This document shows positions 1-43,281 of a stretch of DNA of 43,281 bases, piece by piece; positions within the stretch are counted from its first letter, which is position 1, and the number at the start of each line of letters is the position of its first letter. Position numbers and translations under genes: made by a program. Source of the stretch: Lentilactobacillus sunkii DSM 19904 (GTDB lineage: Bacteria > Bacillota > Bacilli > Lactobacillales > Lactobacillaceae); assembly GCF_001435575.1 (NCBI RefSeq), contig NZ_AZEA01000018.1:1-43281 (forward strand), read 5' to 3'. The notes beneath the pieces are model-generated. The model made no database searches and was not told the DNA's origin. It saw only the letters and a program-made list of their open reading frames with translations.

Positions 1-115
1 AAAATTTTGTTCAGTTTTCAAAGGTCTACATGGAAACACAAACATTTTTCATGAAACGAAGAAAATCGTTCGCATATTCAAATCCTTATGTCCCTTGCCT
101 CTAACAGCAATAACA
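1..115 (-). other. rRNA operon leader (minus strand, runs off left edge)
   Basis: Read on the minus strand, the last ~25 bases before the window edge contain CTTTGAAAACTGAACAAA, a string I know from leaders and spacers of lactobacillus rRNA operons. It lies downstream of two strong tandem promoters. The inference is that a 16S rRNA gene starts a short distance to the left of base 1, transcribed leftwards. The rRNA itself is not in the window. Confidence 0.65.
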
Positions 116-144
116 ATTATATAACAGCCAATCTCGCAAGTCAA
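116..144 (-). promoter_or_regulatory. rRNA-type promoter P2 (proximal)
   Basis: On the minus strand there is a -35 TTGACT (139-144), exactly 17 bases, and a -10 TATAAT (116-121). An AT-rich stretch precedes the -35 like an UP element. This near-consensus promoter points leftwards into the rRNA leader. Confidence 0.8.
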
Positions 145-203
145 TAAAAACTTTTCAATTGGTAATTGGTATATGTGTTCATGTCATTGAAGCAACGAGT
201 AAT

Positions 204-232
204 ATATTATCAGCTATTTCGACTCAGGTCAA
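204..232 (-). promoter_or_regulatory. rRNA-type promoter P1 (distal)
   Basis: On the minus strand there is a -35 TTGACC (227-232), 17 bases, and a -10 TAATAT (204-209). It lies 88 bases upstream of P2, the tandem P1/P2 arrangement usual for rRNA operons of Bacillales and Lactobacillales. Confidence 0.7.
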
Positions 233-371
233 CAACTAATTCGAAATTCATTCAATTATTTTTCAACCGGAAAGATTAAAGATTGTTAATGGTGGGTTCA
301 AATCCTCCCCACACCGGTCGATAACCTTGTATACTTGCAGATGAAATCTCATCGAAAGGAACTGTAATCAG

Positions 372-1556
372 TTGAAAAAAATTGTAATCATTGATGCAAA
401 ACGATCTGCTATCGGTAAATTAAATGGCGCGTTGTCTTCATTAACTGCTGAACAACTTGGCTCAAAAGTTGCAAAAGAACTTCTTGAAGCTTCAAAAGTC
501 GCTCCAAGCGAAGTGGATCAAGTTATCTTTGGCAACGCAATCCAGGCCGGTAACGGTCAAAACATCGCTCGCCAAATTGAACTCAACAGTTTGATTCCGG
601 AAAGCAAGACTGCATTCACTGTCAACCAAGTATGTGGCTCCGGCTTGCAGGCAATTCATCAGGCTCGCTCATCATTGCTGCTGGGTGAAGCTCAGACAAT
701 TATTGCCGGTGGAACCGAAAGCATGTCGAATGTTCCTTACCTTAACATGTCCCAACGTAAATCGACAAAGTTCGGGTCTGTCACATTATATGATGGTTTA
801 CAAAAAGATGGGCTGACCGATTCAAAAACCAATGAACCGATGGGTATGACTGCCGAGAATGTGGCTGATCAATATCACGTATCGCGTCAGGAACAGGATG
901 AATTTGCCCTGCAATCCCACCAACGGGCGGCTTTCGCTACCGAGCATCATTACTTCAATGAAGAAATTGTTCCAATTGAAATTAACCAACGGAGATCAAA
1001 AGCACCAATTGTCATCGACAAGGACGAATCGATCCGAACCGATACCAGTATGACAAAATTATCAAAACTCTCACCATCATTCAAGGATCATGGGACTGTG
1101 ACTGCCGGCAACAGCGCCCCGCTAAACGATGGCGCCTCCGCTCTTATGATGATGACAGAAGATCGAGCCAATGAACTGGGTCTCAAGCCAATGGCAGAAA
1201 TTCTGGGATACGCCGAATCAGGAATCGACCCCAGCGTCATGGGATATGCCCCCTACCTGGCGATTAATAAATTGGTTTCAAATCTAAAAATGACGACTGA
1301 TGACATTGATCTGTATGAAATCAACGAAGCATTTGCATCCCAGTCAGTGGCTGTTGTTCGTGATTTGGGGATTTCAATGGATTGCGTCAATATTAACGGT
1401 GGCGCCCTCGCTTTGGGTCATCCACTCGGTGACTCCGGTGCCCGAATTGTGACCACCCTGCTTCACAACCTGAAACGGACCAACCAAGAATTTGGCATTG
1501 CCGCACTATGCATGGGTGGCGGCATGGGTTCCGCTCTCGCCATTAGATCACTATAA
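372..1556 (+). CDS. acetyl-CoA C-acetyltransferase (thiolase)
   Basis: This 394-residue protein has the normal length for a biosynthetic or degradative thiolase. It condenses two acetyl-CoA to acetoacetyl-CoA (or the reverse) in the cytoplasm, the first step of the mevalonate pathway that lactobacilli use for isoprenoids. Visible motifs are the acylated cysteine in NQVCGSG (about residue 88), the histidine in LALGHPLG near residue 350, and the C-terminal CMGGGMG cysteine loop. The start is TTG at 372, behind AAAGGA at 355-360. It is a single gene, divergent from the leftward rRNA promoters and followed by a bidirectional terminator. Family assignment is firm; the choice between mevalonate and fatty-acid use is inference. 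No clear own promoter was seen. Confidence 0.92.
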   Translation: MKKIVIIDAKRSAIGKLNGALSSLTAEQLGSKVAKELLEASKVAPSEVDQVIFGNAIQAGNGQNIARQIELNSLIPESKTAFTVNQVCGSGLQAIHQARSSLLLGEAQTIIAGGTESMSNVPYLNMSQRKSTKFGSVTLYDGLQKDGLTDSKTNEPMGMTAENVADQYHVSRQEQDEFALQSHQRAAFATEHHYFNEEIVPIEINQRRSKAPIVIDKDESIRTDTSMTKLSKLSPSFKDHGTVTAGNSAPLNDGASALMMMTEDRANELGLKPMAEILGYAESGIDPSVMGYAPYLAINKLVSNLKMTTDDIDLYEINEAFASQSVAVVRDLGISMDCVNINGGALALGHPLGDSGARIVTTLLHNLKRTNQEFGIAALCMGGGMGSALAIRSL

Positions 1557-1568
1557 ACAGACAAAAAT

Positions 1569-1608
1569 AGGTCGCAGTCAAAACATGAACGTTTTGACCG
1601 CGACCTTT
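1569..1608. terminator. bidirectional terminator between thiolase and the 1618-3201 gene
   Basis: The arms AGGTCGC-GTCAAAAC and GTTTTGAC-GCGACCT form a 15-bp stem with one mismatch and a short loop. The stem is followed by TTTTATTTT on the plus strand and preceded by A-rich sequence, so it can serve both convergent genes. Confidence 0.85.
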
Positions 1609-1617
1609 TATTTTCGA

Positions 1618-3201
1618 TTAAAGTTTGGCTCGTTCGTCTTCAGGCAGACTATCTTTGAATGAGGACTGGTAAAGCCAATAATATAAATGCTTAGTTGCTT
1701 TTGACATCTCCGCGTACTTCGGGTTGATTGATTTGACCTCTGGATAAACCCGCATCAAATGACTGAAAGCGCTGAAAGATCCAGCTTGAGACAAGCCATC
1801 GTAATCCTTTTTACCTCGACGTACCAGACCCATTAGCTGGTCAATCTGAAAACGAGCCAGTTGATCGACGTAATCAGAAATACTGGCTGTTAGTTCAAAG
1901 CTGGGTTCGGACACATTGCGGGTTGCCGCATACCGGCCGTCAGCAATGTGCTCCAGCAGACTATTTCTGGTTAATGTATATTGCACCATTAGTGGCATTA
2001 GGAAAACACTCTGCAGGATTTGGTGAGTTGTTTCAAATATCCCATAGCTCACCTTCACCGTTTCGCCCCGATCATTCACAGTCGGTTGATCCTTATCCAA
2101 GACGCGACTGTAGCGTAATCGGTAATTCTGATGCTTGGCATTTCTGGCACTCCCGGCATTGCTTAAATCCAAGATAGCCAGCCTCTCTGCCAAATCAGCA
2201 CCAGATTTTGGTAGATCAAAGTAACGACCAACATCTTGAATAGCCGCCTGAGTCTTGGCAATCACGGTATCCCGATCAATGGAATCTGTTACGGGTGCCC
2301 CGACCAAGTCAGGATTGGATTTATTAAAACACTTATAAATAAGCGCATACAGTCCCAATGAGGCCAAGCTGTTCAGCATCCCTGCCAATGTATTGTTGAC
2401 AAAAATATTGATATCGTCAGTCAAAGATACTTTGCCCAGGGCATCAGTCATCATCTTGGGTAAATCGTGCTCTTCAGTAAAATCGTCTTCATTATATGAG
2501 TAATTTTCAAGCAGTGGCCGTTTTGCATCACCCAGCGGCTGATTACTTAAAAAACCGTCGCTAATCTCCTTGGCAACCCCGGTCGAAGTTGTTTCCTCAG
2601 ATGCGGATGCTTTCTTGGATTCGTTATTGATGGTTACAAACGGAGAAGCCCCGTCCATATATTGATTGACATGATTGAACCACTGATTAACCAAAGTGGT
2701 TTGCTGATCGGAATCCAATTCCTGCAAGGCTGAGTTGATTCGGAAAACAACGCCGCCAGTTCCGGCAATTGCCCGGACAAATTGAATGACGGCCGTTTTA
2801 TATCCGACCACGAATTTATCAGGCGTATCGCTTTGACTCAAGTATTCGGAAAAGTGGATCCCAGCCGCACGGTCAACGGTGGAGCTGTCATTGTCCCCAG
2901 TAGCCCAAAGTGACATGTAATTAAATTGATCAATCGTGACAGCCTTGAGATCTTTTGCAGCAACCAAATACCCCATTTGGATTGCCTTTGACATTTTAAA
3001 CTCTGCCAACGAGATACTTGGAAGCAATGGCTTGGGTAAAAACGAGCGCAGTCCTCTTGCAATTCGCTCTGAATAAATCGAACTTTTTGCGTATGTATTC
3101 TCACCGAGTACTTTTGAAGTCATTAATCCCAGCATATTAAATAATTTTTGTTGTTTCGAACGGGTATCGGAATCATTCGCCGATGTATTGGCCTTCTTCA
3201 T
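1618..3201 (-). CDS. unrecognised 527-residue protein
   Basis: I do not recognise this protein. It is soluble-looking, about 527 residues, lysine-rich at the N-terminus (MKKANTSAND...). It has no signal peptide and at most one hydrophobic patch (about residues 285-300, LNSLASLGLYALIY). An acidic/serine-rich stretch follows the first ~190 residues and may be a linker between two domains. The start is set at ATG 3199-3201 because AGGGGGTGG precedes it; the in-frame extension to 3249 runs through the leader and has no ribosome site. A 12-base perfect palindrome, AGTCTTAAGACT, lies at about 3219-3230, just upstream of the ribosome site, and could be an operator. It is monocistronic, divergent from csbD and convergent with thiolase. 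Confidence 0.75.
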   Translation of the reverse strand: MKKANTSANDSDTRSKQQKLFNMLGLMTSKVLGENTYAKSSIYSERIARGLRSFLPKPLLPSISLAEFKMSKAIQMGYLVAAKDLKAVTIDQFNYMSLWATGDNDSSTVDRAAGIHFSEYLSQSDTPDKFVVGYKTAVIQFVRAIAGTGGVVFRINSALQELDSDQQTTLVNQWFNHVNQYMDGASPFVTINNESKKASASEETTSTGVAKEISDGFLSNQPLGDAKRPLLENYSYNEDDFTEEHDLPKMMTDALGKVSLTDDINIFVNNTLAGMLNSLASLGLYALIYKCFNKSNPDLVGAPVTDSIDRDTVIAKTQAAIQDVGRYFDLPKSGADLAERLAILDLSNAGSARNAKHQNYRLRYSRVLDKDQPTVNDRGETVKVSYGIFETTHQILQSVFLMPLMVQYTLTRNSLLEHIADGRYAATRNVSEPSFELTASISDYVDQLARFQIDQLMGLVRRGKKDYDGLSQAGSFSAFSHLMRVYPEVKSINPKYAEMSKATKHLYYWLYQSSFKDSLPEDERAKL

Positions 3202-3316
3202 GTCGAAACCACCCCCTAGTCTTAAGACTATGATATCATAAACCAGCACTAATCATGGGCTTCAAACGTGGAATTTACAAGTCTTTAACAATTTTTGAAA
3301 TTTCCAAGCTTTATTT

Positions 3317-3345
3317 TTGTGCTTCAGGCACACTTCTTGTATTCT
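3317..3345 (+). promoter_or_regulatory. promoter of csbD-like gene
   Basis: A -35 TTGTGC (3317-3322), 17 bases, and a -10 TATTCT (3340-3345) end 33 bases before the start codon chosen for the CsbD-like protein. Confidence 0.55.
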
Positions 3346-3377
3346 TATGGTAGAGATAAGGAAGGGATGTGAATGTT

Positions 3378-3584
3378 ATGGGAAATCTGAAAAACAAGTC
3401 CGATGAATTAATCGGCAAGGCAAAAGAAGCTGTTGGTGATGTAACCGGAAACGAGAAGTTGAAGCTCAAGGGCAAGGCCCAAAAGACATCCGGCAAGGCA
3501 AAAGATAAAGTTGAAGACGTCAAAGAAAAAGCATCTGAAAAAGTTAATGACGCCTTGGGTGACGAAAAAGAAGATAAGAAGTAG
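3378..3584 (+). CDS. CsbD-family stress-response protein
   Basis: This is a 68-residue, highly charged protein made of lysine/glutamate-rich amphipathic helices (GNLKNKSDELIGKAKEAVGD..., then a repeat GKAKDKVEDVKEKASEKVND). That is the pattern of the CsbD family, small general-stress proteins of unknown molecular role. The start is ATG 3378, behind AAGGAAGGG at 3358-3366; the GTG at 3369 lies too close to that site. It has its own promoter. Its original terminator was split by the insertion sequence that begins at about 3669, so its transcript may now read into the element. Confidence 0.85.
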   Translation: MGNLKNKSDELIGKAKEAVGDVTGNEKLKLKGKAQKTSGKAKDKVEDVKEKASEKVNDALGDEKEDKK

Positions 3585-3641
3585 TTTACTTTGAATCACC
3601 CTTAATGATAGTTGGTTGTTTAACAAGAAGATTTAAATAAG

Positions 3642-3668
3642 AAACCCGGTGGCCACAATCATTGTGGT
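3642..3668 (+). terminator. left half of the csbD terminator, split by the IS
   Basis: AAACCCGGT (3642-3650) and the inner arm CCACA (3653-3657) with TGTGG (3663-3667) lie left of the IS. The matching ACCGGGTTTTT lies right of it at 5379-5389. Removing the IS and one GGT copy restores a two-part stem followed by T5, a standard intrinsic terminator. Confidence 0.75.
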
Positions 3669-3707
3669 GGATATACTCCTTCTTGAGTAGACAAGCAAAT
3701 AATTAAA
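3669..3707 (+). repeat. IS left inverted repeat
   Basis: A 39-bp end that aligns without gaps to the reverse complement of 5337-5375 (30/39 identical). The central block AGTAGACAA and inner block AAATAATTAAA are perfect. Confidence 0.8.
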
Positions 3708-3735
3708 GCTTGTTCACTTAGGAAGGAGTTTTTGT

Positions 3736-4457
3736 ATGGGCCGAAAAGGAATTCGATACACCTTAGAGGAAAAGCTCTTCTATATTGGTTTAGTTCAAGC
3801 TGGGTCAACAACTCGCGAAATAGAAAGACAATATGGTGTTAAGCACGGCCAGGTAAAAGTGTGGTTAGAAAGGTATCAGTTTAAAGGAGTTGATGGTCTC
3901 AAACGAGCACCAGGTATTCGGCAATATTCAAAAGAATTTAAACTTGGGGTAGTTCAGGAGTATCTTGCGGGTGGTACTTCGTACCCCAAATTGGCAAGAA
4001 AATACGAAGTTTCCAACATCGGGGTTATCTACCAGGGGTTTCTCGATATACTAGTGGGAAATCATTAGATTCCACTAGGAGGAGAACACCGTTGAATGAA
4101 GGTCGCAAAACAACCAAGCTTGAACGAATTGAGATTGCGGAATGGACGATTGCCCACGAAAAGCATTACACCGAAGCAGCCAATCATTTTAATGTTTCAT
4201 ATGGTCAGGTCTACAGTTGGGTCAAAAAATATGAAAAGGATGGGGCAGATGGATTAGCTGATCGTCGCGGAAAAGCTAAAGAAGATAATGGTCATCTTTC
4301 CGAATTAGAAAAGAAAGACTTGGAGATTAAGCGCCTGAAGGCACGACTGGAATATGTTTCAACAGAGGCAGCGATTCTAAAAAAACTTCAGGAAATCGAA
4401 AGGATGGATGCACACAAGAAAAATATCAAGCCGTTCAAACACTCTCCCAAAAAGTAA
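3736..4457 (+). pseudogene. transposase OrfA, broken by a 1-base deletion near 4035
   Basis: The first part (3736-4068) begins MGRKGIRYTLEEK and carries one or two helix-turn-helix modules (TTREIERQYGVKHGQVKVWL, then SYPKLARKYEVSNIGVIYQ). It then runs out of frame to a stop at 4068. The second part (frame of 4092-4457) carries another helix-turn-helix (YTEAANHFNVSYGQVYSWVKKY) and a leucine-zipper-like coiled coil (ELEKKDLEIKRLKARLEYVST). Adding one T after CAG at 4033-4035 restores a continuous YQWVSRYTSGKSLDSTRRR junction and a single ~240-residue protein, the expected OrfA size. So the break is very probably a point deletion. The downstream TTG at 4092 might allow a shortened product. Confidence 0.85.
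4379..4385 (+). promoter_or_regulatory. programmed -1 frameshift site (A7) between orfA and orfB
   Basis: Seven A's sit in the phase CTA AAA AAA CTT of orfA. A -1 slip leads directly into the orfB frame, which stays open from here and reads on into QEKYQAVQTLSQKV...VSRAAYYKW. IS3-family elements make their OrfAB transposase by such a slip. Confidence 0.75.
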
Positions 4458-4504
4458 ACCCAGACACGAAACAGAAGTATGGGATTAGTTTCATCTGCCA
4501 ATAT

Positions 4505-5332
4505 TTGGAGGTGTCACGTGCAGCATACTATAAATGGCTGGGTCATGAACCAACGGTTCATGAGCTGGAAAACCAAGCGATTTACAAGTACATCAAGCAA
4601 TTGGAAGAAGCTAATCATTACATTTTTGGCGTTAATCGCTTGGTTACTTACATTAATCAAGAAACGCCTTATAAGGTTGGTCCCACTCGAGTTCGTAATA
4701 TCATGCGTCGAGGTGGTATTAAAGCTTCTATTCGAGTTGCCAAGCATGATCGTAAAGCTGAGAAAAAAGAGTTTGTTTTGGCCAATAAACTCCTCACTGC
4801 GGATGCTGGTCATGATTTCCATCCAAGTCACCCGAACGAAGTTTGGGTGACCGACTGCAGTGAATTGCCCTATGGCATTAACGGAACAGCAAAGCTTCGT
4901 CTGAGTGCCATCAAAGATTTGTATGACCACAGCATTGTTTCTTGGAAAGTCGCCTCGACAGAAACCGCCGTGCTGGTCACCGATACTTTCAAAGCTGCCA
5001 TTAAGAATAATCATGGTGTCAAGCCTGGCTTAATTCATAGCGACCAAGGATCGAGCTATACCTCCGAACGTTATAACACAGCATTGTCTGGAATGGGCAT
5101 CATTCATAGTATGTCTCGACCAGGGACTCCAGGGGATAATAGCCCAATGGAAAGCTTCTGGAGTCACATTAAAACGGAGTTTTTTGCCTTCGAACAACCG
5201 TTATCTGAGATCGAGATGATCACGTCAATTCAAAATTGTATTAACTGGTACAACAATAAACGACGACAAGAAACACTCAACGGCATGACCCCAGTAGAAT
5301 ACCGGAATCATGCCGTTGATGAAACTGCATAA
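4505..5332 (+). CDS. transposase OrfB, DDE integrase domain (IS3 family)
   Basis: The 275-residue frame 4505-5332 holds the catalytic part. It has an N-terminal HTH_21-like region (YIFGVNRLVTYINQ...RVRNIMRRGGIKA) and then an rve integrase core with the three acidic residues in VTDCSEL, IHSDQGSSY and DNSPMESFWSHIKTE, followed by the typical C-terminal YNNKRRQETLNGMTPVEYR. In life it would be made mainly as an OrfAB fusion by the slip at 4379-4385. The open frame reaches back to 4385. The orfB frame itself is intact. Because orfA is broken upstream, this copy probably cannot make the full fusion and may depend on another copy. Confidence 0.9.
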   Translation: MEVSRAAYYKWLGHEPTVHELENQAIYKYIKQLEEANHYIFGVNRLVTYINQETPYKVGPTRVRNIMRRGGIKASIRVAKHDRKAEKKEFVLANKLLTADAGHDFHPSHPNEVWVTDCSELPYGINGTAKLRLSAIKDLYDHSIVSWKVASTETAVLVTDTFKAAIKNNHGVKPGLIHSDQGSSYTSERYNTALSGMGIIHSMSRPGTPGDNSPMESFWSHIKTEFFAFEQPLSEIEMITSIQNCINWYNNKRRQETLNGMTPVEYRNHAVDETA

Positions 5333-5336
5333 CAGT

Positions 5337-5375
5337 TTTAATTATTTAATTGTCTACTTGACGCGGAGTAGCTCC
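5337..5375 (-). repeat. IS right inverted repeat
   Basis: Partner of 3669-3707; on the minus strand it reads GGAGCTACTCC...AGTAGACAA..AAATAATTAAA. It is followed directly by GGT at 5376-5378, the second target-duplication copy. Confidence 0.8.
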
Positions 5376-5431
5376 GGTACCGGGTTTTTGCGTTGTAAAA
5401 TGAGAAAGAATATTTTTTTATCTTCTATGTA

Positions 5432-5460
5432 TTGCATGGCAAATCATAATGCTCTATAAT
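5432..5460 (+). promoter_or_regulatory. promoter of the GNAT gene
   Basis: -35 TTGCAT (5432-5437), 17 bases, -10 TATAAT (5455-5460). The expected transcript start is about 55 bases before the start codon. Confidence 0.7.
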
Positions 5461-5524
5461 TCACTCTCGTGTTATTTTGATCTAATCAATTGAATTAGAA
5501 ATTTGAACAGGGACGTGATTGACA

Positions 5525-6058
5525 ATGTCAGCAACATATTTACGACAAGCAACTAACGAAGATCTTTCAGAAATTAAAACAATTATCGATGAAGCAAAAG
5601 CGTTTCTTAAAAAACAGGGTATCGACCAGTGGCAAAACGGTTATCCAGCGTATGAAGATTTGGAAACCGATGTGAATAACGGTATTACCTACGTGCTGAT
5701 CGTTGACGGCAAAATTGCCGGGACTGCTGCCCTTCACCAAGGGCTGGATGTCAATTACCTGAACATCCACGACGGTGAGTGGGTTAACGGCGTTCATGGC
5801 CGTTATACCGCCATTCACCGGATCGCCATGTCATCTGAATTTCGCGGCCAGCACTTATCCGATAAAATGGTCAGTGGCCTGATTACCATTTCCGGCGTTT
5901 TGGGATACAAAGACATTCGCATTGACACCCATCCCGACAACGCGGGCATGCAGCACGTCATCACCACCAACGGCTTTACGAAACGCGGCACCATTTATAT
6001 GGCCGAAGCAGACGGCGAAGCATCCCCTCGTTATGCCTACCAACTAGTTATTGGGTAA
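5525..6058 (+). CDS. GNAT-family N-acetyltransferase
   Basis: This ~177-residue acetyl-CoA-dependent N-acetyltransferase begins LRQATNEDLSEIKTIIDEAKAFLKKQGIDQWQNGYP. That opening is characteristic of a GNAT subgroup common in lactobacilli. The acetyl-CoA-binding core is AIHRIAMSSEFRGQHLSDKMVSG, where a Q/RGxxLSxKM loop replaces the usual RGxGxG/A. A segment resembling the RIDTHPDNAGMQHVITTNGF strand-helix (motif B) follows. The substrate is unknown. The start is ATG 5525; TTG at 5519 is also possible, since the AGGGA at about 5508-5512 fits either. Its 3' end is followed at once by the promoter of the next small gene. Confidence 0.85.
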   Translation: MSATYLRQATNEDLSEIKTIIDEAKAFLKKQGIDQWQNGYPAYEDLETDVNNGITYVLIVDGKIAGTAALHQGLDVNYLNIHDGEWVNGVHGRYTAIHRIAMSSEFRGQHLSDKMVSGLITISGVLGYKDIRIDTHPDNAGMQHVITTNGFTKRGTIYMAEADGEASPRYAYQLVIG

Positions 6059-6079
6059 CCTGATAAAAAGGGGTACAAT
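6051..6079 (+). promoter_or_regulatory. promoter overlapping the end of the GNAT gene
   Basis: -35 TTGGGT (6051-6056), 17 bases, -10 TACAAT (6074-6079), just upstream of the 63-residue membrane protein. The -35 lies inside the last codons of the GNAT gene. Confidence 0.5.
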
Positions 6080-6100
6080 ATGATCAATGAGGTGATATGA

Positions 6101-6292
6101 ATGGCACAAGACGATGCTGACGTAAAGACCGCACTGATTATCATGTACGTCATCGGCGTTGTATGTCTGGGAATCACATTTTTCATTCTCGATAAAGTGA
6201 ACGGAAAATGGTTTACGAAGTTCTCGGTTGGACTCGCCGGAGTTGTTTTGGTGATGGGAATTATTTTGGTAAATTTGATTAGCCTAAATTAA
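6101..6292 (+). CDS. small two-TM membrane protein
   Basis: This 63-residue protein has two hydrophobic helices (about residues 11-29, ALIIMYVIGVVCLGITFFI, and 40-61, FSVGLAGVVLVMGIILVNLISL) separated by a basic loop, and a short acidic N-terminus (MAQDDADVK). The ribosome site is GAGGTGAT just before ATG 6101. I assign no function. Small proteins like this are common as unannotated envelope components. It ends in a strong terminator. Confidence 0.75.
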   Translation: MAQDDADVKTALIIMYVIGVVCLGITFFILDKVNGKWFTKFSVGLAGVVLVMGIILVNLISLN

Positions 6293-6303
6293 AAATCAAT
6301 ATT

Positions 6304-6353
6304 AAAAATGGTTGAAGACAAAACGTTAAGTTTTGTTTTCAACCATTTTTTTC
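6304..6353. terminator. strong terminator, probably bidirectional
   Basis: AAATGGTTGAAGACAAAAC pairs with GTTTTGTTTTCAACCATTT around a 6-base loop and is followed by a T7 run. On the minus strand the 3' side is ATTTTTAATATTG. It serves the 6101-6292 gene and the minus-strand remnant from 6608. Confidence 0.85.
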
Positions 6354-6396
6354 AAAATTCATTCACTAGCACGAACATCTGCCGTTCCTGATCGGG

Positions 6397-6608
6397 CTAC
6401 TTTCCCTTTTTAACCTGACTCAAATAAGCATATATTTTATTGTTTAAAACATGATTCACTTTAGTCAACTGCGATAGTACAAAGGCAATTACAAAGTAGA
6501 TAAAATCGAGCCCAACGCTATTAAAAAATAGATGGCAAGGCCCATGGCAACGAGCAGGAACCAGAAACAAACCAATTCAATGATTTTTTTGAAATGTATT
6601 TCATCCAC
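6397..6608 (-). pseudogene. frameshifted small membrane protein
   Basis: On the minus strand a GTG start (6606-6608) lies behind GAGGTG and opens a 39-codon frame: a charged start (DEIHFKKIIE), then a TM helix, ending at TAA 6489. The last residues of that frame (LIALGSILSTL) are implausible. If one more T is allowed in the T6 run (plus-strand A6 at 6523-6528), the reading continues as FFNSVGLDFIYFVIAFVLSQ and ends KKGK at TAG 6397. This gives a ~70-residue two-TM protein with a basic tail. The gene is therefore probably broken by slippage in a homopolymer. It lies downstream of and codirectional with the PLP enzyme at 6667. Confidence 0.5.
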
Positions 6609-6666
6609 TCTTATCACACCTCGCCTTCCCCACCAGTTGATTGCTTCATATTACCAGGATCAAAAA

Positions 6667-7812
6667 CTAGATTTTATCAAATGCCTGATCCAAATCGGCA
6701 ATCAAGTCATCCGCGTCTTCCAAGCCAACCGACAATCGAATTAATTCATCCTTAATGCCCATTTTAAGCCGCTCTGGCTTGGGAATTTCAAAGTGTGACA
6801 TGAATGCCGGCACCTCTACCAAACTTTCGGCAGCCCCTAAACTAACGGCTAATATGATCAGTTGAAGGCTGTTGACAAACTTGGCAGCGTCCAGGCCATC
6901 CTTAATTTCAAAGGACAGGACACCACCGGCACCTTCGGCTTCATCATTGATAATCTTGTAATCCTGGCTGGATTTATCCGCAGTTGGGTAGTAAATTCTT
7001 GATACTTTGGGATTACTTTCAAGATAGGCAATAATCTTTTCCGCATTTTGAATATGCCGATCCATCCGAAGATTCAGGGTCTGAATCCCCCGGCGTAACA
7101 AATTGGCTTCTTGGGGTGCCAAAACCGCACCAATCGTGTTTTGAACCGCATACACCCGATCACTCAATTCCTTGGTCTTGGTGACAATCATCCCGGCAGT
7201 GAAGTCGGAATGACCACCAAGATATTTAGTCGCCGAATGTAAGACAACATCAGCACCTAAATCCAATGGCTTCTGTAGATATGGTGTTAAGAAGGTATTG
7301 TCAACGACGACCAAGGCATCATGTTGATGCGCGACTTTGGCAATTTGCTTAACACTCGAAACCTTAAGCAGAGGATTAGTAACCGGCTCGAAGTATACCC
7401 CTTTGGTATTTGGCTTAAAGGCTGCAGCGACTGCATCCACATTCTGGGTGTCGACTTCGGTGAATTCCAATCCCCGTGGCTTCAAAAAATCGTTAACCAA
7501 GCGGAAAGTTCCACCATAAATGTTGTCACCGATAATAATATGATCACCGGGCTTAAAAAGCGCTAAAGCGGCATGAATGGCGGCCATCCCACTTGAGAAA
7601 GCGAATCCACGGTCACCGTTTTCCAACTCGGCACAGACTTCTTCGACCGCGTCACGAGTTGGGTTGCCTGAACGTTCATAGTCCCATTTAACATCCGAAC
7701 CCAACTTGGGATATCTAAAGGTTGAGGAATTGTAGATTGGCACGTTCACCGCACCGGTTGAGTTGTCGTCAGGTCTGCCGCCGCGGACCAATAATGTATT
7801 AAATTTTACCAT
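6667..7812 (-). CDS. cystathionine gamma-synthase/beta-lyase family PLP enzyme
   Basis: This 381-residue enzyme is of the Cys/Met metabolism PLP family (MetB/MetC/CGL fold type I) and has the normal full length. The PLP-binding lysine is in [12 protein letters not shown] (about residue 196). The substrate-pocket sequences [16 protein letters not shown] and [12 protein letters not shown] are typical, and the C-terminal [18 protein letters not shown] is diagnostic. It interconverts cystathionine, cysteine, homocysteine and methionine precursors in the cytosol. Sequence alone does not separate gamma-synthase, beta-lyase and gamma-lyase. The start is ATG 7812 behind AGGAGAT. It begins only 32 bases after addA, so it may be read from the addBA transcript. 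No T-box or SAM leader is present. Confidence 0.88.
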
Positions 7813-7844
7813 TGAAAGATCTCCTGTCTAATCAAAATGTGGAG

Positions 7845-10800
7845 CTACTGTACGGGAACTAATTGATCTGATGATAACAGATATAAGTACTTCTTTGAAA
7901 CAGGTTTTCCAAGAATCTTTTCCAAAGCTCGGCCATACAAGCGCAGTTGACCCTCATACCGTTCACGAATCGTGTCAATCGTGGTTTTAGGTGTTAACCG
8001 GTCGGTCTTGTAATCAAACAGAACAACCCCGTCGGAAGTCTCAACATAACCATCAATAATTCCGTGAATCAAGATCCGTTGATCGTCATCCTCGTCAAAG
8101 TCTTTGAAGGCTTGATTGGCTTTCATCAACAGAGAGAAAGGAACTTCCCGATAAGTCGTGTCGGGATTGGCCAACACATCCTGGCCAACGTCACTGGCAT
8201 AGAATCGAAGAATCCCGTCAACATTAATTGACTGAGCAACATTTTCTTGTAAAATGCCCGCCTTAACAAGGTTGGCAATCAATTCTGACACATTTTTCTC
8301 AGTTGGCTGCTGATGAAGGTCAACTTGCTGCAGGACCAAATGCGTTGCGGTCCCGATTTCGGTTGGCGCAGGCTTTTTAGTGCCATTTTCAGAAATAAAC
8401 TTTGGGGTTGCCAGACTGGGCTGGGTGTATCGACCCGGTTTAATCATTTGGCTGCTGTCAATTCGAGCATTATTGCCCAACTGGACATTGTCGGGGTCAT
8501 CAAATAACCGTTTGATTTCAGAAACTGACTGATAAGCAGTGGTTTGAGTAGCTGCCTGATGGGGATAGTCAAAGTTCATAATATCGGCAATTCGCTGTCG
8601 GTCCGGTTCTGACCCGGATTCCGTCTGATCCTGTCGCTCAACCCACTCATTGGGTTCGACAGCGACATTACCAGTCTGCATTTTGCCTTGAATGACCTTG
8701 GCATTATCGTAAAAGGTCAACGTAAAATGACTTTGATCATCCTGAAGCTGATTGACAATTTGACTGTCGCCATACGTCTTAATCACGTCCGGATGTCTGG
8801 AAATTGCCGGTCCAATCCAGTCCAAATACTTGTTGGCCGAATTTCGTTCAGCCATGGGGATCAATAAATCGGACTCATCGGTCTTTGACTGCCAGGCACT
8901 GACAACCGACTGAACGTCTAAAGTATCGCCTTTATCGCCCTTTGCCGGATTCACTTTACCTACTAAGAACAATCGCTGTTCGGCACGGGTCAGGGCAACA
9001 TATAGTTTTCGCATTTCCTCTGAAAGGCCGGCATTCTTAGTCACATCGACAACTGCTTGGCGCTGCAAAGGCTCTTGAATTTCTCTGGTTTCAGTATCCA
9101 AGTATGAAATGCCGACACCCAGATGATCGTTTAACACTGCCCGACCACGGGTATCTTGGGGGTTGAACTGTTTGCCGATATCATTCAAAAAGACGATTGG
9201 AAATTGCAGTCCCTTGCTTCCATGAATGGTCATGACATGAACCATATTATCCGAAGTATTCGGAACTGCGGTCGCCAAATCATCATCTCTGGCCTGCATC
9301 CGTTCAATAAACAGAACAAATCGGAATAATCCCTTAAAGCCGTTCTTCTCGTAATCAGCAGCCCGTTCATAAAGGGCGTGCAGGTTGGTCTGACGCTGAT
9401 AGCCACCGGGCATTCCGCCGACATAGTCCAAGAATCCGGTCTGCTGATAAATTTCCCAAATCAAAGCAACCAAGCCATCCTGCTGGGCCACATTCTTAAA
9501 ATGATCCAATTGTTTAAAGAAAGTGTCAATCAAAGGATAGATGGCCTGTGCGTATTCATTGGGTTCCGAATTCGGGTACTCACGATAGAATTTCAGAACT
9601 GATTCATAGTAATTTCCAGTCTTTTGATTGATCCGCAGATAAGCTAACTGATTTTCATCAAGGCCAACGATTGGTGATCTTAAGACGGCAACCAGTGGAA
9701 TATCCTGATAGGGATTATCAATAATCGAGAGTAACGACAGCATGACCTGGATTTCGGTTGTCTTCAAATAACTCTTGGCCCCGGTAATTTCAGCCGGAAT
9801 CCCGTATTCTTTGAATACTTGCGACATGGTTAATTGACTGTTTCTGGTTGGTGAAATGACGGCGAAGTCGCCATAATCCACCGGCCGATAAGAGTCGCCA
9901 TCCGCTACTTGTTCATGGTTATCCATAATTTGACGAATCTTTTGGGCAATCATTTCCACTTGGCCCTGATCGGCGTCCATCTGCTGTTCGTCAGGAAGCT
10001 CAGGTCCTTCTGTCAGTGGCTTTTTGGCACTGTACAGCATGACTTCAACATCGGCTTTAAGGTCATCCGGATAATACTTGGCACCGAACTGCAGCTTAGC
10101 TTCTGAATAGTCAATCTCACCCACCTGCCGGTCCATAATCTGTTCAAAGATCAGGTTAATGAAGTTATCGACGTTTTCCGCCGAACGGAAATTATCTGCC
10201 AGGGTGATTAACTCATTATGGTTATCTGCTAAAGCATAAGTATTTTGTTTATTAATAAACATCTGCGGATCTGCCAGCCGGAATCGATAAATCGACTGCT
10301 TGGCATCCCCCACCATGAAGCGATTACCGCCGCCATCCTTGGCCAATTTATTCAAAATGGCATCTTGAAGGCGGTTATTATCCTGATATTCATCAGTCAT
10401 AATTTCATAGTATTGATCCCGCAGTTTGGCTTGAACCTGTCGTGCCTGTTCACTGTCACTGTTCAATATCTGGTAGGCTGCCTGCTCAATATCGATAAAT
10501 TCCATCAAGTGGCGCTGATGCTTGGTTGCGGCGTACGCCGATCGAAAGTCGCGAACGGCCGAAATTAATTTGGCAACCCGCTTTTTAGAAGCGGCCATCA
10601 AATCAACGTTGGCTTGTTCATCAAGACTGAAATACTGCGCATAAAAAGCTTTCCAATCGTCTTTGTTCTGATTGTTAATTTCTTTAATTTGTTCATGATA
10701 AAATTTCTGGTCGCCCTGCGGCTTTGAAAGTGACGGTAATTTGATAAATTCAAACCCCAGCAGTGCTTCACGAATTGCATCAAATGACGAAAGTTTTGCG

Positions 10801-11600
10801 ATGGTTTCTTGAAGGCTGGTAATGGCCTTTAGCTGATCGCCGAATGCCTTTTCATCTTTATCCAATAAGCCACTTTGAGCCAATTTGATCATGTACTCAT
10901 GATTGAGCTCGATTCGGGCAAACACTTCATCGATCTTTGGAGCAATATTGGTTCGATAAAAGTCGCTTTCGAACAGGCTTTTACCCCCAAGGTCATAGAA
11001 TGCTGTCGCATCATCCAGCCAGCCTTCAGGATCATCGGTAACATTTGCGAATTCATCCAGCCGATAAATCAAATCAGCCAAGCCATCATCGCTACGGTCA
11101 CTGGAAAAGTTCTCGGTCAGGCGGGCAAACGACCCATCTTCATCATTGCCATAAAGGTCTTCACGAACAGTGTCCCAAACTTGATCCTTCAATAACTGCT
11201 TTTCCGTGTCGTCCGCCAGAATTCGAAAGTTGGGGTCAATCCCTAATAGATAGTAGTAACGGCCAACTAATTTTTGACAGTAGGCATCCATGGTTGTGAT
11301 ATCAGAAACGGCAACTTTTTGAATTTGGGTCAGAAGTCGACTCTTTTCTCCTTCCGGAGCGTTATTGAATTCTTCTCGCAGGGCAACCTGTAATCGTTGC
11401 CGCATTTCTTTGGCAGCAGCGTTGGTAAAGGTTACGACCAGCAGCTGGTCAACATCAATATGTTGGTTTTTGACCATATCAATAATTCGGTCAACCAAGA
11501 CCCGAGTCTTTCCTGAACCAGCCGAGGCGGATACCAGGACATTGCCTTCAGGCCGGTCTTTGATTGCCTTTTGCTGATCAGGTGTGTAGTTAAATGCCAT
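7845..11600 (-). CDS. addA: AddA/RexA helicase-nuclease subunit
   Basis: This 1251-residue UvrD-like superfamily 1 helicase is fused to a C-terminal RecB-type nuclease. It is the AddA (RexA) subunit that unwinds and resects double-strand breaks up to a Chi site for RecA loading. The Walker A motif is SASAGSGKT (lysine at residue 31), motif II is DEYQDNN, motif VI is VALTRAEQRLFLVG, and the nuclease signature FDYKTDRL is near residue 1200. The start is ATG 11600 behind GGGGAGGAAC. It overlaps the end of addB by 11 bases (ATGGCATTTAA), which suggests translational coupling. The length is normal for the family. Confidence 0.97.
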   Translation of the reverse strand: MAFNYTPDQQKAIKDRPEGNVLVSASAGSGKTRVLVDRIIDMVKNQHIDVDQLLVVTFTNAAAKEMRQRLQVALREEFNNAPEGEKSRLLTQIQKVAVSDITTMDAYCQKLVGRYYYLLGIDPNFRILADDTEKQLLKDQVWDTVREDLYGNDEDGSFARLTENFSSDRSDDGLADLIYRLDEFANVTDDPEGWLDDATAFYDLGGKSLFESDFYRTNIAPKIDEVFARIELNHEYMIKLAQSGLLDKDEKAFGDQLKAITSLQETIAKLSSFDAIREALLGFEFIKLPSLSKPQGDQKFYHEQIKEINNQNKDDWKAFYAQYFSLDEQANVDLMAASKKRVAKLISAVRDFRSAYAATKHQRHLMEFIDIEQAAYQILNSDSEQARQVQAKLRDQYYEIMTDEYQDNNRLQDAILNKLAKDGGGNRFMVGDAKQSIYRFRLADPQMFINKQNTYALADNHNELITLADNFRSAENVDNFINLIFEQIMDRQVGEIDYSEAKLQFGAKYYPDDLKADVEVMLYSAKKPLTEGPELPDEQQMDADQGQVEMIAQKIRQIMDNHEQVADGDSYRPVDYGDFAVISPTRNSQLTMSQVFKEYGIPAEITGAKSYLKTTEIQVMLSLLSIIDNPYQDIPLVAVLRSPIVGLDENQLAYLRINQKTGNYYESVLKFYREYPNSEPNEYAQAIYPLIDTFFKQLDHFKNVAQQDGLVALIWEIYQQTGFLDYVGGMPGGYQRQTNLHALYERAADYEKNGFKGLFRFVLFIERMQARDDDLATAVPNTSDNMVHVMTIHGSKGLQFPIVFLNDIGKQFNPQDTRGRAVLNDHLGVGISYLDTETREIQEPLQRQAVVDVTKNAGLSEEMRKLYVALTRAEQRLFLVGKVNPAKGDKGDTLDVQSVVSAWQSKTDESDLLIPMAERNSANKYLDWIGPAISRHPDVIKTYGDSQIVNQLQDDQSHFTLTFYDNAKVIQGKMQTGNVAVEPNEWVERQDQTESGSEPDRQRIADIMNFDYPHQAATQTTAYQSVSEIKRLFDDPDNVQLGNNARIDSSQMIKPGRYTQPSLATPKFISENGTKKPAPTEIGTATHLVLQQVDLHQQPTEKNVSELIANLVKAGILQENVAQSINVDGILRFYASDVGQDVLANPDTTYREVPFSLLMKANQAFKDFDEDDDQRILIHGIIDGYVETSDGVVLFDYKTDRLTPKTTIDTIRERYEGQLRLYGRALEKILGKPVSKKYLYLLSSDQLVPVQ

Positions 11601-14600
11601 CGGACTGTTCCTCCCCTAACTTTTTCAAGATTTCTTTGACAGATTCGTTATCCACAAGCCGGTATTGGTTCTCCGAAAGAATTGGGTCGAAGTTCATGAT
11701 TGATTTGTACGGGGTGAACTGCATCCCCGTGGTTTGGCCCTGCTTATATGGCCAAAGCTTAACGTCACCATTAAAAATCTTCGAAGCCGCATCAACGATT
11801 AGTTTCTCGGTGTGATCAAGAAATGCATTCAACTCCAATGGGTTAATCAACGACTTGGCGCCCGTGAAGCCTTTGGCAGTTTTTCTGAATGGATAAATTT
11901 GTGAATAGCCACTCTCTAAATCGTTTTCCAAATTGCCAATCAGGTCGTCATCATCGACTAAGATCCCGTTATACTGGTGTTTCTTTAACAGTGCCGCATC
12001 AAATGACTTGTTCTGAATTTCGTCAGGCTTGAACACTGCATTATAAATATGCAGATAAAGGGCCCCTGCAAGTGCGACTTCCTTGTCATCAGGGTTAAGC
12101 TGCTTGAGGTTGTTTTTGAGCACGTCCAAATAAGTCAGCAGCTGCATCGACGTGCCATCATAGGCTGCGTTGAAATCAAATTTCCGGTCGGATGACTTGT
12201 AGTCGACAATCCCAAAGTAGCGTTTATCTTTGGTAGTCATTGAATCAATCCGGTCAATTCGGCCACGGACTTTGACTGAACGATCACCGGGGAGTTCAAA
12301 CTGCAAGCCTTTAAGTGCCTGCTTTTGATTTGGCTGGCCAAAGATCAACTCGGTATTTTTCGGCCGCATCGGTGTGAGATTCTGTTGGTCCCTTAGAGCC
12401 CGGACCATCTGCTGAACGGTCGCCTGCAGCTGCATGGAGATGTAGTGCATTCGGTTGGAACTGGTTAAGACAACGTAGTCAAAGTTTTGGGGATCCTGAA
12501 TCAGCTTCTCAACAGTTTCATTAACCAGTTCTTGAATATCTTCATCGGTCAGCGTCGTTAAATCAATGGATTGCGCGTGAATCTGCTTCACAATATGGTC
12601 CATCGCGTCATGATAGAAAGTTCCGGTAGATGCAGTCGATAATTCAAACTTCGGCCGTTCTTGCAGTTTCAAACCATATTTTAAGAAATATTCATACGGA
12701 TTCTTATAGAAGGTTTCCAGTTGAGAAATTGAAATGTTCAGTTCGGATCCGTATAAATCAGTGACAATCTGGTCGTCCAGTTTCTTGGGAACATTGGTGT
12801 AATGAATGCTCTTCAAGAGCTTGACTGTCTGCCTGCCAACATCCGGATCATGCCCCAAAAACTGCAGTATTTCTGCCCAATCCGAACTGAGATCATGGTT
12901 GTCCTTAAAAGAATTTTGAGCACCCTGAATCAGGTGATGCAGGGTGCCCGGCTTTGTCCCGACATATGGCATCACATCATGTTCGGAATCCGGAATTGCC
13001 GGATTATTAACCACTTTGAGGTTAAAGAATCGTTGAATCCGTGAAACATATGGTGAAAGTTTCACAGCTGATTCGTCGTTTAATTTATTGGTATAAGTAA
13101 AAATCAGCTTGTCGGAAGCCGTCATGAAGGCTAAATAATTCAAATACGGCTCAAAGGCCATCTGAACTTCTGCGGGATCATTCAAATACTGATCGTCACC
13201 GAGATTGCTTTGCAGCTGGCTGATATCGTCATCCCCAAAGAGGTTCTGGTTAATGAGCCGATCCGGCATATTGTCGTCGTTTGAACCAATCATGAAAGTG
13301 ACCTTGCGATCATCCATCTGAACCATGCCGCTTTCAGAAACGCTGACCTGATCCAATGTTGATGGAATCTGGGAATAATCAGCTCCTTGGAATCCGGCGT
13401 AAATCAGTGACCAAAAGTCGTCTGGAACGAATGGCTTGTCACCCAGAATCTGGACACACTCATCAAGTAATGAGCAAAATGTCCGCCAGACCTGTTCAAT
13501 TTGATTGGACCGATTCATGTCTCCGGCGGCGGTTGCGTCGTCACGCCAACTCTGAAGTCGATCAATCACACCGGCATCAGCTAAAAATTGATAGAGAATG
13601 CTAGCGGCTTCCTGGTTGGTTTTGGCTTTATAAAATTTCTTGTAAAAGCTTGGCAACAAGTCCCTGACAAGATGCCGAATAAGGTTGATTTGCCGAGAAA
13701 TCTCCCGGTCCTGATCGGTAATTTTAGTCGATGCCTCGCCTTCATCGTCATCAGGCAGCCAAACATACTGCCAGTCTTCTTTTTGAGTCCAACGGCTGTC
13801 GGCATAATCATTTTTCAACACAAGATTGTCAGTCAAAGCCACTGCTCGGCGATAATCATCAACCGCCATCGGCTTGCCGTCGATCATCGGCAGAACTAGT
13901 TCGGATTTCAAAAAGCGCATCACATCGTCATATCGATAATTACGGGTGCGGTTTGGATCATAAATATCAAATACGGCACTTAATAATTCAACCAATGGAT
14001 GGTCGGCCATCGATTTTTGAATATCCTTAAAGAATGGAATTTGCTGGGTGTTTAATACGGGATCCAAAATATTTTGATAAGCATCCAAGTGCCTGGTCAA
14101 AATGAGAAAGTCGGCATATCGATATTTCCCGCTGGCAACCATTTGGTGAATCATCGTGGCAACCTGATCGAGCTCGGAGTAAAGGTTGTCTGCTTGATAA
14201 ATCTGAACTGAATCGGATGATAGTTGACTATTAACTTGAGGGGTTCCCAGACTGCTGGAAGCAATCCAGTACTGTTCAAGCTTTTGCATGTCGCCACCAA
14301 CCCGCGGCTTGTCGGCCATTACTGATTTCAAATAAGGCACCTGATTGTCGGCGGCAAAGCGATACAGCTGATTGAACAGCTTGGCTGATTGAAAGAAAAG
14401 GTTGGGCTGTTGGGGCAGTTCAGTCGGGTATGGCCGATCCAACGTCAAAGAGACCGTCACCGAGGCGGCCTGATTAATAAGGGTCTGAACCAATCCAAAT
14501 TCCTGAGCAGTGAATTTGGAGAACCCGGAAATATAGAAGTGATAACCGGTTAAATCAATATCGGCAAACTTACTGCTCAAAAGGTTGAGAACGGTATGGC

Positions 14601-15150
14601 TATCAAAATATTTGTCCGAAATCTGCTTCACATATTGAGAATAAATAATGGCAAAGTCATGCAATTTGTCGCGTAAATCATTGGTAATTGTGCTGTCTGA
14701 ACTTTCCAACATCTCAAGCAGGTCTTCGGGCAGAACGTTTCCTGCCTGCATTTCGGCAATCTGAGTCGCAATCTGACCAATAAAGCCGGGATTATGAATT
14801 TCGTGGTCAAACAAAATAAGTTTTTCCTGGTTATCAACAATAATTTGATACAGCAGCATATTAATGCCGGCAGTGGTGATCCGCTGCTTTTGGTATTCAG
14901 GTGTGTTCCGTAAGAAGAACCAGGCGAGTCGTGTGAACGACAAAACCTGGACCTCACTTTGAGCGGTCGTTGATTCACCGGGATCGACTAATTGTTTTAA
15001 AATACTGACTTCTGATTCGAATTTAATATGGTTTGGCACCAAATAAAAAAATTGGTCATCCGGATGATCTGATTTTTGCTTTTGAAGGATTGCGACCATT
15101 TTTTCCTGATGATCAAGTCCACTTTTCCCGAGGACAAATTGTAGTGTCAC
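11590..15150 (-). CDS. rexB: AddB/RexB nuclease subunit
   Basis: This ~1186-residue subunit is the partner of AddA. It has an inactivated helicase-like N-terminus: the Walker A position reads LGKSGLDHQEK, without the GKT. It ends in a nuclease domain with GIVDYKSSDRKF. The four iron-sulfur cysteines known from Bacillus AddB appear absent: the pre-nuclease segment reads LETFYKNPYEYFLKYGL and the C-terminal one TTGMQFTPYKSIMNFD. This fits the RexB form of Lactobacillales, as inference. The GTG at 15148-15150 is chosen as start because GAGGTGA lies 6 bases upstream and the protein then begins MTLQFVLG; the GTG at 15159 overlaps that ribosome site. Confidence 0.95.
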   Translation of the reverse strand: MTLQFVLGKSGLDHQEKMVAILQKQKSDHPDDQFFYLVPNHIKFESEVSILKQLVDPGESTTAQSEVQVLSFTRLAWFFLRNTPEYQKQRITTAGINMLLYQIIVDNQEKLILFDHEIHNPGFIGQIATQIAEMQAGNVLPEDLLEMLESSDSTITNDLRDKLHDFAIIYSQYVKQISDKYFDSHTVLNLLSSKFADIDLTGYHFYISGFSKFTAQEFGLVQTLINQAASVTVSLTLDRPYPTELPQQPNLFFQSAKLFNQLYRFAADNQVPYLKSVMADKPRVGGDMQKLEQYWIASSSLGTPQVNSQLSSDSVQIYQADNLYSELDQVATMIHQMVASGKYRYADFLILTRHLDAYQNILDPVLNTQQIPFFKDIQKSMADHPLVELLSAVFDIYDPNRTRNYRYDDVMRFLKSELVLPMIDGKPMAVDDYRRAVALTDNLVLKNDYADSRWTQKEDWQYVWLPDDDEGEASTKITDQDREISRQINLIRHLVRDLLPSFYKKFYKAKTNQEAASILYQFLADAGVIDRLQSWRDDATAAGDMNRSNQIEQVWRTFCSLLDECVQILGDKPFVPDDFWSLIYAGFQGADYSQIPSTLDQVSVSESGMVQMDDRKVTFMIGSNDDNMPDRLINQNLFGDDDISQLQSNLGDDQYLNDPAEVQMAFEPYLNYLAFMTASDKLIFTYTNKLNDESAVKLSPYVSRIQRFFNLKVVNNPAIPDSEHDVMPYVGTKPGTLHHLIQGAQNSFKDNHDLSSDWAEILQFLGHDPDVGRQTVKLLKSIHYTNVPKKLDDQIVTDLYGSELNISISQLETFYKNPYEYFLKYGLKLQERPKFELSTASTGTFYHDAMDHIVKQIHAQSIDLTTLTDEDIQELVNETVEKLIQDPQNFDYVVLTSSNRMHYISMQLQATVQQMVRALRDQQNLTPMRPKNTELIFGQPNQKQALKGLQFELPGDRSVKVRGRIDRIDSMTTKDKRYFGIVDYKSSDRKFDFNAAYDGTSMQLLTYLDVLKNNLKQLNPDDKEVALAGALYLHIYNAVFKPDEIQNKSFDAALLKKHQYNGILVDDDDLIGNLENDLESGYSQIYPFRKTAKGFTGAKSLINPLELNAFLDHTEKLIVDAASKIFNGDVKLWPYKQGQTTGMQFTPYKSIMNFDPILSENQYRLVDNESVKEILKKLGEEQSDGI

Positions 15151-15159
15151 TGCTCTCAC

Positions 15160-15550
15160 CTCTTTAAAATTACTTTAATTTTAACATAGTATATTCCTAA
15201 TGTTTGGGGAAGATTGAGAGGCATCTAGGAATCCAAACCAGCCCCGAATCGGCTATGAGAAAGGGATTGGCACGGTCAATAGACTGCATTGCGAAATTCA
15301 AAAGCATTATCATTGAACATTAAAAAAAAGAGTCTATTATAAGGGTTGGATGTACTTTACATCCATCTATTTGACCTAAATGAAAGCTTTATGCTTGCAT
15401 TGATCTTGTTATGGAGCCTACCAGTGCATTCCACGATTAAGTATCGGAAGCAAGAATTTACGATCTACCCCCAATATGTCTTTCAAGTTCAGATACTGAT
15501 AGGCCCTACTCCTAATAACGCCCAGCGAAAACTGGGTGTACATAAAACAA
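15160..15550. other. gene-free stretch upstream of addB
   Basis: I see no convincing gene here. It contains a small perfect hairpin GGATGT/ACATCC (about 15346-15362) and another CCCAG/CTGGG (about 15523-15538). A 77-codon open frame at 15346-15579 has no ribosome site and runs into hairpin repeat A, so I do not call it. No clear -35/-10 pair for addB was found. Confidence 0.5.
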
Positions 15551-15685
15551 GAGTGCGCAGCAAGCCGATTAGCTTCTGAGCATTAATTTGATAACGAGTT
15601 TTGATGCGCACTTAGCATCGGAACTCGTTATCGGATTAAGCGGAGGAAGCTGGCTTGCGAAGCACGTTTCGGCTATATATAAGTA
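15551..15685. repeat. hairpin repeat A (with 3' CACGTTTCGGC tail)
   Basis: GAGTGCG at 15551 begins a ~116-bp imperfect inverted repeat with arms about 15551-15608 and 15613-15667. They share GCAAGCC, GCTTC, TTAAT and GATAACGAGTT blocks. It ends CGAAGCACG and then reads CACGTTTCGGCTATATATAAGTA. Ends and tail match the other copies, while the stem sequence is its own. Confidence 0.75.
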
Positions 15686-15700
15686 GATCTACAAAGCAAA

Positions 15701-15812
15701 TACTGTAAGACAGAAAAACTATTGATGGACGCTTTTTGTTCATCGATAGTTTTTTTGTCTTACACAGTAGGGGTCAGGGTCGTCGGAACACATTTCGGCT
15801 ACATATAAGTAA
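15701..15812. repeat. hairpin repeat B
   Basis: TACTGTAAGACAG...CTATTGATGGAC pairs with a right arm ending CTTACACAGTA (15701-15769), with apex loop CGCTTTTTG. The tail GGGGTCAGGGTCGTCGGAAC is followed by CACATTTCGGCTACATATAAGT, one base different from the common tail. Confidence 0.75.
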
Positions 15813-15833
15813 AACTCCAAAAGTGAACTTCTT

Positions 15834-15917
15834 AGACCCCGGAGCATAACTGAAAAAATTTGGTGGTGAGCGTTTTTTGCTCATCACTAAATTTTTTTAG
15901 TTATGTAGCAGGGGTCT
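15834..15917. repeat. hairpin repeat C (in tandem unit 1)
   Basis: AGACCCC...CATAACT-AAAAAA-TTT...GTGAGC pairs with GCTCATCAC...AAATTTTTTTAGTTATG...GGGGTCT, an 84-base imperfect stem-loop with a T6 apex. Confidence 0.75.
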
Positions 15918-16146
15918 GGGCTGTCGCCAAGTAGGCTAGGCAGGCTTCCAGCCGGCCGTCGGAGCGTGTTTGAGAAGCAGCCAATACCAGATAATAAAAT
16001 TAGTGCACCAGAGTGTGACAAAGCCCGGTTAACCCCGGTGTATAAGGAAGGGGTTCCAAGTAGGCTAGACGTGTTTCACACGGTCGTTGGGGCTGCAGGA
16101 ACACGTTTCGGCTACATATAAGTAAAACTCCAAAAGTGAACTTCTT

Positions 16147-16230
16147 AGACCCCGGAGCATAACTGAAAAAATTTGGTGGTGAGCGTTTTTTGCTCATCAC
16201 TAAATTTTTTTAGTTATGTAGCAGGGGTCT
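16147..16230. repeat. hairpin repeat D (in tandem unit 2)
   Basis: Identical to copy C, displaced by exactly 313 bases. Confidence 0.75.
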
Positions 16231-16470
16231 GGGCTGTCGCCAAGTAGGCTAGGCAGGCTTCCAGCCGGCCGTCGGAGCGTGTTTGAGAAGCAGCCAATAC
16301 CAGATAATAAAATTAGTGCACCAGAGTGTGACAAAGCCCGGTTAACCCCGGTGTATAAGGAAGGGGTTCCAAGTAGGCTAGACGTGTTTCACACGGTCGT
16401 TGGGGCTGCAGGAACACGTTTCGGCTACATATAAGTAAAACTCCAAAAGTAAACCTCTTAGTCCCCAAAG

Positions 16471-16530
16471 TGTAAGACAGAAAATCTATCAATGAACGCA
16501 ACTTGTTCATCGATGGATTTTTTGTCTTAC
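16471..16530. repeat. hairpin repeat E
   Basis: TGTAAGACAGAAAATCTATC-ATGAAC pairs with GTTCATCGATGGATTTTTTGTCTTAC (60 bases). The stem closely resembles copy B but with several compensating changes. It sits just after the third partial tandem unit. Confidence 0.75.
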
Positions 16531-16582
16531 TTAATAGTAAATAACGATCCCAACCCCCAAACAAAAATTCACAATGTTTGAA

Positions 16583-16611
16583 TTCACTTACAAAAAGTGA
16601 TTAAATATAAT
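16583..16611 (+). promoter_or_regulatory. promoter of acetoin reductase gene
   Basis: -35 TTCACT (16583-16588), 17 bases, -10 TATAAT (16606-16611). The expected leader is about 105 nt. The -10 lies inside the palindrome at 16597-16614. Confidence 0.55.
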
Positions 16612-16614
16612 CAC
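16597..16614. promoter_or_regulatory. palindromic operator candidate over the -10
   Basis: GTGATTA-AATA-TAATCAC has perfect 7-bp arms and covers the -10 of the acetoin reductase promoter. It does not fit a Rex or CcpA site closely. The regulator is unknown. Confidence 0.45.
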
Positions 16615-16721
16615 ATAGAACCGTTGTCACAACAGTATTGGCACCGTTTACACATAGTAACCATTCCAAAACATTTATTTGTGAATTTTTCGAACTATCT
16701 ATTCCATAGGGGGATACAATT

Positions 16722-17483
16722 ATGGCAAAAATTGCAATTGTTACCGGATCTGGTCAGGGGATTGGTGAAGGAATTGCCCGTCAATTAGTCAACGATGGCT
16801 TTACCGTTGCCGTAGCCGACATGAATGAAGAAAATGCCAAAAAAGTTGCTGAAGAAATTGGCAATGACTCCAAAGGCTACTATGTTGATGTTTCAAAAAA
16901 AGATAGTGTCTTCGGACTTGTCGACCAAGTCGTTGCGGACTTTGGCAAACTTGATGTCTTAGTCAATAACGCTGGAATTGCTAAAATCGGCACGATTCTT
17001 GACGTTGAAGAAAAAGATTTTGATCAAATTATGGGCGTCAATATTAAAGGTGTCTTATTTGGAATCCAAGCTGCAGCCGACCAATTCAAGAAACAAGGAA
17101 CCGGTGGAAAAATCATCAGTGCCTCTTCAATTGCCGGCCACCAAGGATTCGAGTTGCTTGGCCCATACTCCGCAACGAAATTCGCGGTTCGTGGGTTAAC
17201 TCAAGTAGCTGCTCAAGAATTAGCCAAAGATAAGATTACCGTTAACAGTTACGCACCAGGCATCGTGCTCACAAAGATGTGGGACCAAATTGATGCGGAA
17301 ATGGCTAAGATCTACGATGTTCCGCTAGGTGTAACCCTTCAAAAGAACATTGACAGTATCGCATTAGGCCGTGGTGAAACCCCAGCCGATGTTGCCAACC
17401 TGGTATCATTCTTAGCAGATCCAAAATCCGACTACATTACCGGTCAAACCATCATTGTGGATGGTGGAATTCAGTTTGTATAA
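16722..17483 (+). CDS. diacetyl/acetoin reductase ((S)-acetoin forming), SDR family
   Basis: This 253-residue short-chain dehydrogenase reduces diacetyl to acetoin and acetoin to 2,3-butanediol with NADH, which helps redox balance in fermentation. The cofactor loop is TGSGQGIGEGIA (residues 8-19) and is followed by the acidic residue in VADMNEE that favours NADH. NNAG is present, the catalytic Ser is in SASSIAG, and the YSATKFAVRG motif carries Tyr and Lys. The C-terminal WDQIDAEMAKIYDVPLG loop and GETPADVANLVSFLADPKSDYITGQTIIVDGG are the usual butanediol-dehydrogenase type. The ribosome site is AGGGGG. It is monocistronic, with its own promoter, an operator-like palindrome and a terminator. 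Confidence 0.9.
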   Translation: MAKIAIVTGSGQGIGEGIARQLVNDGFTVAVADMNEENAKKVAEEIGNDSKGYYVDVSKKDSVFGLVDQVVADFGKLDVLVNNAGIAKIGTILDVEEKDFDQIMGVNIKGVLFGIQAAADQFKKQGTGGKIISASSIAGHQGFELLGPYSATKFAVRGLTQVAAQELAKDKITVNSYAPGIVLTKMWDQIDAEMAKIYDVPLGVTLQKNIDSIALGRGETPADVANLVSFLADPKSDYITGQTIIVDGGIQFV

Positions 17484-17490
17484 GAACAAC

Positions 17491-17526
17491 GAAGGGAGCA
17501 GCCAAATTGGTTGCTCCCTTTTTCAT
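17491..17526 (+). terminator. terminator of acetoin reductase
   Basis: AAGGGAGCA-CCAA pairs with TTGG-TGCTCCCTT and continues into T5. The minus side has only a weak T-run, so it mainly serves the plus strand. Confidence 0.8.
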
Positions 17527-17537
17527 GTCTACTATTG

Positions 17538-17891
17538 TTAGGCTCTAACCTTATTTTCTTCCATCACTTTATTGGTATAAAACTCCAAATCATCAACCGC
17601 CTGATCGTCTTGATCGCCTTGGGTCGTGATCGTGTGCAGATTTTGCTGGGCAACCGCCCAATAGACCAGGTTGGTCGTAATCGGCAGGATGTCTCGAATA
17701 ACATGAAAGTCAAAATTTTCCCCGTTGTTTTCCTTCATATTAAGAAAGTTGTGCCAATCAGTGACCATATTAACGCCACTGTGCTCTTTTTTTGAAACTG
17801 CGGAAATAATGACAAAATGAGAATTGCGGTTTGCTTCCGCCAGTTGATCTTTTAGTTGTTGAATTTGTTCCGGTTCCAGCTTGATAGCCAT
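17538..17891 (-). CDS. unrecognised 117-residue protein
   Basis: I do not recognise this soluble, acidic 117-residue protein. It begins MAIKLEPEQIQQLKDQLAEANRNSHFVIISAVSK. A helix is followed by a short hydrophobic strand (HFVIISAV), then a region around WHNFLNMKENNGENFDF, and it ends in an acidic helix. It starts 17 bases after the 17909-18466 gene on the same strand, behind a GGGGGCG ribosome site, so the two are probably cotranscribed. Confidence 0.65.
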   Translation of the reverse strand: MAIKLEPEQIQQLKDQLAEANRNSHFVIISAVSKKEHSGVNMVTDWHNFLNMKENNGENFDFHVIRDILPITTNLVYWAVAQQNLHTITTQGDQDDQAVDDLEFYTNKVMEENKVRA

Positions 17892-17908
17892 CTTATCGCC
17901 CCCATTGT

Positions 17909-18466
17909 TTATTGATCAATAATGCCAACTGAATGATTGATTAACTTTTGTTCAATCAACATGTCATATGCCAACTTGGCAACTGCATTTGGTGAAACAG
18001 TTCCAACCGGCATTTTGCTTCCTTCATTAAATAATCGATAATCGGAAGCTTGGTCATCTTTTAATTGACTCATCCTAATTATAGAATAGGAGATTTCAGA
18101 TTCATCAACAATCTTTATGGCATATCTTTGCTGTTTTATAAATTCTTGCTTGTCTTTGACCCCGGCATATTCTACCGGACCGTCCAATTCATCATCGACT
18201 CCCGCATATGAGAGCATGACAATATCGCTGATTGGCGGCTGCACCTCATCGACCGCTTCAAATAAAGATTCTAAATAAAGATCGGCATCATTAGGCCCGA
18301 CTGCTATAAACAGCAGGTTGGTGTCTGGCAGGAATTTGGCGTACCCTTCGGCCGATTTCAAGTCACCTGAGTAGATTGACACATCAACGTCTTCGTTTGC
18401 CTTGAGCAAATTTGTAAGTGGCGGTACAACTTGATTGTTTTGATTAATGATCAGTAGTTTTTTCAA
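17909..18466 (-). CDS. NAD(P)-binding Rossmann-fold protein (atypical SDR, NmrA-like)
   Basis: This 185-residue protein has the layout of short atypical SDRs (NAD(P)H-binding, NmrA/YwnB-like). The N-terminal strand is KKLLIINQN, then a central DIVMLSYAGVDDELDG segment and the late SYSIIRMSQLKDD strand-loop. It then has a VSPNAVAKLAYDML helix, as seen in this group after the cofactor domain. The glycine-rich loop is degenerate (INQNNQVVPPL), so cofactor binding is uncertain. It is divergent from the aldo/keto reductase across an intergenic region full of palindromes, which suggests a shared redox- or electrophile-responsive regulator (inference). Confidence 0.65.
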   Translation of the reverse strand: MKKLLIINQNNQVVPPLTNLLKANEDVDVSIYSGDLKSAEGYAKFLPDTNLLFIAVGPNDADLYLESLFEAVDEVQPPISDIVMLSYAGVDDELDGPVEYAGVKDKQEFIKQQRYAIKIVDESEISYSIIRMSQLKDDQASDYRLFNEGSKMPVGTVSPNAVAKLAYDMLIEQKLINHSVGIIDQ

Positions 18467-18514
18467 TTGACAGCTTCCTAATCTAAATGGTTTATATTTT
18501 TGGATAAAGTACCA

Positions 18515-18543
18515 TAATTAATGTGTACCATAATAATTATGGA
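18515..18543. promoter_or_regulatory. repeated operator-like elements between divergent oxidoreductases
   Basis: GTACCATAATTAAT is followed by GTACCATAATAAT, a near-direct repeat. The second overlaps the perfect palindrome CCATAAT-A-ATTATGG. These lie in the ~98-bp gap between the leftward SDR-like gene and the rightward aldo/keto reductase. Confidence 0.45.
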
Positions 18544-18564
18544 AAATCAAAGGAGGACGTAAAA

Positions 18565-19506
18565 ATGTCCGAAAATGTCAAAATTGGTAAGTCAGCTGTT
18601 GTCAGTACACCGCTTGGATTTGGAACCAATGCCGTCGGTGGTCACAACCTGTTCCCAAATTTGGATGAGCAGGCTGGAATGGATTCGGTTCGAGCTGCGT
18701 TGGACAGTGGTATCACAATGTTGGATACTGCTTTTGCCTATGGGTTTGGCCGATCCGAGGAACTCATCGGCAAAGTGCTCAAAGACTATGACCGCTCAAA
18801 AATCGTGATTGCCACCAAGGGCGCCCAGATTGTTAATGGCGATAAAGTTTCCATCAGCAATAAACCCGCAGATTTGGAAAAATTTGTTAAAAGCAGTCTC
18901 AAACGACTTGGCACAGATTACCTCGACATCTTTTACATTCACTTTCCTGATGATCAAACACCTAAAGATGAGGCAATTGCCAAACTTGTCGATCTCAAAA
19001 AACAGGGATTGATTAAAGCGATTGGAGTTTCCAACTTCTCACTGGATCAACTCAAAGAAGCCAATAAGAATCATGACGTCGACATCGTCGAGGACCAATA
19101 CAGCTTGGTTCACCGTGATGCCGAAAAAGAATTATTCCCTTATCTCGAAAAAGAAAACATATCCTTCGTTCCATTCTTCCCACTTGCTTCGGGTCTCCTA
19201 ACAGGTAAATACGATGGAAGTCCAGTTGATTTTCCTGAAGATGATCTTCGAAGCGACGACCCCAACTTTTCCGGCAGCCGTTTCCATGCAATTACGGAAT
19301 CGGTCAAGAACTTGCAGCCAATCGCCGACAACCACGACGCAACAATTGCTCAGATTGTTCTGGCGTGGTACATCAAGAATCCAGATATCAGCGTGGTCAT
19401 CCCCGGCGCCAAAACACCTGAACAGGTCCGCAGTAACGCCAAGGCCATGAATGTGGCGCTGTCGGATCAAGAATACAACACCATCGATAACGCATTTAGA
19501 CTATAA
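18565..19506 (+). CDS. aldo/keto reductase
   Basis: This 313-residue NADPH-dependent aldo/keto reductase has a TIM barrel. The catalytic tetrad is visible: Asp and Tyr in MLDTAFAYGFGRSEELIG, Lys in VIATKGA, His in IFYIHFPD. The cofactor end is VVIPGAKTPEQVRSNAKAM. It reduces aldehydes or ketones; the substrate is not predictable. The start is ATG 18565 because AAAGGAGG is ideally placed; the in-frame ATG at 18523 lies in the operator region and is not used. It is divergent from the SDR-like gene, which suggests joint control. Confidence 0.9.
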   Translation: MSENVKIGKSAVVSTPLGFGTNAVGGHNLFPNLDEQAGMDSVRAALDSGITMLDTAFAYGFGRSEELIGKVLKDYDRSKIVIATKGAQIVNGDKVSISNKPADLEKFVKSSLKRLGTDYLDIFYIHFPDDQTPKDEAIAKLVDLKKQGLIKAIGVSNFSLDQLKEANKNHDVDIVEDQYSLVHRDAEKELFPYLEKENISFVPFFPLASGLLTGKYDGSPVDFPEDDLRSDDPNFSGSRFHAITESVKNLQPIADNHDATIAQIVLAWYIKNPDISVVIPGAKTPEQVRSNAKAMNVALSDQEYNTIDNAFRL

Positions 19507-19528
19507 TCTTACGAAATAATATTTTATC

Positions 19529-19561
19529 AACCTCAGTGGCAGAAATCACTGAGGCTTTTCT
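19529..19561 (+). terminator. terminator after aldo/keto reductase
   Basis: CCTCAGTG pairs with CACTGAGG around an 8-base loop, followed by CTTTTCTTTTC. Confidence 0.8.
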
Positions 19562-19645
19562 TTTCATTCGTAATGTAACCACTTCCATAAATAAAGTGGC
19601 CTAATAATAAACAATTTCTGGTTTTAACTTAATTTAATTCGTTTA

Positions 19646-19674
19646 TTGAACCTATTTGCGGATAATGCTAGAAT
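19646..19674 (+). promoter_or_regulatory. promoter of purine permease gene
   Basis: -35 TTGAAC (19646-19651), 17 bases, -10 TAGAAT (19669-19674). Only ~45 nt of leader follow, too short for a purine riboswitch. Confidence 0.65.
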
Positions 19675-19722
19675 TAATATGTAATTTTTAAATTATATCC
19701 GAACTATAGAGGGAGCTATTAT

Positions 19723-21033
19723 ATGTTAAATTCAATTGCCAAGTATTTCGAGTTCGATGAGCGCCATACGAATTTTCGTACGGAAATCATCGCTGGAATT
19801 ACGACGTTCGTTTCAATGGTTTACATCCTGTTTGTTAACCCCAATGTGCTTGGAGTAAGCGGGATGGATAAGGGTGCCGTCTTCACTGCGACTGCCCTCG
19901 CTTCTGCATTTGGCTGTTTCATGATGGGCTTTATTGCCAACTACCCAATTGCCATTTCGGCCAGTTTGGGAATCAACGCCTTCTTTGCCTATTCCGTTGT
20001 TATCGGTATGAAGGTTTCATGGCAGACTGCTTTGGCCGGCGTCTTCGTTGCATCAGTGATCTTTATGATTTTGACCGCATTGAAGCTCCGTGAAAAGATC
20101 ATCGATTCTATTCCAGCTGATTTAAAAGCCGCAATCGGTGGTGGTATCGGGCTGTTCATTGCCTTTATTGGGTTAAGTGACGGTGGATTAGTTCAAGCTA
20201 ACAAAGATACCCTTGTCAGCTTGGGTTCCCTTCACGTTGGAACAACTTGGCTTACGATCTTCGGTCTGTTAATTACCGTTGTCTTGATGAGTATGCGAGT
20301 TCCTGGTGCCATCTTCATTGGAATGGTTTTAAACGCCATCCTGGGTATGTCCACTGGATTAATTCCACTCCCTCACCAATGGGTTTCATCAATTCCAAGC
20401 TTGAAGCCAACCTTTGGTGTTGCTCTGTCACACGTTGGCGATATCAATTCTGTTCAATTAATTGTTGTTGTCCTGACGTTCCTGCTGGTAACCTTCTTTG
20501 ATACCGCTGGTACGTTGGTTGGATTGGCTGAACAAGCAGGATTCATCAAGAATAACAAGATTCCTCGAATCGGTCATGCATTGATCGCTGATTCTTCAAC
20601 CATGCTGGTTGGTTCAGTTCTGGGAACTTCACCAATGGGTGCCTTCGTTGAGTCATCAGCCGGGATCGCTGTCGGTGGCCGAACTGGATTTACCGCCATT
20701 ATCGTCGGAATCCTCTTCATCTTGGGAACCTTCTTCTCACCACTTCTGACTGTTATTACCAGTCAAGTAACCGCACCAGCTTTGATCATCGTTGGTATCC
20801 TGATGGCTCAGGCACTTAAAAATGTTCATTGGGAACAATTCGAAATTGCAGCCCCTGCATTCATTACGCTTGTCGGTATGCCATTAACTTACAGTATTGC
20901 GGATGGTATCGCCCTTGGCTTCATCACTTACCCAATCACAATGATTGCCGCTCGTCGTGGAAAAGAAGTCAGTGCCATGATGTACGCTTTGGCGGTAGTG
21001 TTTGTGATTTTCCTGTGGATTTTAAACAATTAG
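19723..21033 (+). CDS. guanine/hypoxanthine (AzgA/PbuG-type) permease
   Basis: This 436-residue polytopic protein (12 or more hydrophobic segments) belongs to the AzgA branch of the NCS2 nucleobase:cation symporters. It imports adenine, guanine or hypoxanthine for salvage. Diagnostic stretches are RTEIIAGITTFVSMVYILFVNP near the N-terminus, ISASLGINAFFAYSVV, GGGIGLFIAFIGLSDGGLV and the conserved FFDTAGTLVGLAEQAGF about two-thirds along. The ribosome site is AGAGGGAG. No purine riboswitch is seen in its leader. A long hairpin repeat begins at its stop codon. Confidence 0.93.
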   Translation: MLNSIAKYFEFDERHTNFRTEIIAGITTFVSMVYILFVNPNVLGVSGMDKGAVFTATALASAFGCFMMGFIANYPIAISASLGINAFFAYSVVIGMKVSWQTALAGVFVASVIFMILTALKLREKIIDSIPADLKAAIGGGIGLFIAFIGLSDGGLVQANKDTLVSLGSLHVGTTWLTIFGLLITVVLMSMRVPGAIFIGMVLNAILGMSTGLIPLPHQWVSSIPSLKPTFGVALSHVGDINSVQLIVVVLTFLLVTFFDTAGTLVGLAEQAGFIKNNKIPRIGHALIADSSTMLVGSVLGTSPMGAFVESSAGIAVGGRTGFTAIIVGILFILGTFFSPLLTVITSQVTAPALIIVGILMAQALKNVHWEQFEIAAPAFITLVGMPLTYSIADGIALGFITYPITMIAARRGKEVSAMMYALAVVFVIFLWILNN

Positions 21034-21159
21034 AGTGCGACGAGACCCGGGTTGCCCCCGGAGTGTAAGCCAGAAATTTTAAGGATGAGCGGTCCTTGTT
21101 CATCGTTGAAATTTCTGGCTTACACAGTAGGGGGCAGGGTCGTCGAAGCACGTTTCGGC
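21033..21159. repeat. hairpin repeat F (after azgA-type gene)
   Basis: GAGTGCGACGA...CCC...TGCCCCC...TGTAAGCCAGAAATTT on the left pairs with AAATTTCTGGCTTACA...GGGGGCAGGGTCGTCG...GCACG on the right. The apex is GATGAGCGGTCCTTGTTCATC. It ends CACGTTTCGGC (21149-21159). The left end overlaps the permease stop codon. This copy shows most clearly that the whole unit is one inverted repeat. Confidence 0.8.
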
Positions 21160-21210
21160 AAAAGAAACTCCACCAAACAAACTAACATCAACAACAAAGT
21201 AAAACCACCT

Positions 21211-21275
21211 TCAAGGTCTGCCCACCAACCCGTTTTGACCTCAGCACCTAAAAGCGGTAACCTATAAAGGTTGTC
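21211..21275 (+). promoter_or_regulatory. candidate preQ1-II riboswitch upstream of queT
   Basis: AGGTC (21214-21218) pairs with GACCT (21237-21241). The loop between them contains CAACC (21226-21230), which can pair with GGTTG (21269-21273) downstream to form an H-type pseudoknot. Between lie an A-rich joint and a GCGGTAACC segment. This layout resembles the preQ1-II (COG4708) class, which is known in front of exactly this transporter family in Lactobacillales. The downstream pseudoknot strand is ~20 bases before the ribosome site rather than in it, which is unusual. Confidence 0.5.
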
Positions 21276-21290
21276 TAACAACTGAATATT

Positions 21291-21311
21291 TAACAAGGAA
21301 GGAATTTGTTA
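21291..21311 (+). promoter_or_regulatory. hairpin enclosing the queT ribosome site
   Basis: TAACAA (21291-21296) and TTTGTTA (21305-21311) flank the ribosome site GGAAGGAA, so that it sits in the loop of a 6-bp stem. A second short stem GTTG/CAAC lies just upstream (21271-21282). These could be the switching elements of the leader. Confidence 0.4.
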
Positions 21312-21829
21312 TGAATTCTAAGACTAATTTGTTTGGCATCAGTAACGTTCGTGACCTCACGAAAGCTGCTGTTGTAGCTGCACTCTACATCGTTATCACG
21401 ATGGTCTTTGCACCCTTGGCTTTTGGCCCAGTTCAGTTCCGCTTTTCAGAAGGCTTGAATAACCTTGCTGTCTTTAATAAGCGCTACGTTGTGGCGATCA
21501 CGCTTGGATGTTTTGTTTCGAACATGATGTCATCGCTTGGACCTCTGGACATGGTCGTGGGAACTGGTGAAACGCTGATTGCGCTGTTAACAATCAATAT
21601 TGTCAGCCGCTTCATCAAATCACTGCCATTGAAGCTGGTTGCATCCGTTTTGATCGGAACCTTTTACATGTTTATCGTTGCTGGTGAAATTGCTTATCTC
21701 GGAAGCAGTGCCTTTTGGCCAACCTTCTGGGGTGCATACTTGACCACTGGTATCGGTGAATTTGTAACCATGACAATTGGTGCTGTACTGGTTTACATCA
21801 TCAATATGAAATATGATTTGAGTAAATAA
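21311..21829 (+). CDS. queT: QueT-family transporter (ECF S component, queuosine precursor)
   Basis: This 172-residue protein has five or six membrane helices. It belongs to the QueT/COG4708 family, the substrate-binding S component that works with the shared ECF energizing module to import preQ1 or another queuosine precursor. Typical sequence is LTKAAVVAALYIVITMVFAPLAFGPVQFRFSEGLNNLAVF at the N-terminus, then GCFVSNMMSSLGPLDMVVGTGETLIA. The ribosome site AAGGAAGG precedes ATG 21311. The leader holds a possible preQ1-II riboswitch. No ECF A/T genes are nearby, so it must use an energizing module from elsewhere. Confidence 0.92.
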   Translation: MNSKTNLFGISNVRDLTKAAVVAALYIVITMVFAPLAFGPVQFRFSEGLNNLAVFNKRYVVAITLGCFVSNMMSSLGPLDMVVGTGETLIALLTINIVSRFIKSLPLKLVASVLIGTFYMFIVAGEIAYLGSSAFWPTFWGAYLTTGIGEFVTMTIGAVLVYIINMKYDLSK

Positions 21830-21836
21830 GTATCCC

Positions 21837-21870
21837 AACCGCAATCAGATATCCCTGATTGCGGTTTTTT
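21837..21870 (+). terminator. terminator of queT
   Basis: AACCGCAATCAG pairs with CTGATTGCGGTT around a short loop, followed by a T6 run. Confidence 0.88.
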
Positions 21871-21885
21871 CGTGCATTCAAATCG

Positions 21886-21914
21886 TTTACCTCAGGCTCA
21901 AAATCAATTAAAAT
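21886..21914 (+). promoter_or_regulatory. promoter of gldA
   Basis: -35 TTTACC (21886-21891), 17 bases, -10 TAAAAT (21909-21914), ~44 bases before the start codon. Confidence 0.5.
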
Positions 21915-21957
21915 GATCCTGTGAACAAAATCACAAATAAACTCGGGAGGTTTCAAT

Positions 21958-23058
21958 ATGAAAGAATTATTTGCAAGTCCCAACACCTACATTCAAGGCC
22001 CCGGTGAGTTATTCAATAGTGCACCGTACATTGAAAAATATGGTACCAAGGTGCTCCTGCTTTCCGATCCCACTGTTTTAAAAATTGTTGGAAATGATTT
22101 TATCGAATATCTGAAAAATAACGGTTTTGACGTTACCGTTGCTCAATTCGAAGGTGAAGCGTCCGAATCAGAAATTAACCGAGTAACGGCAATCGGCGAG
22201 TCCGACCAGGACCAGATCATCATTGGCCTTGGCGGTGGTAAAGCCGCTGATTCCGCAAAGGCAATTGCCGACAACCTCGACATTGCCGTCATGGTTGCCC
22301 CAACCATTGCATCAACCGATGCTCCATGTTCACGATTATCGGTTATTTACACTGACGATGGTGCTTTTGATCACTATCGCTTCTACAAGAAGAATCCTGA
22401 AATTGTCCTTCTGGATACCAAAGTTATTTCAGGCGGTCCCGTTCACTTACTGATTTCTGGGATTGCCGATGCGTTGGCAACCAACGTTGAAGCCACCGAT
22501 GTTCGGGCAGCCAACGCCGACAACATGTTGGGCGCCAAGCAAACGATCGTGGCCGGTTCAATTGGTCAAGCTTGCGAAGACAACCTGTTTGAATATGCCG
22601 ACTTGGCGATTGCTGCCAACAAGGCCCATGTTGCCACACCAGCACTGGAACGGGTTGTTGAAGCCAATACCCTATTAAGTGGCTTAGGCTTCGAGAGTGG
22701 CGGTTTGGCAGCCGCCCACGCCATTCACAACGGCTTCACTGCATTGACCGGTGATGTTCATCACCTGACGCATGGCGAAAAAGTTGCTTATGGAACTTTG
22801 GTTGAACTCATTTTGGATAACAGTGACCACGCCCGGTTTGAAAAGTTCTTGAAATTCGATCTCAAGTTGGGGCTGCCAACCACTTTGGCTGATCTTCACC
22901 TGGGTTCAGCTTCCGATGAAGACCTGATGAAGGTGGCCATCCAAGCCTGTGATGATAACGACACCATGGATTGTATGCCAACTGACATCACACCAGAAGA
23001 TGTCTTTGCCGCAATCAAGGCAGTCGATGAATACAGTAAAGATTTTCAAAATAAATAA
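21958..23058 (+). CDS. gldA: glycerol dehydrogenase (NAD+), iron/zinc type
   Basis: This 366-residue GldA-type dehydrogenase oxidises glycerol to dihydroxyacetone or reduces small hydroxyketones with NAD. The N-terminal Rossmann part shows IIIGLGGGKAADSAKAIAD (NAD pyrophosphate loop) and APTIASTDAPCSRLSVIY. The metal ligands are an Asp in LISGIADALATNVEA and the histidines in GLAAAHAIHNGF and HHLTHGEKVAYG, all present. The ribosome site is CGGGAGG. It is monocistronic, between the queT terminator and a strong bidirectional terminator. Confidence 0.94.
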   Translation: MKELFASPNTYIQGPGELFNSAPYIEKYGTKVLLLSDPTVLKIVGNDFIEYLKNNGFDVTVAQFEGEASESEINRVTAIGESDQDQIIIGLGGGKAADSAKAIADNLDIAVMVAPTIASTDAPCSRLSVIYTDDGAFDHYRFYKKNPEIVLLDTKVISGGPVHLLISGIADALATNVEATDVRAANADNMLGAKQTIVAGSIGQACEDNLFEYADLAIAANKAHVATPALERVVEANTLLSGLGFESGGLAAAHAIHNGFTALTGDVHHLTHGEKVAYGTLVELILDNSDHARFEKFLKFDLKLGLPTTLADLHLGSASDEDLMKVAIQACDDNDTMDCMPTDITPEDVFAAIKAVDEYSKDFQNK

Positions 23059-23067
23059 TTCATGACA

Positions 23068-23120
23068 AAAATAAGGAACTTCCATGTGCAAGAGACACAG
23101 TTGGAAGTTCCTTATTTATT
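23068..23120. terminator. bidirectional terminator gldA / alcohol dehydrogenase
   Basis: AATAAGGAACTTCCA and TGGAAGTTCCTTATT form a perfect 15-bp stem with a ~17-base loop, with AT-rich runs on both sides, between convergent genes. Confidence 0.85.
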
Positions 23121-23126
23121 AATCAA

Positions 23127-24053
23127 TTAATCAGTCACTTCATTAGTCACAATGATTCGGCCGTCATGCTTCTTACTTAATAATTCATGTCCCTGAATAA
23201 CGCCTGCCAAAGTAAATGGTAGTTGATAGCCAATTCGAATTGAGAGCTTTTTCTCCGCCATTAATTTCAATAAGGCAGTCAACGCTTCAGCATCCGAAAT
23301 GGCCTTGGTTGCAATAATTGGCTTGAACTGAAACGGCTTGTTGGATAATGGCTCATCCCCACCAACCGTGGTGATGATGCCATTTTCTTTCACAATTCGG
23401 GCATCACTGTCGCTGTCAGCCCCATTTAAAGCAGAGTTAATCACGACATCGGCGCGATTGGCAAGAACCAGCGCAGGATCCTGCTTGTTGTAAGCGACGT
23501 ATTCCTGAACACCCAGCGATTTGACGTAGGCCTCATTTTTACTCGAGCCGATACCAATAACCGTTGCCCCTATATTCAAGGCCAATTGAGCAGCCAATGA
23601 TCCGACCCCACCAGAGGCTCCCCTGACCACGACCGTTTGACCAGACTTAACCTGACCAAAGAAGTACACCGCTTGATAGGCTGTAATTCCGGGCGTCACA
23701 ATCCCCGCTGCTTCAGCGAAGGAAACTTCATCTGGAATGATCACCGTTCGACTTGCCAACGCATATGCATATTCGGCGTAGGAACCATGGCCATGAGCCA
23801 CAACCCGGTCGCCAACCTTGAATCCAGTAACGTTGGCACCAAGCTTGGCAACTGTTCCGGCAACATCACGGCCCGGAATTACCCGATGAGTCGCCTGCTT
23901 CCATTCACCAACCCGCATGGATTTTTCAAAGTTGTTGAGATTAAACGCTCTGGTATTAATTAAAACTTGATCATCAGAAATTTCTGGAGTTGGCACATCA
24001 TATTCTTCAAAGACATCGGCAGCACCGTTATGATCGTATCCAAATGCTTTCAT
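23127..24053 (-). CDS. zinc-free MDR-family alcohol dehydrogenase / quinone oxidoreductase
   Basis: This 308-residue medium-chain dehydrogenase is of the quinone-oxidoreductase type. The N-terminal GroES-like part contains NLNNFEKSMRVGEW...IPGRDVAGTVAKLGANVTGFKVGDRVV. The Rossmann part has the nucleotide loop VVRGASGGVGSLAAQLA. Catalytic zinc cysteines and the structural zinc loop are missing, so it should be a zinc-free NADPH oxidoreductase; the substrate is unknown. The start is ATG 24053 because AGGAG lies 8 bases upstream; the longer frame to 24080 begins in the ATAAGT repeat region. It lies downstream of a terminated RNA gene, so it probably has its own promoter, though none is clear. 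Confidence 0.85.
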   Translation of the reverse strand: MKAFGYDHNGAADVFEEYDVPTPEISDDQVLINTRAFNLNNFEKSMRVGEWKQATHRVIPGRDVAGTVAKLGANVTGFKVGDRVVAHGHGSYAEYAYALASRTVIIPDEVSFAEAAGIVTPGITAYQAVYFFGQVKSGQTVVVRGASGGVGSLAAQLALNIGATVIGIGSSKNEAYVKSLGVQEYVAYNKQDPALVLANRADVVINSALNGADSDSDARIVKENGIITTVGGDEPLSNKPFQFKPIIATKAISDAEALTALLKLMAEKKLSIRIGYQLPFTLAGVIQGHELLSKKHDGRIIVTNEVTD

Positions 24054-24071
24054 TTCTATCGCTCCTATTTT

Positions 24072-24092
24072 ATAAGTCATAAGTTATAAGGA
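24072..24092. promoter_or_regulatory. three 7-bp direct repeats upstream of alcohol dehydrogenase
   Basis: ATAAGTC, ATAAGTT and ATAAGGA follow each other without gaps just ahead of the ribosome site. Flanking TTATAA at both ends makes the block almost palindromic. It could be an operator. Confidence 0.35.
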
Positions 24093-24186
24093 AAAAGTTC
24101 TCGTGAGTCCGCAATTGATTTAATAAAAGTGTAAGGGTTCTCAAACTGCATAGCAACCAAAAGGCCCTTTAGAAATTTATCGGACA

Positions 24187-24226
24187 TAAAAAAGGATCCC
24201 ACCACCCTCTAGGTGATGAGATCCTT
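24187..24226 (-). terminator. terminator of the RNA gene
   Basis: On the minus strand AAGGATC...TCATCACC pairs with GGTGGTG...GATCCTT and continues into a T6 run. Confidence 0.8.
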
Positions 24227-24419
24227 ATCTGGTACATGAACATTTGAAAGGCATTAGAACCAATCATTGACCAATACATGGTCGGTATTCTTTCTCGTTA
24301 AATATCTTCTGCAGGGTTGAACTGACAGACTACTCGGATCTAAGCACGCTGGCTTAGCACCTACATTATTTTCGGATGTCCCTCGTCTGTCTTGCAGGTG
24401 ATTAGTTCATTCACCTTTC
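24187..24419 (-). ncRNA. independent ~230-nt RNA gene, class not identified
   Basis: No reading frame fits here, but the minus strand has a near-perfect promoter at one end and an intrinsic terminator at the other. The transcript would start near 24419 and end near 24187. Visible pairings are a 5' hairpin AGGTG/CACCT, then CTGCA closing with TGCAG around an inner stem GACAGAC/GTCTGTC topped by CTAAGC/GCTTAG, then GACCA/TGGTC. The 5' AGGTGAATGA can alternatively pair with TCATCACCT in the terminator. I could not match it to tmRNA, RNase P, SRP RNA or a T-box. A 6S-type RNA remains possible by size and gene style. It could also act as a leader for the downstream dehydrogenase. Confidence 0.6.
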
Positions 24420-24425
24420 ACTATT

Positions 24426-24454
24426 ATTATATGATGTATTAGCGAAATACACAA
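24426..24454 (-). promoter_or_regulatory. promoter of the RNA gene
   Basis: Minus-strand -35 TTGTGT (24449-24454), 17 bases, -10 TATAAT (24426-24431). It sits just after the stop codon of the alarmone synthetase gene. Confidence 0.75.
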
Positions 24455-24470
24455 ACAATCCGACCCCAAA

Positions 24471-25157
24471 TCAGCCTTGAAGATCACGGAAAATTTCCTG
24501 CATTCTGGTTTCGATATCATAGAGTTCAGCAGCATAATCCTTCAAATTATCAGCGTGCTGATCAACTTTTTTCTTAGGAACGTTTGTCTTATATCTGAGC
24601 TTATGTTCCAAGCTGGCCCACATATCCATCCCGACTGTTCGAAGCTGAACTTCCACCGGTACATCGAAAACCCCGTTGGACTGGAACACCGGCACGGAAA
24701 CGACCAGATGGAGGCTGCGATAGCCACTGGGCTTGGGGTCTTTAATGTAATCCTTGCGCTTCAGTAAGGTGACATCGGACTGTTGAACCAGGGCCTCTTC
24801 AACCCGATAAACATCATCAATATAATTGGTAATCACCCTGATCCCACCAATATCTTTGATTTCATTATCAATCGATTTGGTGTTCATCGGAATCCGTTTC
24901 TTCAACACTTTCCCTACCAAACTACGGACGCTTTTCATGCGTTCTTCCATGTGGTGAATTGGGTTATGATCGTAGTTCATTGAGTATTCATCATCCAGGT
25001 TTTCAAGCTTGGTGCCAATTTCATTAACTCCGGCATGACGGAGTTGATAAACCTCAGCAAGGTCCTTCAAATTTTTGACTGGGCCCTTCAAAGGAGACTT
25101 TTCGAGATCCTTCATTACCTGTTTGAGATTCATAAAGTTATTGCGTTCCAATATCAT
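24471..25157 (-). CDS. relP: small alarmone synthetase (GTP pyrophosphokinase), RelP/YwaC-like
   Basis: This 228-residue single-domain (p)ppGpp synthetase has no hydrolase, TGS or ACT domains, so it is a small alarmone synthetase. Core motifs are DIGGIRVITNYIDDVYRVEEAL, the G-loop region RKDYIKDPKPSGYRSLHLVV, and VEVQLRTVGMDMWASLEHKLRYK. The KDYIxxPKPxGYRSLHL and preceding VLKKRIPM wording resembles YwaC/RelP more than RelQ. It makes the alarmone without ribosome contact, usually under cell-wall stress. The start is ATG 25157 behind AGAGGA. It starts 18 bases after the cardiolipin synthase gene on the same strand, so they form an operon. Confidence 0.85.
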   Translation of the reverse strand: MILERNNFMNLKQVMKDLEKSPLKGPVKNLKDLAEVYQLRHAGVNEIGTKLENLDDEYSMNYDHNPIHHMEERMKSVRSLVGKVLKKRIPMNTKSIDNEIKDIGGIRVITNYIDDVYRVEEALVQQSDVTLLKRKDYIKDPKPSGYRSLHLVVSVPVFQSNGVFDVPVEVQLRTVGMDMWASLEHKLRYKTNVPKKKVDQHADNLKDYAAELYDIETRMQEIFRDLQG

Positions 25158-25175
25158 TTTCGATTCCTCTAATCA

Positions 25176-26636
25176 TTACAAAATTGGCGACAGCAGTCGG
25201 CTGAAGGTTTGCTTAAACTTCAACCAGAGCGACTGCTTTTCAAACATCTCCGGTGTCTGGAGCTCACTGACATCGATGTCATTTAAGAAAATATCGCGCA
25301 TGTCAGCGGAGAATTTTTGATCATAAATAAACGAGTTGATTTCGAAATTCAGCTTAAAGCTCCGGTAATCCAAATTGGCCGAACCAACTGAAGCGATCTT
25401 GTCGTCAATGACCATGGTTTTGGCATGCATGAAGCCATTATTGTAATAGTAAATTTTGACGCCTTCTTCAGCCAATTGACGGGCATAATACTGGGTTGCC
25501 CGATAGACAAACGGGTGATCGGGCATACTTGGTACCATAATGCGAACGTCAACGCCGGACATGGCAGCAATCCGCAGGGCATCCATAACACTATCATCAG
25601 GAATCAGATAAGGTGATTGAATCCAGCAATACTTTTTTGCCATAGTGATTAATTTAATATAGCCCATTTTAATCTGCTGTAAATCTGAATCCGGGCCACT
25701 GGAAACAATCTGCATATTGACGTTTCCTTTGGTCGTGGTAACTGGGAAGTACTTGGCCTCAACCTGATCTTCGTCGATCTGATCACGTGGACTGGTGGCG
25801 TTCCAATCAAGGATGAATCGGGCTTGGAGTCCGAACACCCCTGAACCAATAATCCGGATGTGGGTATCGCGCCAGTTGCCAAACTTCTTCTTGCGGCCAA
25901 GATACTGATCGCCAATATTAAAACCACCGGTGTAGCCGATGATTCCGTCAATCACAATAATCTTTCTATGGTCACGAAAGTTGATACGGAAATCCAACAG
26001 AATTGATCGGGTGTTCAAGAATGGAAAGGCCTTACCGCCGGCGTCAACAAGCGGTTGGAAAAACTTTCTGGTAGTTCCCATTGAACCCCATGAATCATAG
26101 ATCACTCGGACTTCAACGCCTTCACGAGCTTTTTGCACAAGCAGATTTAAAATCTCATTTCCAATCTTATCGTTGTAAAAAGTGTAAAATTCGATATGGA
26201 TGCTTTTCTTGGCAGCTTCGATATCGCCGATAATCTTATGAAAAAGGGCGTTTCCACCTGTGAAGATGCGCACTTTGTTTTGCCGAGACAAAAAAGCATG
26301 ATCCGTTGTCATGAACATATCCACAGCGGTTCGGGCACTGTTAACAACTTCATCGGCTGGTGTCTTATCATCGTGTCCCAACTGGTTGCGTTGCTCATTC
26401 AGCCGCTCATCCAGCTGCATCTGCACGTGTTTATGTAATTTGAATAATCTGTTCTTGGGCAGCTTTCGGCCAAGGAAGGCATAAGCAATGAAGCCTACCA
26501 GCGGTAAAAATACCAGCACCAGCAGCCAGGCCCAGATTGCCGCGATATCTCGTTTCTCCCTGAACACGGTGAAGATTGCCAGGATGGCGTTGATCACGAC
26601 TACGATATTAAAAATCATCGACCAATCAATATTCAT
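25176..26636 (-). CDS. cls: cardiolipin synthase, phospholipase D type
   Basis: This 486-residue enzyme joins two phosphatidylglycerols to cardiolipin at the membrane. There are two N-terminal membrane helices (about residues 5-25 and 33-55). The two HKD motifs are FRDHRKIIVIDGIIGYTGGFNIGDQYLG (first) and MHAKTMVIDDKIASVGSANLDYRSF (second). The length matches bacterial ClsA-type enzymes. The ribosome site is GAGGAGG. It is the first gene of a two-gene unit with the alarmone synthetase. Its promoter region shares a palindrome with the divergent exporter transcript. Confidence 0.95.
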   Translation of the reverse strand: MNIDWSMIFNIVVVINAILAIFTVFREKRDIAAIWAWLLVLVFLPLVGFIAYAFLGRKLPKNRLFKLHKHVQMQLDERLNEQRNQLGHDDKTPADEVVNSARTAVDMFMTTDHAFLSRQNKVRIFTGGNALFHKIIGDIEAAKKSIHIEFYTFYNDKIGNEILNLLVQKAREGVEVRVIYDSWGSMGTTRKFFQPLVDAGGKAFPFLNTRSILLDFRINFRDHRKIIVIDGIIGYTGGFNIGDQYLGRKKKFGNWRDTHIRIIGSGVFGLQARFILDWNATSPRDQIDEDQVEAKYFPVTTTKGNVNMQIVSSGPDSDLQQIKMGYIKLITMAKKYCWIQSPYLIPDDSVMDALRIAAMSGVDVRIMVPSMPDHPFVYRATQYYARQLAEEGVKIYYYNNGFMHAKTMVIDDKIASVGSANLDYRSFKLNFEINSFIYDQKFSADMRDIFLNDIDVSELQTPEMFEKQSLWLKFKQTFSRLLSPIL

Positions 26637-26678
26637 TTTTTCCTCCTCATTACCCGTTTTAGGATAAAATAAGAATAC

Positions 26679-26691
26679 ATACTGTAAGTAT
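26679..26691. promoter_or_regulatory. palindrome between cls and exporter transcripts
   Basis: ATACTGTAAGTAT is a 5-bp-arm palindrome in the divergent promoter region. It is followed by TATACT, a possible -10 for the rightward transcript. It resembles a small TetR-type operator, but no regulator gene is nearby. Confidence 0.35.
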
Positions 26692-26713
26692 ACTAGAAAG
26701 AAGCGGAAATATT

Positions 26714-26863
26714 ATGAATTTGGCAAATTTTCTTGTGGTGGGGATTCATGGTTTCCACTCCATATTCTTTTTTCATTTGATTTTTCGAGAACAGCCGATT
26801 TTGGGCTTTGGGCTGATTTTGGCAATCGTCCTGTACGTCATTTATAGAAGAATGAATCGGTAG
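26714..26863 (+). CDS. small membrane peptide upstream of the exporter
   Basis: This is a 49-residue frame with one or two hydrophobic stretches: residues 3-22, LANFLVVGIHGFHSIFFFHL, and 30-44, LGFGLILAIVLYVIY. A basic tail RRMNR gives a plausible inside-positive anchor. It starts at ATG 26714 and ends 43 bases before the MFS exporter on the same strand. The ribosome site is weak (GCGGAAA). It could be a genuine small membrane protein or a leader peptide for the exporter. Confidence 0.45.
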   Translation: MNLANFLVVGIHGFHSIFFFHLIFREQPILGFGLILAIVLYVIYRRMNR

Positions 26864-26906
26864 TCCTGATTCAAGCAACACAAATTTATTTCGAGGGAAG
26901 TCAATC

Positions 26907-28478
26907 ATGAAAAAGCAAACGAACGCAGCCCGGTGGATTGCCCTGACAGCAATGGGTCTGGGTGTCTTTATGGGTCTCTTGGATGTCACGGTCGTCAATG
27001 TGGCCCTGCCAACAATGGCAAAAGGATTTAAAACAACATTTACAGATCTCCAATGGGTATTAAACGCCTATACGCTGATCTATGCCGTCACCTTGATGAT
27101 CATGTCCAAATTAGGCGATATGTACGGCCGAAAGAAAATATTTTTGGGGTCAATGATTCTGTTTGTCATCGCTTCGGCAATTAACGGCATGGCACCGAGT
27201 CTTTTGATCCTCGATATCAGCCGTGGCGTCCAGGCAATTGGCGGTGCCGGCATGATGTCTCTATCCATGGCGCTGGTTGCTTCTAACTTTGAAGGCAAAG
27301 AACGTGGCCTGGCATTGGGAATTTTGGGCTCCATCATCGGTGTCTCATCGGCTTCCGGTCCTCTGATCGGCGGTTATTTAGTTGAACACTTTGGCTGGCC
27401 GGCAATCTTTTATGTAAATGTGCCATTTGGAATTCTGGCCGTTATTTTGACTCTCTTCTATGTCCGAGAAACGCCAAGTTATGGCAAGAATCATAAGATT
27501 GACCTAGCTGGAATGCTGCTCTCTGCCATCGGGCTGTTTGCCATCATTTACGGTCTAATCGTCAAGGAGGGGCATCCCCACTGGGCTTGGACCGATGGCC
27601 GGGTCAGCGGCTTAATTATTGGTGGAGTTGTCGTAATGATCTTCTTCGTATTCGTTGAAATGCGGGTTGAAGATCCGATGATTGACATTAAGATGTTCAA
27701 ACGGCCACATTTTTTGGGAACAATTCTGATTGCGTTTGCCTTGGGGTCCGGGATATACGCGTACAACGCTTTCTTGACCGCCCTCATGCAGAACTATATT
27801 GGCTATTCTGCCGTCCAGACTGGAGTTCGACAGTTGGCTATCAGTGCCTGGTCGTTGTTCCTCGGACCAGTTGCCGGAATTCTAAGTTCCCGTTATTCCA
27901 AAAAGTGGATGATCGTTTGGAGCATGTTTGTTGGTGGTGCCGGCTTCTTATTGATGGCCAACTCAATCAGTCCAACCGTGACTTTCGTTGAACTTTGGCC
28001 CGGCATGGTATTAATGGGAATTGCCAACGGAATGGTCAACCCGCTGCTGAATACGGCCGGCATGGAAGGCACCCTGCCCCAAGATATGGGCATGGTATCC
28101 GGCCTGCTGAACGTCTTTCGACAGTTTGGTACCACGGTTGGTGTGGTTGGCTTGGGCCTGATTCAAGACGCCCAATACGAGAATCATTTGAACGGGCACA
28201 TGCCCAGTTTGGAAATGCCAACCAAAGTGATGAGCAACATCAAAGATGCCCTGATTAACGCCGGCCCATTTTCCGGTCACACCATCGCCTTTTCCGACAG
28301 AATGGCCCGGGCGCCGTTTGCCAGGGCCCTTCAAAAAATCGTCATCCATGCATACGATAACGGGATGGCCGCGGTTGCGGTCACATCCGGCGTAATCGTG
28401 ATTGTGGGTGGTGTTGGTGCTGCCTTGTTGATGAAGAATCATGTTGATAGTGTTCATCTGGAAGTTAAACAGAAATAA
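26907..28478 (+). CDS. MFS drug exporter, DHA2 (EmrB/QacA) family, 14 TM
   Basis: This 523-residue proton-driven exporter shows the 14-helix DHA2 pattern. Motif A is SKLGDMYGRKKIFL, motif D1 is LLDVTVVNVALPTM in helix 1, motif B is ILDISRGVQAIGGAGM, and motif C is GSIIGVSSASGPLIGGYLVEHFGWPAIFYVNVPFG. Substrates cannot be predicted; family members export cationic drugs, dyes or bile acids. The ribosome site is GAGGGAAG before ATG 26907. No regulator gene is adjacent. It is preceded by a small membrane ORF and ends in a clear terminator. Confidence 0.93.
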   Translation: MKKQTNAARWIALTAMGLGVFMGLLDVTVVNVALPTMAKGFKTTFTDLQWVLNAYTLIYAVTLMIMSKLGDMYGRKKIFLGSMILFVIASAINGMAPSLLILDISRGVQAIGGAGMMSLSMALVASNFEGKERGLALGILGSIIGVSSASGPLIGGYLVEHFGWPAIFYVNVPFGILAVILTLFYVRETPSYGKNHKIDLAGMLLSAIGLFAIIYGLIVKEGHPHWAWTDGRVSGLIIGGVVVMIFFVFVEMRVEDPMIDIKMFKRPHFLGTILIAFALGSGIYAYNAFLTALMQNYIGYSAVQTGVRQLAISAWSLFLGPVAGILSSRYSKKWMIVWSMFVGGAGFLLMANSISPTVTFVELWPGMVLMGIANGMVNPLLNTAGMEGTLPQDMGMVSGLLNVFRQFGTTVGVVGLGLIQDAQYENHLNGHMPSLEMPTKVMSNIKDALINAGPFSGHTIAFSDRMARAPFARALQKIVIHAYDNGMAAVAVTSGVIVIVGGVGAALLMKNHVDSVHLEVKQK

Positions 28479-28511
28479 AGAGACTGCTATCTCATTTTTG
28501 AAAGAACAATA

Positions 28512-28546
28512 AATAGGACCAAGCCGGAATGGCTTGGTCCTATTTT
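28512..28546 (+). terminator. terminator of the MFS exporter
   Basis: ATAGGACCAAGCC pairs with GGCTTGGTCCTAT around a 5-base loop (GGAAT), followed by TTTTG. Confidence 0.85.
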
Positions 28547-28652
28547 GCATGCGTGCTCATTTCATCAACTGGGGTACAGTTTGAATCATTTGAGGGAAAC
28601 GACAAGGTGTTCTTGTACAAATAGGGGCTCTGCTGAGTATGCCAGCACTGCT

Positions 28653-28666
28653 CGAAAGCGCTAACA
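28653..28666 (-). promoter_or_regulatory. cre-like site in the gap after the AraC gene
   Basis: On the minus strand this reads TGTTAGCGCTTTCG, one base short of a good CcpA (cre) site. It lies in a 293-base gap (28479-28771) with AT-rich TATAAT-like sequence next to it (28671-28681) but no gene, so its role is unclear. I see nothing else in this gap apart from the exporter terminator. Confidence 0.3.
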
Positions 28667-28771
28667 TAACTATATTATATTCTCCAAATGGAGTCTGAGC
28701 ACTGTCGAAATCATTTGTTTTTTATGACCTCATCTGGAACACGACACTCGGATCCAATGACAAATATCATG

Positions 28772-29887
28772 CTACAAATCACTTCCATTTTGTCGATAGT
28801 CTGCTGGCGTAACCCCGAATATTTTTTTAAAATTCTTGTAAAAGTGACTCATATCCGTATATCCAACCTTGTCAATAATCTCTTCGATACTCATATTCGT
28901 AGATATCAATAATTTTGCCGCTTCACGCATTTTGATATCTCTGAGGAGCTGGGAGAATGAAAAGCCGGTTTCCCGTTTAATGAATCTACTGATGTATCCT
29001 TCACTCAGGTTAAAGTGTTGAGCCAAGCTTTCTAAATTAATGTCTTTTCTATTCACGCGAATATACTGAATAATATTTGAAACAGGTTTCTCATCAATAG
29101 ACCCCTCTAACATTTTCGCATCTTTGGCATGATTTCGAATGAGCTGCCCAAACAATAACAAGACATAACTATTCAGAATGATCTGAGAACCATGCATCGT
29201 TGTTTGCGATTCATTATAAAGTCCGAAAATAATGTGTTCAATTTCCTGATCATTATCACAATGAATAAGCACCAATTGAGAAAACTGCCGGCGATACAAC
29301 ATCCTTAAAAAGAAGTTCGAGATATCATTTTGTTCCATTAATAATGGTGCGAATGCATCTTCGAACGATGACCGGCGCATGATAATATTAACAACGATAT
29401 CTTCGTCTGCATTAGAAAAGAAGGCCTGCTTAAGATTAGGCGGAACGATGATCATATCACCCTGCGTCAAATCATAGTTTTTCCCATTCAGAAAGAATTT
29501 GCAATGGCCATTAAGAACATAAGAAATCTTCACGAATTCCAGTGTATGCTCCATAATTGGCAAATAACGCAAATGTTTAAAAACCACAATTTCAGAATTA
29601 AGATGCGGTGGATATATCAAATTTGATTTTGAATGGTTGACCTGCTCGGGATGAATGACTTGCTGTGAAAAGAATTGACTCTCGAAAAATCTGGGACGAA
29701 TATCCGAAAGTGGCTTATCTGGAAACTGAACAGGATTTTTCATATTTGCTTTATACTGATCAGCAAACTCCTGCCAACTCGAGACCGGCTTAAAATGATC
29801 ATACGGATTAGCCTCATACAATTTCTTATATCCAACCTCAGCGGTTTCAAGTTTCATGAATGAATTTAAACTTGAAGAATCCATCAT
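28772..29887 (-). CDS. AraC-family regulator of the rhamnoside operon
   Basis: This ~371-residue protein has a cupin-like sensor domain in the middle (about residues 100-190, KISYVLNGHCKFFLNGKNYDLTQGDMIIVPPNLKQAF). Its C-terminal AraC DNA-binding domain carries two helix-turn-helix motifs (LESLAQHFNLSEGYISRFIKRETGFSFSQLLRDIKM and MSIEEIIDKVGYTDMSHFYKNFKKIFGVTPADYR). An extra ~90-residue N-terminal part (YDHFKPVSSWQEFADQYKAN...) precedes the cupin and is unusual for the family. It is last in the operon after the rhamnosidase (63-base gap). The likely role is to activate the operon on a rhamnose-containing inducer (inference). The start is ATG 29887; GTG 29893 is possible. Confidence 0.88.
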   Translation of the reverse strand: MMDSSSLNSFMKLETAEVGYKKLYEANPYDHFKPVSSWQEFADQYKANMKNPVQFPDKPLSDIRPRFFESQFFSQQVIHPEQVNHSKSNLIYPPHLNSEIVVFKHLRYLPIMEHTLEFVKISYVLNGHCKFFLNGKNYDLTQGDMIIVPPNLKQAFFSNADEDIVVNIIMRRSSFEDAFAPLLMEQNDISNFFLRMLYRRQFSQLVLIHCDNDQEIEHIIFGLYNESQTTMHGSQIILNSYVLLLFGQLIRNHAKDAKMLEGSIDEKPVSNIIQYIRVNRKDINLESLAQHFNLSEGYISRFIKRETGFSFSQLLRDIKMREAAKLLISTNMSIEEIIDKVGYTDMSHFYKNFKKIFGVTPADYRQNGSDL

Positions 29888-29956
29888 TCTCACTTCTTTC
29901 TAAAACAAACAATGACTGGCACAATATACTTGTCCCAGCCGATCATTTGTTAATGT

Positions 29957-32602
29957 TTATACTTCTTGATAATCAAAACTGTTTTCGTAGTGTCCATCTC
30001 TCAGCTCAACCTTATCATATCCTGGAATATCGACTTGTGCGGTTGCACCGTAAGGAACATCAACTGAAACGGAAAGTTTGCCAGCTTCATAGGTCCATTC
30101 AACCTTTGCAGTACCAAATGGCGTTTCGTGTGAGGCCTTTGCAGAGGTTAATCCACCACCTGGACGGGGAGCAACTTCAAATTGGTGCCAAGCAGGAGCA
30201 GTCGGCTTAAGACCACCAACAGTTGCGTGAATCCAATCAGCAACGGATCCTAATGAATAATGGTTAAATGAAGTCATGACACCAGGGTTAACTGATCCGT
30301 CGGGCTCCATTGAATCCCATCGTTCCCAAGTTGTCGTTCCACCCATTTTTACCTGGTACATCCAACTTGGACATTCTTCGGATAAAAAGAGCTCATATGC
30401 TTCGTTCATGTGGCCTGTCTCGGTCAGAGCTGGAAGAATGTATGGTGTTCCGGCAAATCCGGTTCCAATTTTTCCATGTGCCCGACGAACAAGCAATGCT
30501 AAACGATGGCCAGCAAATTCTTTTGTTTCAGGATCATCATCAACCAAGCCAAATGCAATAGCAAGTGCATATGCACACTGCGTATCAGACGTCATAATTC
30601 CCTTGTCATTGAAGAAACGTTTTCTGAAGCCAAGATGTACATGAGCTGCAAGCTTGGAATACTCATCTGCTTCAGCGTCATTGCCAAGCTCATGACCCAT
30701 TTTAACAAACATGTCACAACTATTGGCATAAAAGGCCGTGGCAACTAAATTCTTTTCAGTCATTGCCTTAACAGGATTGTCAGCAGGTGCGTTAGGATCC
30801 AACCAGTCACCAAGCTGTCCGAGTGAATATGGTGGCTTGCGATCCCAGACACCATCCTCTGAGAGATAACCTTTAACTTCATCAATCCAAGCTTTTGCAG
30901 CAGGATACTGCTTGGCAAGCATTTGTTTGTCACCACTTGCCATGTAGATTGCCCAAGGAACACGGACGGATGAATCACCCCAAATAGCAATTCCTTGTGG
31001 TTCTGTCCACTCGGCATATGGAATAAACGGGACATAGAATGGAACGGTGCCAAGACGTTTTTGCTCATGAGCAACGTCTTGCATCCAGCTGCTCAAGAAT
31101 CCTTCAACATCGTAAAAGTAAGCTGCTGTGGGGCTGAACAATGAAATATCACCAGTCCATCCAAGACGTTCATCACGTTGTGGGCAGTCTGTTGGAAGAG
31201 AAACGAAGTTTGATCTCATTGACCACAAAGCATTGTCATCAAGTCGGTTGACATTCTTATTGGAGGATTCGAAAGTACCGGTTTGCTTCATATCTGAAAA
31301 GTAAACTTTGCATTCCATATCGTCTGCGGTCAAATCTCCGCGCCAGCCGCGAATCTCAGCATAACGGAACCCATGTGTCGCAAAGCGGGCTTCAAAGTAT
31401 GCTTCTGAACCGTTTGAGACGTATTGGTCAATTTGTTGACCACGACGCAATGGGCGGGTTGACAAGGTGCCATCGCTTTCTAATACTTCAGCATGTTGCA
31501 ATTCGATGACATCACCATCTTTAGCATTTGTGATGTGCAAATTGATCCGTTGAGTACAGTTTTGGCCAAAATCAATCTGCCAATCAGCTTTACCATCATA
31601 TTCCCGAATCTTTTTAATCGAAAGTGGTTGATTGACCATAGTTGCCCGAACAGGCGGCAAAATTGGAAATTCCATTTTCCGTTGATCAAAAGGAATTTGA
31701 GCGACTGGATACCAATCCGAATCATCATAGCCGGGTTGATCAAAACCATCTTTTTCGAGATGTGAATCATATCTCTCGCCTTCACATAAGTCAGATTGAG
31801 TGATTGGACCCTTTGCTGATTTCCAAGTATCATCATGAGAATTTGAGAAAATCTGTTCACTGGATCCATCAGAGTATGTTACTTCAAGTTGGGCGAAGAC
31901 GCCAATCTTATCGCCATAAATATTGGCTTTGCCACCCTTGAAGCCGATTCTGCCACGGTACCATCCATCTCCAAGATAGAATCCGAAAGCATTCTCGCCT
32001 GCATTCAAGTCATCCGTCAAATCATATGTCCAGCATTCCAGACGGTCATCATAACATGTCCAACCGGGAGTCAGAATGTCCTTACTCATTTCTTTACCGT
32101 TGACGTGGCCTTCAACCAGCCCCAATGCAGAAAGGTAAAGGCGTGCATAAACCGGCTTATCCTTTAACGTAAACTCATGTCTAATCAATGGCAAATGACG
32201 ATGGTCAGTCTTTTCTTCAGGCCATGTTGGTCCAATAAATCCAGCAAGAAGTTCCCAGTATTCAAGAATTCCCTCATCGAATTTGAGTGGTTTCGACCAT
32301 GCACCCTTTGAGTCACCATCAACCAAACGAGCTTTCACTTCAACTTGTTCCCTTGAAACCAATGGATCTAAAGGCCAGTTAAACAAAACATTGTTAACAG
32401 GTTCTGTCATGATTGATTCGGTTTTACCTTCTTGCCCAGGCATATGCAGGGTAATCTCAAGTTCAACTTCATCGCCATCGGCAACATGCCCATCGTACTT
32501 CCATGAAATCCGCGGTGTAGCTGTTCTGATGCCCAAAACATCACCGTGATAGTGCTCAACTTGTAAATCGTATGGTGCTTGTGCTTTAACAATCTCTGAC
32601 AT
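29957..32602 (-). CDS. alpha-L-rhamnosidase, GH78
   Basis: This 881-residue cytoplasmic glycoside hydrolase (no signal peptide) releases terminal L-rhamnose from glycosides such as plant flavonoid or terpenoid rutinosides. The layout fits GH78: an N-terminal beta domain (QAPYDLQVEHYHGDVLGIRTATPRISW), a carbohydrate-binding-like region with GWTCYDDRLECWTYDLT and GDGWYRGRIGF, and an (alpha/alpha)6 catalytic domain. The catalytic domain has the general-acid motif DCPQRDERLGWTGD and later GGTTTWERWDSMEPDG...SFNHYSLGSVADWIH. A C-terminal beta domain follows. The ribosome site is AGGAAAGGA. It is the third gene of the operon, after two MFS carriers. Confidence 0.95.
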   Translation of the reverse strand: MSEIVKAQAPYDLQVEHYHGDVLGIRTATPRISWKYDGHVADGDEVELEITLHMPGQEGKTESIMTEPVNNVLFNWPLDPLVSREQVEVKARLVDGDSKGAWSKPLKFDEGILEYWELLAGFIGPTWPEEKTDHRHLPLIRHEFTLKDKPVYARLYLSALGLVEGHVNGKEMSKDILTPGWTCYDDRLECWTYDLTDDLNAGENAFGFYLGDGWYRGRIGFKGGKANIYGDKIGVFAQLEVTYSDGSSEQIFSNSHDDTWKSAKGPITQSDLCEGERYDSHLEKDGFDQPGYDDSDWYPVAQIPFDQRKMEFPILPPVRATMVNQPLSIKKIREYDGKADWQIDFGQNCTQRINLHITNAKDGDVIELQHAEVLESDGTLSTRPLRRGQQIDQYVSNGSEAYFEARFATHGFRYAEIRGWRGDLTADDMECKVYFSDMKQTGTFESSNKNVNRLDDNALWSMRSNFVSLPTDCPQRDERLGWTGDISLFSPTAAYFYDVEGFLSSWMQDVAHEQKRLGTVPFYVPFIPYAEWTEPQGIAIWGDSSVRVPWAIYMASGDKQMLAKQYPAAKAWIDEVKGYLSEDGVWDRKPPYSLGQLGDWLDPNAPADNPVKAMTEKNLVATAFYANSCDMFVKMGHELGNDAEADEYSKLAAHVHLGFRKRFFNDKGIMTSDTQCAYALAIAFGLVDDDPETKEFAGHRLALLVRRAHGKIGTGFAGTPYILPALTETGHMNEAYELFLSEECPSWMYQVKMGGTTTWERWDSMEPDGSVNPGVMTSFNHYSLGSVADWIHATVGGLKPTAPAWHQFEVAPRPGGGLTSAKASHETPFGTAKVEWTYEAGKLSVSVDVPYGATAQVDIPGYDKVELRDGHYENSFDYQEV

Positions 32603-32655
32603 TCTAAAAGTCCTTTCCTCTCATCCAAGCTGTTTTCTAAAATGAATAATCCGAT

Positions 32656-33912
32656 TTACTTCTCGATACCGTACTTACGTTGCAAGTGAATCATAATTGC
32701 TCCAGCAATGAAGCTGACAACAACGACTCCCGCGAAGCACCACATCGTAATTTTAATAACACCCGGCAAAACAAGTGCTGGTGTAATGAAAGCAAATAAA
32801 GCACAAACAACTCGAGAAGTTCCGTTGATGAGTCCCTGAATTGAAGAACGAACGTCAACTGGGAATGATTCTTGTGTCCAAACCTTGTACAAAGCTTCAC
32901 CAGCCATCGGACTACCAATGTTATAGAAACCAATGGCAACGATGATTGCAATAAGGCTACCTCCACCCATGGTCATACCAACCATGGCAACGAACATAAT
33001 AACGGCACCAATTACAAATCCAGTGTTACGGTACTTACTACCGGCAATTGATGAGAAAATGGCACTGACAACAAGGGCAATGACATTAAGAACAATTCCG
33101 GCACCTGTAGCAAGACTTTGTGAAGCATCAGCCTTGACCATCATGAAGGTCTGGAATTGGCCCCAAGTGTTGGCCAGCAGGTTCCAACCGATGTAGAAAA
33201 TCAAGATAGCAACGAAGAAATACAAGAACTTCTTGTTTTGGCCAAACAGAATCTTGGTTACTGACTTTGTGGCAACTTGAGTACTGTTCTTTTGGTTTTC
33301 TTCATATCGTGCAGTACCTTCTTCATGTAATTCCTTGAATTTGCCTGACATTGTCCGCCATAACCAAGTGACGATGGCAAATACAACCAATAGGCCAAAT
33401 ACGATTCTTGCACCAGTTGCACCTGTCATCTTGGAAACAGCAAATGCACCGATGTATGAAATGAAGATACCAGCCTGCCAGAAAATTTGAGTTGATGAAA
33501 CTAATTTAGCCGAAATTTTTGCATTAGGCGAATCTCTTGAAACAACCGTTAAGGAAATTGGTAAATCAGTTCCTGAAGCAACACCAGTGATAATGACACC
33601 AATCAACAAGGTGATGTAGTTTGGTGCAAATACGGCAATTCCCGCACCGACTGCATAAAACAGGTTAATCCAGTTAAATACTTTTATCAGACCAATTGAT
33701 TCAGCAATTCGGCCACCGAACAATGATCCAAAGGCAATGGCAAATGTTAAGGCGCCAGAGATGACACCAACTTGACCATTGGTTAAACCTAATCCGGACT
33801 GCCACACAGAAATGGTTGCGGCCAATCCAACAATAATACCTGACCCAAGCATTGAACCAATCCCCGCGGCGTATGCCAGAGGACGGTAATAAGAAATATT
33901 TTTTGTGTCCAT
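32656..33912 (-). CDS. MFS sugar/glycoside transporter 2
   Basis: This 418-residue carrier has 12 membrane helices. The MFS signature GSLFGGRIAESIGLIKVF lies between helices 2 and 3, and the conserved GVASGTDLPISLTVVSRDSP loop follows helix 4. It is clearly paralogous to the 33915-35234 carrier: both share SGxDLPxSLxVxSxxxP and LxANTWGxF motifs. It probably imports a rhamnose-containing glycoside for the cytoplasmic rhamnosidase. It starts 2 bases after the stop of the first carrier, and its ribosome site AAGGAG lies within that gene's last codons, so the pair is translationally linked. Confidence 0.88.
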   Translation of the reverse strand: MDTKNISYYRPLAYAAGIGSMLGSGIIVGLAATISVWQSGLGLTNGQVGVISGALTFAIAFGSLFGGRIAESIGLIKVFNWINLFYAVGAGIAVFAPNYITLLIGVIITGVASGTDLPISLTVVSRDSPNAKISAKLVSSTQIFWQAGIFISYIGAFAVSKMTGATGARIVFGLLVVFAIVTWLWRTMSGKFKELHEEGTARYEENQKNSTQVATKSVTKILFGQNKKFLYFFVAILIFYIGWNLLANTWGQFQTFMMVKADASQSLATGAGIVLNVIALVVSAIFSSIAGSKYRNTGFVIGAVIMFVAMVGMTMGGGSLIAIIVAIGFYNIGSPMAGEALYKVWTQESFPVDVRSSIQGLINGTSRVVCALFAFITPALVLPGVIKITMWCFAGVVVVSFIAGAIMIHLQRKYGIEK

Positions 33913-33914
33913 GA

Positions 33915-35234
33915 TTAATGAGTCTCCTTATTTATAGCTAATTTTTTATTGTGATCCAGCTTGCGCTCGTGAGAACTGTATACTGGATCGGGAATGTTAT
34001 GATGAGCAATAAACCGCATAACGAGTTCTGCAGACAACCAGCAGATGGCTAAAGAACCAACTAATAACCAGATTAAGAGTGTTGGTGAATAGGCCATGAT
34101 TGCTGGTGTAACAAACGAAAAAATTGCGGTAACTGCACGAACGATTGAATAGCTGATACCTGTTACACTTGCTCGAACATGCACTGGATATAACGACTGA
34201 CTCCAGATTTTGAATAATGGCTCTCCATGGAGCATATTGGCACAGCAATAAACAAAATATGATATGGTGAATATCCACCAAACACCGCCAAAGGCTGCTG
34301 ATAGGACAAATGACAAAATACATAAGATTAAGCCAATCCGTGTCATCACATAACGGTACTTCGTGTCCGCAAACTTCATATAGATGCCGTACAGGACAAA
34401 TGCACCGAGGATGTTAGCGAAGAACGCACACAAGGTTGAAAATTGCTGACTCCGACCGTCGATTGTTACCAGGAAGTAATTCAAGAATGATCCCCAAGTG
34501 TTGGCGGGAATATTCCAAAATAGATAAAATCCTGTTAGTCCAATCATTGGAACGAAGTAACGAGGCATTGAAATTAACTTTTTGAAGGGAATTTTTTCTG
34601 CAGCAATTTCCTCTTTAGTCGATGCCCGCCTCTCAACTGGAACGATCATTGAAACTTCCAACTGGTGAAATTTCGGTGATAACGCACGAATTGCCCAAGT
34701 GATCAGAGCAACGACTCCCAACCATGCAAATAGGATCCGTGAGCTCATGTATCCCAAGCTTGCTGTGAGAAAGCCCAGTCCTTGAGAAATAACAATGCCG
34801 CCTAACCAATAAATTTCAGTTGACGCAATCACCTTACCGTATTGATCGGGTTCGGTTCGTTCGGAAATGACTGCTAATGAAGTTGGCAAATCGGCACCCG
34901 AGGCAGCTCCGGCGATGAATAAACCAACAACAATCACAGGTAAATTAGGTGCCAATGCAACCAAAAACGTTCCGAGAGCAACAAACAGAATATCAATATT
35001 GAACACTGTTACACGCCCAAATTTGTCTGACAGGTAACCACCAATGGCAGAACCAAAGGCAACTGATAAAGTTACCAGTGTGCTTAAGGCCCCAACCCAC
35101 CAAGCATTCAAACTAAATTCTGTTTTCCACATCGCCAACACAATTCCAGTCGTTACTAAAATACTAGCATCGAGATATGAGGCAATACTTGCGTTCATCG
35201 TCAACATCCATCCAGATCTTGATCGAGACTTCAT
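33915..35234 (-). CDS. MFS sugar/glycoside transporter 1
   Basis: This 439-residue carrier has 12 membrane helices. Its sequence includes FGSAIGGYLSDKFGRVTVF (MFS motif A) and GAASGADLPTSLAVISERTEP, closely matching the second carrier, plus NTWGSFLNYFLV in helix 7. It is first in the operon. The ribosome site GGAGG precedes ATG 35234. It is likely an importer of rhamnosides or their products. Having two paralogues side by side suggests two related substrates or uptake plus exchange (inference). It is under a cre site and promoter at 35279-35324. Confidence 0.88.
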   Translation of the reverse strand: MKSRSRSGWMLTMNASIASYLDASILVTTGIVLAMWKTEFSLNAWWVGALSTLVTLSVAFGSAIGGYLSDKFGRVTVFNIDILFVALGTFLVALAPNLPVIVVGLFIAGAASGADLPTSLAVISERTEPDQYGKVIASTEIYWLGGIVISQGLGFLTASLGYMSSRILFAWLGVVALITWAIRALSPKFHQLEVSMIVPVERRASTKEEIAAEKIPFKKLISMPRYFVPMIGLTGFYLFWNIPANTWGSFLNYFLVTIDGRSQQFSTLCAFFANILGAFVLYGIYMKFADTKYRYVMTRIGLILCILSFVLSAAFGGVWWIFTISYFVYCCANMLHGEPLFKIWSQSLYPVHVRASVTGISYSIVRAVTAIFSFVTPAIMAYSPTLLIWLLVGSLAICWLSAELVMRFIAHHNIPDPVYSSHERKLDHNKKLAINKETH

Positions 35235-35278
35235 AAAATACCTCCATTCATTTAATCTTCAATAATTGGAACCGTTTC

Positions 35279-35292
35279 TGTAAACGTTTACA
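35279..35292. promoter_or_regulatory. cre site (CcpA), perfect palindrome
   Basis: TGTAAACGTTTACA is a perfect 14-bp palindrome matching the catabolite-responsive element consensus. It lies just downstream of the operon's -10, where CcpA binding would repress. Confidence 0.9.
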
Positions 35293-35295
35293 AAT

Positions 35296-35324
35296 ATTAG
35301 GATATGCTCTGGCTGCCCATTCAA
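35296..35324 (-). promoter_or_regulatory. promoter of the rhamnoside operon
   Basis: Minus-strand -35 TTGAAT (35319-35324), 17 bases, -10 CCTAAT (35296-35301). The weak -10 fits a promoter that needs an activator. The leader is ~55 nt. Confidence 0.5.
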
Positions 35325-35403
35325 CAACGTTTCAACTTATTGGCTTTTTATGACATGCACATAAAACCACAGTAGACACATATGATTGAGCAATTCGAAG
35401 CAG

Positions 35404-35441
35404 CAAAAAAAGCGTCAAGAACTTTATCGTTCCTGACGCTT
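35404..35441 (-). terminator. minus-strand terminator upstream of the operon
   Basis: AGCGTCAGGAAC and GTTCTTGACGCT (minus strand) form a 12-bp stem with one mismatch, followed by T7. It probably ends transcripts from the methyltransferase unit or from the gap 35442-35853. Confidence 0.75.
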
Positions 35442-35692
35442 CTCTATCAGTGGTTGGACAACCCTGTATCAAAAACATACTTTACTCATCCATCCAATCA
35501 ATCTACTGCTTCCCAATAATATCGACAATGATACGTTAAGTTCTTCATGAGGTCCCAAATAAACCGTCAATTCAAGCTTTGATCGAGAGTATCACCACTT
35601 GCATATCGGAAAAAGCCAAAGGATCCATTGAGGACTCATTAGTGATGTCAGATAATGATATGTTTAGGTTTTAAACGGCTTATCTTTATGAA

Positions 35693-35811
35693 AATTGGTA
35701 TACCTTTGAAGGGCAAAAGCAAAGAGCAGTTATGGTAACATATCGTTAAAAATGTTACCACAATTGCTCTTCTATTGCTACTTAATATCTTTCAGCGGAC
35801 CTATACCAATT
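35693..35811. repeat. 119-bp imperfect inverted repeat
   Basis: The outer arms AATTGGTATA (35693-35702) and TATACCAATT (35802-35811) are perfect. The inner arms AAGAGCA/TGCTCTT and TGGTAACAT/ATGTTACCA enclose a 10-base loop. Layout and size fit a miniature inverted-repeat element or a structured RNA. It is not related by sequence to the GAGTGYG hairpins. The rest of 35442-35853 shows no gene. Confidence 0.6.
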
Positions 35812-35853
35812 ATTGATACAGTTCCGGCCGTTATGAGTTTCAGTGCCTGATGG

Positions 35854-36585
35854 TTAATCTAATGTGGCACTGATGATCAGCATCATTGGCCGTCTCAGTT
35901 CATCGCGCATGTCCGAGCTTTCAGCCAACATCTTATCTGTCGGTGTCGGTTCAATGACTTGGTTAAGTCGAAATCCAGCATTCAATAGTGTATTCAGGTA
36001 AGTCATAAGGGTGCGATGATATTTTTTCACAGAGTGGCCCAAAAAAACAGTTTCGCGACTGGATTCATCAAAGTATCTATCAACCGGCCAGTATTTTCGT
36101 TGACCATCATTACCTAGGATCCATTCTTCGTTGCCCTGAGCCGTGAAGATTGGATGTTCAACACTGATGATCAAGCGCCCACCAGAGTTTAGTTTTGATT
36201 TAATCAATTGAACCAATCCGGAATAGTCTTCGATGTAGTGAATCGCCAGGGAACTGATCACCACATCAAAACGACCGGCAAGTTCGTTAACTGCCATCAT
36301 ATCCAGTACCTGGTAATGAATTTGATCTTGATTGGCCATTGATTTGGCTTTTTGAATCATTTTGACTGATGCATCAATACCCACGACTTCACGGGCACCA
36401 TGGTCAGCAGCATACCGACAGTGCCAACCATACCCGCATCCCAGATCAAGAACCCGCTTACCCGTGAAGTCGGGGAATAGCTTTTTAAGCTGATGCCATT
36501 CTCCGGCTGCCTTTAATCCATCCTTGGATCGAGCCATTTGGCTGTATGCGTTAAAAAATGATTCATCGTCATAAATATCAGACAT
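35854..36585 (-). CDS. class I SAM-dependent methyltransferase
   Basis: This 243-residue soluble methyltransferase has motif I VLDLGCGYGWHCRYAADHGA (about residues 42-61), the acidic motif II VVGIDAS, and motif IV FDVVISSLAIHYIEDY. These are the hallmarks of the Methyltransf_11/25 group. The substrate is unknown. The ribosome site is GGAGG. It starts 19 bases after the nitrilase-family gene on the same strand, so the two are probably cotranscribed. That may mean a shared job in salvage or detoxification, but the pairing could be incidental. Confidence 0.88.
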   Translation of the reverse strand: MSDIYDDESFFNAYSQMARSKDGLKAAGEWHQLKKLFPDFTGKRVLDLGCGYGWHCRYAADHGAREVVGIDASVKMIQKAKSMANQDQIHYQVLDMMAVNELAGRFDVVISSLAIHYIEDYSGLVQLIKSKLNSGGRLIISVEHPIFTAQGNEEWILGNDGQRKYWPVDRYFDESSRETVFLGHSVKKYHRTLMTYLNTLLNAGFRLNQVIEPTPTDKMLAESSDMRDELRRPMMLIISATLD

Positions 36586-36604
36586 TTCTTACCTCCATTA
36601 ATTT

Positions 36605-37390
36605 CTATCGATACAACTCCGGCTGGCGATCTTCAAACACCGGCATAAATCCGCGGGCATCGTCAGTTTCTTTGGTATCAATCGTGAATACTTTTAATTG
36701 CGGCTGATCATCCAATGTCAGAATCTCATCGCCCATTGGATTATAAATGCCCGAATGACCGCCAAATGGATTGTCCGGATCACTGCCCACTCGATTAACG
36801 GCAACCACAAAGCTCTGATTTTCAATTGCTCGAGCAGCAAGTAACCGGCGCCACTGAGGGATTCGTGAAGTCGGCCACTCTGCTGGGACAAATAAGATTC
36901 GACTGTCGTCCAAGCTTAAAGTCCGCAGCCATTCTGGGAACCGAATGTCGTAGCAGATCACACTGGTTGCGTTAATTCCCTTGATTTCAAAATGATCTTC
37001 GTCAACACCGGATGCCAAATACTCATCCTCATGCATCAGGCCAAATAAATGGACTTTGTCGTAGGTTGTCATCAGCTTTCCATCGGGCGCATAGATATAG
37101 GTCGTATTGTAGAAAGCACCATTCTTTTCGGTAGAGACGGAACCCCCATGAATGGTGATTTGGTATTTCTTGGCCAATTCTGCCAGCAAAGTCTGGGTCC
37201 GCTGACCTTCCTTATCGGCTACCTTGTCCAACCGGGTCAAATCGTATCCGGTATTCCACATTTCCGGGAAGAAAATAATGTCCGCATTTTGTGTGGCTGC
37301 CTTTTGAACGTTTGGTTCGATTTGAGCAAAATTTTTGTCAGGATCACCAAATTTTATATCCAGCTGTGCCAATGCAATTTTGATTTTCAT
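36605..37390 (-). CDS. carbon-nitrogen hydrolase (nitrilase superfamily, omega-amidase-like)
   Basis: This 261-residue protein belongs to the nitrilase superfamily. The Glu-Lys-Cys triad is visible: E in FFPEMWNTGYDL, K in YDKVHLFGLMHEDEYL, C in SVICYDIRFPEWLR. The IRFPEW and the NRVGSDPDNPFGGHSGIYNPMG stretch point to the omega-amidase (YafV/NIT2-like) branch, which hydrolyses alpha-ketoglutaramate or alpha-ketosuccinamate from transamination. Exact specificity is inference. The start is ATG 37390 behind GGGAGACGG; the longer frame to 37441 runs through a promoter and terminator. Confidence 0.88.
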   Translation of the reverse strand: MKIKIALAQLDIKFGDPDKNFAQIEPNVQKAATQNADIIFFPEMWNTGYDLTRLDKVADKEGQRTQTLLAELAKKYQITIHGGSVSTEKNGAFYNTTYIYAPDGKLMTTYDKVHLFGLMHEDEYLASGVDEDHFEIKGINATSVICYDIRFPEWLRTLSLDDSRILFVPAEWPTSRIPQWRRLLAARAIENQSFVVAVNRVGSDPDNPFGGHSGIYNPMGDEILTLDDQPQLKVFTIDTKETDDARGFMPVFEDRQPELYR

Positions 37391-37419
37391 GTGACCGTCT
37401 CCCAATCGATTTTCTAAAA

Positions 37420-37448
37420 AGTATACAACAAAAAAACACATTCACCAA
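37420..37448 (-). promoter_or_regulatory. promoter of the amidase-methyltransferase unit
   Basis: Minus-strand -35 TTGGTG (37443-37448), 17 bases, -10 TATACT (37420-37425). The spacer is the T-run and right arm of the preceding terminator, so promoter and terminator overlap. Confidence 0.5.
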
Positions 37449-37465
37449 TCAATGGCAATGTGTTT
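37428..37465 (-). terminator. terminator of SemiSWEET gene
   Basis: Minus strand: AACACATT, a 14-base loop, AATGTGTT, then T6. Confidence 0.7.
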
Positions 37466-37473
37466 CACTCTTG

Positions 37474-37785
37474 TTAAATCACGGCTGTAATCGCAGCGAT
37501 TAACCCGAAGATCACACCGGGCACGTCGGCTACAATCAAGATCCAATCCCGTTTTGGCTTGACCCAACCATACGCAACCCACAGTGCGGCGTTAATCGAC
37601 GCACAAAATGGCTGAATAAATGAAGTTGGCTGCCCATTTAAATTCTGCAGAATTTCTCCTATGTATGAGATATACATGATCATATTGGCAACGGTCGCAA
37701 TATCCCCAATAATTTTCTCTTCAGTATAAACATGCTTGCCTGCATGTACTTGACTCCCATTTGGGTGACTCAACTGACTTTGCAC
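37474..37785 (-). CDS. SemiSWEET-type small transporter (PQ-loop family)
   Basis: This ~103-residue protein has three membrane helices after a hydrophilic N-terminus of ~30 residues: TVANMIMYISYIGEIL, PTSFIQPFCASINAALWVAYGW and WILIVADVPGVIFGLIAAITAVI. The QNLNG--PTSFIQP proline loop and NAALWVAYGWVKPKRDW are typical of bacterial SemiSWEETs, which act as dimers that pass sugars or other small solutes through the membrane. The GTG at 37783-37785 is chosen because GGAG lies 6 bases upstream and the frame further up overlaps the DUF1801 gene; ATG 37824 is an alternative. The substrate is unknown. Confidence 0.8.
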   Translation of the reverse strand: MQSQLSHPNGSQVHAGKHVYTEEKIIGDIATVANMIMYISYIGEILQNLNGQPTSFIQPFCASINAALWVAYGWVKPKRDWILIVADVPGVIFGLIAAITAVI

Positions 37786-37840
37786 ACTAACATCTCCATT
37801 CCCTCTTATGTACCGTGATACCATACCCGACGGGAGAATA

Positions 37841-38179
37841 CTAGACATTCCGGAGATTATAGTGAACAATTTCTTGGATCAGCTTTACTGGAAACGGCTG
37901 ATCGACAGGAAGTTGAATCGCTCCGATACTGGTTTTATAGTCTTTGAGCTGATCTTTGAATTCAACAATTGCTTTTGGTCCAGGATACAATCCGATATGA
38001 TTCTTAAAATTAGCAAAGTGAATGATATTACTCTTATAATGAAAAGTCGGCATTCCATAGGAGATCTTCTCATCATAATTTTCTGGCATTTCATTTTTGA
38101 TAATCTGATACAATTGTTGTAGCTTGTCTTGCCTTGATACTGGCTGGTTCTCGATGTATTCTCGAACTAATTTTTCCAC
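37841..38179 (-). CDS. DUF1801 / YdhG-like protein
   Basis: This ~112-residue protein has the DUF1801 (YdhG) fold, a small cytosolic alpha/beta domain sometimes called an iron chaperone by homology to frataxin-like proteins. That role is not established. The hallmark is MPENYDEKISYGMPTFHYKSNIIHFANFKNHIGLYPGPKAI. GTG 38179 is taken as start because AAAGGTGG lies 8 bases upstream, while the GTG at 38191 lies inside that ribosome site. It is upstream of and codirectional with the SemiSWEET gene. Confidence 0.82.
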   Translation of the reverse strand: MEKLVREYIENQPVSRQDKLQQLYQIIKNEMPENYDEKISYGMPTFHYKSNIIHFANFKNHIGLYPGPKAIVEFKDQLKDYKTSIGAIQLPVDQPFPVKLIQEIVHYNLRNV

Positions 38180-38229
38180 TTGGCATTCCACCTTTTTGAA
38201 TCTTTTTTAAATTATTTGATTAAAATCTG

Positions 38230-38258
38230 TTGACATTTATATTATAAGGCTCTAATAT
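38230..38258 (+). promoter_or_regulatory. promoter of the trp operon
   Basis: -35 TTGACA (38230-38235), 17 bases, -10 TAATAT (38253-38258). Near-consensus, directly before the T-box leader. Confidence 0.85.
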
Positions 38259-38265
38259 ACAAAGC

Positions 38266-38580
38266 AACAATTAATTCGTCCATAAAACCGATGAAGTGGA
38301 GATCAAGATCATTGTGCACGCAAAGAGAGCTGCCATTGCTGAGAATGCAGCCGAACGCAGATGATTAAATGGACCACTGAGGGTTCTTCCGAAAGTTCGC
38401 AAGTACGGAGAAACGTGTTGGCATACGTAAGTTGTCGGAGGGATGTTAGTCCCTTGCTAAGAGTGATTAATTGGGGAACTTAACAGATGAAGTCTATCTC
38501 CCCTGATTAATTGAACTAAGGTGGCACCGCGGAATAATCCGTCCTTAACAATCAAATTTGTTATGGACGGATTATTTTTT
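38266..38580 (+). promoter_or_regulatory. T-box leader with tryptophan (UGG) specifier
   Basis: The leader has the T-box layout: a GA-rich AAGAGAG near the start (about 38326), a specifier region AAATGGACCACTGAGG with TGG at 38370-38372, the AGGTGGCACCGCGG antiterminator sequence (38518-38531), and a competing terminator. Uncharged tRNA-Trp should hold the antiterminator and allow reading into trpDCFBA. The specifier matches the product of the operon. Confidence 0.92.
38532..38580 (+). terminator. T-box-controlled terminator
   Basis: AATAATCCGTCC pairs with GGACGGATTATT around a ~20-base loop, followed by T5-6. Its left arm overlaps the antiterminator. Confidence 0.9.
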
Positions 38581-38603
38581 TGCAATAAATGGAGGTCACA
38601 CTT

Positions 38604-38642
38604 ATGAAAAATGAAATTAAACGATGGCAAATCATAGATTGA
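38604..38642 (+). CDS. 12-codon ORF at the head of the trp operon
   Basis: MKNEIKRWQIID starts at ATG 38604, 8 bases after a strong GGAGG, and stops at 38640-38642. It contains one Trp codon. It lies where trpE would start in many operons, so it may be the decayed start of a lost gene. It could also be a true short peptide coupling translation to trpD, 55 bases further on. Confidence 0.4.
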   Translation: MKNEIKRWQIID

Positions 38643-38697
38643 ACTTTAAATCATTAATTCGAACTTACTATAAAGGAAATCCTTGGAGGAACCTACT

Positions 38698-39723
38698 ATG
38701 ATAAAACAAGCTATTGAAAAAGTTGTTAACCACGAAGATCTTACATTTGAAGAAAGCCAATTAGTTCTCGATGAAATTATGAACGGCGAAACTTCAGAAA
38801 TTGAAACTGCCAGCCTCTTAACCGCATTAACCGCGAAAAACCCAACTATCGACGAAATTGCCGGTGCCGCATCATCCATGAGAAACCACGCTTTGAAATT
38901 CCCAGAAGCCGGCAACGTCTTGGAAATCGTTGGAACTGGTGGTGACAAAGCCAACACCTTCAACATTTCTACTACCAGCGCAATTGTCGTTGCTGCAACA
39001 GGTACCAAAGTTGCCAAGCACGGTAACCGCGCCGCTTCATCCAAGAGTGGTGCCGCCGATGTCTTTGAAGCCCTTGGTCTGGACATCAACGAAGATCCAG
39101 CCACCAGCTTCCAGAGCCTTCAGGACAACAACCTTTGCTTCTTATTTGCTCAGGAATACCACAAATCAATGAAGTACGTTGCCCCTGTTCGTAAGGCATT
39201 GGGAATCCGAACCATCTTCAACATCCTCGGCCCTCTGGCCAACCCAGCCCATCCAACCAGCCAGCTCTTAGGCGTTTACGATGAAAGCTTAATCGAACCT
39301 TTGGCCAACGTCTTAAAGAAATTGGGTGTCAAAAATGCCATGGTCATCCATGGTCGTGACGGGCTTGACGAAATGACCGTTACCGATGAAACAGCCGTTG
39401 TCGAATTACGCGATGGCAAGCTCAGCAAATACGTCATAACACCGGAACAATTTGGCCTCAAGCGGGCACAACGTCAAGATGTTGTTGGCGGCACCCCTGA
39501 AGAAAATGGTCAAATCACCCGCGACATCCTGGCCGGCAAGAAAGGCCCCAAGCGCGACATCGTTTTACTTAACGCTGGTTCAGCATTACACCTTGCCCAT
39601 CCGGAGTTGACCATTCAAGAAGGCATTGATTTAGCCGCCAAGACCATCGATGAAGGAAAAGCTCAAACAGAACTCAATCGTCTGATTGACTTCTCCAACA
39701 AACGCAAGGACGTGGTTGCATGA
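38698..39723 (+). CDS. trpD: anthranilate phosphoribosyltransferase
   Basis: This 341-residue enzyme transfers phosphoribose from PRPP to anthranilate, the second step of tryptophan synthesis. The N-terminal helical domain contains [24 protein letters not shown]. The PRPP loop is [17 protein letters not shown] (about residues 77-93), followed by [21 protein letters not shown]. The start is ATG 38698 with GGAGG 8 bases before; the TTG at 38683 lies inside that region and is not used. It ends with an ATGA overlap with trpC. It is the first full gene of the operon. Confidence 0.96.
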
Positions 39724-40508
39724 TTCTCGATGATTTGGTAAATGTGACTCAAAAACGCCTACAAAGACATGAAGCAACCAAACCTCTATCAGAATTAAAG
39801 CAGGATGTCGAACAGATGCCGGCAACTCGGAAAGCGGATTTCCTGGATATTTTGAATCAACCCGGCCTTCACGTTATCGCCGAAGTCAAAAAGGCATCTC
39901 CTTCCAAAGGAACCATCGTCCAAGACTTCCCATATCTGGAAATTGCCAAAAGCTACGATCAAGCAGGTGCCGACGCAATTTCAGTTTTGACAGAGCCGGA
40001 TTACTTCAACGGTCATCTCAACTATCTAAATGAAATCAGCCAGGAAGTTTCGGTTCCAACATTGCGTAAAGACTTTACCATTGACCCATACATGATCTAT
40101 GAAGCCAAAGCTAACGGTGCTTCCATCATTCTTCTGATCGTCGCAATCATAAACGACCAGCAGTTAAAAGATTATCGTGAACTAGCTGAAAGTCTCGGCA
40201 TGCAGGCAATCGTGGAAGCTTATACCGCTGACGAAGTGACCCGAGCATTGAAGTCCGGTGCCAAAATCATCGGCATCAACAACCGCAACCTGAAAGACTT
40301 CAAAGTCGATTTCAACAATAGTTTGAAATTACAGGCGATGGTCCCGGATAACGTCCCCGTCATTGCGGAAAGTGGCATTAAGACCCAAGCTGATGTTGAA
40401 ACATTGGCAAATGCCGGGTTCAACGGCATCCTGATGGGTGAAACCCTGATGCGGGCCAATAATAAGCAACAATTAATTAAAGAATTCAAATCAGTATCCG
40501 TTCAATAA
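39720..40508 (+). CDS. trpC: indole-3-glycerol phosphate synthase
   Basis: This 262-residue TIM-barrel enzyme closes CdRP to indole-3-glycerol phosphate with loss of CO2. Catalytic residues are in [13 protein letters not shown] (Glu and Lys), [13 protein letters not shown] (Lys), [12 protein letters not shown] (Asn) and IAESGI (Glu). It is not fused to trpF. It overlaps trpD by four bases (ATGA), and trpF starts 19 bases after its stop. Confidence 0.96.
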
Positions 40509-40527
40509 ATATCGAGGAGGTGTGACC

Positions 40528-41115
40528 ATGGTTCAAGTTAAAATTTGCGGGTTGATGAGGCCCGATGACATCCAAGCAGTCAATAAAGCGCAAGCTGATT
40601 TTGCCGGGTTCGTCTTCGCCCCCAGCCGCCATTATGTTTCATTGGAAACTGCTCTGGCTTTGCAGGCTGAGCTCAATCCAAAGATCCAAAAAGTTGGTGT
40701 CTTCGTGAATGAAACGACGGCTGAAATCCTGGCCATTTACCAAGCTGGCGCCATCGACATTGCTCAGCTTCATGGTAAAAGCACCGCTGAAGAGATTAAA
40801 GAATTACAGGACGCCGGCCTGAAAGTCATTCAAGTATTTGAACGCAAATCGATTGATCCACAGTCACTTGCCAACTATTTGATGGTCGACAGCGGCAAGG
40901 GTTCCGGTCAGGTGTTGAACTGGAAAGCCCTTCCCCACATTGACCGCACCACAATTCTTGCCGGCGGCTTAAATCCTGACAACATCAGCCAGGCAGTCAC
41001 CATCGTCAATCCAGATATCGTCGACGTTTCAACCGGCGTCGAAACCGACGGTCACAAAGACCCCGCCAAAATCATGAATTTTATAAAAAATGCGAAAGAG
41101 GAATATGCCTTATGA
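40528..41115 (+). CDS. trpF: phosphoribosylanthranilate isomerase
   Basis: This 195-residue TIM-barrel enzyme isomerises PRA to CdRP. The N-terminal [11 protein letters not shown] carries the general-base cysteine, and [15 protein letters not shown] carries the acid aspartate. The C-terminal phosphate site is [11 protein letters not shown] and [17 protein letters not shown]. The start is ATG 40528, behind GGAGG; the GTG at 40522 overlaps the ribosome site. It overlaps trpB by four bases. Confidence 0.95.
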
Positions 41116-42329
41116 AAAATTTAACTGAAGAAAAACAAACCAAACGTCCCGGGATCTTCGCCAATACATACGGCGGCCAGTACATCCCCGAAACCTTAAT
41201 GACTGAACTGGAAAAAGTCGATAAAGCTTTTCACACCTTAAAGGATGATCCCGAGTTCAAGGCCGAATTACACGACTTGCTCGTCAACTACGCCAACCGG
41301 CCATCACTTCTCTACTATGCCAAGAACATGACTGAAGACCTCGGTGGTGCCAAGATTTACCTTAAACGAGAAGACTTAAACCATACCGGTGCCCATAAGA
41401 TCAATAACGTGATCGGCCAGGCATTGCTTGCCAAACATTTAGGCAAAAAACGCCTGATCGCCGAAACCGGTGCCGGCCAACATGGTGTAGCAACTGCAAC
41501 AATTGCTGCCCTGTTCGGCATGGAATGTGAAATCTTCATGGGTAAAGAAGATACGGACCGCCAAAAGTTAAACGTCTACCGGATGGAATTATTAGGTGCC
41601 AAAGTTCACCCAGTGACAACCGGTTCAATGGTTCTCAAGGATGCCATCAATGCCACCCTGCAGGAATGGGCCAGCCGTTCCGAAGATACTTTCTATGTAA
41701 TGGGTTCTGCCGTTGGGCCTTATCCGTTCCCAGAAATGGTCAAACATTTCCAAAGCGTGATCAGTAAAGAATCCAAGCAACAGCTCAAAGCCAAAGAAAA
41801 CACCTTGCCCGATATGGTCATCGCCTGTGTCGGCGGTGGTAGTAACGCCATCGGTAGTTTTGCTGATTACATCGACGACCCCAGCGTTAAATTGGTCGGA
41901 GTTGAAGCTGCCGGCAAAGGTGTCAACAGTGATAAGACAGCTGCTACCATCGAACGTGGAACCGTTGGGATTTTCCATGGAATGAAGTCTTTGTTCCTTC
42001 AAAACGAAGACGGCCAAATCAACCCGGTTTACTCAATTTCCGCCGGCTTGGATTACCCTGGAGTCGGTCCGGAACATGCAGCGCTCGCAAAAGAAGGCCG
42101 AGCTCAATATGTCGGCATCACTGACGACGAAGCTGTTCAGGCATTTGAATACATCGCTAAAGAAGAAGGCATCGTTGCAGCCATCGAAAGCTGTCATGCG
42201 GTTGCTTACGTTGAAAAGATTGCCCCAACCATGTCCAAAGATCAGATTATTGTCTGCACCCTCTCAGGACGGGGTGACAAAGATGTTGCCAGCATCGCCA
42301 AATATAAAGGAGTCGATATCGATGAGTAA
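41112..42329 (+). CDS. trpB: tryptophan synthase beta chain
   Basis: This 405-residue PLP enzyme condenses indole and serine to tryptophan. The PLP lysine is in [14 protein letters not shown], the phosphate loop is [12 protein letters not shown], and LKREDLN and [13 protein letters not shown] are typical of the TrpB1 type that pairs with TrpA. Near the end it has [10 protein letters not shown]. The start overlaps trpF by ATGA and the end overlaps trpA by eight bases. Confidence 0.97.
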
Positions 42330-43113
42330 TTTATCTGAAATTTTCAAAAATCATAAGGCTTTTATCCCATTTGTCGTTGCTGATGACCCGGATTTTGATA
42401 CCACAGTTGCCAACATTGTTGCGTTAGCTGAAGGCGGCGCTGACATTGTTGAAGTTGGAATCCCCTTCTCAGACCCAATCGCTGACGGTGGCGTGATCCA
42501 AGCTGCCGATTTGCGGGCATTTGACGCCGGCGTCCGGACCAAAACGGTCTTTGAAATCGTTGAGGCCGCTCGAAAACAAACCGATGTGCCAATCGTTTTC
42601 CTGACGTATTTAAACATCGTCTTCAAATACGGTTACGATGCTTTTTGTCAAAAGTGTCAGGAGTTAGGCGTTTCAGGATTGGTCATTCCGGATATGCCTT
42701 ACGAAAGTCGGGAGGACATCGTACCAACCGCCGATAAATATGGTATCGACATCATTCCATTGATCGCCCCAACCTCCGGCCACAGGATCGAAAAGATCGC
42801 CAAAGCTGCTTCCGGATTCATTTACGTCGTTTCCTCACTGGGGATTACCGGTGAGCGAAACGAGTTCTTCAATGGCTTGAAGGACTTAGTCGCAGAAATC
42901 AAGAAGTACACCGACGTCCCAACCGCAATCGGCTTTGGGGTTCATACACCCGAGCAGGCCAAAACAATGGCCGGCATTGCGGACGGCGTGATTATCGGCA
43001 GTGCAATTGTTGATATTGTCGCCAAGCAGAAACAAAATGCACCAAAGGCTGTTGAAGAATTTACGAGATCGATTCGGTCTGCCATTGACGAAACTGAAAA
43101 AGCTAATGTATAA
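42322..43113 (+). CDS. trpA: tryptophan synthase alpha chain
   Basis: This 263-residue TIM-barrel subunit splits indole-3-glycerol phosphate and channels indole to TrpB. The catalytic Glu and Asp are in [19 protein letters not shown]; the mobile loop is [12 protein letters not shown]; the phosphate site is [11 protein letters not shown] and [10 protein letters not shown]. The start is ATG 42322 behind AAAGGAG; a longer open frame back to 42076 is antisense-free but lies within trpB and is not used. It is the last gene of the operon, followed within 7 bases by a long hairpin repeat. Confidence 0.96.
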
Positions 43114-43119
43114 AAATAG

Positions 43120-43240
43120 GAGTGTGATAAAAGGCGGTTTTGCTACCGTAGCATAACCTAGGATTATTTTTTTGAGCTGAAGGCTCGGAAAGTCATCCTA
43201 GATTATGCATAGGGAGCAGCCTTTTGGAACACGTTCTGGC
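43120..43240. repeat. hairpin repeat G (after trpA)
   Basis: GAGTGTGATAAAAGGC...AGCATAACCTAGGATTA pairs with CATCCTAGATTATGC...GCCTTTTGGAACACG around the apex GAGC-TGAAG-GCTC. The tail is CACGTTCTGGC (43230-43240), a variant of the common 3' motif. It sits like a terminator or 3' stabiliser for the trp operon. Confidence 0.75.
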
Positions 43241-43281
43241 TATAAAGAAGGGTTCTACAATATCTGTTGTTGGTAATAGAT
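43241..43281. other. right edge, no feature seen
   Basis: 41 bases follow the repeat; I see no gene start or hairpin here. Confidence 0.5.

Follow-up and report, generated by a model that had tools for sequence, protein, structure and literature searches.

The window analysed here, a stretch of 43,281 nt of Lentilactobacillus sunkii DSM 19904 (contig NZ_AZEA01000018.1), carries nine copies of a hairpin element, all on the forward strand. Seven of these had been listed in the original prediction, made from the sequence alone, and each is present at the position given there; the other two were identified at 16011 and 16324. Copy A (15551..15673) is a full element of the GCAGCAAGCC/GGCTTGC-stem subtype and is preceded by a conserved putative RNA gene rather than by a stop codon. 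Copy B (15675..15799, listed as 15701) and copy C (15826..15925, listed as 15834) both have a GATGAAC-type apex and a degraded 5′ end, and the 3′ end of copy B reads CACATTTCGGC. A short module, CCAAGTAGGCTAGG...CCGTCG, recognized by eye and by pattern, is inserted beside copy C (15927..15961). Copy X (16011..16112), absent from the earlier list, has full ends and contains the short module (16056-16086) in place of the apical hairpin; it obtained 34.2 bits with the covariance model described below and a weak folding z-score (-1.72). There follow a second copy of C (16139..16238, listed as 16147), again with the short module inserted beside it (16240..16274), a second copy of X (16324..16425) and copy E (16466..16537, listed as 16471), which consists of the core hairpin alone and is degraded at both ends. 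The copy at 16147 is a repeat of the one at 15834, within a near-exact tandem duplication at 15785-16397 (300 nt, spacing of 313 nt, one mismatch), each unit of which comprises copy C, the short inserted module and copy X; its identity rounds to 100% in one repeat family and to 99% in another.

The last two copies lie at the ends of protein-coding genes, as had been claimed for them. Copy F (21033..21159), a full element, lies downstream of an azgA-type permease gene (Xan_ur_permease, 19723..21033, forward strand), and it overlaps the TAG stop codon of azgA by a single base, the G with which the element opens. Copy G (43120..43240), a full element of a more distant subtype, begins 6 nt past the stop codon of trpA (42076..43113, forward strand); an element similar to it is carried by genome G014. 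RNA folding z-scores were -9.65 at 15551, -7.98 at 15701, -8.29 at 15834, -7.91 at 16471, -10.32 at 21033 and -6.03 at 43120. The predicted GAGTG 5′ end holds at 15551, 21033 and 43120, and also at 16011 and 16324, but is not clear at 15701, 15834, 16147 and 16471. That the elements belong to no named family agrees with our Rfam search of the window, in which the only hit above the gathering threshold was a T-box leader elsewhere (RF00230, 38282-38549), upstream of the gene cluster whose last gene is trpA; at a permissive E-value, 15 sub-threshold hits fell on the hairpins, mostly to microRNA models. Among the titles listed by a search of the openly available literature, none was on this repeat family. 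The region just upstream of copy A (15320-15546) starts with a promoter-like TTGAAC-TATTAT, has no good Rfam match and is conserved at 79-94% identity in the loci of nine of 13 relatives (those of the other four may not cover the stretch); we regard it as a candidate small RNA gene.

The element is typically about 125 bases long (about 100-130 bp, more with inserts), and full-length matches to the model mostly span about 120-128 bp. A typical copy starts with AGAGYGYG, continues into a long interrupted stem of variable sequence and then into RYRYRTTT, and finishes with a partly conserved tail that resembles CGGCTAGRTAAAAGT and is moderately conserved. The base preceding GAGTG is A in 109 of 124 motif hits, and 14 of the remaining 15 are internal mis-hits. 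By eye, the commonest 3′ end is CACGTTTCGGC, and the ends go together by subtype: GAGTGYG with CACGTTT, GTGTGCG with GAGCATAGCTC and GTGAGCG with GAGCTGTCCT. Two subtypes have other 3′ ends; the subtypes also differ in the outer stem and in the apex, which is of the type GATGAACG...TTGTTCATC, TTTCTAAG...AAACCC...GGGTTT or ATTA..ATAAC (all by eye). On the 5′ arm, about three bases form a recurrent G-rich bulge. The CCAAGTAGGCTAGG...CCGTCG module was found at several insertion points, within and beside several copies, and also at loci L012, L017, L021 and L026; with its GTAG and CGTC it looks like a second, smaller mobile unit. On a separate note, three contigs of the own genome (G000), L049 (C21), L074 (C5) and L076 (C14), break at the same sequence, GGTCACTTCATAA, with an element directly after it whose first base is C, not G, and a fourth, probably L077 (C27), starts with the last five bases of GGTCACTTCATAA; this sequence may mark one end of an insertion sequence with the element as its target.

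To follow the family beyond the window we used a covariance model, R1, built from nine copies of the own genome that had been aligned without structure. In the own genome it reported 106 rows at E-values up to 1, which after removal of 35 weaker opposite-strand rows correspond to at least 71 places. This is a lower bound, since scoring covered 150 of the 638 first-look candidates and the model missed two window copies, those at 15551 and 43120; four of the 71 places score below 30 bits, and some are partial. The 5′-end pattern, with one mismatch allowed, gave 72 hits in the own genome and two with the reversed control. The element is thereby short, non-coding and dispersed in many copies, as a MITE is. 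Within the genus it was found in 17 of 24 genomes, the own included, with 0 to 86 matches each (both strands counted). For the family and the order, filters were stricter and few candidates were scored in each genome, which makes the counts lower bounds: at least 51 of 301 Lactobacillaceae genomes and at least 12 of 40 genera, the own included, and at least five of 295 genomes in the order search, four of them in Lactobacillaceae and one outside. This last genome (G491), from another Lactobacillales family, carries related elements in tandem at four loci (L234-L237). The exact element pattern matched 45 stretches, among which records close to the window's own were possibly excluded, all of them from L. 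otakiensis, kefiri, parabuchneri, parakefiri, rapi, parafarraginis, dabitei or one Lactobacillaceae MAG. By BLAST the element was detected in 44 of 72,556 plasmid records, 40 of these typed as mobilizable, in Lactiplantibacillus, Levilactobacillus, Latilactobacillus and Lacticaseibacillus hosts. The three records that we inspected represent two neighbourhoods, mgtC and corA, and the 44 seem to represent few loci. The plasmid records had no match to an element from the genome outside the family, and the element had none among 50,697 phage records. The family is present beyond chance, dispersed as the original prediction had it and not confined to one locus.

The placement of the element is not random either. 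We defined elements by their end motifs, excluded second copies in a cluster, and asked whether a same-strand open frame of 90 or more codons had its stop codon no more than 8 bases away. In loci chosen for hits to the model or the pattern, rather than by a whole-genome pass, such a stop was found for 32/51 elements of the own genome, 22/36 of L. kefiri, 42/61 of the named loci (a set that includes L. kefiri contigs and is not independent of the preceding one) and 7/15 of other relatives, versus 39/2550, 24/1800, 51/3050 and 19/750 random positions in the same loci (1.3-2.5%). The element's 3′ end coincided with an opposite-strand stop in none of the four sets. The commonest register is +1, in which a TAG stop shares its final base with the first G of the element (11 of the 32 own cases). 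A larger own set gave 42 of 67 copies at a same-strand stop, compared with 1.5% of random positions from the smaller own locus set, in support of the predicted location at gene ends. The rest of the 67 comprise seven copies that are second in a cluster, three right after a U-tract, two with a stop 9-40 bases upstream, two in open frames and 11 others; of these last, two come after TPP aptamers and one after a putative RNA gene. G013, G001 and G016 share a locus at which the stop is supplied by the element itself (AGA GTG TGA or AGA GTG TAA, frame read by eye), and in another genus a copy starts 6 nt past a tRNA-Asp gene. The placement is keyed to stop codons plus other ends of RNA units. RelE-type enzymes cut stop codons on the ribosome at this same point (TA|G), and any link to the +1 register is speculative.

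Elements adjoin TPP aptamers at L075 1467-1700 and L270 1240-1446 (complement), and also at L145, L147 and L205. The aptamer of L270 is above the Rfam threshold and that of L075 below it (48.3 vs 54.3), and both matches extend about 12 nt into the element. The genes behind these leaders are a thiM-like hydroxyethylthiazole kinase gene, in three species as read by eye, and a TenA-like gene, in two. As the element in the two leaders lies between the aptamer and what reads, by eye, as a separate terminator, these riboswitches must function despite a 120-nt hairpin within their switching region.

The two arms of the stem change together, as had been proposed. In an alignment of 62 copies from the own and related genomes fitted to R1, 98.1% of 2820 cells were paired and 43 of 46 pairs showed double changes, while pairing fell to 39-51% when the partner was slid by one to three columns. 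Because this alignment was fitted to the model, we repeated the count with plain MAFFT alignments by type, which leave out the 70 of 137 elements assigned to no type: 96.3%, 96.9% and 97.8% of cells were paired for 29, 28 and 10 sequences, with 33/44, 23/44 and 19/45 doubly changed pairs, respectively.

Comparison between species revealed that the same sites may hold different elements. At the azgA 3′ end, reading by eye showed full elements of differing subtypes in G000, L. kefiri, L. otakiensis and G004, where the element lies a few bases further along; G014, G001 and G016 retain remnants, and the eleven remaining loci bear no trace of an element. When 57 elements of the own genome were compared with 32 of the L. 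kefiri loci, 16 sites, paired by the identity of 200 nt upstream only, were occupied in both. At seven of the 16 the same-site element ranks 1-5 of 88 nearest (first at four), and at nine it ranks 23-78 of 88 with an identity of 0.54-0.74; at those nine a copy elsewhere is closer (0.71-0.92), and the upstream identity is 77-94%. Judged by these identities, sites are shared while the element differs in subtype. Second copies in a cluster number seven in the own genome, five in L. kefiri and 17 in the named loci, and at one site the own genome has an extra copy and L. kefiri a single one. These observations suggest that a new element lands next to an old copy and that one of the two is then lost; alternatively, the same base may have received insertions in parallel, or gene conversion may have acted.

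Most copies are in sense orientation at the downstream edge of a predicted transcribed unit, usually on the stop codon. Taken together, our results point, with a modest degree of confidence, to a Lactobacillaceae family of short mobile repeats, non-coding and non-autonomous, each a self-contained hairpin that is carried where a transcribed unit ends downstream. A different explanation would be a vertically inherited, immobile 3′ UTR or leader RNA element, selected for a function in each gene, whose similarity among copies comes from common function and gene conversion. The strong covariation, the sense-strand G-U excess described below and the retention of sites between species at a precise position all agree with this explanation, but it does not readily accommodate a range of 0 to 86 matches per genome (both strands) within one genus, tandem copies and a near-exact duplication of 313-nt spacing, plasmid copies in other genera, and a differing subtype at nine of 16 shared sites, and we consider it unlikely.

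Co-variation of the arms could also arise in DNA, if template switching during replication (quasi-palindrome correction) kept the arms of a palindrome matched and the RNA fold were irrelevant. Such correction accounts for simultaneous change in both arms, and internal deletions, as at the plasmid copy discussed below, are typical of palindromes. It should not, however, favour G-T over A-C on one strand. On the strand matching the upstream gene, the R1 alignment has 265 G-U cells, 11 A-C cells and 43 other mismatches, or 165:11 for G-U:A-C without three near-fixed G-U pairs. With near-fixed G-U pairs omitted, the MAFFT alignments gave 68:10, 45:11 and 10:1 (sum 123:22) under the sense-strand structure, and 33:9, 32:10 and 7:1 (sum 72:20) when the structure was predicted on the antisense strand. 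R1 and its structure were derived on the sense strand, which leans the count towards G-U, and the antisense-predicted structure leans it the opposite way; the cells are not mutually independent. Since the excess persists with the antisense-derived structure, the strand bias is real in direction and amounts to something between about 3.6- and 24-fold. The favoured strand is the one equal to the mRNA of the upstream gene, whether as RNA or as single-stranded DNA, and the bias is not predicted by DNA palindrome correction alone. The recurrence of one-arm bulges and internal loops also speaks against correction. Part of the asymmetry could come from transcription-linked mutation or from a folded sense-strand DNA intermediate, and the sense-strand fold is probably what is kept by selection. 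The weaker 72:20 ratio lowered our confidence in mobile repeats and raised that in the DNA-only explanation, which we nevertheless hold to be improbable.

The original prediction offered a miniature mobile element as one possibility. The dispersal and the conserved ends are in line with this, and the family is probably mobile, but neither a partner transposase, in a search for the Y1 family and among ORFs beside copies lacking the 3′ end, nor a target duplication was found, so that mobility is something we infer. Pairwise comparison of species yielded no clean empty site with a target duplication, the element-free relatives being too diverged or carrying remnants. At the plasmid mgtC locus (L221-L229), an element lies 5 nt past mgtC in plasmid pKB290-2 of L. 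brevis, and the hairpin-free mgtC alleles of five L. plantarum and L. paraplantarum plasmids still retain the element's 3′ tail, and therefore look like internal deletions rather than empty sites. Of 110 motif hits (the 124 minus the 14 internal mis-hits), 57 have TA directly in front of the element. The ends of the element pair with each other (helix 1), but the 3′ end has an unpaired tail without a 5′ counterpart. Among the 65 of the 72 5′-end hits that were examined, no autonomous parent with the same ends was seen; ten of the 65 lacked the 3′ end, and one neighbouring ORF inspected at each of these ten belonged to no transposase family.

As mobile repeats, new copies would be inserted by an enzyme encoded elsewhere and transcribed as a self-contained hairpin within a 3′ UTR or leader, where they would persist because they are nearly harmless there and may protect the RNA 3′ end against nucleases. 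New copies could land next to existing ones, in line with the tandem pairs seen, and recombination between the shared ends would remove one of the two, exchanging the subtype at a fixed site. A more speculative version, to which we give a low likelihood, is that a host enzyme docks and exchanges the repeats in the form of folded single strands, in an attC-like manner without cassettes or an integron integrase. Untranslated, unstructured RNA would start after a stop codon, tRNA, aptamer or terminator, an R-loop there could leave the sense DNA strand single-stranded, and a host enzyme might insert or swap the folded hairpin. If true, this would explain the single orientation, the placement at edges, the sense-strand G-U signal and the exchange of subtypes at fixed sites.

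The location at gene ends would also suit intrinsic transcription terminators, possibly spread by mobility like the pneumococcal SPRITE, and a terminator-like hairpin with a T-run is indeed present in sense within 19 of 43 elements. It is, however, present in antisense in 12 of the 43. Downstream of the element a terminator-like hairpin was found in 14/43 cases, versus 40/159 for element-free ORFs (3/40 in shuffled sequence), three own copies stand directly behind a U-tract, and the TPP leaders retain what reads as their own terminator after the element. The similar frequency of downstream terminators and the TPP leaders speak against the plain reading, which the original prediction had raised, of the element as the simple terminator of its gene; as many copies hold T-runs, they could end some transcripts, but terminators as the general explanation are very unlikely.

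Least probable of all are attC-like sites, at which a tyrosine recombinase would act on DNA hairpins folded from the sense strand. Such sites share the architecture in outline (conserved ends, variable stems, bulges, location at gene ends) and would allow differing subtypes at fixed sites, but the own genome has no integron integrase above cut-off (TIGR02249: eight matches, none over it, with the control also at 0/14), cassette arrays are absent from the loci read, and the commonest 3′ end, with GTTTCGG, does not fit by eye the attC terminal boxes RYYYAAC / GTTRRRY, which rules out membership of the integron attC sites proper.

Small palindromic repeats are common in bacteria, and the reasons for their location are poorly known. 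The present family combines an almost single-base register with stop codons, stems that co-vary strongly and show a strand bias, a tolerated position next to riboswitch aptamers, and subtypes that differ at fixed sites between sister species. With it, how repeats choose and keep a site becomes directly testable in food-fermenting bacteria, and with the covariance model many hairpins of lactobacilli that had no explanation can be named and searched for. Among known systems, EFAR of Enterococcus faecalis (2007) reportedly comprises modular palindromic miniature insertion sequences of many sequence types that integrate at stem-loops, and it is by this description only that it resembles the Lactobacillaceae element. 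We know of no stop-codon docking or subtype exchange in EFAR. EFAR is named in PMC3733652, in which GTAG and CGTC REPs are described as palindromic, 20-40 bp long and close to coding regions, with GTAG REPs tied to RAYT transposases; neither Lactobacillus nor Firmicutes appears in its main text. Like REPs, the element is a palindrome near coding regions, and its small inserted module also carries GTAG and CGTC, but it is about 125 bp long, and a REP/RAYT origin is ruled out by the lack of the Y1 (REP-associated tyrosine) transposase PF01797, with no match in the own genome and 5/14 in the control. SPRITE of Streptococcus pneumoniae is a hairpin repeat enriched near CDS 3′ ends for which a target duplication could not be established, according to the passages available of PMC3049150; as described there it is rich in AT (GC content 28%), resembles a terminator and has a long T-rich tract, in contrast to the stable ends, the bulges and the lack of a terminal T tract of our element. 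BOX repeats of the same species are small, interspersed and modular (125 copies in one strain), tightly folded with paired terminal repeats, over-represented between convergent genes, and possess terminal inverted repeats and target duplications (same passages, PMC3049150). Compared by description only, the likeness is to small interspersed modular folded repeats of a Firmicute; the terminal inverted repeats and target duplications described for BOX could not be shown for our element, and those passages mention neither a single-orientation stop-codon register nor stems with paired changes at fixed sites (PMC3049150). The family is best read as a further kind of BOX/EFAR/REP-type repeat.
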